Shown here: piece by piece, positions 1-39,621 of the stretch
Layout: every line of letters starts with the position of its first letter
Position numbering within the stretch: the first letter of the stretch is position 1
From: a virus
Virus record (IMG/VR): IMGVR_UViG_3300042406_000117
Location: 1 to 39,621 of that record
Length of the DNA: 39,621 bases
Reading direction: 5' to 3' (one strand)
Made by a program: the position numbers and the translations under genes
Notes under the pieces: model-generated
The model's database searches: none
Told to the model about the DNA's origin: nothing
What the model saw: the letters and a program-made list of their open reading frames with translations, nothing else

Positions 1-127
1 GTTCTCTGCCCTCCCTACACGCTAGGGGTGCCGCCATTGACCTTGCGCCAAGCACCAATCAGCTCCGTGAGCATTGGCCTAGCAGTGCCAACATGCCTAT
101 CGAGGTGATGGAGGAGTTTGCCAAGGA
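1..127. repeat. Terminal direct repeat, left copy
   Basis: These 127 bases are identical to the last 127 bases of the window (39495-39621). The reading frame of the endolysin continues smoothly across the joint, so the molecule closes into a circle. The length of 127 equals a common maximum assembly k-mer, so the repeat is more likely an assembly overlap than a biological terminal repeat. The physical ends of the virion DNA cannot be read from it. Confidence 0.95.
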
Positions 128-191
128 GGGTTGGTTGTCTGCCGGGGCTTTTTGGCAACGGGATTCCATGCATTTTCAAAGTACGAGATGA
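1..191 (+). CDS. Endolysin, 3' part (continues from 39122)
   Basis: This is the C-terminal part of a 187-residue M15-type peptidoglycan peptidase whose start lies at 39122. Joining 39122-39494 to 1-191 gives one uninterrupted frame ending at TGA 189-191; base 1 is the second base of a codon. The piece carries both zinc-site motifs of VanY/D-Ala-D-Ala peptidases: SLHARGAAIDLAP (S-x-H-x6-D type) and, near the C-terminus, W-Q-R-D-S-M-H-F, where Asp is the likely catalytic acid and His the third zinc ligand. The enzyme would cut the peptide stems of peptidoglycan for host lysis. The stop overlaps the next start as ATGA, so the two genes are probably translationally coupled. Confidence 0.9.
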   Translation, partial: SLPSLHARGAAIDLAPSTNQLREHWPSSANMPIEVMEEFAKEGWLSAGAFWQRDSMHFQSTR

Positions 192-532
192 AAATCCCCC
201 CATCCATAAGCATTGGTGGGCAAGATGTCGAAATTGTCATCGAGAAAGATTTAGCAGAATATGGTCTTTTTTGTCTTGACGACATGCGTATTACTCTGCG
301 TAGTGCCGATGCTGACATTATGGAATCGACCTTACGCCATGAAATGATGCACGCCGCCTTCGCAATTGGGGGCATCGCGCATTGCAAACCTTTCGAGGAC
401 ATGGAGGAGGGCGCAGTCCGTTGTCTTGAGAACATCTTCTTCCCTGCATGGGAAAGGGTGGTTGCTAAACCAAAACGAAAAACAAAATGTACAAAAAATT
501 CCTCGTTGCCGCCGATAACCACGGTTGCCTAG
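188..532 (+). CDS. Small HExxH putative zinc metallopeptidase
   Basis: A 114-residue protein starting at the ATG that overlaps the endolysin stop (ATGA, 188-191). An upstream in-frame ATG at 131 would lie deep in the endolysin gene and is less likely. The centre carries STLRHEMMHAAF, a HExxH zinc-peptidase signature, followed about 20 residues on by an acidic stretch (EDMEEGAVRCLE) that could give the third ligand. This layout matches short phage metallopeptidase-like proteins related to the ImmA/IrrE and SprT-like fold; the substrate is unknown. The last 46 bases overlap the next gene. Its place after the endolysin might suggest a wall-related role, but a cytoplasmic protease is equally possible. 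Confidence 0.75.
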   Translation: MKIPPSISIGGQDVEIVIEKDLAEYGLFCLDDMRITLRSADADIMESTLRHEMMHAAFAIGGIAHCKPFEDMEEGAVRCLENIFFPAWERVVAKPKRKTKCTKNSSLPPITTVA

Positions 533-1215
533 TCTCGGAAGAGGCTAAAAAGAAGATACTCGACTTCGCTAAAAGTTGGAAACCCAACTACAAGATTCAC
601 CTCGGTGACTTGTGGGATTTCTCACCACTCCGCAGAGGCTGTAGTCCAGAGGAGAAGGCAGACGGCATCTCTGAAGACTACCAAATGGGTCTGGAGTTCC
701 TAGACGCATTCAAGCCCGACTACCTTACCCTTGGGAACCATGACGACCGCATATGGATGAACTCAACCAAGTGCGCTGACGGCATGCTTCGCGAGCATTG
801 CGCTAAACTAGCTCAAGCCTCCGAGGACGAGTTCCGTAAGCGTAAGATTAAGTGGGTTCCATACCACATCAGTAAGTATCTTGTGCTGCCAGAGGGTGGG
901 CCGAAGTTCATCCACGGGTTTAAATCATCAATACATGCCGCCAAGGCCCATTACGATGGATGGGGTAGCGTTATTCATGGACATGTTCACGCTCCAGCAA
1001 CATATTATGCTCGACATATAGACGGTGGAATGGCTTTTTCTGTTGGTTGCTTGGCTGACATTGAACAAATGACATATGCTGATCGCTATCAGGCTAAACA
1101 CGGATGGAGGCAGGGATTTTTATTTGGCCTCATAAACACTAAAACTGGCTCTTGGCAGGCATGGCATGCAACAAACGAGGACGGAATATGGGTCAGCCCT
1201 CACGGAATACTTTAA
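487..1215 (+). CDS. Calcineurin-like metallophosphoesterase
   Basis: A 242-residue cytoplasmic protein with the full set of calcineurin-like phosphoesterase motifs in order: AADNHG near residue 9 (D-x-H), LGDLWD near 40 (GD-xx-D), TLGNHDDR near 81 (GNH[DE]) and VIHGHVHAP near 162 (GHxH). These residues bind two metal ions. The family hydrolyses phosphomono- or diester bonds; the substrate here cannot be told. The start at 487 overlaps the preceding gene by 46 bases and has no Shine-Dalgarno sequence, only the A/C-rich leader seen elsewhere in this genome. Roles proposed for phage homologues include nucleic-acid or nucleotide-end processing. The next gene, an HNH endonuclease, begins two bases after the stop. 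Confidence 0.9.
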   Translation: MYKKFLVAADNHGCLVSEEAKKKILDFAKSWKPNYKIHLGDLWDFSPLRRGCSPEEKADGISEDYQMGLEFLDAFKPDYLTLGNHDDRIWMNSTKCADGMLREHCAKLAQASEDEFRKRKIKWVPYHISKYLVLPEGGPKFIHGFKSSIHAAKAHYDGWGSVIHGHVHAPATYYARHIDGGMAFSVGCLADIEQMTYADRYQAKHGWRQGFLFGLINTKTGSWQAWHATNEDGIWVSPHGIL

Positions 1216-1216
1216 G

Positions 1217-1882
1217 ATGAATATTGATTGGGAGTGGAAGCGTTGGGATGTCCGTGCCGATGGCAAGGTATTTTGGAAGCGTTGCAAAAATAGAGCGACT
1301 GATTCATGGGTGAATTGGGACTGGGCCATTAAAGAACAAGATAAAAGGAGAATTGCAGCAAGCAAGAGGGCAGTTGAAAAGCGGGATGAAATTAAAGCAT
1401 ATCAAAAAGAATACCGAAAAAACAACAATGAAAAAATAGCATTCCATAAATATTCTCATTACTCGAAAAATAAAGAAGCATACAAATCTAGGATTAAGTC
1501 TTGGATAACTGACAATAAAGAAAAATACCTCAATCGTATGAGGAGGTATTCAAAACATAAATCTGAGACAGATCCAATGTATGCCATGAGGAAAAGAATG
1601 AGAAGCAGGATGTCATATGCTTTAAGTGAATTTGGGTATACAAAAAAATCAAAAACATATGAGATGCTTGGATGCAGCTGGCATGACTTTGTCGCTCATA
1701 TTGAGTCTCAATTCACGGACGGAATGAACTGGAGTAATAGGGATCTGTGGCATGTTGATCACATAATACCACTTGCATCAGCAAAAAATGAAGAACGGTT
1801 AGCGGCTTTATTTCATTACAAAAACACAAGGCCGTTATGGGCCTTTGACAATTTAAGCAAGGGCTGTAAATTACCTAGTTGA
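1217..1882 (+). CDS. Free-standing HNH-type homing endonuclease
   Basis: A 221-residue protein; the ATG at 1217 is preferred over an upstream in-frame ATG at 1166, which would lie inside the phosphoesterase gene. The N-terminus (D-x-R-x-DGKVFW) resembles the start of the HNH protein at 14101 (DIRNDGRVFY). The middle is Lys/Tyr-rich and probably helical. The C-terminal motif WHVDHIIPLASA followed by HYKNTRPLWAFDN is the HNH signature of a phage endonuclease group (VDHIIPL ... N-x-x-PLWA-x-DN). It would cut DNA at a specific site and spread by recombination. It is A+T-richer than its neighbours, as expected for a mobile gene. The target may be the allele lacking the insertion near the phosphoesterase gene. 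Confidence 0.85.
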   Translation: MNIDWEWKRWDVRADGKVFWKRCKNRATDSWVNWDWAIKEQDKRRIAASKRAVEKRDEIKAYQKEYRKNNNEKIAFHKYSHYSKNKEAYKSRIKSWITDNKEKYLNRMRRYSKHKSETDPMYAMRKRMRSRMSYALSEFGYTKKSKTYEMLGCSWHDFVAHIESQFTDGMNWSNRDLWHVDHIIPLASAKNEERLAALFHYKNTRPLWAFDNLSKGCKLPS

Positions 1883-1930
1883 TCCTGTAGCCGATCACCA
1901 ACATCAACCAATTGTATCCGAACGACGACA

Positions 1931-2023
1931 ATGATAGCTGTAATCGCAAGCATAATTGTATTCGCCACCCTAGTTGTATGGGTGGTGATCTTCTGTTCCT
2001 CTAACCAAGACTACTGGTACTAA
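1931..2023 (+). CDS. 30-residue single-pass membrane peptide
   Basis: A very short open frame that starts MIAVIASIIVFATLVVW and ends CSSNQDYWY. Residues 2-21 are uniformly hydrophobic, enough for one membrane span, with a short polar C-terminus. The ATG follows an A/C-rich leader (GACGACA), and the stop lies three bases before the next start. It sits in the lysis-proximal operon, so a spanin- or antiholin-like role is conceivable, but nothing in the sequence proves this. Its shortness makes a chance frame possible; the clean spacing to both neighbours argues for a real gene. Confidence 0.5.
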   Translation: MIAVIASIIVFATLVVWVVIFCSSNQDYWY

Positions 2024-2026
2024 CCA

Positions 2027-2257
2027 ATGAAAACGAAACAAGCACTAGACGCACTAGACAAGGCAATAGCCCTAATCGGCACGGAGTTAGCCCGAAGTGA
2101 TGATGAGTTTACCATCACGGAATACGCTGAACGAGCCAACCTATCCATCCCCCAAGCCTGTAGCATCCTGCGGAAGAAAACCGCCGAGGGTCTGCTGGTA
2201 ATGCGTAAGAGCAGGGTCAATGGGAAGAGTACCAACATGTACTCTGTGGCCAATTAA
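2027..2257 (+). CDS. Small winged-helix DNA-binding protein
   Basis: A 76-residue protein. Residues 27-50 (FTITEYAERANLSIPQACSI) form a helix-turn-helix, and the rest (KKTAEGLLVMRKSRVNGKSTNMYSV) reads as the recognition-helix end and beta wing of a winged-helix domain. It is most likely a transcriptional regulator acting in the host cytoplasm. It is the last plus-strand gene before the opposing early block, and its stop lies about 48 bases before a hairpin at 2305. It is a candidate for binding the palindromes near 13.3-14.1 kb or 33.1 kb, but no target can be assigned from sequence. The start has no Shine-Dalgarno sequence (CTAACCAATG). Confidence 0.75.
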   Translation: MKTKQALDALDKAIALIGTELARSDDEFTITEYAERANLSIPQACSILRKKTAEGLLVMRKSRVNGKSTNMYSVAN

Positions 2258-2304
2258 GCACACATTCTGGCAACTTGTTGGCTAGGATGTCACACATTAT
2301 GTAA

Positions 2305-2327
2305 AAGTGGACATATTGTGTCCACTT
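2305..2327 (-). terminator. Hairpin between convergent operons
   Basis: AAGTGGACA and TGTCCACTT form a perfect 9-bp stem around a 5-base loop. Read on the minus strand the hairpin is followed by TTTTAC, so it best fits a terminator for the long minus-strand operon that ends at 2411. On the plus strand there is no T run. The rest of 2258-2410 holds no gene that I can support. Confidence 0.55.
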
Positions 2328-2410
2328 CTGCGTATGCTTACACAGCTGAAGATTTTAATCCCATCGAATTCGACGGGATTAGACGAGCGAGGCGTCTGGG
2401 GTGTTGTTGG

Positions 2411-2998
2411 CTAGATGCTACCCTGTTTTCGGTAGCTTGTCCAGTTGAAGTGTAATCCAACCCCGTTCTCGCGGATTCTATCCAGCACCGCCGCTGATAA
2501 TTTGGAGGCAAACTCCTCCCGCGAGTGGTTGGAAATGAGTATGGTCGGCCTTTCGTTTTGATAACGAGCGTCGATAATACTGGTGATCTTCCTGTCCTCG
2601 AAGGGAGTCTCGCCGCGCTCTTGGAACTCATCCAGCACCAGCAGTCCAGCGTCAGAGTACTTCTTGACCACCGATAGCTCCGATTGCTCCGAGTCTGAGC
2701 GGAATGTGTCCTTGATCTCCATGAAAAGGTTGACCGCTGTGGTATAAATAGCGGGTCTTTCCTTCTTGCTTGAGTTCCAGCCCATGCCTCCAACGGAATA
2801 ATGTGTGTCCTTTGGTACGCATTTCTTGGCTAGCTCGTAGGCCATGCGGGTCTTGCCCGTGCCATTCGTCCCGTACATCACCACAATGCCCCCAGAATCG
2901 ATTGTAGCGAGGGCTAGGCGGTAATGACCCCACCAGTCGTCTCCAATGGCTTCTGGGGCATCCTCGAAGCGTTTGGGGAATCCTTTGAGGGAGTTCAT
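2411..2998 (-). CDS. DnaC-like AAA+ helicase-loader ATPase
   Basis: A 195-residue P-loop ATPase. Walker A is YGTNGTGKT (about residues 42-50), Walker B is LLVLDEFQ (about 119-126), a sensor-1-like ILISNHS follows near 153, and the arginine-containing AVLDRIREN lies near 170, as in DnaC/DnaI/IstB loaders. These proteins load the replicative helicase onto DNA. No phage helicase is present, so the host DnaB is the likely partner. It is shorter than cellular DnaC (about 245 aa) because the N-terminal helicase-interacting part is very short. It is the last gene of the minus operon, and its start overlaps the stop of the preceding gene by 4 bases. Confidence 0.85.
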   Translation of the reverse strand: MNSLKGFPKRFEDAPEAIGDDWWGHYRLALATIDSGGIVVMYGTNGTGKTRMAYELAKKCVPKDTHYSVGGMGWNSSKKERPAIYTTAVNLFMEIKDTFRSDSEQSELSVVKKYSDAGLLVLDEFQERGETPFEDRKITSIIDARYQNERPTILISNHSREEFASKLSAAVLDRIRENGVGLHFNWTSYRKQGSI

Positions 2999-3342
2999 GC
3001 TCTGCGCCCCCTTCTGCGGAATGAGGCATCCAGAACATCCGTGAGCTGGTAGAACTGCCGCTTGGCCTTGAACTCGTCCCAGTTGACCTCCTGCGTAGGC
3101 TCGATCCCCTCCGACTCCTGCGTCCTAATTAGCCTTTCTACGGCACTAGAAAGCGAGCAATCTATCCTTTTGGCAAGGCTATCCACCCGCTTGAATGTCT
3201 CCACCGAGAGGGAGACCCGGATGTTAATCTTCTTGTCTTGGAGCTGGTTCCTTTTCCTCCCCGACCCGAAGCCGAATTTCCGCTTCTGGTTCAGCTTCCT
3301 GTTCGATGGTTGTTTTTCTAAAGATTCGTTCATAGTTTTCAT
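2995..3342 (-). CDS. Ribbon-helix-helix-like basic protein
   Basis: A 115-residue protein. The N-terminal ~36 residues are strongly basic (Lys/Arg/Asn/Gln-rich). The segment INIRVSLSVETFKRVDSLAK and the following RIDCSLSSAVERLIRT match a ribbon-helix-helix DNA-binding fold (beta strand, then two helices). The C-terminus is again basic (FRRRGRR). Its stop overlaps the helicase-loader start, so it may work with the loader at the origin or act as a repressor. The first 119 bases overlap, in another frame, the small gene 3224-3394. A start internal to the fold, without the basic arm, would avoid this overlap, but no ATG is available there. Confidence 0.65.
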   Translation of the reverse strand: MKTMNESLEKQPSNRKLNQKRKFGFGSGRKRNQLQDKKINIRVSLSVETFKRVDSLAKRIDCSLSSAVERLIRTQESEGIEPTQEVNWDEFKAKRQFYQLTDVLDASFRRRGRRA

Positions 3343-3394
3343 TGTATCGTTTGGTATCTACTCGTCTGGGTGAGTCGCCCTTGCCTGCACTCAT
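3224..3394 (-). CDS. Small conserved phage protein of the GKGDxPR type
   Basis: A 56-residue protein starting MSAGKGDSPRRVDTKRYNEN and continuing YERIFRK. This N-terminus matches a very common short phage protein (GKGD-x-PRPV ... FxxNYDxIF) of unknown function. The C-terminal half is acidic (EQEAEPEAEIRLRVGEEKE) and is read from the same DNA that encodes the basic arm of the next protein in another frame. The ATG follows AACCACC with no Shine-Dalgarno sequence. I consider it real because of the recognisable N-terminus. The acidic tail may be only what the overlapping frame allows. Confidence 0.7.
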   Translation of the reverse strand: MSAGKGDSPRRVDTKRYNENYERIFRKTTIEQEAEPEAEIRLRVGEEKEPAPRQED

Positions 3395-3417
3395 GGTGGT
3401 TATCGTACTGATTTGTT

Positions 3418-4053
3418 TTATTTACAAGACCATTTCAATGAGTCAATGTAAAGTTTCTCAATTTCATCTGCACTGGCGTTGTTTTTAATCCAGTTAGCCC
3501 TCCAAGATATTACCCTCACATTTCCCTTGGTATATCCAAGCTCTGGAATAATCTTGTCAAGTGATGGGCTTGTGTTCTTGGGTCCATTTGTTGATATTTC
3601 TATCCCTAGAACTGGACAAATCAAGGGTATTTGGATGTCGTTTATGTCAATATCAAACTGCAACCCACCAAGACTAGCCCTACTTTTTGCGGCATAAAGA
3701 AGAGATTTTTCTGGATTTTCTTTTTTGTGTTTTTTGACAAACTCATTTATCCTTGCCATATTTGCCCTTCTGTAGGCATCTTCGCAAGACTTGCAGTTTC
3801 TTGATTTACCATCTCTTCTGAAGTTGAAGTCTGACTTCAGTTTCCAGCTTTTGCACTTGTTGCACCAGTGATGTTCGTCGCTTGGCTGCTTTGGCCTATT
3901 AAGTTTATGATGGCATGGGTGGCATGACCTTATCCGATCAAGGCTGTCACATCTAACATTTGTCATTGAACCGCAATGTGGGCATTGACATTCGTAATAA
4001 GTCCTTTTTCCAATTCTAAACGGACCGCGGATTATGTGATCTCTCATCGCCAT
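3418..4053 (-). CDS. Zinc-ribbon homing endonuclease-like protein
   Basis: A 211-residue protein. The N-terminus has three Cys pairs (CQCPHCG, CHPCHH, CNKC...CKSC) suggesting zinc ribbons. The C-terminal half has CPVLGIEI, then SPSLDKIIPELGYTKGNVRV and ISWRANWIKNNA. This pattern (LDrIdp-xx-GYxxGNVxviSxxaNxiKnda) is typical of phage endonucleases of the His-Me/HNH type. It would nick or cut a specific DNA site and promote its own spread. It lies between two small conserved genes with only 3-23 bases on each side, as expected of an inserted mobile gene, and is A+T-rich. MetMAMRD offers two starts two codons apart. Confidence 0.8.
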   Translation of the reverse strand: MAMRDHIIRGPFRIGKRTYYECQCPHCGSMTNVRCDSLDRIRSCHPCHHKLNRPKQPSDEHHWCNKCKSWKLKSDFNFRRDGKSRNCKSCEDAYRRANMARINEFVKKHKKENPEKSLLYAAKSRASLGGLQFDIDINDIQIPLICPVLGIEISTNGPKNTSPSLDKIIPELGYTKGNVRVISWRANWIKNNASADEIEKLYIDSLKWSCK

Positions 4054-4056
4054 ACA

Positions 4057-4299
4057 TCACCTCATGGACTTGGACCCGCGGCATCTCCACTTTTTTCTGG
4101 AAAGCCTATTTGGTGAGTTTTCGTCGTCCTTCCAGTCGCCTTTGATCTTCGCGCTCCTTGCACAATAGCTGTCGCCTTTGGCCGTACCAGGCCGAATCCT
4201 ATCGCCGCCGTCTGCCGCTTTACCCGCCTGTCCGTACTTAACCGTCTTTGTTCTACCCGTCTCTGGGTTCTTTACTACTTTGGAAAATCTCTTCTTCAT
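4057..4299 (-). CDS. Basic conserved phage protein (DUF6321-like)
   Basis: An 80-residue, very basic protein. It begins MKKRFSKVVKNPETGRTKTV followed by KYGQAGKA, and ends with NSPNRLSRKKWRCRGSKSMR. The order KVKNPxTGRxxxVxYG ... GDxYCARS ... SPNxLSRKKWxCxGxKSM is a recurrent phage family that I associate, without a search, with DUF6321. Function is unknown; the Cys pair and charge would suit nucleic-acid binding. The start follows ATTTATACAT with no Shine-Dalgarno sequence. The gene for the zinc-ribbon endonuclease starts three bases after its stop. Confidence 0.75.
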   Translation of the reverse strand: MKKRFSKVVKNPETGRTKTVKYGQAGKAADGGDRIRPGTAKGDSYCARSAKIKGDWKDDENSPNRLSRKKWRCRGSKSMR

Positions 4300-4331
4300 A
4301 TGTATAAATTGTATCAGATTCTACGAGAAAT

Positions 4332-4574
4332 TCAATAGCCACTCTTTAGCTCCTTGATGCCGCGATCTAGGTTGTCTTGTCGCCATTGGATGCGCTTGAT
4401 TGCCGTCTCGATCTGGTCTTCTAGGTCTAGGGCTTGTTCCCTCCAGCGTTGGGCCTCTGCTCGCCACAGGTCACGCTCTGCAATTAGCTTAGCCTCGCGC
4501 TCCGCGCTCATGCCGAGAAGCCTAGCCTGCTCGTAAAGCTCATCTTCAATCTGTGTTTCTGGTGTATCGCTCAT
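4332..4574 (-). CDS. Small coiled-coil protein
   Basis: An 80-residue charged protein. From about residue 10 to 70 it is a continuous amphipathic helix rich in Glu, Arg, Ala and Gln (AEREAKLIAERDLWRAEAQR, WREQALDLEDQIETA), which predicts a coiled coil. No enzymatic motif is seen. Similar short coiled-coil proteins are common in phage early regions and are of unknown function. The ATG follows TTTTCTT without a Shine-Dalgarno sequence. The 74 bases before it hold no further gene. Confidence 0.65.
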   Translation of the reverse strand: MSDTPETQIEDELYEQARLLGMSAEREAKLIAERDLWRAEAQRWREQALDLEDQIETAIKRIQWRQDNLDRGIKELKSGY

Positions 4575-4648
4575 AAGAAAATTACCACCTTGTCGGACGC
4601 TGGGTGGTGCAGCGACAATGAACTAGGCTACCGACATACCCGATTGTT

Positions 4649-4843
4649 TTAGGCGGCAAGGCGATAGCGAGCAAAGATCTTGCCATTCTGCTTTACGCTG
4701 TCTGTAAGGATCGGAAACCCCGCATTGCGAAGCTCGTTGATCCGTGCCGATAGCCTCATGCATCCCCATTTGTTAAGGGCTTGCAGGGCGGTGATGGTCT
4801 TCCCCTTGAGGAGCCATGATTCTAGTTTGTGTGATACGCTCAT
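4649..4843 (-). CDS. Small helix-turn-helix protein (HTH_39-like)
   Basis: A 64-residue protein composed of a single domain: LLKGKTITALQALNKWGCMR, then LSARINELRNAGFPILTD and a short basic C-terminus. The order GKxITxxQALxxxGxxRLxxRIxELRxxGxPI is the signature of the phage HTH_39-type DNA-binding domain. It is probably a regulator or a replication accessory protein. It starts from TAATACTATG, a context reused at the recT start, and is preceded five bases upstream by the end of the next gene. Confidence 0.8.
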   Translation of the reverse strand: MSVSHKLESWLLKGKTITALQALNKWGCMRLSARINELRNAGFPILTDSVKQNGKIFARYRLAA

Positions 4844-4847
4844 AGTA

Positions 4848-5030
4848 TTAGTCTAGTCTTGGTACTTCAAACTCGAACTTGTCATCAAGTTCCGTCATAA
4901 TTGCCGAGTGAATCTCGCTTTCCAGCAAGTCCTCGGATGGTTCGTCGGTGTGCTTGTAGGCTCGGCGGAGTCCATAACGGATACCGTCCTCTACGCAGTT
5001 TCGGATTATTACATATACCCTAGGTTTCAT
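4848..5030 (-). CDS. Small conserved hypothetical phage protein
   Basis: A 60-residue protein (NCVEDGIRYGLRRAYKHTDE is the most distinctive segment). The pattern V-E-x-G-[IV]-x-x-G-x-x-R-A-[YH]-K-H-T-D followed by an acidic helix (SEIHSAIMTELDDKFEF) recurs in short phage proteins, but I know no function. The leader is remarkable: CAAACAAACAAACAACAAAA directly before the ATG, a pure A/C leader with no Shine-Dalgarno sequence. The gene is spaced four bases from the downstream HTH gene. Confidence 0.65.
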   Translation of the reverse strand: MKPRVYVIIRNCVEDGIRYGLRRAYKHTDEPSEDLLESEIHSAIMTELDDKFEFEVPRLD

Positions 5031-5055
5031 TTTTTGTTGTTTGTTTGTTTGTTTT

Positions 5056-5358
5056 TCAGAACGGTTTGGAATGCTCTCTCAAGGATTCCTCTGCCGTTAA
5101 GACTTGTCTAACTGCGCTCACGAAGGATCTAGCATCCTCCTGCGATGTCAATTTGGAAAGTTCCTTCTCAAGGCAGTAGATGCACTCTCTGCCACCCCGT
5201 GCTTGATTACCACATCCATTACAGCAAGCGGAGAATGTCGATGGCCACCTTGGATTCTGATACCAGATGTCTGCGATGAGGTTCTCGATCTCTTGGTACT
5301 TCTTCATGTTTTCTAGATACTTATTCCTGTGAACCATCGTCATTCCGTCAATGATCAT
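5056..5358 (-). CDS. Small zinc-finger-like protein
   Basis: A 100-residue protein with one clear Cys cluster near residues 45-62: CCNGCGNQARGGRECIYCLE, a C-x2-C-x8-C-x2-C zinc-ribbon arrangement. The flanks are helical. A CGNxARGGxxCxxC motif is seen in several phage hypothetical proteins. DNA, RNA or protein binding is likely, but the target is unknown. The start overlaps the end of the upstream gene by 11 bases. Downstream ATGs at codons 6 and 8 are possible alternatives. Confidence 0.65.
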   Translation of the reverse strand: MIIDGMTMVHRNKYLENMKKYQEIENLIADIWYQNPRWPSTFSACCNGCGNQARGGRECIYCLEKELSKLTSQEDARSFVSAVRQVLTAEESLREHSKPF

Positions 5359-5752
5359 GGCTCCCTCCTTTTACGGCGGCCAATTGTTCTTCGGTATAAG
5401 CGGGAATTCTGCGACACGAGCTATCCCGCAACATCATTTCTATGGCGTTTTGCGCTTCTTTAAGCTCCTCCGCCAGCTTGTCGCGTTGCTCGCGGGCCTC
5501 GTCGCGTTCAAGCAATACGCAACACGCACGAAAACCAACTTCTTCAAGTTTGGCTTTCGCCTTGGCTAGTTTCTCCTCTAGCTCACGGCAAACCGAAGAT
5601 AGCCTCCATTGCTCGCGTTCCTCAAGTAGCCTGTCGCGTTGCTCTCGTAGCTCGTAGACTTCTCTGGGTGTCCAGTCCACATCGCATCCACATTCTGATT
5701 CGCTGTGGGCGTGACATTGGCATCCTTCTCCGGGTGTGTATTTCTCTTTCAT
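5348..5752 (-). CDS. Coiled-coil protein with Cys/His-rich N-terminus
   Basis: A 134-residue protein; the ATG at 5752, after ACAAAACA, is chosen over one 18 codons upstream because that one would overlap the preceding gene. The N-terminus (EGCQCHAHSESECGCDVDW) is Cys/His-rich and may bind metal. The rest is a long charged helix with heptad character (LREQRDRLLEEREQWRL, LEEKLAKAKAKLEEVG, RDEAREQRDKLAEELKEAQN). Function is unknown. The overlap with the next gene suggests coupling. Confidence 0.65.
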   Translation of the reverse strand: MKEKYTPGEGCQCHAHSESECGCDVDWTPREVYELREQRDRLLEEREQWRLSSVCRELEEKLAKAKAKLEEVGFRACCVLLERDEAREQRDKLAEELKEAQNAIEMMLRDSSCRRIPAYTEEQLAAVKGGSHDH

Positions 5753-5758
5753 TGTTTT

Positions 5759-5777
5759 GTTCCGTATAGTGCTATGA
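5759..5777. repeat. 19-bp direct repeat, copy 1
   Basis: GTTCCGTATAGTGCTATGA occurs here and again at 6618-6636. In the second copy it encodes the end of the RuvC-like protein (LIALYGT). Here it covers the stop of the XapX gene and the gap behind it. The two copies flank the XapX plus TGT-like pair. Confidence 0.9.
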
Positions 5778-5912
5778 AATGGTGTATCCAAACCACAAGG
5801 CGGCAATCATTGCCACCCCGACGAAGGATATCGGGCCTGGGAGTGGTATCCCGAACCTTTTGCAAGCTATGCCTATAGCAAGGCAAATCAAGAATCCAAT
5901 TACAATTTTCAT
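5772..5912 (-). CDS. XapX-type (DUF1427-like) two-span membrane protein
   Basis: A 46-residue protein beginning MKIVIGFLICLAIGIACKRF and continuing GIPLPGPISFVGVAMIAALW, FGY. Two hydrophobic segments (residues 3-16 and 27-43) flank a short loop with R-x-x-x-I-P-x-P-x-P, the hallmark of XapX-domain proteins (usually about 50-90 aa) in bacteria. Its role in phages is unknown. The start overlaps the stop of the TGT-like gene by 4 bases (ATGA), so the two form a coupled pair. Its stop lies inside a 19-bp sequence that is also found at the 3' end of the resolvase gene. Confidence 0.7.
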   Translation of the reverse strand: MKIVIGFLICLAIGIACKRFGIPLPGPISFVGVAMIAALWFGYTIS

Positions 5913-6601
5913 AGTATAGCCTCCATTATCATTTGTTTTCTTCCTCTTCCGTTTGAAATATTTAAGTAGTGTTCAAGCTCGACTAGCCTTTCTTCTCCGC
6001 CCCTCATCCAACCAGTCCCATCGCAAGATACGGCTCCAGCGTCATCGGCCATCCAGAGTAATCTTTCTGAGTTAACTCTAGCAACATGAACCCTTTTGAA
6101 GTTGTCCGTCCACTCGCGCAGGTTCCTCCACTTCCATTCCGTTGATCCACCGACAAAAACAACATCGGCATCAGATGGCACATCCTCCTTGGTCATCCCG
6201 TCTTGAACGGCAAATGCAAGATCGGTATGCGGAAGCACCGACTTGATTTTTGGAACCCATTCAGCCCACTTCTCAATGGTGGCCTCTCGATTTGTCACCA
6301 CATCGGGAACCACAACCCAAAGTGGATAATGGCTTTTTCTGGCCCTCTCTAGTAATGACATGAACGCCCCTTCGTCCCACTCGGTCTTGTTCTTCCATGC
6401 CCCGAACGCCCCGTTGTCAAGGGCGTATGGCATCCAGGATGGTGGTTGTCTCCAACCATCTGGTGATATTAGCCAACCGAGCCGACTTGGAAACATTCCT
6501 ACAAGCCGCCCAACCGCGAGTCCAGATGAATTTGACGGCATTACCATCATCTTTGGTTTGGATGTCCCTATAACTTCCCAGCTATCTGCGTTTAGTGGCA
6601 T
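5909..6601 (-). CDS. TGT/DpdA-like protein (putative base-exchange enzyme)
   Basis: A 230-residue protein. Distinct motifs are PYALDNGAFGAW (near residue 60), LWVVVPDVV (near 93), LAFAVQDGM (near 128), VVFVGGSTEWKWR (near 148), HVARVNS (near 172) and VSCDGTGWMRGG (near 191). Short alternating strand/helix spacing and an Asp at strand ends suit a TIM barrel. I recognise this layout from phage proteins related to tRNA-guanine transglycosylase and DpdA, which insert 7-deazaguanines into DNA. The assignment is from memory and was not searched. No preQ0 biosynthesis genes (folE, queC, queD, queE) are present, so a substrate would have to come from the host. It could also be a distinct TIM-barrel family. 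Confidence 0.5.
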   Translation of the reverse strand: MPLNADSWEVIGTSKPKMMVMPSNSSGLAVGRLVGMFPSRLGWLISPDGWRQPPSWMPYALDNGAFGAWKNKTEWDEGAFMSLLERARKSHYPLWVVVPDVVTNREATIEKWAEWVPKIKSVLPHTDLAFAVQDGMTKEDVPSDADVVFVGGSTEWKWRNLREWTDNFKRVHVARVNSERLLWMADDAGAVSCDGTGWMRGGEERLVELEHYLNISNGRGRKQMIMEAIL

Positions 6602-6607
6602 GTTGTT

Positions 6608-7057
6608 TTACTGCTTGGTTCCGTATAGTGCTATGAGTAATGCGTCTGAACTCCAATGCGTAGCCTTCTTGTCTGGGAATAACTCCTGCGCCTTCTGCTT
6701 GGTAATGTTCTTGTTGCCTTTCGTCATGCAGCCCATAGCCTTTTGCCAGACTTGTGGGCGCACACGCTCGAAGGGTATCCCTGCCGCTGTGAGTGCCATC
6801 TCAAGGTTGCCGTAACCTCGGCCAAACGAGAAACTGGAAACCACGCCCATCTGCGGACTGGAGGACACTTGCTCGATGTACGCCTTGTACTTGCGCCCGT
6901 CAATCGCTGACCTTGGGAAGTTGGTGATGTCGCGAACAAGCTCCCACAAGTCCTGCAAGGTGTCTGGCATCTTCTCGACGCAAGACTTCCCTCGCTCGTC
7001 AATCCATGCGATTGCGCCGTTAGCTCCAGGGTCTATGCCTATGGTGATTCTACTCAT
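6608..7057 (-). CDS. RuvC-like Holliday-junction resolvase
   Basis: A 149-residue RNase-H-fold nuclease. The first strand carries ITIGIDPGANGAIAWI, whose Asp is the first catalytic acid. YIEQVSSSPQMGV near residue 61 supplies Glu, and HWSSDALLIALYG near the C-terminus supplies the last Asp. RPQVWQKAMG and NITKQKAQELFP lie between them, as in phage RuvC-like proteins. It resolves four-way junctions during recombination and before packaging, consistent with the nearby RecE/RecT pair. The start overlaps the end of the next upstream gene by 8 bases. Its last codons form copy 2 of the 19-bp repeat. Confidence 0.9.
   Translation of the reverse strand: MSRITIGIDPGANGAIAWIDERGKSCVEKMPDTLQDLWELVRDITNFPRSAIDGRKYKAYIEQVSSSPQMGVVSSFSFGRGYGNLEMALTAAGIPFERVRPQVWQKAMGCMTKGNKNITKQKAQELFPDKKATHWSSDALLIALYGTKQ
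6618..6636. repeat. 19-bp direct repeat, copy 2
   Basis: This copy is identical to 5759-5777 and lies within the last codons of the RuvC-like gene. The distance between copies is 859 bases, which covers one pair of genes (XapX and the TGT-like gene). This suggests that the pair was inserted by recombination next to the resolvase gene, leaving a copy of its end. Confidence 0.9.
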
Positions 7058-7256
7058 TCCAAAGTTTAAGTTTCAGCTTCTTCGCCAGTCCTATCACAGC
7101 ATCTACCTCGTTCTCATCGGAGTTGTTGAAGCGGGTTTCAGTCTTGTACGCCACATACTTTCCATCGTCGCGGCGCATTGTCTTGATTCCCTTCTTCTCC
7201 TGCCACTTGAGGCGAGGTGAAAGCTCTTCTGGTAGGTCGTTAAATAGCAACTCCAT
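7050..7256 (-). CDS. Small conserved hypothetical phage protein
   Basis: A 68-residue protein (LSPRLKWQEKKGIKTMRRDD ... IGLAKKLKLKLWNE). The pattern S-P-R-x-x-W-x-x-x-x-G-[IV]-x-T near the N-terminus and a C-terminal K-L-W-N-E is shared by a group of small phage proteins of unknown function. It sits directly upstream of the resolvase, overlapping it by 8 bases, and its own start overlaps the end of the next gene. A link to resolvase or DNA metabolism is inferred only from position. Confidence 0.65.
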   Translation of the reverse strand: MELLFNDLPEELSPRLKWQEKKGIKTMRRDDGKYVAYKTETRFNNSDENEVDAVIGLAKKLKLKLWNE

Positions 7257-7398
7257 ACTTGTTGGCTAGGCGTTTGAGTGCTTCCATTAGTCCACCTTTG
7301 CGATGCTTGGGCGATGCCAAGGCAGACATGAGGGCCACGGTTAAATGCGGGTCGCTGCCAATGGCGCGAACTGGTTCGTAGATTTGTTTTAGTTTCAT
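7240..7398 (-). CDS. 52-residue hypothetical protein
   Basis: A short protein starting MKLKQIYEPVRAIGSDPHLT and ending in the basic helix KHRKGGLMEALKRLANKYGV. It is mainly helical with no known motif. The start context AACACTATG has no Shine-Dalgarno sequence. The end overlaps the following gene start by 17 bases in another frame. It is supported by exact fitting between its neighbours and by an even amino-acid composition; no family is recognised. Confidence 0.55.
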   Translation of the reverse strand: MKLKQIYEPVRAIGSDPHLTVALMSALASPKHRKGGLMEALKRLANKYGVAI

Positions 7399-7402
7399 AG
7401 TG

Positions 7403-7609
7403 TTATTCTTTGATCGTGTTTAGTTCTTTTTTATCGCGCCAGACTTCAAGCCCTCTGCCAGTATCCACAAGGGAGAAGTTGCATCCCCTCATGTCTCGCA
7501 GAACGGTGCGAAGCCATCTCATTTCGTGTTCGTAGTCTTCTCTGTATGGGCGAGTAAGCGGGACATGTCCCAGACGCTCTGCCTCCATTGGTGTTAGCAT
7601 TTCAATCAT
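7403..7609 (-). CDS. 68-residue hypothetical protein
   Basis: The start at 7609 (after ATAATACTT) is preferred over an ATG 21 codons upstream because it matches the spacing in this operon. The protein reads MIEMLTPMEAERLGHVPLTR ... EDYEHEMRWLRTVLRDMRG. It is charged and helical, with no enzymatic motif. The next gene starts four bases after its stop. Function is unknown. Confidence 0.55.
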   Translation of the reverse strand: MIEMLTPMEAERLGHVPLTRPYREDYEHEMRWLRTVLRDMRGCNFSLVDTGRGLEVWRDKKELNTIKE

Positions 7610-7614
7610 AAGTA

Positions 7615-7698
7615 TTATCGGAAAGTGGTTTGCCCTGCGATGAACCCTCGGGCCAAGGGGATATGAGAACACTTGTCATCGCTCAACTTATCACCCAT
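7615..7698 (-). CDS. 27-residue candidate peptide
   Basis: An open frame reading MGDKLSDDKCSHIPLARGFI and ending AGQTTFR fills the gap between the SSB-like gene and the next gene. It starts from an A-rich leader (TTTTTGATGG on the minus strand) and ends six bases before the following ATG. No family is known and the length alone gives little weight. An alternative is that 7403-7672 extends upstream and no separate gene exists here. Confidence 0.35.
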   Translation of the reverse strand: MGDKLSDDKCSHIPLARGFIAGQTTFR

Positions 7699-7709
7699 CA
7701 AAAAGGAAC

Positions 7710-8018
7710 TCAGAAGGGTATACTATCACTATCCTCATCATCCCACTTGTCGGGCTGAAGGATCGCCTTGATTACGCTTGGCTTCTGTGCCTCCCAGTCG
7801 ACGATCTTGCAGTTGCCGAGGATCGGGCCTTTCTCTCCTGCGGCCTTGCGTTCTTTGCTGATCTTCTGGACAACAAACCCATCGTATCCGTACTTGTCCT
7901 TCTCTTCACGAATCAGAACCGTAATGGAGAGGTATTTCTTCCCGTTCTTCGGTGACTCATAGAGAGCGGTCTTGTCGATCTTCGTTGTGTCCAGGCTAAT
8001 GTCTATTGTTTGCTTCAT
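7710..8018 (-). CDS. Single-stranded-DNA-binding protein, SSB-like
   Basis: A 102-residue protein beginning MKQTIDISLDTTKIDKTALY, with beta-rich middle (KYLSITVLIREEK, YGYDGFVVQKISKE) and an acidic tail ending WDDEDSDSIPF. An OB-like core with an acidic C-terminal tip ending in I-P-F is the hallmark of SSB proteins; the tip recruits partner enzymes. It would coat single strands during replication and RecT-mediated annealing. It is encoded next to the RecE-like and RecT genes. The core is shorter than bacterial SSB. Leader: CAATACACC before ATG. Confidence 0.75.
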   Translation of the reverse strand: MKQTIDISLDTTKIDKTALYESPKNGKKYLSITVLIREEKDKYGYDGFVVQKISKERKAAGEKGPILGNCKIVDWEAQKPSVIKAILQPDKWDDEDSDSIPF

Positions 8019-8027
8019 GGTGTATTG

Positions 8028-8837
8028 TTATTTGATTGCCCACTTGGGGAATGAGAGTTCTTGGATTCCTTCAACTGCCTTCGGAAACATCTTCTCCAAG
8101 ACACATTTCTGGTATTTGGCTATGGCGTTCATGTATCCGATCCGCCCCTGCTCGATGAAATCACCGGACAGGTTGACGATTGCGGTTTCATAAGGCGCAG
8201 ATGTTTCGACAAAGGCAAGCACAAAATTCGTGCGCTCTAGCCCTGTGGCGGCGTTGAATAGGTCGAGGTAGAGGGCGGCTTGCCAATGGTAGCCTCGGCG
8301 CACCACAAGGGACGCTAGGTCATCAGCCTTGCCGATGCTGGAGGTGGTCTTGATGTCCACCAAGTCATCCCCTGCCTGTGGCACAAGGTCGATCATCCCG
8401 CGCACCTTGGTTTCCCCGATCTGCGAGTAGACGGCAACCTCGGTCTTGTAGCCGGTGACAAACAACGGCTGGAGGTCTAGGTCATTGAGGATCGACTCCG
8501 CGCATTCGTTGGCGGCGTTGAGTTGGGATTGCGTGATGCAGACCTTCCCTTGTGCTACCATCGAATCCCGCCATTCCTGCGCCGCTTTGGTACGGAATGA
8601 GTCGTATTCACTCACGGCATAGGTTTCGGCGTACTCGGTAGGTGTGAGAGCAAGGCAATGCACAAGGCTTCCAAACTCCATCGCCGGCGTTGTCTCCTTC
8701 GGGCCGCTATGGAACCATTTCCAAGGGCTTTGGTCAAACTCCCAGAGCATGGATTTGGAGACATACCCGCCCAAGTTGGAGGGGCTTGCGCCCCCCTCGT
8801 AATACTTGCGCCCAAGGTTGTAGACTAGTTGGCTCAT
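8028..8837 (-). CDS. RecE-like PDDEXK exonuclease
   Basis: A 269-residue nuclease. SKSMLWEFDQSPWKW near residue 27, MEFGSLVHCLAL near 53, KVRGMIDLVPQAGDDLVDIK near 148-167 (catalytic D-x-n-D-x-K) and YHWQAALYLDL near 186 (QxxxY) follow the order of RecE/AddB-type PDDEXK exonucleases. It would degrade one strand of double-stranded ends to make a 3' tail for the RecT protein encoded just upstream. The start overlaps the recT stop by 4 bases, so the two are coupled. It is close in size to the nuclease domain of RecE alone. Confidence 0.88.
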   Translation of the reverse strand: MSQLVYNLGRKYYEGGASPSNLGGYVSKSMLWEFDQSPWKWFHSGPKETTPAMEFGSLVHCLALTPTEYAETYAVSEYDSFRTKAAQEWRDSMVAQGKVCITQSQLNAANECAESILNDLDLQPLFVTGYKTEVAVYSQIGETKVRGMIDLVPQAGDDLVDIKTTSSIGKADDLASLVVRRGYHWQAALYLDLFNAATGLERTNFVLAFVETSAPYETAIVNLSGDFIEQGRIGYMNAIAKYQKCVLEKMFPKAVEGIQELSFPKWAIK

Positions 8838-9622
8838 GGCTCCACCTCCTTGGCCATCTTCTCGAATGCCTCCGCGATCTTGTCAGCGTGTGGTTTCACG
8901 CTATGGGGCTTTGCGCTGTCCTTCTTGGGTGTATCCTCGACAATCGTCGCCTCGACCACCTCGACGGGTTCAGCTTTCGGTTCGGGTTCGGGTTCAGCCA
9001 CGAATGGGTTTGCCTTTGGTGTCACATTGCGCGGTGGTTCTGCAAAGTCCCGCACTTCGTCCTGCGTGTACATGCCCAGCGACATGTCCGAGGCATAGGC
9101 GCGTGACCAGAATGAAGCGGCGCGATAGCGGAGCATTTGACCAGGCATCGTGAGCCATTTTGAACCATTTTTGGTACTCCAACCCTCCTTCTTTGCCATC
9201 TCCAAGGTGATGCGTTCGCCCTTGAGTTCCTCGTTTGTTGCCATGTCACGCGCAACAGCGTAGCACCATGTCGGAGCCTCGTCGGAGTCGAACACGAAGC
9301 GCAGGGGCGAGAACTTCCCGCTTGCGTTCACCATGCCGATCAGCGCGGTAGCAGACCAGCTTGGCCGCCCGTGAATGATGGCAAGGTTTTGGCATACCAT
9401 CAAAGGGTCGAGCCTTGTCCGCTTTGCTACATTGAGGGCAATCGCGCAGTTCGCCACATTACCCGCAAAGTCCTTGGGGACTAGGGTTGACTTTGAGAGC
9501 ATCATCGCTTGCCGTTGCACAAGCTCGAACGCCTGTGTCTCGGCTTGTACCTGTGCCAGAATGCCCGTGTTTTGTGCTTCCTGCGGCACAATCGCATCTT
9601 GTTTTGTTTCGTCGTTTTCCAT
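8834..9622 (-). CDS. recT: RecT-family single-strand annealing protein
   Basis: A 262-residue protein. The ATG at 9622 (TAATACTATG) is chosen over one 10 codons upstream, which lies inside the preceding gene. The core has CAIALNVAKRTRLDPLMVCQ, IIHGRPSWSATALIGMVN and MLRYRAASFWSRAYASDMSL, followed by GMYTQDEV. These are the conserved blocks of the RecT family. The last ~60 residues are a Pro/Glu/Lys-rich tail, probably flexible. It anneals complementary strands in partnership with the RecE-like nuclease. Confidence 0.92.
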   Translation of the reverse strand: MENDETKQDAIVPQEAQNTGILAQVQAETQAFELVQRQAMMLSKSTLVPKDFAGNVANCAIALNVAKRTRLDPLMVCQNLAIIHGRPSWSATALIGMVNASGKFSPLRFVFDSDEAPTWCYAVARDMATNEELKGERITLEMAKKEGWSTKNGSKWLTMPGQMLRYRAASFWSRAYASDMSLGMYTQDEVRDFAEPPRNVTPKANPFVAEPEPEPKAEPVEVVEATIVEDTPKKDSAKPHSVKPHADKIAEAFEKMAKEVEP

Positions 9623-9626
9623 AGTA

Positions 9627-9815
9627 TTAGGCAAAGTGAAAGCCCACTTCAAGTTTCAGATCCTCGTAAGCCTCGGCAAGTTTCCTTGCACCAGACACTT
9701 TTAGGTAATACAGAATAGCCGCATCAGCGTCGATGTGTGCCATCTCTGCATCCGATTTGTCGATTTCCTCCAGCATAGCCAGAGCTTCTTCAATTTGTCG
9801 TTGGTTTGTTTCCAT
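9627..9815 (-). CDS. 62-residue helical hypothetical protein
   Basis: A small acidic protein, METNQRQIEEALAMLEEIDK followed by SDAEMAHIDADAAILYYLK, predicted mostly alpha-helical with a possible short coiled coil at the start. No family is recognised. It lies immediately upstream of recT (4-base gap) and starts from the A/C leader AACCAACAACG. The first 26 bases overlap the end of the upstream HTH gene in another frame. Confidence 0.6.
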   Translation of the reverse strand: METNQRQIEEALAMLEEIDKSDAEMAHIDADAAILYYLKVSGARKLAEAYEDLKLEVGFHFA

Positions 9816-10005
9816 CGTTGTTGGTTGGTTTGTTTAGGTTGTTTAATTGTTCGGCAATGTGCTTCCCCACTGCCACGGGGTCGAACAAGGGCATCCCGTC
9901 CCTCATTATATGTGGAATCATGCCATCGGCGGCCCATAGGGCAACAACGGCTGGCGGTAGTTTTAAGTCCTCCGCTATCTCGTGCAAGCTAAAAAGTCGG
10001 ATCAT
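9790..10005 (-). CDS. MerR/excisionase-like helix-turn-helix protein
   Basis: A 71-residue protein. Residues 1-52 (LFSLHEIAEDLKLPPAVVAL, WAADGMIPHIMRDGMPLFDP, VAVGKHI) have the layout of a MerR-like HTH_17 domain: a first helix with E-I-A, a turn, a recognition helix ending W-x-x-x-G-x-I-P, and a short wing. The tail is Asn/Lys/Thr-rich. Stand-alone domains like this act as regulators or as architectural proteins. Its start overlaps the DnaA-like gene stop as ATGA, implying coupled translation. Confidence 0.7.
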   Translation of the reverse strand: MIRLFSLHEIAEDLKLPPAVVALWAADGMIPHIMRDGMPLFDPVAVGKHIAEQLNNLNKPTNNDGNKPTTN

Positions 10006-10361
10006 GCTATTTTTTCCTTTAGGGTTTCTTCATTTTCGGGGGTTGCCTCATTGACCAGGCGTTGGAGGCACTCCCTCACCTTGTCGGCAAACCCGTTGCT
10101 ATGCTCCACAAGGAAGCGCACACGCTCCCGTGCGTGGATGATCGCCCCGTGGTGCCGATCGAGTCGATAGCCTGTTTCCTGCAATGAATGGTTTTCGCTC
10201 CATATCGTCGCCACAAGTTGCCTAGGCTCAACCCACCGCGCAAATCGTGAGCGGCAAAGGATCTGTTCGGGTGTGACGGAAAAAACCTCCGCCACAATGC
10301 GAACCAAAAACGCGAATTTGTCCGCCTCCATGTCCTCGTAGAGTTTCCAATTAACTTTCAT
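10002..10361 (-). CDS. Stand-alone DnaA domain IV-like DNA-binding protein
   Basis: A 119-residue protein. VRIVAEVFSVTPEQILCRSR, WVEPRQLVATIWSENHSLQE and TGYRLDRHHGAIIHARERVR reproduce the C-terminal domain of DnaA, including its signature (D-H-T-T-V-I-H-A in the host protein, here RHHGAIIHA). The AAA+ part is absent. Such a protein could bind DnaA boxes to steer the host initiator to a phage origin, or compete with it. The signature's Thr residues that contact the DNA-box are replaced by Gly and Ala, so the site preference may differ. The gene overlaps both neighbours by 4 bases. Confidence 0.82.
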   Translation of the reverse strand: MKVNWKLYEDMEADKFAFLVRIVAEVFSVTPEQILCRSRFARWVEPRQLVATIWSENHSLQETGYRLDRHHGAIIHARERVRFLVEHSNGFADKVRECLQRLVNEATPENEETLKEKIA

Positions 10362-10546
10362 GCCGCACCTCCTCCGTCTAGGTCGTCATTGACTACATAG
10401 GCCGCCCAGACTGCCACGGATAGCAGGCTTGAGCCGTAAAATGCCCACATTTTCCACTTTGAGGGGGCCTCAAAGCTGGAATCCACGAATAGGAACAAGC
10501 CAAGATGCGCGAAAATGGCGATAGCTAGGGTCACTTGGCTTTTCAT
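10358..10546 (-). CDS. Two-span small membrane protein
   Basis: The start at 10546 overlaps the upstream stop (ATGA); an in-frame ATG 12 codons earlier is less likely. The 62-residue protein has two hydrophobic segments, VTLAIAIFAHLGLFLFV and WAFYGSSLLSVAVWAAYVV, joined by a short basic loop (SKWKMW), and ends DDLDGGGAA. It is probably an inner-membrane protein. Its function is unknown; superinfection exclusion or membrane recruitment are possible roles. Confidence 0.6.
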   Translation of the reverse strand: MKSQVTLAIAIFAHLGLFLFVDSSFEAPSKWKMWAFYGSSLLSVAVWAAYVVNDDLDGGGAA

Positions 10547-10980
10547 ATGGTTGGTGTTTCCATTCTCCATTCCCCAGCGCATTGGTGTTCAAATGAACCA
10601 TCTCCATGATCGAGCATCTCCCACCATTCGTTAGTAAGCAACATCATATCTCTAGCGGGATTTGTTGATGGGGCTTCGTAGTTCATTGACTTGCTCGAAA
10701 TCATCCATGTCCCAGGTTTTCCAGATGGTCTGACGCAAATGTCAATTGATGCGCCAGACTCCATGCGTTGCTTCCGCTTGTCTTCAAACACTCGCTTGTC
10801 GGGATCACCAAAGCGACAATTTCTCGCGCCTGTAATCATCCCCCTTCTAAACATCTCTTGAGCGCACCTTCGGGTCGTGGTAACAAGTTCGCCCCAGTGT
10901 GCGACTTGATACGGGACACCCATGCTTCCAAGTTGCTTTTCAAGGCTGGCACTCCACTTTTCTAGTTTAAATGTTTTCAT
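10543..10980 (-). CDS. 145-residue hypothetical protein
   Basis: The ATG at 10980 overlaps the stop of the upstream gene (ATGA), which fixes the start. The protein has MKTFKLEKWSASLEKQLGSM at the N-terminus, an Arg-rich middle (RRCAQEMFRRGMITGARNCR) and an aromatic C-terminus (LLTNEWWEMLDHGDGSFEHQ). No family motif is recognised. Leu/Trp/Glu patterns suggest a folded globular protein. It is part of the coupled early operon. Confidence 0.6.
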   Translation of the reverse strand: MKTFKLEKWSASLEKQLGSMGVPYQVAHWGELVTTTRRCAQEMFRRGMITGARNCRFGDPDKRVFEDKRKQRMESGASIDICVRPSGKPGTWMISSKSMNYEAPSTNPARDMMLLTNEWWEMLDHGDGSFEHQCAGEWRMETPTI

Positions 10981-11204
10981 GCGGCCTCCTTTCTTCTCCA
11001 TGCTTTTCGTGATGCTCTCAATGCCATTGCGGCTTGTGACCTTTTCACCTCGCACCATGAGAAGCCAACAAAGACCCCGGCGTATCGGCCGAGCCTCCCC
11101 TTGTTCGTGGTGATGAGATTGACGCGCTCGATCCCGTTAAGGATCGACTCGTTTTCGAGAATATAGTTCCAACCTGTTTCTGTTTTTCGTTTTTTCGTTA
11201 TCAT
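10977..11204 (-). CDS. 75-residue basic hypothetical protein
   Basis: A basic protein (MITKKRKTETGWNYILENES ... RASRKAWRRKEAA). The middle part (RVNLITTNKGRLGRYAGVFV) is beta-like. No known domain is identified. It starts after the A/C-rich leader ACAAACAAACGAAAAACA without a Shine-Dalgarno sequence. Its stop overlaps the next start by 4 bases. A nucleic-acid-binding role would fit its charge but is inference. Confidence 0.55.
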   Translation of the reverse strand: MITKKRKTETGWNYILENESILNGIERVNLITTNKGRLGRYAGVFVGFSWCEVKRSQAAMALRASRKAWRRKEAA

Positions 11205-11225
11205 TGTTTTTCGTTTGTTTGTGGT

Positions 11226-11537
11226 TCAATTAAGCGACCAGTCGACTTCATCAGCCGGCGGGTCAAGGTGTTTTCGCTCCCATAGGGTCTCCAGGCGCAT
11301 TAGATCATGCCCAAGGCATGCGAGAACATCGGCGAAAGCCTCATTGGATAGGTTGCACAAAGCATCGCGGTCATTTGCGTGATACTCCATGAGCAACGGA
11401 AACTGGTCGGCATCGTCCATTTCCTCGATGTCATCCGCCGCCTTCTGGATGCATTCAAGCACCCAAGGTGCATCATCCACGCTCACCCCTGCCCCCGTGA
11501 TAAGGGCAAGGGCTTCACTTTCCCATTGGGGCATCAT
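11226..11537 (-). CDS. 103-residue acidic hypothetical protein
   Basis: A strongly acidic, helical protein (ECIQKAADDIEEMDDADQFP, FADVLACLGHDLMRLETLWE). No family is recognised. The start ATGATG overlaps the upstream stop, consistent with coupling. Acidic small proteins in phage early regions sometimes mimic DNA or inhibit host enzymes; here this is only a possibility suggested by composition. Confidence 0.55.
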   Translation of the reverse strand: MMPQWESEALALITGAGVSVDDAPWVLECIQKAADDIEEMDDADQFPLLMEYHANDRDALCNLSNEAFADVLACLGHDLMRLETLWERKHLDPPADEVDWSLN

Positions 11538-11896
11538 TCCGCCCCCCTTTCGGCTTTAAAGATGGCACCCTCGAGCATGCACCAGGCCGCCCCTAGCTCA
11601 GGGTTTCCATGCTCGAGCGGGAATTGCTTTTTAAACGTGGCGAGTGCCGCTTTGCATGCGACCAGTAGCTCGGGCGCCGCTGTCATGAGTCGGGCGTTCG
11701 CCCAGGCCTCGCTCCACCCGCTGTCATGTGACCCAGGCGTATCTGGCACGGTTTCGCCGGCTTGTATTTCCGGGTGCAGGTTCCGGTTACCTTCGCAGTA
11801 GCTGCTGGCAATGGTGGTGTCCCCGGAGTATATGGTGCAGCCGGATCTTATCCATGGTCCCTTGGTAGGGATGTAATTTGGAGTGTATTTTTGCAT
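11534..11896 (-). CDS. Conserved phage protein with ANARLxxAAPELL motif
   Basis: A 120-residue protein. The N-terminal half (TKGPWIRSGCTIYSGDTTIA) is beta-rich. The C-terminal half holds EAWANARLMTAAPELLVACK, a motif widespread in small phage proteins (ANARLIAAAPELLEAL). The family has no defined function to my knowledge. A 78-base gene-free gap lies upstream before the next gene. Confidence 0.7.
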   Translation of the reverse strand: MQKYTPNYIPTKGPWIRSGCTIYSGDTTIASSYCEGNRNLHPEIQAGETVPDTPGSHDSGWSEAWANARLMTAAPELLVACKAALATFKKQFPLEHGNPELGAAWCMLEGAIFKAERGAE

Positions 11897-11974
11897 CGAG
11901 TTTTAGGTTAGGTTTGATCTCATCAGCACGGGATTGACCCGTGGACGGCTCGCGCCGTTTCGATCTAATGGCTT

Positions 11975-12181
11975 TCAATACATGCGGCCTGACATAAAGT
12001 GATCGTCCATCGCTGCTGCTTCGAAGTCGCGCCATGCCTGCTTTGCAGCTTCGCCTGTCATAATTGACCTGTCAGCCGGAAAGTAAAGCACTTGGTCGCC
12101 TCGCTTTATTTTTTCTCCGATTTTTGTGATTGAGTCAAATCTGGCACTAATCCATCTTGGGTCACTGGTGTATGTTCTCAT
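11975..12181 (-). CDS. Small protein related to phage zinc-ribbon proteins, Cys lost
   Basis: A 68-residue protein: MRTYTSDPRWISARFDSITK, IGEKIKRGDQVLYFPADRSI, then AAKQAWRDFEAAAMDDHFM. The pattern G-x-x-I-x-x-G-D-x-x-[LY]-Y-[FY]-P followed by a helical FEAAAxDE tail is shared with small phage proteins that usually carry Cys pairs around it. Here no Cys is present, so metal binding is unlikely. The relation is from memory and moderate at best. Confidence 0.6.
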   Translation of the reverse strand: MRTYTSDPRWISARFDSITKIGEKIKRGDQVLYFPADRSIMTGEAAKQAWRDFEAAAMDDHFMSGRMY

Positions 12182-12191
12182 GGTTCAAGGT

Positions 12192-12335
12192 TCAATTTTT
12201 AAGGTTCACTGGTTCACTGGCACGAACGCGCATCTCGATGTCACTAGGCCCGCCGAATGCGCCGCTTGTGACGGCAACGGCAAGGGCAAGCAATGCCACA
12301 AGGGTAAGGGCAAGGAAAAGGTCGGATGCTTTCAT
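12192..12335 (-). CDS. 47-residue single-span membrane protein
   Basis: The ATG at 12335 overlaps the upstream stop (ATGA) and is preferred over an in-frame ATG 21 codons earlier. Residues 5-25 (DLFLALTLVALLALAVAVTS) form one strong membrane span; the C-terminus is short and polar. The span could also be an uncleaved signal sequence. No family is recognised. Confidence 0.55.
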   Translation of the reverse strand: MKASDLFLALTLVALLALAVAVTSGAFGGPSDIEMRVRASEPVNLKN

Positions 12336-12568
12336 GCCACGCCCCTTTCCATTGAACGTAACTCGGACTTGATACGCTTGGCCGTTTCTCCGCGCCATGC
12401 GCCCGCGTTGGCCAGGAAGTAAAGCACGATAGTCCGGCCCGTATCATATCCGAAACGGTCCGAAACGGTGCCGAGTGATGCCATGGCATCAAGATTGGGC
12501 TTGGCCGCAAAGTTAACTTTTTTCCAGTCGGCACGGATTTCCCGTGCAATCTCATTCAATGTTCTCAT
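12332..12568 (-). CDS. Conserved 78-residue phage protein
   Basis: The protein starts MRTLNEIAREIRADWKKVNF and continues with YDTGRTIVLYFLANAGAWRG and ETAKRIKSELR. The order LxxLAxEIRxDWKxV ... [DS]xxxxIVxYFLxNAxxWRGETAxRIKxEL is a frequent phage family of unknown function, apparently all-helical. The leader AACGAACAAACCACAAAAAG is A/C-rich. The start at 12568 is preferred over a further ATG 17 codons upstream, which would overlap the previous gene. Confidence 0.75.
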   Translation of the reverse strand: MRTLNEIAREIRADWKKVNFAAKPNLDAMASLGTVSDRFGYDTGRTIVLYFLANAGAWRGETAKRIKSELRSMERGVA

Positions 12569-12599
12569 GTTCTTTTTGTGGTTTGTTCGTTTGTTCGGG

Positions 12600-13319
12600 T
12601 TAGGCCATGGCTGCAGCAACCGCCCGTGATTTTTGGGCGCCGTGTGGGTTGATCCAGACTGATGGTTGGCGCTGCTTGCTAAGGCCGGCGCATAGTTTAC
12701 ACTGAGCGCATGTCAACCCTTTGGAGTCACTCAGGCATTCAATAGCGTCAGCCGGCTTTTCGGGCGAAACGTGGAACGTGCGGAAACCTAGGCTCGAGGC
12801 TAGGCGCAAGCTGCTTTCCGTTTCCGTCGATGCCATAAAATAAGCAGCATAACCGTGCGCCAACGGGTTTTCTTTCCAGTCATGGAAATAGCCGGTCCAA
12901 CCGTTTGACAGTGAAGCGATCGCCTTGACTTTGGACAAAGGCAGCAATGTCGGATTGCCATAGGCGCCGAATCGTACCTTACGGCCGGCAAAGGCCTGAG
13001 GGTATTGGAACGGGTGCAACTCAGGGTATCCGCCACGCTTGAATTTTTTCCAGATAGCAGCCGGTCCCTGGCCGACGTTTACATAGCAGCCATTGCCACT
13101 AGCAAATGGGCAGCCCTTGCAAACGGTTGACGCGTCGATCTTACTTGCCACCGTTTCAACCGGGTGCATATCCTCGAGCAAGAACCAGATTTGAGCCATG
13201 TCTCCGGTTTTCCGGTTCTCAGTCTCGAGCGTCACGATTGCCACGTATGGCTGCCCGTTCACGTTCCCACGGTGCAGCACATAGCCACTTGCTTTTTCAA
13301 TTTTTTGCGTTGGGTTCAT
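12600..13319 (-). CDS. Cys-rich conserved phage protein (DUF7227-like)
   Basis: A 239-residue protein and the first gene of the minus operon. Near residue 66 it has STVCKGCPFASGNGCYVNVG followed by QGPAAIWKKFKRGGYP. A second Cys cluster lies near residue 205 (CAQCKLC). The CPF...CYVNxGQGPxxIWxxFxRGxY pattern is typical of a phage family that I associate with DUF7227. The function is unknown; the Cys groups may bind zinc or an iron-sulfur cluster. The ATG follows CAACAAAAACAAACT, again an A/C leader, and its promoter must lie in 13320-13600. Confidence 0.75.
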   Translation of the reverse strand: MNPTQKIEKASGYVLHRGNVNGQPYVAIVTLETENRKTGDMAQIWFLLEDMHPVETVASKIDASTVCKGCPFASGNGCYVNVGQGPAAIWKKFKRGGYPELHPFQYPQAFAGRKVRFGAYGNPTLLPLSKVKAIASLSNGWTGYFHDWKENPLAHGYAAYFMASTETESSLRLASSLGFRTFHVSPEKPADAIECLSDSKGLTCAQCKLCAGLSKQRQPSVWINPHGAQKSRAVAAAMA

Positions 13320-13503
13320 AGTTTGTTTTTGTTGGATTGGATGCCACCGTCACCGGCAACACGTGCAACCTATGGCCCCGGCGCCTGAATTGCCAACAAA
13401 AAAGAAAATAACTTTGAAACTATTTTCATCAAATGTCATTGACAAGCCACCAAGCCCTTAAAAACAAGGCATTTCCCACAATCACAAGCAAGGAACAAAT
13501 CTC

Positions 13504-13593
13504 ATGGCCACAAGGAAACTTTCAAGCACTAGGACAATCAAACCGCCAGGGTGCCAAGCTTCGAGGCGTCTAGACATTCCCCTTAAGCGTTAG
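13504..13593 (+). CDS. 29-residue frame, possible N-terminal piece of the next gene
   Basis: The frame reads MATRKLSSTRTIKPPGCQAS and ends RRLDIPLKR. It stops at 13591-13593 just where another frame opens (from 13587: LDDEVKWRGKIEVKHIGKS) and continues into 13626-13913. Read together with a -1 shift they give one smooth protein. This points to a frameshifted gene, a programmed shift or a one-base assembly error. As a separate gene it has little support. Confidence 0.3.
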   Translation: MATRKLSSTRTIKPPGCQASRRLDIPLKR

Positions 13594-13625
13594 ATGATGA
13601 AGTAAAGTGGAGAGGCAAGATCGAA

Positions 13626-13913
13626 GTGAAACACATTGGGAAATCCATTCACCTTGTTGAAATAAACAATCACCGCGTGGGGCAATGGCAAAGCAAGATG
13701 TTTCGCATCGTTCGCCATGGCTTTGAGCATGATACAAGTGGCTCACTTCCGCCTCCGGCAGGATATTACACACGATCCGCGAATCTTGGCAAGGATTATT
13801 TTCTGTCAATAAGTGTGCATAACTTTATAGACACAACCTATGCCACGCGCCAGGCTAAATCCTTAGCAATCTACCACAGATTGTATGCTCTAATATTAGC
13901 GCGTCGACCATGA
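13626..13913 (+). CDS. Hypothetical protein, GTG start, possibly frame-disrupted
   Basis: A 95-residue frame starting with GTG: VKHIGKSIHLVEINNHRVGQ, then WQSKMFRIVRHG, YFLSISVHNFIDTTYATRQA and LAIYHRLYALILARRP. The composition looks like a real folded protein, but no ATG is available and the frame is open upstream to a TAA at 13584. I do not recognise the family. The opposite strand frame over the same bases looks like a shadow. It could be a regulator placed in the control region, or a remnant. Confidence 0.42.
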   Translation: MKHIGKSIHLVEINNHRVGQWQSKMFRIVRHGFEHDTSGSLPPPAGYYTRSANLGKDYFLSISVHNFIDTTYATRQAKSLAIYHRLYALILARRP

Positions 13914-14006
13914 TTCCGACGCTACTCACACGAACGCTGCACAAGCGAACACCTGGCTAATCATTACCAATCCAGTAAGGTATGACGGGGGGAGGGGGTT
14001 GCGACT

Positions 14007-14019
14007 TTACAACTTGTAA
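14007..14019. promoter_or_regulatory. 13-bp perfect palindrome
   Basis: TTACAACTTGTAA has 6-base arms around a central C. It lies about 80 bases upstream of the first gene of the plus block and just downstream of a G-run. It could be the operator of a small dimeric HTH protein. No second copy is seen nearby. Confidence 0.4.
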
Positions 14020-14100
14020 CAATTCCTATCCATGACTTACCGGATTTAAAATTTTGCAAAGGGGCCTTGACCGATTTGGTTTTTACTATACACTAAAGAT

Positions 14101-14934
14101 ATGCATAAGAAGGGTGACATCAGAAATGACGGGCGGGTATTTTATAACAGGAATAAAAAGTGCATTGGGGGCGAGTACTGGATGACAATGGAGCAATTCT
14201 TAAGGACATGCGGTCACGACTATTACGAAAGAACTGCGGCGTATCGAGAATATTTAGCCGAAATGGCAAGAACAAAAAAAGACCGCGAACAAAAAAAGCG
14301 AGAAGATAGCATTAAGCATTACCACGAAACAAAGCACCTGACTATTAAAAAAAGGAAGGAATCTTACCGCAGGTATCATGCCAGAATGTTGCTTGATCCA
14401 GTTAGACTGGAGAAGTACAGGGCAAAACAAGCTCGGGCAAACAAACGCTACAAAGAGGAACGAGCCGAGAAAAGGGCTAAGCGTGATGCTGAGCGCAAGG
14501 CTAAACAAGAAGCACTACAAAAGATCAAGCAAGAACAAGCCGAGGCTAGGCGCATTGAAAAGGCTAAGATCGCTGCTGAAAAGGCGTTGGCTAAATCCTT
14601 GCGCCCCAAAAGGATTGCGCTAACTGAAGAGCAGCGGAAGGAGAAGAGAAAGCTTGAGAAGCGCAACTACAAGCATGTCCGCAGGGCTAGGATCAACAAT
14701 TGCGAGGTAAAGGCTACACCCAAAATGGTGGAGGACGCCAGAAAACTAGCGGGAGATCGTTGCTATTACTGCGGCAAGAAGGCCGAGTTAACCTTAGATC
14801 ATTTTGAGCCATTGGCCAAAGGTGGGGCGCATTGTGTTTCAAATTTTGTGTTTTGCTGCCATCCATGTAATTCTCGAAAGCGTGATTTGGACCCGTTTGA
14901 TTTTATGGCATCCAATCTAGCCGTTAGTTTCTAG
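14101..14934 (+). CDS. HNH endonuclease with long charged helical middle
   Basis: A 277-residue protein. The N-terminus (GDIRNDGRVFYNRNKK) resembles that of the HNH protein at 1217. Residues about 50-195 are an extended Lys/Glu/Arg/Ala-rich region (AERKAKQEALQKIKQEQAEA) likely to be a long helix or coiled coil. The C-terminus has DRCYYCGKKAELTLDHFEPL, KGGAHCVSN and CCHPCNSRKRD: a classic HNH nuclease with two CxxC zinc pairs, the DH catalytic pair and the N-x-x-x-R end. It is probably a free-standing homing endonuclease at the head of the plus block. A role in terminase-linked cleavage, as for other phage HNH proteins, is less likely given the distance from the terminase. Confidence 0.88.
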   Translation: MHKKGDIRNDGRVFYNRNKKCIGGEYWMTMEQFLRTCGHDYYERTAAYREYLAEMARTKKDREQKKREDSIKHYHETKHLTIKKRKESYRRYHARMLLDPVRLEKYRAKQARANKRYKEERAEKRAKRDAERKAKQEALQKIKQEQAEARRIEKAKIAAEKALAKSLRPKRIALTEEQRKEKRKLEKRNYKHVRRARINNCEVKATPKMVEDARKLAGDRCYYCGKKAELTLDHFEPLAKGGAHCVSNFVFCCHPCNSRKRDLDPFDFMASNLAVSF

Positions 14935-15185
14935 ACCTATTATTGGAGATTGTTGGTGTGGCTCGTCGTTAGCGGGTTGATTCCCGTTCGGGGTTATTTG
15001 TGGATAGGTCTGGTGTGTTGTGCTTAAATGTGCGTGATAGGTAACATTTGGTGGGTTTATACATGGTTTTGGGTATAAGTGGGTATAATTGGGTATAGAT
15101 GTTTGTGGTTGACATTGTGTGTGGGATTGTGGTAATTGGTTGTTTGAGCGCGAGATGGACTTGTGCTTAGAAACTTATTTACATT
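14935..15185 (+). promoter_or_regulatory. G/T-rich leader of the structural operon
   Basis: These 251 bases hold no supported gene. The plus strand is strikingly rich in G and T and poor in C. A CGGG-TTGATT-CCCG hairpin at 14973-14986 may end the HNH transcript. Three tandem 10-base units lie at 15070-15098. A TTGACA box at 15109-15114 with TAATTG 18 bases further on (15133-15138) is a possible sigma-70-like promoter with a poor -10. It probably drives the virion genes from 15186 on. Confidence 0.5.
15070..15098 (+). repeat. Three tandem TGGGTATAa(g/t) units
   Basis: The units TGGGTATAAG, TGGGTATAAT and TGGGTATAG follow each other with a period of 10 bases, about one helical turn. Each carries a TATA-like core. 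Regular phasing suggests binding sites for a protein on one DNA face, or multiple -10-like elements. Confidence 0.7.
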
Positions 15186-15440
15186 ATGCCAAGAGGCGAT
15201 TCATACGATCTTCAAGGTCAAGGCGGCGGACAAGTGTACTCTGGTACGGATGCGGCTACTGGCCCATTCCGTTGGGTTCAGACTGTGAACGACACTGTGT
15301 TTAGTGCGTTTGTTGCGCCTAACCTTACGAATGCTAGCACGAAGCTAATCACCATTACGATTCCTGCTGGGGTTGGCATTGGTGGTAATATTACGAGCTT
15401 CACGCTTACATCTGGAGCGGTTATTGCGTATCGTGCGTAA
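15186..15440 (+). CDS. Small beta-rich virion protein candidate
   Basis: An 84-residue protein: MPRGDSYDLQGQGGGQVYSG, then TGPFRWVQTVNDTVFSAFVA and ITSFTLTSGAVIAYRA. It is Gly/Thr/Ser-rich and beta-like, and resembles short proteins found in phage structural regions whose role is unknown. The ATG at 15186 follows TTACATT. Its stop overlaps the next ATG (TAATG), which couples it to the large nozzle-like gene. A minor head or tail component is the best guess. Confidence 0.65.
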   Translation: MPRGDSYDLQGQGGGQVYSGTDAATGPFRWVQTVNDTVFSAFVAPNLTNASTKLITITIPAGVGIGGNITSFTLTSGAVIAYRA

Positions 15441-17920
15441 TGTCCCAGTTTCGGTCTACTGGTGGGCTAGATGACTCGATTGCCGCCGATGGTGATCGTG
15501 GGTTCTTTGGTGTGAACCAGAGATTGCAGCTTAACCAGTTGGAGCCGGGTGAGGTTAGGGAAAGCCTTAATGGTCGCATGGAGGGCTTCTGGAGGCCGCG
15601 CAGGAGCGTGGTGTCTGTTAGCCCTGTACTGACTACTGGAGGCACTCCGTTGAACCTTCCGTTCCACATCCTTCCAAGCCCATTCTACTTGGCTATTACT
15701 GCTGTGTCGTATGCCGCAAATGTGGTAACGATTACCGTGGCTGGACATGGTTTGGCTATTGGGGTGGCTGGCAACCTTACGGTTAGCGGCATTACCTTTA
15801 CTGGCACGAACAACAATGGGGTTAAAGCTGTGACTGCGGCTACCGTGGACACATTGACCTTTCCTGTTACTGGCGTGACTGCTGTGGCACTAGGGGCGAC
15901 TCCAAGGATTACACAGATCGACATCAACGATGCCGCCGCCAGCGATGTGTTGGCATCCTGCATGTTCTCTGACCCTAACGAGTCCAACAAGGAATACATC
16001 ATTGTTGCGCTGGAGACTCTGGCGAAGAAGATCGACCTTTCTACACTGCCACCTCATACGGCAACAACCATCCCGTATCCCGTGGGAGCCACCGTTGGGA
16101 GTAACTGCGATATGTTGCAGTGCTTCGACAAGGTGATGATCATGCGGGATGGGCAACAAGCTCTTGAGTGGTATCCTAATGGAAGGGCTATTCTTTCTGC
16201 GTCATCCAACGCGACCGCTAGTCCAAATACCGTGGTGACAATGAGAGTTCGTGAACACGGACTTACGGCTGGGTCATCCGTGGTTATCGCTGGGCTTACT
16301 AGTGGCACTCCTCCTAATGGAACATTCACAGTGGCAACAATCGTCGACCAAGACTCATTTACCTTTGTGGCATCTGGGATTTCTACTAGCACCACATTTG
16401 TAACCACGGCGGCCACCATGACTGATGGGTTTACCCTGTCCCCCGGAGGTGCTTACACCCAGCCACAGACATTTAATGCTAGTGGAACCCATGTTACAGT
16501 ATCAAGCGGTTTGGTTTCCTTGACGATTACTGGCAACTTAACGATTTTCGCTGGTGATGTAGTTGTGATTTACGAGACAACCATTCCAGAGTTCACCTCG
16601 ATTGTTGGCAAACAGTTCCAAGTAACATCAGCGAGCACAACAAACATTCAGTTCCTTGCGCCAGTCGCCAACATATCGGCTAGCGGAAGCACTGGGCAGG
16701 TAGAGTTTGGCGGTAGGTTCACAGAAGGCGGTGGGTTCATGCACCAACCGGGTGCGCCTTGGGCCACCTACTTCCAGCGCAGGTTGTTCGTTCCGTTCTA
16801 CTACTCCCAATCTGGCACTTTTAGCGCACCAGTCTACACTAGCAGAAAGATTTCCGACGAGATCGCGGTTTCCGACCTACTAGACACTACGACATTCGAC
16901 CAGATCGAGAACCAGTTCCGTATTACTGGTGGTACTGCCGACTATGTGGTGGCGATGCATGGGTTCTACGACGATTCTTTGGTGGTTTTGAACCGCAATA
17001 GCATTCATCTTGTGGCGCAGACCCAAGGAAGCCTGTCTGACACCGTGGTCAAGGAGCTTACTGGCGAGGTTGGGTGCTTGGCTCGCAAGACGGTGGTCAT
17101 GCAGGCTAACAACCTATTATTCTTGGCCGACGAGGGCATTTACGGGCTTACCTTCCTTAACGATTACAACCTTCGCGGCACGGAGGAACCGCTTTCCAAG
17201 AATATCCAGCCGTACATTGACCGCATTAACAAGAATCTTGCGGGTGAATCGGTAGCGGTTTACTTCAACAACCGCTATTACATCGCAGTCCCGCTGGATT
17301 CTGTGGCTGGAGGTAATGATGCCCGTGGGAATAACGCAGTTCTGATCTACAACTTCTTGAACAAGGGGTGGGAATCGCTGGACACCTACGGAGATTCTAG
17401 GTTTCTGATCAAGAACTTCATCACGGCAAGTGCTGGGGTTCGCAATAACCTATATGCCGTTAGCTCTAATGGCGGCCTGCACCAAGTTGATGCCTCCGAC
17501 TCGTCCGAAGACCGCTTAAGCGTTACAAATGAAGACGCGAGCGTGGTCACCTCTGCTATTAACTCGTATGTTACTAGCCGTGGGTACGACTTCAAGACCC
17601 TTGAGCGCAAGAGGTTCACGGATGCCCAAGTGCAAATGCAGGCACTTGTTAATGAGCAAGCTGAGTATAATATTGCATTTGCCTCTGAAGATCCAGATTC
17701 ATCAGTAAATGTCGGAAGCACTACGACATTCCTTGGTGGAACCCCGCTTATTGCTAATGGTGTTGGTGAATCTGAAACCGCAAGCATCCGCTGCAGACTT
17801 GGCGGGGTTCGCGGCTATACTGGGACTATCACATTGACAAGGACTATCGGTTCACCTAAGATCCACTCTATTCAAGTGGCGGGTTCCATCACTAACAGAC
17901 AAATTCTATCACAAAAATAA
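15440..17920 (+). CDS. Large tail nozzle/stabilisation-like virion protein
   Basis: An 826-residue beta-rich protein. The N-terminus (LQLNQLEPGEVRESLNGRME, FWRPRRSVV) matches the start of phage proteins of the P22 gp10/T7 gp12 nozzle type (LxPGE ... N-x-R ... G-x-x-x-PRxG). Residues from about 440 on (YFQRRLFVPFYYS, ADYVVAMHGFYDDSLVVLNR, NLLFLADEGIYGL, AVYFNNRYYIAVPL, LIYNFLNKGWES) look like blades of a beta-propeller. Two inserted domains with AGHGL-x-x-G...TFxF character lie at about 86-150 and 255-320. It is probably the tail nozzle below the connector. The assignment is by pattern only. Confidence 0.65.
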   Translation: MSQFRSTGGLDDSIAADGDRGFFGVNQRLQLNQLEPGEVRESLNGRMEGFWRPRRSVVSVSPVLTTGGTPLNLPFHILPSPFYLAITAVSYAANVVTITVAGHGLAIGVAGNLTVSGITFTGTNNNGVKAVTAATVDTLTFPVTGVTAVALGATPRITQIDINDAAASDVLASCMFSDPNESNKEYIIVALETLAKKIDLSTLPPHTATTIPYPVGATVGSNCDMLQCFDKVMIMRDGQQALEWYPNGRAILSASSNATASPNTVVTMRVREHGLTAGSSVVIAGLTSGTPPNGTFTVATIVDQDSFTFVASGISTSTTFVTTAATMTDGFTLSPGGAYTQPQTFNASGTHVTVSSGLVSLTITGNLTIFAGDVVVIYETTIPEFTSIVGKQFQVTSASTTNIQFLAPVANISASGSTGQVEFGGRFTEGGGFMHQPGAPWATYFQRRLFVPFYYSQSGTFSAPVYTSRKISDEIAVSDLLDTTTFDQIENQFRITGGTADYVVAMHGFYDDSLVVLNRNSIHLVAQTQGSLSDTVVKELTGEVGCLARKTVVMQANNLLFLADEGIYGLTFLNDYNLRGTEEPLSKNIQPYIDRINKNLAGESVAVYFNNRYYIAVPLDSVAGGNDARGNNAVLIYNFLNKGWESLDTYGDSRFLIKNFITASAGVRNNLYAVSSNGGLHQVDASDSSEDRLSVTNEDASVVTSAINSYVTSRGYDFKTLERKRFTDAQVQMQALVNEQAEYNIAFASEDPDSSVNVGSTTTFLGGTPLIANGVGESETASIRCRLGGVRGYTGTITLTRTIGSPKIHSIQVAGSITNRQILSQK

Positions 17921-17921
17921 T

Positions 17922-18581
17922 ATGGGCGTTGTAAATACAACCTACACATTTACAAGCACTGACACAATTACCAGTGCTAAGATGAATAATATCATTGATG
18001 AAACGACATTTACCAGCGATGCAATCCAAGGAACCACCTTGCAGGTTGTGTCTCCGGGTAAACTTGCCGTATCTGCTCTTGGCATTACCTCTAATGAACT
18101 TGCTTCTGGCGCAGTCACCCAAGCAAAGCTGGGTGCGAATGTGACCACCAATGGGCCTGCTTTTAGTGTTTTTCTTCCTTCTAATCAATCAATCCCTGTA
18201 AATACATATACGGTTGTACAACTATCATCAGAGGAATATGACACTGCTTCTTGTTTCAACACATCAACATACAGATTTACTCCAAATATTGCTGGTTACT
18301 ATCAAATAAACGCATCGCTTCAAATTGATGGTACAGGAACGGCAATGGCGACAACATTTGTAATACTTAGAAAAAATGGAAGCACTGAATACATTCTTTC
18401 AATTCGATTGGATGCCTCAATGGTATCATTTCTTGGTTCGGGTTCGCAGTTAATCTACATGAATGGAAGTACAGATTACATTGAACTAATTGGAGTTTTG
18501 GCCTCTGGAGGAACCTCACCAGTTATATGGGGTGGCGTGGGCCGCACCAGAATGTCCGGCTTCCTAGCCCGCTCCGCATGA
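17922..18581 (+). CDS. C1q-like fibre or receptor-binding protein
   Basis: A 219-residue protein. The first ~75 residues (TFTSTDTITSAKMNNIIDET ... LASGAVTQAKLGANVTT) are like the tail-attachment and collar segments of phage fibres. The C-terminal ~130 residues (YTVVQLSSEEYDTASCFNTS, TYRFTPNIAGYYQINASLQI, STDYIELIGVLASGG) match the C1q/TNF-like jelly-roll trimer domain (F-x-x-x-x-G-Y-Y ... ). It probably binds the host surface as a trimer at the tail tip. The ATG follows AAAATAAT. The stop overlaps the next start as ATGA. Confidence 0.7.
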   Translation: MGVVNTTYTFTSTDTITSAKMNNIIDETTFTSDAIQGTTLQVVSPGKLAVSALGITSNELASGAVTQAKLGANVTTNGPAFSVFLPSNQSIPVNTYTVVQLSSEEYDTASCFNTSTYRFTPNIAGYYQINASLQIDGTGTAMATTFVILRKNGSTEYILSIRLDASMVSFLGSGSQLIYMNGSTDYIELIGVLASGGTSPVIWGGVGRTRMSGFLARSA

Positions 18582-18907
18582 CCCCACTAGAATCAACGAT
18601 AGCACTTTATGAAGAAAATGATATTGATTTCCAACAACTTCTCACATGGCACTTATGTCATGGCATTGTTGTTTGTGATCACGATTCTTTCTCCATGTGC
18701 TATTTCTCTGATTCTGAGTCACCAGAAACACCCTGCTTGTTTGAACACTCTGACACATTGTTTGTCACAATCTGCACGGGAAACATGGAAAAGGCACTAC
18801 GCAAGTTTGTGGACGACTTCCAATACATTTCATTTCAGCGGGACTTCAAAAACTCCCATAGGTTAAGGTGCTACGACATGCACGAATTTTACAATAAACT
18901 TAAATAA
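18578..18907 (+). CDS. Conserved phage protein next to fibre gene
   Basis: A 109-residue protein; the ATG overlaps the fibre stop (ATGA), which fixes the start. MTPLESTIALYEENDIDFQQ, LTWHLCHGIVVC, then FVTICTGNMEKALRKFVDDF and QRDFKNSHRLRCYDM. The pattern W-H-L-x-H-G-[VI]-V-[VI] ... F-x-R-D-F-K-N-S-x-R-x-R-x-Y-x-M recurs in small phage proteins. The role is not known; a chaperone or assembly factor for the fibre is a position-based guess. Confidence 0.7.
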   Translation: MTPLESTIALYEENDIDFQQLLTWHLCHGIVVCDHDSFSMCYFSDSESPETPCLFEHSDTLFVTICTGNMEKALRKFVDDFQYISFQRDFKNSHRLRCYDMHEFYNKLK

Positions 18908-18914
18908 CACGCAT

Positions 18915-19943
18915 ATGGGAAAGAAACCCAAAAAAGTAAAAGCACCGAAGGCTGATTTCAAAGCTGACATCGGGGCTGGATTATCTGCATACCAGCAGTC
19001 AATGCCGGGTATTCTGGCGTTTGAACAGCAGTATCGCCCTCAGTTTACCCAGCTTAACCAAGAACAACTTAACCTAGCCCGTTCGCTTGAACTGGCGAAC
19101 ATGGGACAGAATACTGGGACTGTTCGTGGAATCCTCCAATCGCTCTCCCCAGAACAAGCCCGTGAGGTTGAGGCAGCGGGTGGACTTGCCCAACGCGCCC
19201 GTGAGATGCAGGCTGGGTATCAAGATTTTGCTACACCAGAAGCCCAAGCAGCACTTGCTCGGCAGAAGCAGGCTACCCAGCAATATGGTGGATTGTCCGC
19301 CTTGCAAACTCAAGCAGCACAAGAGGCTTATGGCAGGTCTGGAAGACTGACCCCAGAGCAACTCCGTTCGTCACAGCAAGCAGCTAGAGAAGCCTCAGCA
19401 GCGTCTGGCAGGATTGGTGGTAATGCCGCCATCTCAGCAGAGGTGATGAACAGAGAGCAAGCACTAGCTCAACGCCGAGCCGAAGCAGCCCAATATGGTG
19501 GTATTGCTCAACAAGGGATGGCTGGTCTTGCTGGTCTGGAGACTGGAACCGCTGGTCTTGCACAGGATATTGAAAACCAACGCCTAGCTCGTCAGTCTGG
19601 GTTGCTTAGCCAAGCGTCCTCACTTGGCACTCAAGCATACAACCTTGGGCAGAACTTCTATAGCCCCGGACTTGGGTTGCTTGGTGGAACTCCAGTATCT
19701 GCTCAACAAGTTGGGCCACAGCTATTCTCGCCAGATGCGTTCCTTAACCTTGGCGCGGCTAATAGGCAGAATATTTTGAACGCTAATGCGGCTAACGCAC
19801 AAGCAAGAGCTACTTATTCATCTGGATTATTCGGTGGTCTTGGTACAGCGGTTGGTGGAATCGCTGGTGGAATTTTGGGAGGTCCAATGGGAGCAAGTCT
19901 TGGAGCATCGCTTGGTGGGGCTGCAGGAAAATCAATGGGTTAA
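18915..19943 (+). CDS. Ejection (internal virion) protein candidate, Ala/Gln/Gly-rich
   Basis: A 342-residue protein with a Lys-rich start (MGKKPKKVKAPKADFKADIG), a long Ala/Gln/Arg helical body (SSQQAAREASAASGRIGGNA, QALAQRRAEAAQYGG) and a C-terminus of small hydrophobic residues (LGTAVGGIAGGILGGPMGAS) that could insert into a membrane. This build is typical of short-tailed phage ejection proteins that extend the tail channel through the host envelope. No enzymatic motif is present. The following three genes look like further members of this set. Confidence 0.65.
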   Translation: MGKKPKKVKAPKADFKADIGAGLSAYQQSMPGILAFEQQYRPQFTQLNQEQLNLARSLELANMGQNTGTVRGILQSLSPEQAREVEAAGGLAQRAREMQAGYQDFATPEAQAALARQKQATQQYGGLSALQTQAAQEAYGRSGRLTPEQLRSSQQAAREASAASGRIGGNAAISAEVMNREQALAQRRAEAAQYGGIAQQGMAGLAGLETGTAGLAQDIENQRLARQSGLLSQASSLGTQAYNLGQNFYSPGLGLLGGTPVSAQQVGPQLFSPDAFLNLGAANRQNILNANAANAQARATYSSGLFGGLGTAVGGIAGGILGGPMGASLGASLGGAAGKSMG

Positions 19944-19955
19944 CTATTAAATAGC

Positions 19956-20432
19956 ATGCAATTAGGACAACGACTTGGCGAGGGCATAGACCCACGGATG
20001 TTTGTGCAGGATTACTCTGGCTTCACAAGGGCTGCGGAGATCCAAGCACAGGGAATGGCTAACCTTGGAAAAGGGGTAGCACAGGGAATTGAGAAATTCC
20101 AAGAACTCAAGAAGCAAGGCAACTTGTTTGCCGCTGAAAAAAGGTCTGATGCAAGCTACATTGACAACGCAATCAATTTATTTAAAGACAAAGACCCCGG
20201 CAAAGTCGCTCAACTTCAAGCGGAGAGAGCAATGATGGACGACCCTTCTTTATCACTTGAACAACAAGTAATGATTGGTAAGTCGCTTAGGACAAGTGTT
20301 AGCGATTACATCGATCTTGGATACAAGGGAGCTAGAATGTTTAACGCTCAAAACAAAGCCTATGGTGGCGGCGGGTCATCTCAAGGTGGCGGCAAGGGTA
20401 ACGATGACGATAACGGTGGATGGGGATTTTAA
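19956..20432 (+). CDS. Putative ejection-associated virion protein
   Basis: A 158-residue protein: an amphipathic helical body (AAEIQAQGMANLGKGVAQGI, FQELKKQGNLFAAEKRSDAS) and a Gly/Asn/Asp-rich tail (YGGGGSSQGGGKGNDDDNGG, WGF). No domain is recognised. Its position between the ejection protein candidate and two larger helical virion proteins supports an internal-virion role. The Gly-rich tail may be a flexible linker. Confidence 0.55.
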   Translation: MQLGQRLGEGIDPRMFVQDYSGFTRAAEIQAQGMANLGKGVAQGIEKFQELKKQGNLFAAEKRSDASYIDNAINLFKDKDPGKVAQLQAERAMMDDPSLSLEQQVMIGKSLRTSVSDYIDLGYKGARMFNAQNKAYGGGGSSQGGGKGNDDDNGGWGF

Positions 20433-20443
20433 TATTTTAATTT

Positions 20444-21502
20444 ATGGCTTCTCTACAGGAACTTTTATCTAAAGGCGCAAATCAAAAAACCAAATCTGCG
20501 GTCGCTCAAGCCGAGACCGCGATTGGGATAATGAGGAAAAACGGGTACATTCCTCAAGCTGAGGAATTTGAGGGCCGCATTAGAAATTCTATTGTAAATA
20601 AAAACGGTGAAGCTTTTGGGGGGACTCTCAAGCAGCTATACGCTTTTCAAAAGAAAGCTCCTATAGCAACCCCAGAAACCAAGGAGCAGCCACCAGAGTA
20701 TGGTTCCGAGGAACTTGCAATGCGTATTCAAGACTCTATTGCGCTTGCAGATGAGCGTGGGATTGACCTTCCAAACTCTGATCTTTCTAGGCTTTCGTCG
20801 CTTGTTGCAAAAGGTGATACGAAGAAGGCTAGTGAACAACTAGCAAAGGTTTCGTCTTTTATTGACAAGTCTCTTGCAATCCAAACCGAAGAAGAAAAGA
20901 AGACAGTAGATCTTGAAGGAGGTGTTCAAGTTCAGGTGGGTACTAAGTCTGGCACGAGGTACATGGGTGGACAACCAGTAAGCAAGGGAACTGTTAACTC
21001 TGATGTGTTTAATTCAATGTATCAGAAGAACGCATCAACGCAACAGGAACAGTTTGCAGAAGCTGGCGTTCCGATAGTTTCCAGTATTCCACTTGAACCT
21101 AGTCAGCAATATCAAGTTGCGCCAGTTGAGGGCGTTGTAGCCCAACCAGAAGTTTATGCTCAGGCTGTTAAAGAAAAACCAAGCCGCGCTCAAGAGGCCC
21201 TCCAAATGATTGAGCAAGCAAACAAGATGATTCAATCTGGTGATAGAGCTGGAGCCGCCGCTGTGATGCAAGCATTGCAGTTCCAAGACCCATTCTACAC
21301 CGGTGCTAAAATTACTCCAGAAAATGTTGGCGAGTATTTTGTTGCTCCGTCAGAACTTTCAGAATCAAAACAACAAACTACAGAGACTAAACAGGAGGTG
21401 AACCTTCCATCGTCTATCGATGTTAAAGGAAAAACATACAATAGGCCAAAAGGATTTTCCGATCAAGAATGGGACGAATACATTAAAGCTCAAAACAAAT
21501 AA
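20444..21502 (+). CDS. Helical putative internal virion protein
   Basis: A 352-residue helical protein with Lys/Glu/Gln/Ser-rich composition (MASLQELLSKGANQKTKSAV ... EKPSRAQEALQMIEQANKMI). Part of the middle (TVDLEGGVQVQVGTKSGTRY) is beta-like. The C-terminus has Q-E-W-D-E-Y-I-K-A-Q-N. No catalytic motif is found. It is placed directly before the 1287-residue protein. An internal or scaffold-like role is inferred from context. Confidence 0.55.
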   Translation: MASLQELLSKGANQKTKSAVAQAETAIGIMRKNGYIPQAEEFEGRIRNSIVNKNGEAFGGTLKQLYAFQKKAPIATPETKEQPPEYGSEELAMRIQDSIALADERGIDLPNSDLSRLSSLVAKGDTKKASEQLAKVSSFIDKSLAIQTEEEKKTVDLEGGVQVQVGTKSGTRYMGGQPVSKGTVNSDVFNSMYQKNASTQQEQFAEAGVPIVSSIPLEPSQQYQVAPVEGVVAQPEVYAQAVKEKPSRAQEALQMIEQANKMIQSGDRAGAAAVMQALQFQDPFYTGAKITPENVGEYFVAPSELSESKQQTTETKQEVNLPSSIDVKGKTYNRPKGFSDQEWDEYIKAQNK

Positions 21503-21514
21503 AAACAACTCCAA

Positions 21515-24500
21515 ATGAGTCCAGAAGAATGGCTAAAGCAAAAGCAAGAGAAAGAAGCCACGCTGTCTCCAGAGGAGTGGTTGAAAAAGAAACGCGCTGA
21601 AGAACCAGCGTTATCACCAGAGGAGTGGCTTGCTCAGAAAAAACAAAACGAGCAAGTAGCAGAGAACCTTGATAAAGAAGCTCAAGGCATTCAGCCAACC
21701 GTTGATATTGATGGAGTTGCAATACCAGTTACTGCAGAACGAACGCAGGAATCCGTAAATAAGGAGCTTGAGTCTAGGGTTAAAGAGGCCGAAAAGAACC
21801 CAGAGAAAGAACCATCCCCCCTGCAAATAGGTGCTGGGCTTCTAGCGGAGATTGGTATTTCTGAAAGCTCAAAGGTTGCTGGCACATTAACTGGAGGTGC
21901 TATTGCTGCTGGAATAGGGCAAGTTCCACCGTTTACCGTTCTTCCAGAGGAATTTATAACAGTTCCAATTGGAATGGGAATTGGATATGCCACAAGTGCT
22001 ACTGGTGGCGGGGCGGTTGGAAGTATTGCGGCTCAAAAAATTGAGGGCCGTGATTCAATCAACTGGGGGAGGACTGCCGTATCGGCATTGATGAACCTTA
22101 TTCCAGGAAGTAAGATCACAAAAGGGCCACAAGCATTAGTTAAAGCATCCGAAGCATTGGCTAAACGCCCTATTGCAACTACTGCTGCTGTCGGTGCTGT
22201 CGCGGCTCCCACAACGGTTGCCGCTGAAGAGCTTTATGAAACTGGCGAGCTGCCTAGTACCGGAGAACTCGTTGGGCCTACGGTATTGGCCGCAACGCTT
22301 GGGGCTGGGCTTGGATTGTCACAGCAGAAAATGATCCCTATTCTGAAGAAGTTTGCTAGAAAATCCCCAAATGAATTAAATAACTTAGTCAACCGTGGAG
22401 ATAGCGGAGCGGTTTCTTATGTTGATGCACTGACTCAAGATGTAGACCCCAAGGACTTTTTAACTAAGGAGAACTTGAAAGAGTTTATTGGAACTCTTGG
22501 GCAAACCGCAAAGGCTAACATCGCTCCAACCAAAGTCGTTGGAAAAGAAGCAGCTCAAGCAATGCGTGACGCAGCCAACATTGCTTCTACTGGTCGCGAG
22601 GTTGGAGGCATCCTTGGATCTAGGGTAAATGACGCTATTGCGAAGTCTTCTGATCCAGCCGCAGTTCAACAGTTTGCATTGGAATATATTACGGGTAAAT
22701 CACCAAAGGTCCCCAAGGAACTTGAATCTCTTGCTGCTGATCTTTCTCAAGCCAGAAAGTATATTGCTGAGTATCAAGATGGACTTCTTGAGATGCACTA
22801 CAACGGGCAAAGGAAGATGCCAGACCTTCTTGCCAAGTATATCGAAGAAAGCAAGAATGAAGGTGATTACCTTACTAGATCTTACGCTTTCTTTGGAGAT
22901 GCCAACTACTCTCCATCTAAACAATCGTCCCAAGAGTTACTTAACGACCTAACAACGCAGCCTCGCATTGGAATAGATGAGCGTAAATTTATCCGTAAAA
23001 CTGATGCTCAGGGCAACAGGCTTGAGGTTGACAACCCTAATTACGGCTCTGAGATTGATCTTCCTCCAATGAGCATGGCGGATGCGGAAAGGTACATAGC
23101 TGACCTAAACGCAAAAAAGGCCAGTAATCCAGATGAGCTGCACAATTGGATCTACTCTCAGAACGCTGGAATCCTAAAGGAAAAGAAAGACTTATCTCCA
23201 GCGCTAAGAAAGTACCTTGGTGAGTATACAACACCAGGGGAAAAGATCAGCGAAACAATGTCAAAGCTGTCTAGGCTTGTGGCGTATGATAAAGCTGACA
23301 ACCAGATCTCTAACATTTTTAGGGATATGGGGATTGCGAAGTTTGCTGGAGAAGGAGTAGAGGGACTCCAGCCAATCAAGCTGCGGAGGGGTAACGCAAG
23401 GATTGGAGAAGAAGAACTTTATGGGCCGCCAGAATTACAGGTAGCAATCAATCATTTGTACGCGAATGGAACTGATAATGCCGCAATGGACTTTGCTGAA
23501 AAAACCGCAAAAGACTTGTGGCAAACATCAATATCTGCCTCGAAGGCAGCAAAGACTGTATTTAACCCAGTCTCCTTTGCGTCCAATTATATTTATGGCC
23601 CAGTAAACATGGCTGGAATGGGCATGAATCCATTTAAAGGCTTTAAGCAGGGTGGTAAATTTGCCGCTGCTCAATTTGAGTCGATAGCCAAAAAACTTTC
23701 CAATGTTGATTTGGACGAGTTCAAAAGGAAAAAAGAACTTGGACTTATTCCACAAGGGTTAACATTTTCTGACATACAAGCTGGGTTACAATCTGGGTCA
23801 ATAGGTAAATCTGCACAAAAAATAATAGACCCATTTGGGAAGTTATACAGCTCCTTCGATGTTATTAACAGGCTGGCTACTGCAAAGAATTACGAATCAC
23901 AGCTCACTAGGCAATTCCCTAACGCGCCGATTGATTTAATTGAAAGGCGGGCCGCCGAATTTACAAATAATACATTTCAAAACTACGACTTCGTAAATAG
24001 AAACTTTAAGACCCTTTCAAGGTATGGAATTCCGTTCGGTCAATTTGCGACATTTACTGTTGAGCTAGCTCGCAACCAATACAACCAAGGCAAGCTGATT
24101 AAGAAGATGCTCGATGGTTCCTACGCCCAAGAGCTATCTGAAGAATTTGGAGTAAAGGCAAATCAAAAAGCAATTAGGGACGAGGCCATCAAAAAAATGG
24201 CATCTCTTGCGGTCGTCTATGGAACAAGTGCAATGACCATAGAGAAAACAATGGAGTTTCTCGGAACGACTAGGGAGAAAAACAGGGCACTGCGGGAAAC
24301 CGTTTTGCCAGAATATGCCGAAAAGCGTCCATTGTTTATCACATCAGATCCAAAGACAGGTGATGTAAGGTGGATGAACACATCTTATCTAATTCCTCAA
24401 CAACAGTTTGTTGGCCCGTTTATGGCAGGGTTTAATGGCAGGTCGTTCGGGGAGGGTTTGAAGTATGGAGTCGAGGGCATCAGCGAAGACATTCTTGGAG

Positions 24501-25378
24501 AGGGGTCGTTCACAATGAATGCTCTTACCCAAGCTCTAAATAATTACGATTTTGAAAGAGATCGCAAAATAACCACGGCTGAAGACCCGTCCACAAAGAT
24601 GCTTGATAAAGGCAAGTTTTTTGTCGGTGAGTTATTGACTCCAGGTTTTGTAAATGAAGTAGAAAAGTCAAAAACAAGACCAGTAGGTCAAACTGCACAG
24701 AGGCTAATTGGCCTTCGTTTTAACGACACAACAATAGATAAAGGGTTTGGGTTTAGGGCTAGATCTTTAAATGACAACCTTAATACTGAACGATCAAATA
24801 TCAAGTCAGCAAGGTTTCGTGTTGAAGAAGGGAAGATGAACCAACAGGAGTTTGATGAAGTCTACAATCAAAGCAACCAGTCATACAGGGGCAATCTTCA
24901 ATCCCTAAACCGCCATGTAAGCAACTTGCGGACAATTGGACTTGATGAAGGCAAGATTGCAGGAATGCTCCGAGATAACGGATTTGGCAGCGAGATTTCC
25001 CTTGCGGTTCTTGATGGGGAGGTTCTTGATGCGCCCAAAATTAAGCGTGATACAATCACAGATGCTTATGATGAGATTTCCACTCTCCCAAGAAAAGACC
25101 TTGAAGCAAGGATTCGTGAGATTGCTAAGCAAGATCCAAACAAGGGTAAGTCGTTGGCAAGCCACCACAAACAACGCCTTATTGATGACAGGCTGAACAT
25201 TGGTGATAAAGACAAGCTGGTAAAAGCACTTAGCACTAGTGATGGGACTAGGGCTAGATACATCTGGAAGCAGATGCAGAAAAACCAAGAACCAGACTCT
25301 GTTCTCAAAATGTTCATGAAGAAGGGCATTGCTACGCCAGAGGTTGTGCGCGACATCAGAATTTTACAAAAGAAATGA
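21515..25378 (+). CDS. Giant internal virion/ejection protein, 1287 aa
   Basis: The largest gene. The N-terminus has three near-identical units LSPEEWLKxK(K/Q) at about residues 1-10, 17-26 and 32-41. Hydrophobic Gly/Ala stretches follow (about 105-175 and 225-280: GALLAEIG-like, AVGAVAAPTTVAAE, GPTVLAATLGAGLGLS), able to enter membranes. The long remainder is mostly helical and charged (FAEKTAKDLWQTSISASKAA, RYGIPFGQFATFTVELARNQ). There is no clear lysozyme or protease motif. Size, position and build match podovirus core proteins such as T7 gp16-like ejection proteins in role, not in sequence. The stop overlaps the next start as ATGA. Confidence 0.65.
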   Translation: MSPEEWLKQKQEKEATLSPEEWLKKKRAEEPALSPEEWLAQKKQNEQVAENLDKEAQGIQPTVDIDGVAIPVTAERTQESVNKELESRVKEAEKNPEKEPSPLQIGAGLLAEIGISESSKVAGTLTGGAIAAGIGQVPPFTVLPEEFITVPIGMGIGYATSATGGGAVGSIAAQKIEGRDSINWGRTAVSALMNLIPGSKITKGPQALVKASEALAKRPIATTAAVGAVAAPTTVAAEELYETGELPSTGELVGPTVLAATLGAGLGLSQQKMIPILKKFARKSPNELNNLVNRGDSGAVSYVDALTQDVDPKDFLTKENLKEFIGTLGQTAKANIAPTKVVGKEAAQAMRDAANIASTGREVGGILGSRVNDAIAKSSDPAAVQQFALEYITGKSPKVPKELESLAADLSQARKYIAEYQDGLLEMHYNGQRKMPDLLAKYIEESKNEGDYLTRSYAFFGDANYSPSKQSSQELLNDLTTQPRIGIDERKFIRKTDAQGNRLEVDNPNYGSEIDLPPMSMADAERYIADLNAKKASNPDELHNWIYSQNAGILKEKKDLSPALRKYLGEYTTPGEKISETMSKLSRLVAYDKADNQISNIFRDMGIAKFAGEGVEGLQPIKLRRGNARIGEEELYGPPELQVAINHLYANGTDNAAMDFAEKTAKDLWQTSISASKAAKTVFNPVSFASNYIYGPVNMAGMGMNPFKGFKQGGKFAAAQFESIAKKLSNVDLDEFKRKKELGLIPQGLTFSDIQAGLQSGSIGKSAQKIIDPFGKLYSSFDVINRLATAKNYESQLTRQFPNAPIDLIERRAAEFTNNTFQNYDFVNRNFKTLSRYGIPFGQFATFTVELARNQYNQGKLIKKMLDGSYAQELSEEFGVKANQKAIRDEAIKKMASLAVVYGTSAMTIEKTMEFLGTTREKNRALRETVLPEYAEKRPLFITSDPKTGDVRWMNTSYLIPQQQFVGPFMAGFNGRSFGEGLKYGVEGISEDILGEGSFTMNALTQALNNYDFERDRKITTAEDPSTKMLDKGKFFVGELLTPGFVNEVEKSKTRPVGQTAQRLIGLRFNDTTIDKGFGFRARSLNDNLNTERSNIKSARFRVEEGKMNQQEFDEVYNQSNQSYRGNLQSLNRHVSNLRTIGLDEGKIAGMLRDNGFGSEISLAVLDGEVLDAPKIKRDTITDAYDEISTLPRKDLEARIREIAKQDPNKGKSLASHHKQRLIDDRLNIGDKDKLVKALSTSDGTRARYIWKQMQKNQEPDSVLKMFMKKGIATPEVVRDIRILQKK

Positions 25379-25512
25379 AGACCAAAAGCAAAAAGCAAGT
25401 CCGCTATCTACTCAGTAAGGGTTCTCCGCTTTCCTCGACGCAACAGAATAAGCTCAAAAAAGAGTTGCACTCTGGGGCCGTTAAGGTTAAAAACGGCAAG
25501 AATACCAAATGA
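25375..25512 (+). CDS. 45-residue basic conserved phage protein
   Basis: The frame reads MKTKSKKQVRYLLSKGSPLS and continues STQQNKLKKELHSGAVKVKN, GKNTK. It overlaps both neighbours by ATGA, an unusually strong positional argument for a real gene. The pattern K-K-Q-V-R-x-L-L-S-x-G-S-P-L-x-x-x-Q-x-x-K-L-x-x-E-L-H-x-G is found in short basic phage proteins near terminase genes. Function is unknown; DNA binding during packaging is possible. Confidence 0.75.
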   Translation: MKTKSKKQVRYLLSKGSPLSSTQQNKLKKELHSGAVKVKNGKNTK

Positions 25513-26060
25513 GCGACGAAGACCTATCAGCGATTGATAGCAAAGAGGCGATGAAAGAGTTCTTCCTTGAAGTCAAGGAAAGGGCTAAGCAATTCCCTCG
25601 GAACACTATTGAGAACTACAACCCGAATGTGGCGGCACAGATCCTCTGGATGCTGGCGCAGGGTGGGCGTATCAATGCTATTGCCAAGAAGTGCAAGGTG
25701 ACGCATGAGACTGTTCGTGCGCTGGAGTGGAGGCATAACGATACGCTGGAGTCAAAGCGTAAAGAGTTCTCCAAACGCTACGCCATTGCTGCTGCTGAGT
25801 ACACAGACCTGTTGTTCGAGAAAGCCGAACAACTGAGCCGTGACCCAGACCAGTTAAAGGCTATCTCCCCAGACCGATTGGCGTTGACTATTGGCATTAT
25901 GACCGATAAGGCTGGACAGCTCTCTGGCATGGCGAGTACTATTGTCGAGCATCGAAAGGGGCCGTCTATTGACGATGCGGCCAAGATGATCGCGGAAGCT
26001 AAGTCTCGTATTGCCAATAAAGTCAAAGCACAAGCGGTAGAAGCCGAAATCGTAGAATGA
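25509..26060 (+). CDS. terS: Small terminase subunit-like protein
   Basis: A 183-residue helical protein. Residues 53-72 (GGRINAIAKKCKVTHETVRA) form a helix-turn-helix. The C-terminal half (FEKAEQLSRDPDQLKAISPD, LALTIGIMTDKAGQLSGMAS) suits an oligomerisation helix region. Together with its place just before the large terminase, this fits a small terminase that recognises the packaging start site. The acid tail (AVEAEIVE) is typical too. The gene overlaps both neighbours by 4 bases. Confidence 0.72.
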   Translation: MSDEDLSAIDSKEAMKEFFLEVKERAKQFPRNTIENYNPNVAAQILWMLAQGGRINAIAKKCKVTHETVRALEWRHNDTLESKRKEFSKRYAIAAAEYTDLLFEKAEQLSRDPDQLKAISPDRLALTIGIMTDKAGQLSGMASTIVEHRKGPSIDDAAKMIAEAKSRIANKVKAQAVEAEIVE

Positions 26061-26410
26061 TACCAGAACCAGAATCAAGATACGCTGATTACGCTAAGGA
26101 TGGAGGCAACCTCGTTCGCCATTACATGGTCGAGCATGACGGCATTAAGCACAAGTGCCACACGCTGTGCTACGCTTCGTATCTATCGGAAAAGTTTGAC
26201 GCTAAGATTTGGAATGTGGTGCTGGAAAAGTTCGTCAAGCCCTTCATTGGCGTATGCAAACATTGCAAGAAGCGTCGAGAGCTTCACTTTGTTGACGGGA
26301 ATAGAGGATCATTTCCAGCCGAAGAGGATGCGTTTTGTTGCGAGGAGTGTGATAGCGTGTATCACATCAAAGACATCCTAATGGAGACTGGTGCATATAA
26401 AACAAACTAA
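26057..26410 (+). CDS. Cys-rich protein between terminase genes
   Basis: A 117-residue protein. The C-terminal half holds GVCKHCKKRRELHFVDGNRG and FCCEECDSVYHI: two CxxC pairs forming a zinc ribbon. The N-terminal half (NLVRHYMVEHDGIKHKCHTL) has further His and Cys. It is translated with overlaps on both sides (ATGA before; TAATG after). A packaging accessory role is inferred from its position; the family is unknown. Confidence 0.6.
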   Translation: MIPEPESRYADYAKDGGNLVRHYMVEHDGIKHKCHTLCYASYLSEKFDAKIWNVVLEKFVKPFIGVCKHCKKRRELHFVDGNRGSFPAEEDAFCCEECDSVYHIKDILMETGAYKTN

Positions 26411-28893
26411 TGCAGTGGCGCAAACATCCAATCCTTCAGCCTCCCAGCGATGACGAGGTGGCATTGATGGAGCCAGATGATCTCATTGAGCTTCATCGGA
26501 TTTACCATGAGGCCATCGAGAACGCCGAAAAAGATCCATTCCGATACGGGTTTAGGCTTCCGCATTGGGAGAAGGCTGAGGAGCAATTAGCGCAAGTCTC
26601 TGAGGTTCTGGCACTTGGGGGAAATCGTTGTCTTGCCCCAGAGCAGGAGATCTATGATCCAGTCCTAAAGCGTAGTAAGCGCGTTGACGAGCTTGGATTT
26701 GATTTCCACGTACACGCTTGGGATGGCAAAAAAGTGGTTATAGCCAAAGCACAGCCACCCTTTAGGAAAGACAAGCAGGGAATTTACGAAGTTGTTTTAG
26801 ATAACGGTGAATCATTTCGTTGTTCAAAGTCTCACCTTGTCCTTCATAAGTTAGGGTGGATGGCAGTTGGAAACATCAAGCTGAACGACGAGCTTTCAAG
26901 CCCATTCTGCGCTTGCCATCCTCAGTCCAGTTCGGAACGCAACCCTTTAGAGTCACCTCAAGATGGCGGGCATTGCTCTCAAACAGCTCAAGATTCTCAA
27001 TGCGATTATCGTCTTTCACTCCGTTCTTGTGGTGAACAACTTCCGTGCGGGTCAAATACCGACCAAGATGTTTCTCCATTATTAGACGATGCTCAAGGAT
27101 ATAGCGCGTGTGCTTGCGAGCGTTCGGGTGGTTTGGGCAATAAAGCTCAATGTATCCGTCCTTGTTCACGATTCTGCCGCCTTTCCATTCGGGATGTCCT
27201 TCGCCGCTTCGTGGCCCTGTCCGCTGGCATTGTATACCGTGCTTTCTACAAATCTTGTAAATCAACTTCGCGGTCACTCGTGGATCTAGCTCCTTTGCCA
27301 GCTTTTCCGCGATATTCGCTTGAGTCCATCCTTCAGCAATCCAAAGGCGTATTTGATCTACTGGGTAAGTTATTGAGTTGTGCTTCGGCATACCGACACC
27401 CTATCTATTCCCGCCGAGTTGTCAAGATCAATTACCTCCGAGAAGATTATGTCTGGGATTTCCATGTGCCAGTTTACAACAACTACATTGTAGCTGGGGT
27501 TCCCCATCACAACTCGGGCAAAACTGCGTGGGGTTCTTACTGTGTTGTCAAAGCTGCCATCGAAAACCCAAAGTCGGAGATCTTCTGTTTTGCTCAGACC
27601 TCGGAGGTAAGCATCCGCCAGCAACAAAGCGCAGTATGGAACTGGTTGCCGCATGAAATGAGGACAAAGCAAACCTCGGCTAATGCTTACATCTCGTACA
27701 CGAAGAAGAACGGGTTTACAGACAACTCGTTGATCCTGCCCAATGCTTCGCAGATTATCTTCAAGACCTACTCTCAGTATCAGAACAACCCAACTATCCT
27801 AGAAGGTGCGGAGCTTGGTAGCCGTGACCCCCAGTGGCATAACATCGGGGTATGGTTGGACGAGTACCTTCTAGGAAACGAGCTTATTGACACCTTGCGC
27901 TTCCGTCTTGCTACCCGCAACTCCAAGATGCTGGTGACATTCACCCCGATTGACGGGTGGACGGAAGTTATTAAGGAATACTTAGATGGTGCTACAAGCG
28001 TCCAGAGCGTCGAGGCTGAGCTGCTCAACGGCGAGCTTGTCCCCTATGTCCAAAGGAGTAAGAAGCGCAATGCCAGCGTCCATTACTTCCATTCCAAGGA
28101 CAACCCTTTCGGTGGCTACGAGCGAATTAAGGAGACTTTGGTTGGAAGGCCTCGGGAGGAGATCCTAATTCGCGCGTACGGGGTTCCAGTTAAGTCCCAC
28201 GCCACCAAGTTTCCCAAGTTCAATAAAGAAGTCAATGTTGTCCAGCCATCAGAGATCCCAACTACGAATGTTACTCGCTATCACATCATTGACCCAGCGG
28301 GTGCGAAGAACTGGTTTATGGCTTGGATTGCTGTGGATGCGTCTGGTACATTTTGGGTATATCGTGAGTGGCCGGGTGTCGATGTAGGCGACTGGGCTGA
28401 GTGGAAAGGTGGTAAGTGGATGCCGGGACAAGGGGCTAAAGGACAGGGTTTTGGTATTCGTGACTACATGGACTTGATTACCGATCTTGAGGGTGACGAG
28501 AAGGTCTTTGAGAGGCTGATTGACCCTCGGCTTGGAGCGGCAAAGTACCAGTCTGCGGACGGAGCTAGTAGTATTATCGAGGATTTGAACGATTCTGGCA
28601 TGGTTTGCATACCAGCTCCAGGGTTAGACATTGACGATGGGTTGCAGGCTTTGATCGGGAAAATGGCATTTGATACAACTATCCCGTCAGATTCTGTCAA
28701 CCGACCGCATTTCTATGTCTCTTCCGAGTGCGAGAACATTATCCAAGCCTTGAGTGAATACACGGGTGACGGGGGCTTGAAGGAAGCATGGAAAGACCCA
28801 GTCGATGTTCTGCGTTACGCCGCCATTGCTGGAATAGATCATGTTGACGAAACCAGAAATCTTGCTACAAGACAGGGAGCAGGAGGCTACTAG
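26410..28893 (+). CDS. terL: Large terminase, interrupted by an intein
   Basis: An 827-residue precursor. Residues 1-73 and 369-827 form a 532-residue large terminase (packaging motor ATPase and nuclease). Ligating them yields the P-loop ALGGNR+SGKTAWG. IGVWLDEYL is the Walker B segment, YHIIDPAGAKNW and IDPRLG mark the nuclease acids, and DPVDVLRYA lies near the end as in other terminases. Residues 74-368 are an intein: Cys1 (CLAPEQEI), a block B (FRCSKSHLVL), a block F (VWDFHVPVYNNYIVAG) and the end VPHHN before Ser+1. The unspliced protein cannot have a working P-loop, so splicing must precede packaging. Confidence 0.9.
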   Translation: MQWRKHPILQPPSDDEVALMEPDDLIELHRIYHEAIENAEKDPFRYGFRLPHWEKAEEQLAQVSEVLALGGNRCLAPEQEIYDPVLKRSKRVDELGFDFHVHAWDGKKVVIAKAQPPFRKDKQGIYEVVLDNGESFRCSKSHLVLHKLGWMAVGNIKLNDELSSPFCACHPQSSSERNPLESPQDGGHCSQTAQDSQCDYRLSLRSCGEQLPCGSNTDQDVSPLLDDAQGYSACACERSGGLGNKAQCIRPCSRFCRLSIRDVLRRFVALSAGIVYRAFYKSCKSTSRSLVDLAPLPAFPRYSLESILQQSKGVFDLLGKLLSCASAYRHPIYSRRVVKINYLREDYVWDFHVPVYNNYIVAGVPHHNSGKTAWGSYCVVKAAIENPKSEIFCFAQTSEVSIRQQQSAVWNWLPHEMRTKQTSANAYISYTKKNGFTDNSLILPNASQIIFKTYSQYQNNPTILEGAELGSRDPQWHNIGVWLDEYLLGNELIDTLRFRLATRNSKMLVTFTPIDGWTEVIKEYLDGATSVQSVEAELLNGELVPYVQRSKKRNASVHYFHSKDNPFGGYERIKETLVGRPREEILIRAYGVPVKSHATKFPKFNKEVNVVQPSEIPTTNVTRYHIIDPAGAKNWFMAWIAVDASGTFWVYREWPGVDVGDWAEWKGGKWMPGQGAKGQGFGIRDYMDLITDLEGDEKVFERLIDPRLGAAKYQSADGASSIIEDLNDSGMVCIPAPGLDIDDGLQALIGKMAFDTTIPSDSVNRPHFYVSSECENIIQALSEYTGDGGLKEAWKDPVDVLRYAAIAGIDHVDETRNLATRQGAGGY
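26629..27513 (+). mobile_element. Intein inside the terminase P-loop (295 aa)
   Basis: The element lies in frame, from Cys74 (TGT, 26629-26631) to Asn368 (AAC, 27511-27513), with Ser as the +1 residue. Blocks A, B, F and G are recognisable; the penultimate His is present (H-H-N). The splicing domain is about 82 residues at the front and about 40 at the back. The block between (residues about 156-328) is not an endonuclease in this frame. It is a Ser/Cys/Gln/Leu-rich stretch (SSSERNPLESPQDGGHCSQT) that mirrors the HNH gene on the opposite strand. Confidence 0.88.
26876..27391 (-). CDS. HNH homing endonuclease, antisense within the intein
   Basis: A 171-residue protein on the minus strand. Residues 12-60 (VDQIRLWIAEGWTQANIAEK, LIYKICRKHGIQC) look like a helix-turn-helix. 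HPEWKGGRIVNKDGYIELYC is followed by TRYILEHRLIMEKHLGRYLT and EVVHHKNGVKDDNRIENLEL, the typical HNH_3-type phage homing endonuclease (E-H-R-x-x-[ML]-x-x-x-L-G-R ... V-H-H-x-[ND]-G-x-x-x-[DN]-N-R-x-x-N-L). The gene lies wholly inside the intein, between blocks B and F. It starts with ATG at 27391 without a Shine-Dalgarno sequence. It must be expressed from a separate minus-strand transcript and presumably cuts intein-free terminase genes. Confidence 0.9.
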   Translation of the reverse strand: MPKHNSITYPVDQIRLWIAEGWTQANIAEKLAKELDPRVTAKLIYKICRKHGIQCQRTGPRSGEGHPEWKGGRIVNKDGYIELYCPNHPNARKHTRYILEHRLIMEKHLGRYLTRTEVVHHKNGVKDDNRIENLELFESNARHLEVTLKGCVPNWTEDGKRRMGLKARRSA

Positions 28894-28899
28894 CAAAAC

Positions 28900-29088
28900 A
28901 TGAAAACCGCAAAAAAGCCGATAGTTGCCGAGGAGCTTATCATCGACTGCCTAAAGGAAGCCTACTTCAAAAGGGTTAAAGCCGAGAAAATAGGATCAAC
29001 CCCCAGACTTACAGAGGAGATTGAGACTCTTGAACACGCCATTCGATACATGAAATCTAGACCAAACCATGAAAACAGCACCAACTAA
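28900..29088 (+). CDS. 62-residue hypothetical protein
   Basis: MKTAKKPIVAEELIIDCLKE, AYFKRVKAEKIGSTPRLTEE, then IETLEHAIRYMKSRPNH. The protein is helical, with no known motif. The ATG follows AGCAAAAC, six bases after the terminase stop. The last 20 bases overlap the next gene. It belongs to the head-gene operon and may be a packaging accessory, inferred from position only. Confidence 0.6.
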   Translation: MKTAKKPIVAEELIIDCLKEAYFKRVKAEKIGSTPRLTEEIETLEHAIRYMKSRPNHENSTN

Positions 29089-29359
29089 GAAAGCAGTAAA
29101 GCGTGGCAGACCGCCAAAAGCTAAGCCAGAAACCCTTGATTTCCCCGTGGAACCTCAAGATAATACCACCTATGAGGGCGATTATCTAGTAATCCGCAAA
29201 TGCCCAAACCCTAGTTGGGTAATGGTTCGCATGGACGGAGAAGCAGTCCCAGTTAAAGCTCCACCTAGGGTATCGCACAAACTAGTTGGCAAACCTATAA
29301 AAGTTGTTATGATACGCCCCGAAGTAGGCGAAGAGTTTTACGAATATATGCCATCATGA
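29069..29359 (+). CDS. 96-residue protein with AT-hook-like start
   Basis: The basic N-terminus (KKAVKRGRPPKAKPE) contains RGRPPK, an AT-hook-like DNA-minor-groove motif. The rest (YEGDYLVIRKCPNPSWVMVR) is beta-like. It starts ATGAAAACAGC after CCAAACC and overlaps the portal start by 4 bases (ATGA). DNA binding is suggested by the motif. No family is recognised. Confidence 0.6.
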   Translation: MKTAPTKKAVKRGRPPKAKPETLDFPVEPQDNTTYEGDYLVIRKCPNPSWVMVRMDGEAVPVKAPPRVSHKLVGKPIKVVMIRPEVGEEFYEYMPS

Positions 29360-31425
29360 GCGCACCAACAGAAGAGCAAGAAGAGTCGATGATCTACGCC
29401 GAGGACGGCCCTAATGTCATGGCGTTGGCTGATGCCTACGACAAGTGCCTTATTGATCTGGAGGAGTATTTTGAAGCGTGTCTGCGCTCGTATGATGACC
29501 GCCGCAACCTTTGGGCCGGCAAGTCTGACGACCTCCGTAAACAGGGCGCAAATGCCTTTCCTTGGCAGGGGGCGAGTGATATTGAGGTTAATGTCGTCGG
29601 AGAGCGTATAGACGCATTTGTGGCCATTCTAGACCAAGCCCTGCAGCGTTCCCACATCAAGGCGTTCCCGACTTCTATGGCATCTATGCCCCGCGCCTCA
29701 ATGGTGTCTGGATTCCTTAAATGGATGCGTTCCACCTATATCCCAAACTTCCGCCAACAGATGGAATTGGGTGCTAATTATCTGCTAGAGAAGGGGCTGA
29801 TGGTGTCGTATGTCGGATGGAAGCGTGAAAAAAGGACATATTTGCAACAGGTATCCATCGAGGAAATCGCACAAGTCTCCCCCGATCTAGCGGAACTTAT
29901 TGTTAGTGGGGCTGATGACGAGATGGTATTCGGTATGCTTCAGACGGCATTCCCCGATCTTTCGTCAAAACGCGCCAAAAGAGCCATTATGGATCTTCGC
30001 AAGAAAGGTCTGGCTGAAGTCTCTGTTCCTCGTACATCGGTAGATTGCCCAGTAGTTTACTCATGCGCCCCTGATGGCGAGGTTCTTTTCCCATCGTATG
30101 TGACCGATCCCCAGCGCGCCCCTTATGTATTCTGGCGTACATTCCTTACGGCTCAAGAGCTTGAGAAGAAGGTTGTATCCGAAGGCTGGGATGCCGACTG
30201 GGTTGAGAATGCTATCGACCGACTCCGTGGTAAAGACTCCATGTACCTTGACGGCGAGAAGCTCAAGACAATCGACCGCTTGCCTATCACGGACGATAAT
30301 GACCTTGTTATGGTGGTCTATGGCTACCAGCGTTTGATCGACGAGGAAGATGGCTCTGAAGGCATCTACTGTACCGTTTTTCACCCAACCACCGAAGGCT
30401 TTGCCAAACACGAACTTCTTAACGGATATGACGACTACCCCTTTGTGGTTACGCGCTTATCGAACAGCCAAAAGCGAGTCTACGAAACCCAGACTTTCTC
30501 GGACATCCTCCGTGGAGCACAAATGCAAATCAAGACCGAGCGTGATTCTCGTATTGATCGTGCTTCTCTGGCTACTCTGCCTCCACTGCTGCACCCGGCT
30601 GGTCGTCCTCCCTCTGATTGGGGGCCAGGCGTAAGGGTTCCGTATCGTCGTTTGGGTGAGATCCAATGGGGGCCACCTCCTCCAGCAGACAATGGCTCTA
30701 TTGAGGTTGAAATGTCCATGACCGCACAGGCAGATCGTGCCGTTGGTCTGGATATGTCTAACCCAATCTCTGCCTCCCGCCAGCAATTCGTGGTGTCCAA
30801 GTTCTTGGATCATGTCCGCGATGTGCTTAACATGGCATGGAAGTTGTATCAACGCATGGGGCCAGATGAGGTGTTCTTCCAAGTAACTGGCAATCCCAAC
30901 CCACAGGTGATGACCAAGGGTTCGGCTGATGAGAACTTTAGCATTGTGGTTAACTTCGACTCACAAAGCAACGATCCAGAGACTGCCGAAACGCAGCTCA
31001 AGAACATGGTGTCATTGGTTCAACTCGACCGGAATGGCATCATGGATGTGAATAAGTTGCTTGAGTTCACGGCATCCAGCATCAATCCAATCTTTGCTGA
31101 CTATGTCCTACAACCCGCTGAGGAGGCTCAACAAAAGGTCGCCAAGAATGTTACAGATGACCTTGCTAAGATCTTCGCCGGCATCGAGGTTCCTGCCCAG
31201 CCTAATGGCGCACAGATGGCAATGCAGATGATCCAAGCCTATGTCCAGCAACCAGACATCATGCAACGCGCACAGCAGGATGAGGCGTTTGGTGCAAGGC
31301 TTCAGAAATATATGGAGGCTTATCAGTTCCAATTGCAACAAATGGAAAATGCCGAAATTGGTAAAATTGGAGTTCGTCCCGCCCAAATGGGTGGAATCAT
31401 AACGCAGAACATGCAACAAGGATAA
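29356..31425 (+). CDS. Portal protein
   Basis: A 689-residue protein of podovirus portal type. The N-terminal part (NAFPWQGASDIEVNVVGERI) is the motif R-x-x-x-x-P-W-x-G-A-S-D found in such portals. The middle has YVFWRTFLTAQELEKKV, PFVVTRLSNSQKRVYET and KTERDSRIDRA, and the C-terminus is Gln/Met-rich and helical (AQMAMQMIQAYVQQPDIMQR). It forms the dodecameric DNA channel at the head vertex and binds the terminase encoded just before it. The start overlaps the previous stop (ATGA). Confidence 0.85.
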   Translation: MSAPTEEQEESMIYAEDGPNVMALADAYDKCLIDLEEYFEACLRSYDDRRNLWAGKSDDLRKQGANAFPWQGASDIEVNVVGERIDAFVAILDQALQRSHIKAFPTSMASMPRASMVSGFLKWMRSTYIPNFRQQMELGANYLLEKGLMVSYVGWKREKRTYLQQVSIEEIAQVSPDLAELIVSGADDEMVFGMLQTAFPDLSSKRAKRAIMDLRKKGLAEVSVPRTSVDCPVVYSCAPDGEVLFPSYVTDPQRAPYVFWRTFLTAQELEKKVVSEGWDADWVENAIDRLRGKDSMYLDGEKLKTIDRLPITDDNDLVMVVYGYQRLIDEEDGSEGIYCTVFHPTTEGFAKHELLNGYDDYPFVVTRLSNSQKRVYETQTFSDILRGAQMQIKTERDSRIDRASLATLPPLLHPAGRPPSDWGPGVRVPYRRLGEIQWGPPPPADNGSIEVEMSMTAQADRAVGLDMSNPISASRQQFVVSKFLDHVRDVLNMAWKLYQRMGPDEVFFQVTGNPNPQVMTKGSADENFSIVVNFDSQSNDPETAETQLKNMVSLVQLDRNGIMDVNKLLEFTASSINPIFADYVLQPAEEAQQKVAKNVTDDLAKIFAGIEVPAQPNGAQMAMQMIQAYVQQPDIMQRAQQDEAFGARLQKYMEAYQFQLQQMENAEIGKIGVRPAQMGGIITQNMQQG

Positions 31426-31428
31426 CTT

Positions 31429-31560
31429 ATGAAAAAAGGTAAATCAAATGGCTGCGGCCACGAAAAGATGGAGCGTAAAGGCAAGGGGAAAGGCAAAGGC
31501 TATGTCGAGATCGAGATCAAGATAAGCCGTGCGCCGAAGAAAGCTGCTAAGCGAAAGTAA
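31429..31560 (+). CDS. 43-residue Lys/Gly-rich protein
   Basis: MKKGKSNGCGHEKMERKGKG, then KGKGYVEIEIKISRAPKKAA. A Lys/Gly repeat precedes a short beta strand. It lies four bases after the portal stop and three bases before the next ATG. The charge pattern suggests DNA or RNA binding. No family is known; regular spacing supports translation. Confidence 0.6.
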   Translation: MKKGKSNGCGHEKMERKGKGKGKGYVEIEIKISRAPKKAAKRK

Positions 31561-31563
31561 GCC

Positions 31564-31716
31564 ATGAAAGCTAAAATGATCAAGCGAGCTGATGGCTCAA
31601 TGTCCAAGCGCGGGCTTTACGACAACATCCGTGCTGCCGCAGGTTCTGGCAAGAAGCCCACCAAGGAAATGCTCAAGCAGGAACGCAAGATCAAACGCGC
31701 AGAAAAGCGCAAGTAA
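31564..31716 (+). CDS. 50-residue basic conserved phage protein
   Basis: MKAKMIKRADGSMSKRGLYD and NIRAAAGSGKKPTKEMLKQE, ending RKIKRAEKRK. The pattern K-R-G-L-[YW]-D-N-I-R-A-x-x-G-S-G-K-K-P-T-x-E-M-L-K-Q-E recurs in short head-gene proteins of podovirus-like phages. It is strongly basic. Function is unknown; a role in the head or in DNA condensation is possible. Confidence 0.7.
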   Translation: MKAKMIKRADGSMSKRGLYDNIRAAAGSGKKPTKEMLKQERKIKRAEKRK

Positions 31717-31719
31717 ACT

Positions 31720-31923
31720 ATGACACCGATACCGAAACCAAGCATCCAAGTAGCCGTAGAAGCCCTCCGTGACCGCGAGGAATATGCCGCTATCCTCCAG
31801 TTCATCCACGATGAGCGTGAGAAGTTCTTTGGTGATTTCCGCCAAGCAGAATCATCGAATGATGTGATGAAGCTCGCAGGAAGCATCTCTACGCTGGATG
31901 AGCTACTCTCAGTCTTAGCTTGA
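31720..31923 (+). CDS. 67-residue conserved hypothetical protein
   Basis: MTPIPKPSIQVAVEALRDRE, YAAILQFIHDEREKFFGDFR and NDVMKLAGSISTLDELLSVL. An amphipathic helix and the pattern N-D-V-M-K-L-A-G-S-I-x-T-L-D-E-L-L-S occur in small phage proteins near the portal gene. Its function is unknown. It is the last gene before two terminators. Confidence 0.65.
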   Translation: MTPIPKPSIQVAVEALRDREEYAAILQFIHDEREKFFGDFRQAESSNDVMKLAGSISTLDELLSVLA

Positions 31924-31956
31924 CAAACCCGCTGGAATGGTCTAAGCATTTCTCGA

Positions 31957-31980
31957 ACCTGCTTCGGTAGGTGTTTTGTT
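31957..31980 (+). terminator. Rho-independent terminator with TTCG loop
   Basis: ACCTGC-TTCG-GTAGGT forms a 6-bp stem with one G-U pair and a very stable C(UUCG)G tetraloop. It is followed by GTTTTGTTT. It ends the terminase/portal transcript, 34 bases after the last stop. Confidence 0.75.
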
Positions 31981-32001
31981 TCATCGTTTCATAGTTTGGG
32001 T

Positions 32002-32043
32002 ACACCCTCGGCAGATTAAAACCCTGTCGGGGGTGTTTCTTTT
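32002..32043 (+). terminator. Second Rho-independent terminator
   Basis: ACACCCTCGGCAG and CTGTCGGGGGTGT give a 13-bp stem with two G-U pairs around a 9-base loop, followed by TTCTTTT. Together with the hairpin at 31957 it forms a tandem terminator that isolates the terminase/portal genes from the opposing gene at 32042. Confidence 0.85.
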
Positions 32044-32533
32044 ACGCCATTAGAACGATCTTGTCCTTAGCGTCTTGCTCCTCAATCAACTGATTGAAAT
32101 CACGGACATGGTGGGCGTATTCAATGTCCTCATAGTGATCTCCAATTATCTCAATCCTGTGGGGGTGTCTCATCTTGCGTATCGCGTGTTGCTTGAGTTG
32201 ATACGCCCTACCAGTCGTTATGCCCAAGAGCCGACCAAGTTGAGCTGGTTTTAGGTCATCGTTTTGAAGGATAAATATATCGCGCTTATCAATCCCAGAC
32301 TCCATGATTTGAGGCCAAAACCCATCAAGGCTTATCTCGCATCCATTTGGTAGCTTCTCGTCTTTCACGATAAGTGTCAGCTTCTTTTTAAGTTGTCGTT
32401 TTTGGATGTCGAGTTGATCAATGTTGCCTCTAATCGTATCAATGATTTGGTTGATCCTAACGATCTTACCCTTCTCGAACTCAATCTTCCTGTCTACCGA
32501 TCTGATCTCCTTCTGTATTTGTTCTGAATTCAT
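32042..32533 (-). CDS. Coiled-coil protein with sigma-70 region 4-like C-terminus
   Basis: A 163-residue protein. The first ~60 residues form a coiled coil (IEFEKGKIVRINQIIDTIRG, IDQLDIQKRQLKKKL). Residues about 93-124 read LKPAQLGRLLGITTGRAYQL and KQHAIRKMRHPHR. This is very close to sigma region 4.2 (LxEIGxxxGVTxxRVxQIxxxALxKLRHPxR), the helix-turn-helix that contacts the -35 element. Regions 2 and 3 are missing. It is a candidate late-gene activator or sigma-region-4 mimic that binds RNA polymerase and redirects it to phage promoters. It is the only minus-strand gene in the head/tail half, with its own likely promoter (32551-32593). Confidence 0.72.
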   Translation of the reverse strand: MNSEQIQKEIRSVDRKIEFEKGKIVRINQIIDTIRGNIDQLDIQKRQLKKKLTLIVKDEKLPNGCEISLDGFWPQIMESGIDKRDIFILQNDDLKPAQLGRLLGITTGRAYQLKQHAIRKMRHPHRIEIIGDHYEDIEYAHHVRDFNQLIEEQDAKDKIVLMA

Positions 32534-32550
32534 AGCGTTTCGAGGCTTAT

Positions 32551-32593
32551 TTTATAGGGTGTTTTGTAGCGTTCAAGAATAATTTGAATTATT
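32551..32593 (-). promoter_or_regulatory. Promoter and palindrome of the sigma-like gene
   Basis: On the minus strand TATAAAAT (-10, ending at 32551 side) lies 18 bases before the start codon. TTCTTG is found 17 bases upstream as a weak -35, or TTGAAC at 14 bases. A palindrome, AATAATT-TG-AATTATT (32578-32593), sits just behind the -35 position and could be an autoregulatory operator. The predicted leader is only about ten bases. Confidence 0.5.
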
Positions 32594-33030
32594 TTACATG
32601 GTGTATGGCATCACCAACGGTTAAGTTGACTTACACTTGACTCCCGGCATTCGAGGAAGGCTCTAGGGCATAGTTCGCCTTAAGCGGCTAAACTATGTTG
32701 ATACTCCCGTATATTCTTCGGAAAGGACATTCACACACCAGCAGGGCTGGAACCAAGGATAGCAGAGGGTTGAGGCTGTAGGTCTGCATCAAGCTCCTTG
32801 ATCGTCACACTCTATTTAACTACGCCGCGACTGACTTCAAGCGTAGTACCCGTGAGACTTTCACCTAGCTTCCGTGCGGTCGTTTGAGCGTTCCTCGGTT
32901 GCTTGAATATGTCACTAACTCTCTGGGTAAAGCAAAGGGCTAACGCGAGGAAGTCAGAACCCGCGCTAGCCCTTAGATCCATTGCTTTACGCGCAGGAGG
33001 GGTGATTGGTGACAGATTTCTGACTTCCTG

Positions 33031-33055
33031 TCGACGCAAATAATGCACGATTTTT
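33031..33055 (+). terminator. Possible weak terminator
   Basis: TCG-ac-GCA-aataa-TGC-a-CGA forms a short interrupted stem followed by TTTTT. It would end the candidate RNA just after the strand that forms the pseudoknot. The stem is weak, so confidence is low. It overlaps copy 1 of the 12-base repeat CGCAAATAATGC. Confidence 0.35.
33035..33046. repeat. 12-bp repeat CGCAAATAATGC, copy 1
   Basis: CGCAAATAATGC is found here and at 33166-33177. Each contains GCA-5-TGC, an inverted pair. They bracket the two larger palindromes at 33084 and 33107. A shared binding protein for all four sites is possible. Confidence 0.8.
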
Positions 33056-33083
33056 CCGTCCCGTCAATAGGAAATCTTTAAGA

Positions 33084-33123
33084 TCACGATTTGTGATGAG
33101 TTCTAAGGTCGCAATTTGCGACC
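33084..33123. promoter_or_regulatory. Pair of related palindromic operator-like sites
   Basis: TCACGATTTGTGA (33084-33096) and GGTCGCAATTTGCGACC (33107-33123, perfect 8-base arms) share the consensus TCRCRATTTGYGA. Their centres are 25 bases apart. They lie about 100-140 bases before the scaffold gene. Good candidates for a dimeric repressor or activator of the capsid operon. Confidence 0.6.
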
Positions 33124-33165
33124 AGCTAATACCTTACCAAGTTGAGCAAGTTACTTGACATTAAT

Positions 33166-33177
33166 CGCAAATAATGC
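33166..33177. repeat. 12-bp repeat CGCAAATAATGC, copy 2
   Basis: This copy lies six bases after a TTGACA box (33155-33160) and directly before TTGAC, 46 bases upstream of the scaffold start. No standard -10 follows at the right spacing. The repeat could replace it as part of a phage-specific promoter, for example for the sigma-like protein encoded next door. Confidence 0.7.
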
Positions 33178-33222
33178 TTGACTTCGCTCATCGCCACCGC
33201 AGGGCGTTAACCAGCGTACAAA

Positions 33223-34263
33223 ATGACTAATACCAATCAAGCTAACGCCGAGGCTGAAGAATCGGTGGACAATATCTCATTCGAGGAGCTTATCGCTCGG
33301 AGAATTGGGGAAGCAACTGCACCAGAGGAAACCGAAGAGGAACCCCAGGATGCCGAGGAAGCCGAAGAAACCGAACCTGCCAGTCAAGAGGACGAGGAAG
33401 AGGTGGAGGAAACCGAGGAAGAATCCGAGGAGGAATCAGAGGAAACCGAGGAGCAGTCAGACATAGACCTGTTGAATCTCTCGCCGGAGCAGATCCAAGA
33501 GCTTGCCAAAAAAGGTAAGAGTCGCCTCCTTCAACGGATTGGTGAACTCACCGCCCAAAAGCGAACCTTAGAGGAAAAGCTCGCGGCTCAACCGCAGATG
33601 ACTCGTCAAGTCGAGGAGAACGAGATCCCAGATGCTATCCGTAAATTGGAGAGCTTCGAGAACCTCAAAGACTTCTACGACGAAATGACGAAGACTCTAG
33701 AGTCGACGGACGAGATCTTGGATGAACACGAAGACTACGGCCCCGATGACATCATCACCGTTGGCGACAAAGAGTTCACCAAGCGTCAAATCCGCAAGGC
33801 CAACAGGAACGCCAAGGAAGCACTAACCAAGTACATCCCAGCCCAACAGCAGCAATTGATCAAAGTTGCCCAGTTCGGTGAGATGTCCAAGCAGTACTCC
33901 GAGGCAGCACGGAAAGAAGTTCCAGAGATCCAAGACGAAGAGTCTGAGATTGGAAAGAACTACAAGGTGCTAGTCGAAGACCCCTTAGTTTCTAGAGTGA
34001 AACGCGAAATCCCAGAGATTGGGATGCAAATTGAATACATTCTTGCTCATGCGGCAAGGTCTATCTTTGGAAAGAAAGCTAAGGCTATCCAAGCTGGAGC
34101 TGGGAATAAGTTGAAGGTGTCACCACCCGCTTCCCCAGTTGGATCTGGTTCGGTTAAGTCTGGTTCCAATTCAAAGGCAAAGGTCAAAGACGCATACGGC
34201 AGGTTTGAATCGACTGGTTCGGTCGATGATTGGGTTGCCTCACGAATCGCTAAGTTAAAATAA
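33223..34263 (+). CDS. Scaffolding protein
   Basis: A 346-residue protein immediately before the capsid gene. The N-terminal 80 residues are extremely acidic (EVEETEEESEEESEETEEQS). A coiled-coil body follows (LLQRIGELTAQKRTLEEKLA). The C-terminus is basic and Ser/Gly-rich (SGSVKSGSNSKAKVKDAYGR). This charge layout is the common build of phage scaffolds, which guide capsid assembly through the C-terminal end. The ATG follows the A/C-rich GCGTACAAA. Confidence 0.82.
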   Translation: MTNTNQANAEAEESVDNISFEELIARRIGEATAPEETEEEPQDAEEAEETEPASQEDEEEVEETEEESEEESEETEEQSDIDLLNLSPEQIQELAKKGKSRLLQRIGELTAQKRTLEEKLAAQPQMTRQVEENEIPDAIRKLESFENLKDFYDEMTKTLESTDEILDEHEDYGPDDIITVGDKEFTKRQIRKANRNAKEALTKYIPAQQQQLIKVAQFGEMSKQYSEAARKEVPEIQDEESEIGKNYKVLVEDPLVSRVKREIPEIGMQIEYILAHAARSIFGKKAKAIQAGAGNKLKVSPPASPVGSGSVKSGSNSKAKVKDAYGRFESTGSVDDWVASRIAKLK

Positions 34264-34282
34264 CCTTTATTAAATCACTATT

Positions 34283-35269
34283 ATGAGTATCTCGAATACC
34301 TATCAACCAAATGCGCCCCAAGCCAGACTCGGCACGGGTTCCGCTATTTCCAACCGCGAGGATCTCTCTAACGAGCTGACCCTCCTTGCTCCAGAAGAAA
34401 CCCCGCTCCTTAGCCTTTGCGCCAAGGGTAAGGCAAATGGTACTTTCAGCGAGTGGACTGCCGATGTTCTTTCGGCTCCTTCGACTGCTGGTATCTCTGA
34501 AGGTACGGATGTTACTGCCTTTGATGACAAGTTCGCTAGCCGCGCTCGTCTTGGCAACTACACCCAAATCTTCCGCCGCGACTACATCGTGTCGAACCTG
34601 CAACAAGCCGTTAGCTCCGTTGGCCCAGCAAACGTTGCACAGGCTGAGGCAAAAAGTATGAGGGAGTTGAAGCGCGATGTCGAAGCAGCTATCTGCTCGG
34701 ACAACGATCGCTCCGTTGAGAACGGTGCTGGCACTCCATACGCCCTTCGTGGCCTTGGTGACTGGCTCGACTCAGCTGGCCCTTCGGATGTTCCTGCCGC
34801 TTATCGTACGCCTTCTGGCTCGATCCTCGGTGCTGCTCCTACGGACACTACCTTCAACGACATCATCGCGTCGATCTACACCGTCAATGGCGAGGCCAAT
34901 AACCTTACCCTCATCGCTGGTGTTGCTCTCCGCAAGGTGATCTCGAACTTCCAACGCTCGTCTGGTCAAGCTGCCTCGGAAGCCGTTTACCATATCAACC
35001 AAGACGCATCGTCCAAGAAGATTACCCATGCAGTGACCCTGTACGACTCCGACTTCGGTGTTGTCAATGTCATCAACGGCAACCCTTCCTGTATGCCCTC
35101 CGCTAACCGTGGTTATGTGGTGAATCCGAAGTATCTCGGTTTCAACACCCTGATCCCAATGGGTTCGACCCGTCTTGAGAACCAAGGTGGTGGCGAGCGT
35201 GGTTTCGTGGACATGGTTGGTACGCTTGTTTGTAAGCACCCCGGCGCACACGGCAAGATCGCTTACTAA
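34283..35269 (+). CDS. Major capsid protein (SU10/DUF5309-like)
   Basis: A 328-residue protein. SNELTLLAPEETPLLSLCAK near residue 30, ISEGTDVTAFDDKFASRARL near 71 and NYTQIFRRDYIVSNLQQAV near 93 are typical of the HK97-fold capsid group first named from phage SU10 (DUF5309). SMRELKRDVEAAICSDN near 128 is the long spine helix. Codon use is very even and G/C-ending, as expected of a highly expressed gene. It follows the scaffold gene and precedes a beta-rich probable decoration protein. Confidence 0.9.
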   Translation: MSISNTYQPNAPQARLGTGSAISNREDLSNELTLLAPEETPLLSLCAKGKANGTFSEWTADVLSAPSTAGISEGTDVTAFDDKFASRARLGNYTQIFRRDYIVSNLQQAVSSVGPANVAQAEAKSMRELKRDVEAAICSDNDRSVENGAGTPYALRGLGDWLDSAGPSDVPAAYRTPSGSILGAAPTDTTFNDIIASIYTVNGEANNLTLIAGVALRKVISNFQRSSGQAASEAVYHINQDASSKKITHAVTLYDSDFGVVNVINGNPSCMPSANRGYVVNPKYLGFNTLIPMGSTRLENQGGGERGFVDMVGTLVCKHPGAHGKIAY

Positions 35270-35302
35270 TCCGCAACTAAACACTAAAAGAAAGAAAATA
35301 TT

Positions 35303-35755
35303 ATGCCACAACTTGTAAATAACGAGCGTAGCCCCTACACGGATGTTGTTAAGATCACTGCAGCTGACCTCATTGCCATTGGCAATGGTGGAACTCGCGT
35401 GATTGCCTCGATCCCCGCTGGAGGTGCTGTTGAACTCTGCACGGTTACTAACACCGTTGACATCGTTGGTTCGTCCAGCCTTGTCATTGATGTTGGCACG
35501 ACCATTGGAGACCCAGATGAGTTCATCAACGCTCTTGATGTTGACGCTGCAACTGTTGGTCTTCCAACCATCAACACTGGTGATACATTTACCGCAGGTA
35601 CTGCGACCAGTGCTACTGGTCTTACCCAAGCCGTAAAGATCGTCTCTGCCGCCACCCCGGTCTACATCAAAGTGACCGATGCCGCTGTGGCTTCGATTAC
35701 CGCTGGTGAGATCATGATTGGCTTCCGCATCTTGGATCTTACCAAGTTTGCCTAA
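35303..35755 (+). CDS. Head decoration/fibre-like protein candidate
   Basis: A 150-residue beta-rich protein (Ile/Val/Thr/Ala/Gly): KITAADLIAIGNGGTRVIAS, IPAGGAVELCTVTNTVDIVG, PVYIKVTDAAVASITAGEIM. It has no catalytic motif and sits directly behind the capsid gene with a strong terminator behind it. Head decoration or capsid-stabilising proteins often occupy this place; the assignment is positional. Its codon use matches the capsid gene, suggesting high expression. The ATG follows AAAATATT. Confidence 0.65.
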   Translation: MPQLVNNERSPYTDVVKITAADLIAIGNGGTRVIASIPAGGAVELCTVTNTVDIVGSSSLVIDVGTTIGDPDEFINALDVDAATVGLPTINTGDTFTAGTATSATGLTQAVKIVSAATPVYIKVTDAAVASITAGEIMIGFRILDLTKFA

Positions 35756-35763
35756 TCCCTGAT

Positions 35764-35802
35764 AGCGGGGGGTGGGTTCTATCCCCATCCTCCGCTTTCT
35801 TT
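35764..35802 (+). terminator. Strong Rho-independent terminator after capsid genes
   Basis: AGCGGGGGGTGGG and CCCATCCTCCGCT form a 13-bp stem with two G-U pairs and a 7-base loop, followed by TTTCTTTC. It lies nine bases after the decoration gene. Partial termination here would give a high capsid-to-tail ratio. Confidence 0.88.
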
Positions 35803-35813
35803 CAAACCAAACG

Positions 35814-36095
35814 ATGATCTCTGAGGAGGCAATGACAGATGCGTTGGTAAAGGAGCTTTGCTCTGGTCGTCAACTCATGGAAACAAAACAAAAGTTCCGC
35901 GAAGTTTCCGCAGCCCAAGAAGCTGACACTCTCCGTGGAGTAAAAACAGGCGCGTTGGGCCGAGCCGTTGCGGTTGTCCCTGCGCATGAGTATTTCCTAA
36001 TCCGCAACAAGTACGGTGAAGACGCATGGCATGACCGCGAGTTTATCCGCGACTTCCAGAAGTTTCACCCAGAACTTTCCCCTAACGCTGTCTAA
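35814..36095 (+). CDS. Small head-completion-region protein
   Basis: A 93-residue protein; the ATG at 35814 follows CAAACCAAACG, and an in-frame ATG 14 codons earlier lies inside the terminator hairpin. MISEEAMTDALVKELCSGRQ, FREVSAAQEADTLRGVKTGA, YFLIRNKYGEDAWHDREFIR. No named family. Its stop overlaps the next ATG (TAATG). It lies between capsid and connector genes, so a head-completion role is a position-based guess. Confidence 0.65.
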   Translation: MISEEAMTDALVKELCSGRQLMETKQKFREVSAAQEADTLRGVKTGALGRAVAVVPAHEYFLIRNKYGEDAWHDREFIRDFQKFHPELSPNAV

Positions 36096-36871
36096 TGCAG
36101 ACCAGAACCTACGCCGACCTGTTCTCGCTAATCCAAGCCCTGTGTGGCGTGGTGTTCGCCAGCATCGAGACTGGACGCATTAAGGCACTAATCAACCGCA
36201 GAGCGCAGAGGGCATATCGCTCCAGCAACTACTGGACACGCTTCCTCAAGATTGGAGAAGAGCGTTACCTTTCCAGCGACCCTATTGCCGCAACCGCTAT
36301 CGTCTCTGGTAGTGGCTATTTTATCGCAACCGTTGGTAATACCGACTTTACCCTCATTGGTTCTAGCGCAAACACGGTTGGCGAGTATTTCGTCGCTACT
36401 GGTGCTGGAACTGGCACTGGCACGGCTCGCCCAGCACTTGGCTATGTCCCGTACACCGAGACTGGCAAGAGCAGCGTGGACACATTTTTGCGTATCTTTA
36501 AGCAAGCCCCGTACATCTCATCCTCCGTGCAGGAGTTTGACTATACCGTGACCGCTGAAGGCGCGACTCTGGTTGCTGGCGACCTAAACCCATCTACCGC
36601 ATTCCTCACCTACAAGGCGCAGTTTGCAGATACCTATGGTGATGGTGCTGGTGAGACATCCAGCGTCCCCGCAGAGTGGTTCCAGTATCTAGCCCACGGC
36701 ACATACGCCGACTACCTCCGTGCTGAAGGACAGCAGGAGAAGGCAGCACTTGCCGATCAAGAGGCTGAAGCACTACTCACGGAAGAACTCATCCGCCTCG
36801 ACGAGAATCACACTAGCGGCTTCGTGAGCAATCGCATCCGCACTAACGCTAACATGCAACTTCGCTGGTAA
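36095..36871 (+). CDS. Head-tail connector / tail adaptor
   Basis: A 258-residue protein. RTYADLFSLIQALCGVVFAS, RIKALINRRAQRAYRSSNYW and TRFLKIGEER at the N-terminus match adaptor proteins of short-tailed phages that bind below the portal. A beta domain (SGSGYFIATVGNTDFTLIGS) looks inserted at about 72-115. AEWFQYLAHGTYADYLRAEG and QQEKAALADQEAEALLTEEL form a helical C-terminus. The order capsid-connector-fibre supports the call. Confidence 0.75.
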   Translation: MQTRTYADLFSLIQALCGVVFASIETGRIKALINRRAQRAYRSSNYWTRFLKIGEERYLSSDPIAATAIVSGSGYFIATVGNTDFTLIGSSANTVGEYFVATGAGTGTGTARPALGYVPYTETGKSSVDTFLRIFKQAPYISSSVQEFDYTVTAEGATLVAGDLNPSTAFLTYKAQFADTYGDGAGETSSVPAEWFQYLAHGTYADYLRAEGQQEKAALADQEAEALLTEELIRLDENHTSGFVSNRIRTNANMQLRW

Positions 36872-36872
36872 T

Positions 36873-36995
36873 ATGTACGCATTCATTTTAGGAATATCTT
36901 TGGGTATGGGTGTTGGGGAAAGAATCCCCACCATCCTAACACTTAACGGGGACGCTCTCACCCTTGACGGAGACGCATTAGTACTTAATCTATAA
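36873..36995 (+). CDS. 40-residue peptide with LNGDAL/LDGDAL repeat
   Basis: The frame reads MYAFILGISLGMGVGERIPT, ILTLNGDALTLDGDALVLNL. The start is Gly-rich hydrophobic, followed by a double L-T-L-[ND]-G-D-A-L unit. The ATG begins one base after the connector stop, and the stop lies five bases before the fibre start. Tiny proteins with this build occur beside phage fibre genes. Function unknown. Confidence 0.6.
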   Translation: MYAFILGISLGMGVGERIPTILTLNGDALTLDGDALVLNL

Positions 36996-37000
36996 CAACC

Positions 37001-37927
37001 ATGTCATTTACTGAATTTCCAATCCCAAGTGTTGAGCTTGTTTCTGTTGCTGCCGATGCGAGAAGCGCAATCAATGCAATGGCGAACACCAACGCCGCAC
37101 TAAACACCGCAATTGAGGTTGACCTTCCAGCCACATTAGTTTCGCTGCAAGCGAGTGATGGGGAGAATGGTGCGTCTGACGCTGGAAAGCTTGCAAAGTT
37201 TGATGCCAATGGTGCGCTTGCGGTTAGCCAGTCCATCAACCTTTCTACCGCTGTTGGCTCCGTAGTTGACGCTGACGCAATTGGTATCTCTCAAGCGTCA
37301 TCAGCCAACGCGAGCAAGAAGGCAACACTCGCAACCCTGTGGTCTTGGGTGGTGTCAAAGATCGGAGCAATCACCAGCATCAGCGCGGGTGGTGCGTGGA
37401 CTTTTGGTGGTCAAGTGGAATTGAGCGCATCTCAAGCAGCGACCACTGCGAGAAGCGCAATTAGCCGCGCCATTGGCGATGCTCGTTATGGAACGACATA
37501 TGTTGGAATCAAAGAAGAGAATGTGTCGTCTACCGACAACACCCCAATCAAACTGACATCCGTCACGCTTCCTATCGGCACCTATCAAATTGATTCCAAC
37601 ATTGCCGCGACCGCAGCAGCATCAAATGGTGGTTATCTTTTTGGTTTAAGGGCGAGTGCTAACATCAGAACTTCTCTGTTTGAGCAATATGGTTCCGATG
37701 GTGTTACCACATTAAACTCCGTAACCGCCAGCGATAGCACCACACTTACACAGCGATCAATCACAGCAGGAAATACACTGACCAACAAAAGGCAACTAAT
37801 GGGGCTGCTTGAGGTTCTTACGAACAACACAGAGGTTTCCATTGAATTCAGTCAGACCACTACAACCCCAGCGGTTGCCAGCACCACAAGGAAAAGGTCT
37901 TACATCATTGCACGGAAAATCGCATAA
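37001..37927 (+). CDS. Tail fibre protein
   Basis: A 308-residue protein. The N-terminal ~60 residues (VADARSAINAMANTNAALNT) form a helical trimer stem. Repeating Ser/Ala/Thr-rich segments follow (ISQASSANASKKATLATLWS). GAWTFGGQVELSAS and ISRAIGDARYGTTYVG look like a typical fibre shaft or knob-boundary motif. A beta-rich C-terminal domain of about 140 residues (SVTLPIGTYQIDSNIAATAA ... TTRKRSYIIARKIA) probably binds the host surface. The ATG follows TATAACAACC. Confidence 0.72.
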   Translation: MSFTEFPIPSVELVSVAADARSAINAMANTNAALNTAIEVDLPATLVSLQASDGENGASDAGKLAKFDANGALAVSQSINLSTAVGSVVDADAIGISQASSANASKKATLATLWSWVVSKIGAITSISAGGAWTFGGQVELSASQAATTARSAISRAIGDARYGTTYVGIKEENVSSTDNTPIKLTSVTLPIGTYQIDSNIAATAAASNGGYLFGLRASANIRTSLFEQYGSDGVTTLNSVTASDSTTLTQRSITAGNTLTNKRQLMGLLEVLTNNTEVSIEFSQTTTTPAVASTTRKRSYIIARKIA

Positions 37928-37944
37928 CAATTAAATTTACACAT

Positions 37945-38100
37945 ATGAAAACTACCGCACTCGGCATTCTCACTATCGTCGCAACGCTCGCTAATGTGGG
38001 CGTTCAAGTCCTCAAGGGTGGCGCACCCGACTTCATGGGCGCATTTGCCGCTGTCACCGCAGGCATCGGCCTCATCAAAGCACGGGACGCAAGCAAATGA
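37945..38100 (+). CDS. Small membrane protein, holin candidate 1
   Basis: A 51-residue protein: MKTTALGILTIVATLANVGV, QVLKGGAPDFMGAFAAVTAG, IGLIKARDASK. Two hydrophobic segments are separated by a short polar turn, and the C-terminus is charged. This architecture and the place in the lysis region fit a class II-like holin or holin partner. The ATG follows TTTACACAT. The stop overlaps the next start (ATGA), so both are co-translated. Confidence 0.62.
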   Translation: MKTTALGILTIVATLANVGVQVLKGGAPDFMGAFAAVTAGIGLIKARDASK

Positions 38101-38273
38101 TCGCCGAACCCGCACGGGACGCACTACACGGCATCGTGGGCAGCGTAGCCCCAGTCCTCGGCCTAGTCACCTCGCTCCAAGAGCAAATGGAGTGGGGACT
38201 GCGTATAACCTCCCTCGTTATAGGCATTGTTGTGGGCTTGCTTTCTCTGCGGAAATTGCTCAAGAAGCGTTAA
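38097..38273 (+). CDS. Small membrane protein, holin candidate 2
   Basis: A 58-residue protein: MIAEPARDALHGIVGSVAPV, LGLVTSLQEQMEWGLRITSL, VIGIVVGLLSLRKLLKKR. An amphipathic N-terminal part precedes one strong membrane span and a basic tail, as in several small holins or phage proteins of the DUF-type holin-partner group. The pair 37945/38097 may be holin and antiholin. Which is which cannot be told from sequence. Confidence 0.6.
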   Translation: MIAEPARDALHGIVGSVAPVLGLVTSLQEQMEWGLRITSLVIGIVVGLLSLRKLLKKR

Positions 38274-38287
38274 TATAGACCAGCGGA

Positions 38288-39037
38288 ATGCAATACACCC
38301 TCGGCAACATGCTCGGCAACGGCAGGGCTTTGACAAGGGCTGGCTTGCTCAACGGACTGGTCGCGTATTGGAAGCTAGAAGAGGCAAGCGGTACACGCTA
38401 TGACTCACATGGAAGCTACGACCTAACGGAGAATGTTGGGATTGACAACGGAACTGGGGTAAAGGGCAACTGCGCTATCTCCAACAGCACCTATTCCGAT
38501 GGAAGAAGTCTTTCCATCACCCCCGCTCCGTATGACTCTGTTGGATCAAGCTGGAGTCTATCTTTCTGGATATCGACCAATGGAGATCAGGATGCCCCTC
38601 AAATGTTCCCGAATGCTTGGGGTAATTGTTGCATATTTACAATCCCAACTATTGACGGGGATCGGGTTCTGCTTGGTCAAGTATGGAAAGACGGTCAAGA
38701 TGGCGGGACTTACACGGATGTAAGCAAGTCTGGGATTTATGCTGGTGGCTTTGTTCATGTCTCCATAACTCATCACCTGCCCACGAAAACCGTGCGCGTG
38801 TACTACAACGGAGTTGAGGAGCATGTGGTAACCTACACTACGAGTCTTAATTCGGTTAGTGGAGCCAGCACTTACGAGAATACCATCCTGTCAATGTTTG
38901 CTGGGGATACTTCTGGGACGGGTTACGCTGGGCCGGGTAAGATGGACGAGGTTGGAATCTGGGAGAGGGAGCTAACTGCTGGCGAGGTATCTGCGCTTTA
39001 CAATGGTGGTAGCGGGATCACTTACGAGGACTTCTGA
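38288..39037 (+). CDS. LamG/concanavalin-like carbohydrate-binding virion protein
   Basis: A 249-residue protein. GLVAYWKLEEASGTRYDSHG at about residue 23, SWSLSFWISTNGDQ near 87, HVSITHHLPTKTVRVYYNGV near 157 and MDEVGIWERELTAGEVSALY near 219 are the standard marks of a LamG-like jelly-roll (LVAYW-x-[LF] ... DEV-x-[IL]W-x-R-x-L-[ST]-x-x-E-[VI]-x-x-L-Y-N). It probably binds glycans on the host or on environmental polysaccharides as part of a fibre. The N-terminal 20 residues may attach it to the tail. It is the last structural gene before lysis. Confidence 0.85.
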   Translation: MQYTLGNMLGNGRALTRAGLLNGLVAYWKLEEASGTRYDSHGSYDLTENVGIDNGTGVKGNCAISNSTYSDGRSLSITPAPYDSVGSSWSLSFWISTNGDQDAPQMFPNAWGNCCIFTIPTIDGDRVLLGQVWKDGQDGGTYTDVSKSGIYAGGFVHVSITHHLPTKTVRVYYNGVEEHVVTYTTSLNSVSGASTYENTILSMFAGDTSGTGYAGPGKMDEVGIWERELTAGEVSALYNGGSGITYEDF

Positions 39038-39045
39038 TTGTTGCC

Positions 39046-39061
39046 TTGCCATTTACGGCAA
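39046..39061 (+). terminator. Short hairpin after the LamG-like gene
   Basis: TTGCC-ATTTAC-GGCAA forms a 5-bp stem, nine bases after the stop. No T run follows (ATAGTTTAAG). It may be a weak terminator or an RNA-processing site separating structural and lysis transcripts. Confidence 0.35.
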
Positions 39062-39083
39062 ATAGTTTAAGACTTGTGCAGTT

Positions 39084-39108
39084 GGTCAAGGTGAGCTTGA
39101 CCTATAGT
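39084..39108 (+). promoter_or_regulatory. Inverted repeat and -10-like box before the endolysin
   Basis: GGTCAAG-GTGAG-CTTGACC (39084-39102) is a perfect 7-base inverted repeat placed directly before TATAGT (39103-39108), a good -10 box. TTGGTC (39082-39087) at 15 bases is a weak -35. A repressor bound here would cover the promoter of the lysis genes. The endolysin ATG is at 39122, giving a leader of only about seven to ten bases. Confidence 0.5.
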
Positions 39109-39121
39109 GTAAATTAGGGTC

Positions 39122-39621
39122 ATGAATCACCACCAGATTATCGAGCTTCAGAAGCGCATAGGAGCCACTCCAGACGGGTTCTGGGGGCCGAAGTCCATAA
39201 GGGCTTGTAAAGACCACCTGCGCGGCCTCATGCCCGTAGACCACCCTTGGCCGACCCAAGACCAAGGTGCGCTTACTAGATTCTACGGAAGGGCTGGCGA
39301 GGAGTCCATGCTGGTCAACCTAGCGGTGGGTGACCTAGACATCCGCTATGACGGAAAGAATGTGAAGTCCGTCCGCTGCCACCACAAGGTAGCTCCTAGC
39401 CTCCGCAGGGTGCTGGAGAACATCAGCAAGACCCCACATGCGTGGGTGCTGAAGGAGTACGCTGGCTGCTACAACAACCGCCCCATGAGAGGTGGTTCTC
39501 TGCCCTCCCTACACGCTAGGGGTGCCGCCATTGACCTTGCGCCAAGCACCAATCAGCTCCGTGAGCATTGGCCTAGCAGTGCCAACATGCCTATCGAGGT
39601 GATGGAGGAGTTTGCCAAGGA
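39122..39621 (+). CDS. Endolysin, 5' part (M15 peptidase with cell-wall-binding start)
   Basis: The gene starts at ATG 39122 and continues at 128-191 after circularisation; the full protein is 187 residues. The N-terminus (IIELQKRIGATPDGFWGPKS) matches a half peptidoglycan-binding repeat (L-Q-x-x-[IL]-G-x-x-x-D-G-x-[WF]-G-P-x-[ST]). The catalytic part begins near residue 60 with a VanY/M15-type fold and contains SLHARGAAIDLA. It cuts the peptide cross-links of host peptidoglycan. No signal peptide is present, so a holin is needed; two candidates lie at 37945-38273. The N-terminal binding element before the catalytic domain is common in M15 endolysins. Confidence 0.9.
   Translation, partial: MNHHQIIELQKRIGATPDGFWGPKSIRACKDHLRGLMPVDHPWPTQDQGALTRFYGRAGEESMLVNLAVGDLDIRYDGKNVKSVRCHHKVAPSLRRVLENISKTPHAWVLKEYAGCYNNRPMRGGSLPSLHARGAAIDLAPSTNQLREHWPSSANMPIEVMEEFAK
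39495..39621. repeat. Terminal direct repeat, right copy
   Basis: This copy is identical to bases 1-127 and lies within the endolysin frame. If the sequence is circularised, one copy should be removed, leaving about 39,494 bases of unique sequence. See the left copy for its likely origin. Confidence 0.95.

Follow-up and report, generated by a model that had tools for sequence, protein, structure and literature searches.

A probable class of mobile inteins with the homing-endonuclease gene antisense to the splicing domain

The large terminase (TerL) gene of an IMG/VR virus very probably carries, in its P-loop, a mobile class-1 intein with the gene for its homing endonuclease lying antisense in the same DNA. 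We found the same arrangement in phages and bacterial genomes, in unrelated and mostly P-loop host genes, always in one fixed phase and kept over deep divergence. It is likely that these elements make up a widespread, undescribed class of mobile inteins whose splicing and homing functions lie on opposite strands. This reading is based on the anatomy of the element, on coding and selection on both strands, on conservation over very diverse hosts, on discordance between intein and host similarity, and on natural alleles that are empty, reduced to a mini-intein or deleted for the HNH gene; we infer from these protein splicing, expression of the antisense HNH gene and cleavage of the empty site.

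The TerL intein and the gene on its opposite strand

The window, that is, the whole stretch of DNA analysed, is an IMG/VR virus record of 39,621 bases. The features discussed below are as follows.

26410..28893, plus strand: TerL (large terminase) gene with intein; 827-aa precursor, predicted to be 532 aa once spliced
26629..27513, plus strand: intein, 295 aa, in the Walker A P-loop GGNR^SGKT; Cys1 ... His294-Asn295 / Ser+1
26629..26913, plus strand: N-terminal splicing domain, residues 1-95, blocks A and B, S66-K-S-H69
26914..27408, plus strand: host-frame linker, residues 96-260, predicted disordered, rich in Ser, Cys and Gln
27409..27513, plus strand: C-terminal splicing domain, residues 261-295, blocks F and G (AlphaFold2, pLDDT of about 96-98; Pfam)
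26876..27391, minus strand: HNH homing-endonuclease-like gene, 171 aa, ATG start; N-terminal helical part and HNH_3 nuclease domain

A first-pass annotation, made from the sequence alone, had placed a complete splicing domain in the terminase frame, and its coordinates proved exact: Cys1 at 26629, block B CSKSH, block F VWDFHVPVYNNYIVAG and a terminal HHN (27513) followed by Ser+1. Pfam Intein_splicing matched the plus frame of TerL at 5.2e-8, with a bit score of 33.3 that falls slightly short of the curated threshold (35.8). A profile built from the intein family matched solved inteins down to 4.9e-20. AlphaFold2, supplied with family alignments, modelled the splicing domain (residues 1-90 and 261-295) with pLDDT of about 94-98. 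The best fold matches that Foldseek returned for residues 1-95 and 261-295 were the NpuDnaB (4o1r, E 8.7e-7), Ssp DnaB and Mtu RecA inteins, the same solved inteins that the sequence profile recovered. The absence of splicing-domain homology, which the annotation had named as a way to be wrong, is contradicted by these Pfam, profile and fold matches. Catalytic residues C1 and H69 are invariant in 32 aligned family members, N295 is likewise invariant and H294 is present in at least 90% of the intein family, while the +1 residue is Ser in the window intein and Ser, Thr or Cys in its relatives. The insert thus combines Cys1, Ser+1, a block B His, a C-terminal His-Asn and, in the predicted model, the Hint fold; sequence and modelled fold point to a class-1 intein, which would be removed from TerL by protein splicing. 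The exact empty site is defined by intein-free TerL alleles, 1596 bp long and 95-99% identical. An intron in place of an intein was rejected: positions 26300-28900 gave no Rfam match at E <= 1, and they do contain a protein-splicing domain.

Between blocks B and F, Pfam recognised no in-frame endonuclease domain in the plus frame, and pLDDT is low: it is mostly below 50 for intein residues 99-257, the stretch that faces the HNH gene. The plus frame had been described as open through all 516 bases of the overlap and as reading like a Ser/Cys/Gln-rich linker; it contains 0 stops, and the linker is modelled as disordered. The splicing domains thus accommodate some 160 residues of apparently disordered insert, a tolerance of possible interest for intein engineering.

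The minus-strand gene is the open reading frame first noticed inside the intein, and its frame matches Pfam HNH_3 at 2.6e-11. Residues H120, H121, N129, N133 and H143 are invariant in 15 members, and the model (pLDDT 84) has three helices in its N-terminal part, plus a nuclease core. Its top PDB fold match is I-HmuI (1U3E), with a probability of 0.99 and a weak E-value of 0.065. I-HmuI is intron-encoded; it shares the HNH domain with the window protein, which differs from it in the N-terminal helical part and in being encoded antisense in an intein. The Pfam match, the invariant residues and the I-HmuI fold match give the protein both the catalytic motif and the predicted fold of an HNH nuclease, so that it appears to be homing-endonuclease-like. 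One refinement concerns its extent. The gene lies opposite intein residues 83-255, so its last codons face the end of the N-terminal splicing domain, and in many other family members it extends further, to 13-36 codons from Cys1.

No promoter for the HNH gene could be recognised: we counted 2 sigma-70-like sites, versus 2.8 expected by chance. No clear Shine-Dalgarno sequence precedes the window HNH gene, in a window where just 6 of 36 gene starts have one. Across the family, a strong Shine-Dalgarno sequence stands at 14 of 53 HNH starts, versus 12 of 141 internal ATGs. Elsewhere in the window we noted a small terminase (25509-26060; 5.1e-6) and a RecT-like annealing protein (8834-9652; 3.1e-68); among the window proteins tested, six others had no PHROG match.

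Coding and selection on both strands

Among 29 distinct close inteins, parsimony placed 49, 29 and 221 changes at codon positions 1, 2 and 3 of the HNH gene, which are TerL positions 1, 3 and 2, versus 50, 28 and 305 changes at TerL codon positions 1, 2 and 3 in the flanking splicing domain. Within the overlap, the host frame is therefore most variable at its second codon position and least variable at its third, the reverse of a conserved protein. This switch indicates that the minus-strand protein is conserved within the overlap and the plus-strand protein outside it; the same switch was seen in four other divergent groups. The proposal that the DNA is constrained on both strands is thus borne out, and purifying selection is not confined to the plus frame, since the minus frame is conserved under the HNH gene.

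Synonymous shuffles of the window HNH gene produced 6.8 +/- 1.6 stops in the TerL frame, where 0 are observed, and none of 2000 shuffles was free of stops. In five related HNH genes that have no intein, the corresponding frame contains 9-10 stops, near their own shuffle values. A chance open frame is ruled out by these codon shuffles and controls. Dipeptides of the form Phe-[IMTNK], which would force a stop in the host frame, are absent from the family (0 of 166, versus 83 of 325 in homologous HNH proteins with no intein detected). Where Ile precedes a codon beginning with A, family HNH genes use ATA in 91 of 91 cases, a choice that keeps the host frame open; both counts follow from the open host frame and show a constraint that shapes the HNH protein, and are not independent evidence. 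Single mutations in the close set are a weak test of stop avoidance, as just 24 of 339 synonymous changes would create a stop.

Silent positions of the HNH gene change at about half the rate of those in the splicing domain (1.38 versus 2.85 changes per four-fold site, p = 0.0016), indicating that the host frame is under some constraint beyond stop avoidance. The plus-frame linker is constrained mainly to remain open, with some extra constraint in addition. Few natural examples show as clearly how opposite strands can encode two proteins across 500 bases while selection can be measured on both, and if the reading is right, two-strand coding would make the element hard to alter without loss of either function.

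A family in diverse phage and bacterial genes

Searching viral contigs and bacterial genomes with HNH and TerL queries, and adding phage records, yielded 184 loci in which an antisense HNH gene lies within one host ORF that has intein N- and C-terminal domains. They comprise 97 distinct HNH gene sequences, which group into 53 clusters at 85% identity. The antisense phase is the same in 184 of 184 loci, and no HNH gene was found in sense. The host frames of the 53 cluster representatives contain 0 stops, versus 2.3-10.9 expected from synonymous shuffles; the shuffle test is strong for nearly every cluster and weak for a few, judged by the stop-free fraction (L186, 0.048; L279, 0.034; L067, 0.010). 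Hosts include several TerL families, a primase-helicase (L265), SNF2-like helicases (L075, L165) and a Strawberry-notch protein of Polaromonas (L186). Where junctions are clear, insertion is nearly always in the P-loop, at several different positions, with L075 as the exception. A search of plasmids gave partial HNH matches only.

The antisense-HNH intein is an old and widespread family. Of the origin first proposed, the part that treats intein and antisense HNH gene as one element stands, while a single odd invasion does not. Many phage DNA-packaging and helicase genes hold an intein with its probable spreading enzyme encoded antisense in the same stretch.

Cultured phages carry the arrangement too. 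In Pectobacterium phage Ymer it was read from the full locus, and relatives match by HNH sequence; in Pseudoalteromonas phage PHS3 (L292, KX912252.1 16500-22000), one continuous 708-aa frame spans both the annotated TerL and the HNH gene. An assembly chimera was rejected, as 97 different HNH sequences show the arrangement and cultured phages that were sequenced independently carry it too. Annotation overlooks the arrangement or shortens the terminase: GenBank gives the PHS3 TerL from after the intein only, with HNH as a separate gene, and for Ymer one of the two genes is annotated. A neighbouring CDS in PHS3 is labelled 'terminase ATPase subunit', yet the entire TerL ATPase lies within the 708-aa frame.

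We also searched with the N- and C-terminal splicing domains only, ran a separate search for mini-inteins, and then classed the content between the domains. An antisense HNH gene was found in 70 distinct inteins, 21 were HNH-less mini-inteins of 130-140 aa, and 6 loci were incomplete. Neither search returned a sense HNH gene or a long linker without HNH (0 of each), with the limit that most of the examples used to seed the classification profiles were antisense, so that a sense arrangement of a very different kind could escape detection. Given the splicing-domain-only searches, the antisense arrangement is not an ASCERTAINMENT effect.

One deletion allele bears on the relation between the two parts. 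L364 and L065 are identical over the 420 bases compared, save for an exact in-frame deletion of 522 bp in L364 that takes HNH codons 1-173 and leaves a 136-aa mini-intein with a 55-codon HNH remnant. Together with the mini-inteins, this suggests that the linker is dispensable for the predicted splicing. The first-pass annotation had counted homologues with a broken antisense frame and an intact intein against itself. In the HNH-bearing inteins fetched with a TerL query the HNH ORF is intact in 47 of 47, and L364, which keeps the intein without the HNH core, represents the kind of loss that a homing cycle would be expected to produce and is not a refutation.

The components of the element are already known, and the opposite-strand arrangement was not found described in the open literature: in open-licence publications we found no report of an antisense endonuclease within an intein, the paper on the ShiLan domain being the nearest match. 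The closest precedents are that domain and the antisense homing genes of nuclear group I introns. Mycobacteriophage TerL inteins are examples of large class-1 inteins in phage terminases (PMC5050341). With the large class-1 inteins of P-loop ATPases and phage terminases the window intein shares Cys1, the block B His, the block G HN/Ser+1, the Hint fold, the P-loop site, a sporadic distribution and the existence of empty alleles. Their endonuclease, however, is in-frame, whereas the window intein has its endonuclease gene on the opposite strand and, in frame, a middle part modelled as a disordered linker. The nuclear group I intron L2066 of Didymium squamulosum has an antisense homing endonuclease gene (PMC9548176), and nuclear group I introns thus likewise place a homing endonuclease opposite the host-gene strand inside a self-removing element. 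There, however, an RNA intron sits in rDNA and does not have to be translated, whereas the antisense-HNH intein lies in phage protein genes, whose host strand has to remain an open protein frame across the endonuclease gene. The ShiLan domain, a 'hidden HNH' in phage DNA methylases (PMC11855218), is similar in that an HNH gene overlaps the open host frame of a phage enzyme, and the HNH proteins are related; there, however, HNH is on the same strand as the methylase and the insertion has no splicing domain. A ShiLan-type insertion was accordingly rejected for the window, where HNH is on the opposite strand and a splicing domain is present.

Split inteins in fractured genes with free-standing endonucleases were reportedly described by Dassa and colleagues in 2009. 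These likewise are phage inteins with a separately encoded endonuclease gene, which in their case is a spacer gene, whereas in the window the host ORF is continuous and the overlap antisense. A split intein or fractured gene was rejected, the host ORF being continuous in all 184 antisense loci. The antisense arrangement adds a third way of tying a homing endonuclease to an intein, beside in-frame fusion and split genes.

Several loci have further features. In L093 (847-4359) and L094 (5001-8513), the TerL that bears the antisense-HNH intein has near its C-terminus a second, conventional-looking in-frame intein of LAGLIDADG type, ~344 aa long. The 2526-aa helicase frame of L075 (2483-10060) has, in addition to its antisense-HNH intein, a second intein-splicing match at residues 1698-2149. 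In a Nitrospira MAG (L172:1523-4489; VGWY01000134.1), an HNH gene (3004-3474, plus strand) lies antisense in an open DNA methyltransferase frame in which no intein domains were detected; it is possibly an antisense analogue of the ShiLan domain.

Mobility and alternative explanations

In one TerL clade, HNH-bearing inteins, mini-inteins and empty alleles are interspersed, with at least 11 HNH changes on the best tree, 3 of them forced by well-supported branches; co-conversion of the flanks around the insertion was not evident in this clade. Raw intein/extein identity was rejected as proof of mobility, as it is inflated by the slow evolution of dual-coded DNA, and repeating the comparison with single-coded DNA weakened the signal. 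In single-coded splicing DNA compared with the extein, an excess of intein similarity was found (215 pairs versus 41), as in L096 and L036, where the splicing domain is 97% and the extein 79% identical; the median pair is reversed (splicing 0.87, extein 0.91).

Distances between HNH genes correlate with those between splicing domains (Mantel r = 0.68; partial 0.48 when controlling for host gene), with many shared clades, indicating that both parts travelled largely together. The TerL clade described above has many empty alleles, so the intact element moves into or out of empty genes. The scattered distribution and the intein/extein discordance bear indirectly on whether the HNH protein cuts element-free alleles and drives its own transfer. 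The interspersed alleles and the correlated distances agree with the earlier suggestion that intein and HNH gene move as one element, presumably by homing. They also count against a reading that we consider unlikely, in which the HNH gene acts as an independent selfish element and spreads by homing into mini-inteins without HNH, while the intein is a harmless docking site that is not driven into intein-free TerL. Mini-inteins of the same family without HNH do occur at the same site, the HNH module was cleanly lost in L364, and ShiLan-type HNHs spread without any intein (PMC11855218). However, HNH and splicing domain have co-diversified, HNH is always in one phase and place, and the intact element enters or leaves empty genes.

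Under the preferred explanation, a mobile intein with an antisense homing endonuclease, the TerL strand would be translated across the entire element, the two halves of the splicing domain would fold together around the disordered loop, and the intein would excise itself by splicing, restoring GGNRSGKT. The minus strand would separately yield the HNH endonuclease, which would cut intein-free TerL alleles; repair of the cut allele would copy the whole two-strand element into it.

The intactness of the HNH ORF in all 47 fetched inteins is unusual for a parasite prone to decay, and HNH proteins that aid terminases in packaging DNA are known (PMC11855218). Both would fit an HNH protein recruited to the packaging machinery, or to another phage function, and kept for that and not for homing. 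We regard such recruitment as improbable, however, since close relatives with an intein-free TerL have no HNH gene at this site, the same element is found in a primase-helicase, SNF2-like helicases and a Strawberry-notch gene, and L364 lost its HNH. Regulation is less probable still: the geometry alone, with complementary transcripts that would overlap over 516 nt, favours the idea that antisense transcription of HNH dampens TerL, with the nuclease secondary, whereas selection on HNH acts at the protein level and no antisense promoter was detected. It is barely credible that selection acts for the in-frame linker and that the antisense HNH frame is a by-product or relic, as the host-frame codon positions are inverted under the HNH gene and the linker is modelled as disordered and missing in mini-inteins, even if the slow silent positions of HNH show that the host frame is not entirely free.

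The natural empty, mini, HNH-bearing and HNH-deleted alleles allow direct tests of the homing cycle and of what overlapping genes cost. Among the intein-free TerL genes, L137 (5001-6593) has the P-loop GGN-SGKT, one Arg codon short at the insertion point; the missing codon is possibly the scar of an imprecise intein loss.

Follow-up and report, generated by a model that had tools for sequence, protein, structure and literature searches.

We have identified, by comparison with related viruses, a previously undescribed phage RNA gene, which consists of a predicted promoter-RNA-terminator-like unit followed by an exchangeable structured domain. The window, by which we mean the whole stretch of DNA analysed, comprises 39,621 nucleotides (IMG/VR record IMGVR_UViG_3300042406_000117, positions 1-39,621), and the gene almost certainly lies on its minus strand, in a gap (32534-33222) between a minus-strand ORF at 32042-32533 and a plus-strand ORF from 33223. 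We consider a new family of phage small RNAs with an exchangeable read-through domain to be the best reading, with a probability of roughly 0.6. The features on which this reading draws are as follows.

33040-33067, minus strand: predicted sigma70-type promoter, with -35 TTGACG (33067-33062), a 16-bp spacer and -10 CATTAT (33045-33040)
32929-33032, minus strand: small RNA or 5' domain of ~105 nt, from hairpin 1 through the T-tract, described by covariance model R1
33011-33032, minus strand: hairpin 1, stem GACAG/CUGUC, whose loop 33019-33027 (extendable to 33018-33029) is predicted to pair with the loop of hairpin 2
32978-32998, minus strand: middle hairpin, with covarying pairs CG/UA and AU/GC
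32935-32974, minus strand: hairpin 2, GC-rich stem of 13-15 bp, with loop 32948-32959 as the second kissing strand
32929-32936, minus strand: T-tract after hairpin 2, UUUGCUUU, probable intrinsic terminator
32641-32925, minus strand: module A, second structured RNA domain of ~285-290 nt, exchanged for modules B, C and D in relatives
32042-32533, minus strand: 163-aa ORF, weakly sigma70 region-4-like, downstream on the same strand and found in only some relatives

The genes at the locus follow the order portal, small genes, gap, scaffold-position gene and capsid. The initial annotation had placed a gene-free region with one large structured RNA of about 460 bases at 32599-33055. The gap is real over its full extent (32534-33222), and the homologues contain no conserved open frame across it: their longest stop-free runs are 21-79 codons with no common frame, and indels of 1-2 nt predominate among them. 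As far as reading frames tell, neither the 5' domain nor the second domain encodes a conserved protein. On the other hand, the borders had to be redrawn, since the conserved element runs from 32641 to ~33067, with sharp ends outside which the flanks differ among relatives. The inverted repeats that had been described are present, including a 12-bp perfect match between the loop 32948-32959 and 33018-33029. With regard to two helices described as stacked, homologues retain 32762-32787 (GCAG/CUGC) with a compensatory change (helix 9), but not 32788-32802 (ATCAAG/CTTGAT), where they read ATCAAACTCTCTAG, as in L020.

Using the major capsid protein (SU10_MCP family) as the query, we collected 80 related virus loci, cited here by L numbers, and further loci were added through pattern scans of the RNA region itself. 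All copies found belong to a single family of phages with SU10-type capsids and occupy the same site there; this also holds for 61 of 61 copies from loci that were found by the pattern and not by the capsid query. The R1 model matched all five long-gap records searched versus none of the 13 short-gap records searched; these records may be incomplete. Among named phages we found no close DNA relatives; in C75C1, the named phage with the most similar capsid and portal proteins, the two genes leave no space between them for the RNA. A search of bacterial genomes for related capsid proteins, made in order to find a host, likewise found none. Plus-strand R1 matches in the short-gap relatives L055, L058 and L065 proved to be terminator hairpins only, and these loci were not counted as members. 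Separately, eight short-gap relatives (L054, L058, L061, L065, L067, L080, L026 and L028) carry a plus-strand TTGACA promoter-like site in the same slot, flanked by the p67 and scaffold-position genes; ~80-130 nt further on there is a strong GC-rich hairpin followed by a T-run. Judging by this arrangement, a different small RNA may occupy the position in these phages.

Covariance analysis of the homologous regions confirmed that the region is structured: covariation is strong in the 5' domain, and module A has covariation of its own. In the 5' domain, both sides have changed in 27 of 31 pairs, and the covariation score is 0.391, whereas shuffles gave 0.237 and slid partners never exceeded 0.163; the homologues are members of one phage family, so that these counts are not independent events, and the slid controls keep this relatedness. 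The R1 match in the window itself (32926-33037) scores 98 bits with an E of 1e-27, the window being part of the training set. Hairpin 2 alone shows changes on both sides in 13 of its 14 pairs. The most distinctive feature is the relation between the two outer loops. In 39 of 39 non-redundant homologues, loop 1 is complementary to loop 2 along 7-11 nt, 9.1 on average, whereas mismatched partners reach a mean of 4.3, and none of 2000 permutations attained the observed mean. The same 39 homologues contain 30 and 32 distinct loop sequences, which differ widely, and the comparison identifies loops 1 and 2 as co-evolving complements. An unpaired C-rich linker, CACCAAUCACCCC, precedes the middle hairpin; a search for targets of this linker within the phage genome gave none beyond chance.

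Upstream of hairpin 1, the -35 and -10 elements are separated by 16-17 bases and end 6-7 bases before the hairpin in nearly all homologues. The plus-strand GTCAA and GCAAATAATGC correspond to the minus-strand TTGAC (-35) and GCATTATTTGC (-10). At the fixed distance from hairpin 1, the promoter score was 8.6 of 12 across the 39 homologues, compared with 5.8 in shuffles; TTG is found at the -35 position in 38 of them, and the sequence of the spacer is not conserved. As in terminator-ended small RNAs, a sigma70-type promoter is present at a fixed distance upstream. We also observed a direct repeat, CGCAAATAATGC, at 33035-33053 and 33166-33184, one copy of which covers the minus-strand -10 region while the other precedes the scaffold-position gene; it is perhaps a shared control site.

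At the other end of the 5' domain, a GC-rich stem is followed by a 3' T-tract, which is the arrangement of a terminator-ended small RNA, although the loop of 12-14 nt is longer than those of typical terminators. The tract is T-rich in homologues, and in the window it is interrupted. Copies with the type D module have an entirely different hairpin 2 stem (AAGCTCCGATGCGG...CCGCCTCGGAG) and yet keep the T-tract, and in phages with different modules the similarity stops at the T-tract. Both observations are expected of an intrinsic terminator. Accordingly, we regard hairpin 2 and the T-tract as a likely intrinsic terminator.

Beyond the T-tract, module A, which ends at 32641 with GCCGGGAG as its 3' end, follows in the window and in 34 other distinct loci. 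Module B takes its place in 22 distinct loci, module C in 14 and module D in 3, and L068 and L071 carry the 5' domain with none of modules A-D. This exchange occurs even among close relatives: L001, L002 and L003 have 96-98% capsid protein likeness to the window, yet they carry modules A, C and B, respectively. Read on the minus strand, module A shows changes on both sides in 15 of 75 modelled pairs, and its double-change cells number 126, compared with 47 in shuffled and at most 17 in slid controls. However, 49 of 500 shuffles had at least as many double-change pairs, and the support for module A is therefore weaker than that for the 5' domain. In module B of L076 and L127, one loop contains a 66-nt insertion; such insertions occur in peripheral loops of structured RNAs. 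In type D (L064, L070 and L077), a T-arm-like CCGGTTCAATCCCGG directly follows the long helix on the minus strand. Modules A and D may have a common layout of long helix, short hairpin and UGUG/UCGUG, with differing sequences.

These results also bear on the proposal that the region forms one large ornate RNA. The structure stood up to comparison, but the unity of a 460-base RNA did not emerge from it; what is best supported is an RNA of ~105 nt with a promoter and a terminator-like end, followed by an exchangeable domain of ~290 nt. A single RNA of ~400 nt would make hairpin 2 an internal element and the T-tract a U-rich linker, and such RNAs might form homo-oligomers like those of GOLLD, ROOL and OLE, with the loops kissing between molecules. 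In its favour, the distance from the promoter to the end of module A is fixed at 395-406 nt in 33 type A copies, a structured module directly follows in nearly all copies, and we saw no further promoter between the 5' domain and the module. Also, the kissing loops of ROOL and GOLLD, which were found by covariation, were later shown to be intermolecular (PMC12286853). On the other hand, the T-tract is kept in type D despite the other stem, the common sequence ends exactly there, two loci lack a module altogether, and the modules exchange freely. We also considered a closing helix in which the C-rich linker would pair with a purine tract of module B, but rejected it, because the 5' domain matched its own module B no better than mismatched partners (355 of 5000 permutations). 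No pairing between the 5' domain and a module could thus be shown, and the two parts may form one RNA or two; on balance, we consider a single large RNA rather unlikely.

The genes next to the RNA suggest two further explanations. The downstream neighbour in the window had been called sigma-like, and a Sigma70_r4 match indeed exists, with an E of 0.005 that is below the curated cut-off. The window, L002, L007, L011, L016 and L019 have a sigma-like ORF downstream on the same strand; in L002, L005 and L021, GIY-YIG and HNH-motif ORFs come after the type C module, and in L068 and L071 an ORF begins soon after the T-tract. The RNA could accordingly be a regulated leader, an attenuator whose terminator controls read-through into a minus-strand ORF of the sigma-region-4-like or homing endonuclease kind. 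This is improbable, considering that several copies (including L009, L013, L018, L045 and L049) have no long minus-strand ORF downstream, and that the downstream ORFs are mutually unrelated while the RNA is constant.

Homing-type nucleases adjoin the RNA within the gap on the minus strand in L002, L005 and L021 and on the plus strand in L014 and L042; T5orf172/GIY-YIG and endonuclease VII were called by Pfam, and HNH by sequence motif only. These neighbouring nucleases may drive the exchange of modules. A separate reading is that the RNA itself is a mobile, intron-like element driven by homing endonucleases, with modules A-D as remnants of different mobile RNAs. The HNH, GIY-YIG and endonuclease VII genes beside it in several relatives and the sharp borders of the module swaps would suit such an origin, but all 61 pattern-found copies are at one locus, and there is neither a match to the Rfam group I or II intron models (in the window and 14 homologous loci) nor an interrupted gene, so that we think it very improbable.

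The initial annotation had read the RNA on the plus strand, and here the evidence points the other way. In hairpin 2, the variation consists of G-U changes when read on the minus strand, which would be A-C changes on the plus strand, by 34 to 0. All stems of the 5' domain, in the minus-strand reading, contain 80 G-U cells versus 12 A-C cells. Module A alone is less one-sided, with 41 to 29 for the pairs that are common to both strand models; nevertheless, its best-supported helix, helix 8, has an invariant G-U pair and C-G/U-G changes, and it favours the minus strand because its pairs are standard only there. The minus-strand fold has a z of -3.31, with none of 100 shuffles as good, compared with -1.49 and 9 of 100 for the plus strand. 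For modules B, C and D, too, the minus strand gives the better fold, and module A, folded as a single sequence, was not exceptional on either strand. The local helices can be drawn on the plus strand too, but the A-C changes, the modest fold score and the lack of any conserved promoter-like plus-strand sequence upstream of 32641 make a large plus-strand RNA at 32599-33055 hardly credible. Taken together, these comparisons indicate a noncoding RNA gene that is almost certainly on the minus strand, and this correction matters for any transcriptome check.

With regard to known families, the suggestion that no GOLLD, ROOL, OLE or HEARO sequence is recognisable and that the class may be new agrees with our searches. 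Rfam 15 gave no match at the gathering score in the window and 14 homologous loci, and permissive Rfam searches of the window and the other module types returned chance-level matches only; the covariance models of GOLLD, ROOL, OLE, HEARO, raiA and other Rfam families thus did not detect the RNA. ARAGORN found no tRNA or tmRNA in the window or in 48 related loci. GOLLD has a covarying kissing loop, a universally conserved 3' region and a less conserved 5' region, and both GOLLD and ROOL are often, though not always, near phage tRNA islands (PMC12286853). The RNA described here resembles GOLLD as a phage-encoded structured noncoding RNA with a covarying kissing loop and one conserved and one variable region. 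Unlike GOLLD, which has ~800 nt, it has 400 nt or less, has its own terminator-like hairpin, is not near a tRNA island, and reverses the layout, with a constant 5' domain and an exchangeable 3' module. It likewise resembles ROOL in being phage-encoded with kissing loops seen by covariation, but ROOL, too, is the longer RNA, the conserved core here is much shorter, and no tRNA genes are nearby. The new RNA is therefore somewhat like GOLLD and ROOL in its loop contacts, yet their models do not recognise it.

Two other systems show partial likeness. Plasmid antisense RNAs of the RNAI/RNAII type are short and have a sigma70 promoter, a GC-rich terminator and hypervariable complementary loops, and all of these features recur here, the terminator as a prediction. 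In contrast to them, both complementary loops are in the same RNA, and there is no known target gene on the opposite strand. The packaging RNA of phi29 is also a phage RNA near head genes, with loops that vary in sequence and are conserved in pairing, as in our case; the differences are the lack of an Rfam match and the position of the paired loops, which belong here to the first hairpin and the terminator-like hairpin. Moreover, the RNA is absent from relatives with 70-83% capsid identity, and it is thus hardly essential for packaging.

For the small RNA with an exchangeable read-through domain, the following course of events can be proposed. Starting just inside 33035, RNA polymerase would use the conserved sigma70-type promoter to transcribe hairpin 1, the middle hairpin and the GC-rich hairpin 2, with the structured type A domain downstream on the same strand. 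Termination at hairpin 2 and the T-tract would give a small RNA of ~105 nt as the main product, and read-through would add the domain of ~290 nt, giving a minor form of ~400 nt. The loop-loop contact would tie the 5' hairpin to the terminator, resulting in a compact and RNase-resistant RNA, and the C-rich linker CACCAAUCACCCC would stay free as a contact site. More speculatively, the RNA might be active in trans within the infected host, targeting a G-rich site in an mRNA or serving as a protein decoy; such a trans-acting regulatory or decoy role is a tentative suggestion. The exchangeable domain might confer an interaction specific to the host or to a competitor; its replacement among close relatives that retain the promoter and the 5' domain would then be explained. 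A further possibility, which we regard as doubtful, is a new RNA class that assembles with itself through the hypervariable self-complementary loop pair as a "self" tag and carries an exchangeable functional domain; if true, competing phages would keep the chassis and swap the domain.

To our knowledge, few phage noncoding RNAs have been described, most of the ornate ones have no assigned function, and constant chassis with swappable domains, which are familiar in proteins, have been little described in RNA. The present family shows this arrangement in RNA. It is small enough for simple in-vitro tests, and the natural variants supply a built-in test of the key contact in the form of dozens of loop pairs, in each of which the loops match only one another.

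Elsewhere at the locus, the gene that had been called scaffold does lie at the scaffold position, and its name is taken from that position only. In the rest of the window, the large-terminase ORF (26410-28893, plus strand) has an intein-like insert (PF14890, residues 113-368) before the terminase domain, with a match of 33.3 bits that is just under the cut-off. A PD-(D/E)XK nuclease (DUF3799) at 8028-9652 on the minus strand adjoins a RecT-family protein, forming a recombination pair, and a free-standing HNH endonuclease gene is located at 14101-14934 on the plus strand.
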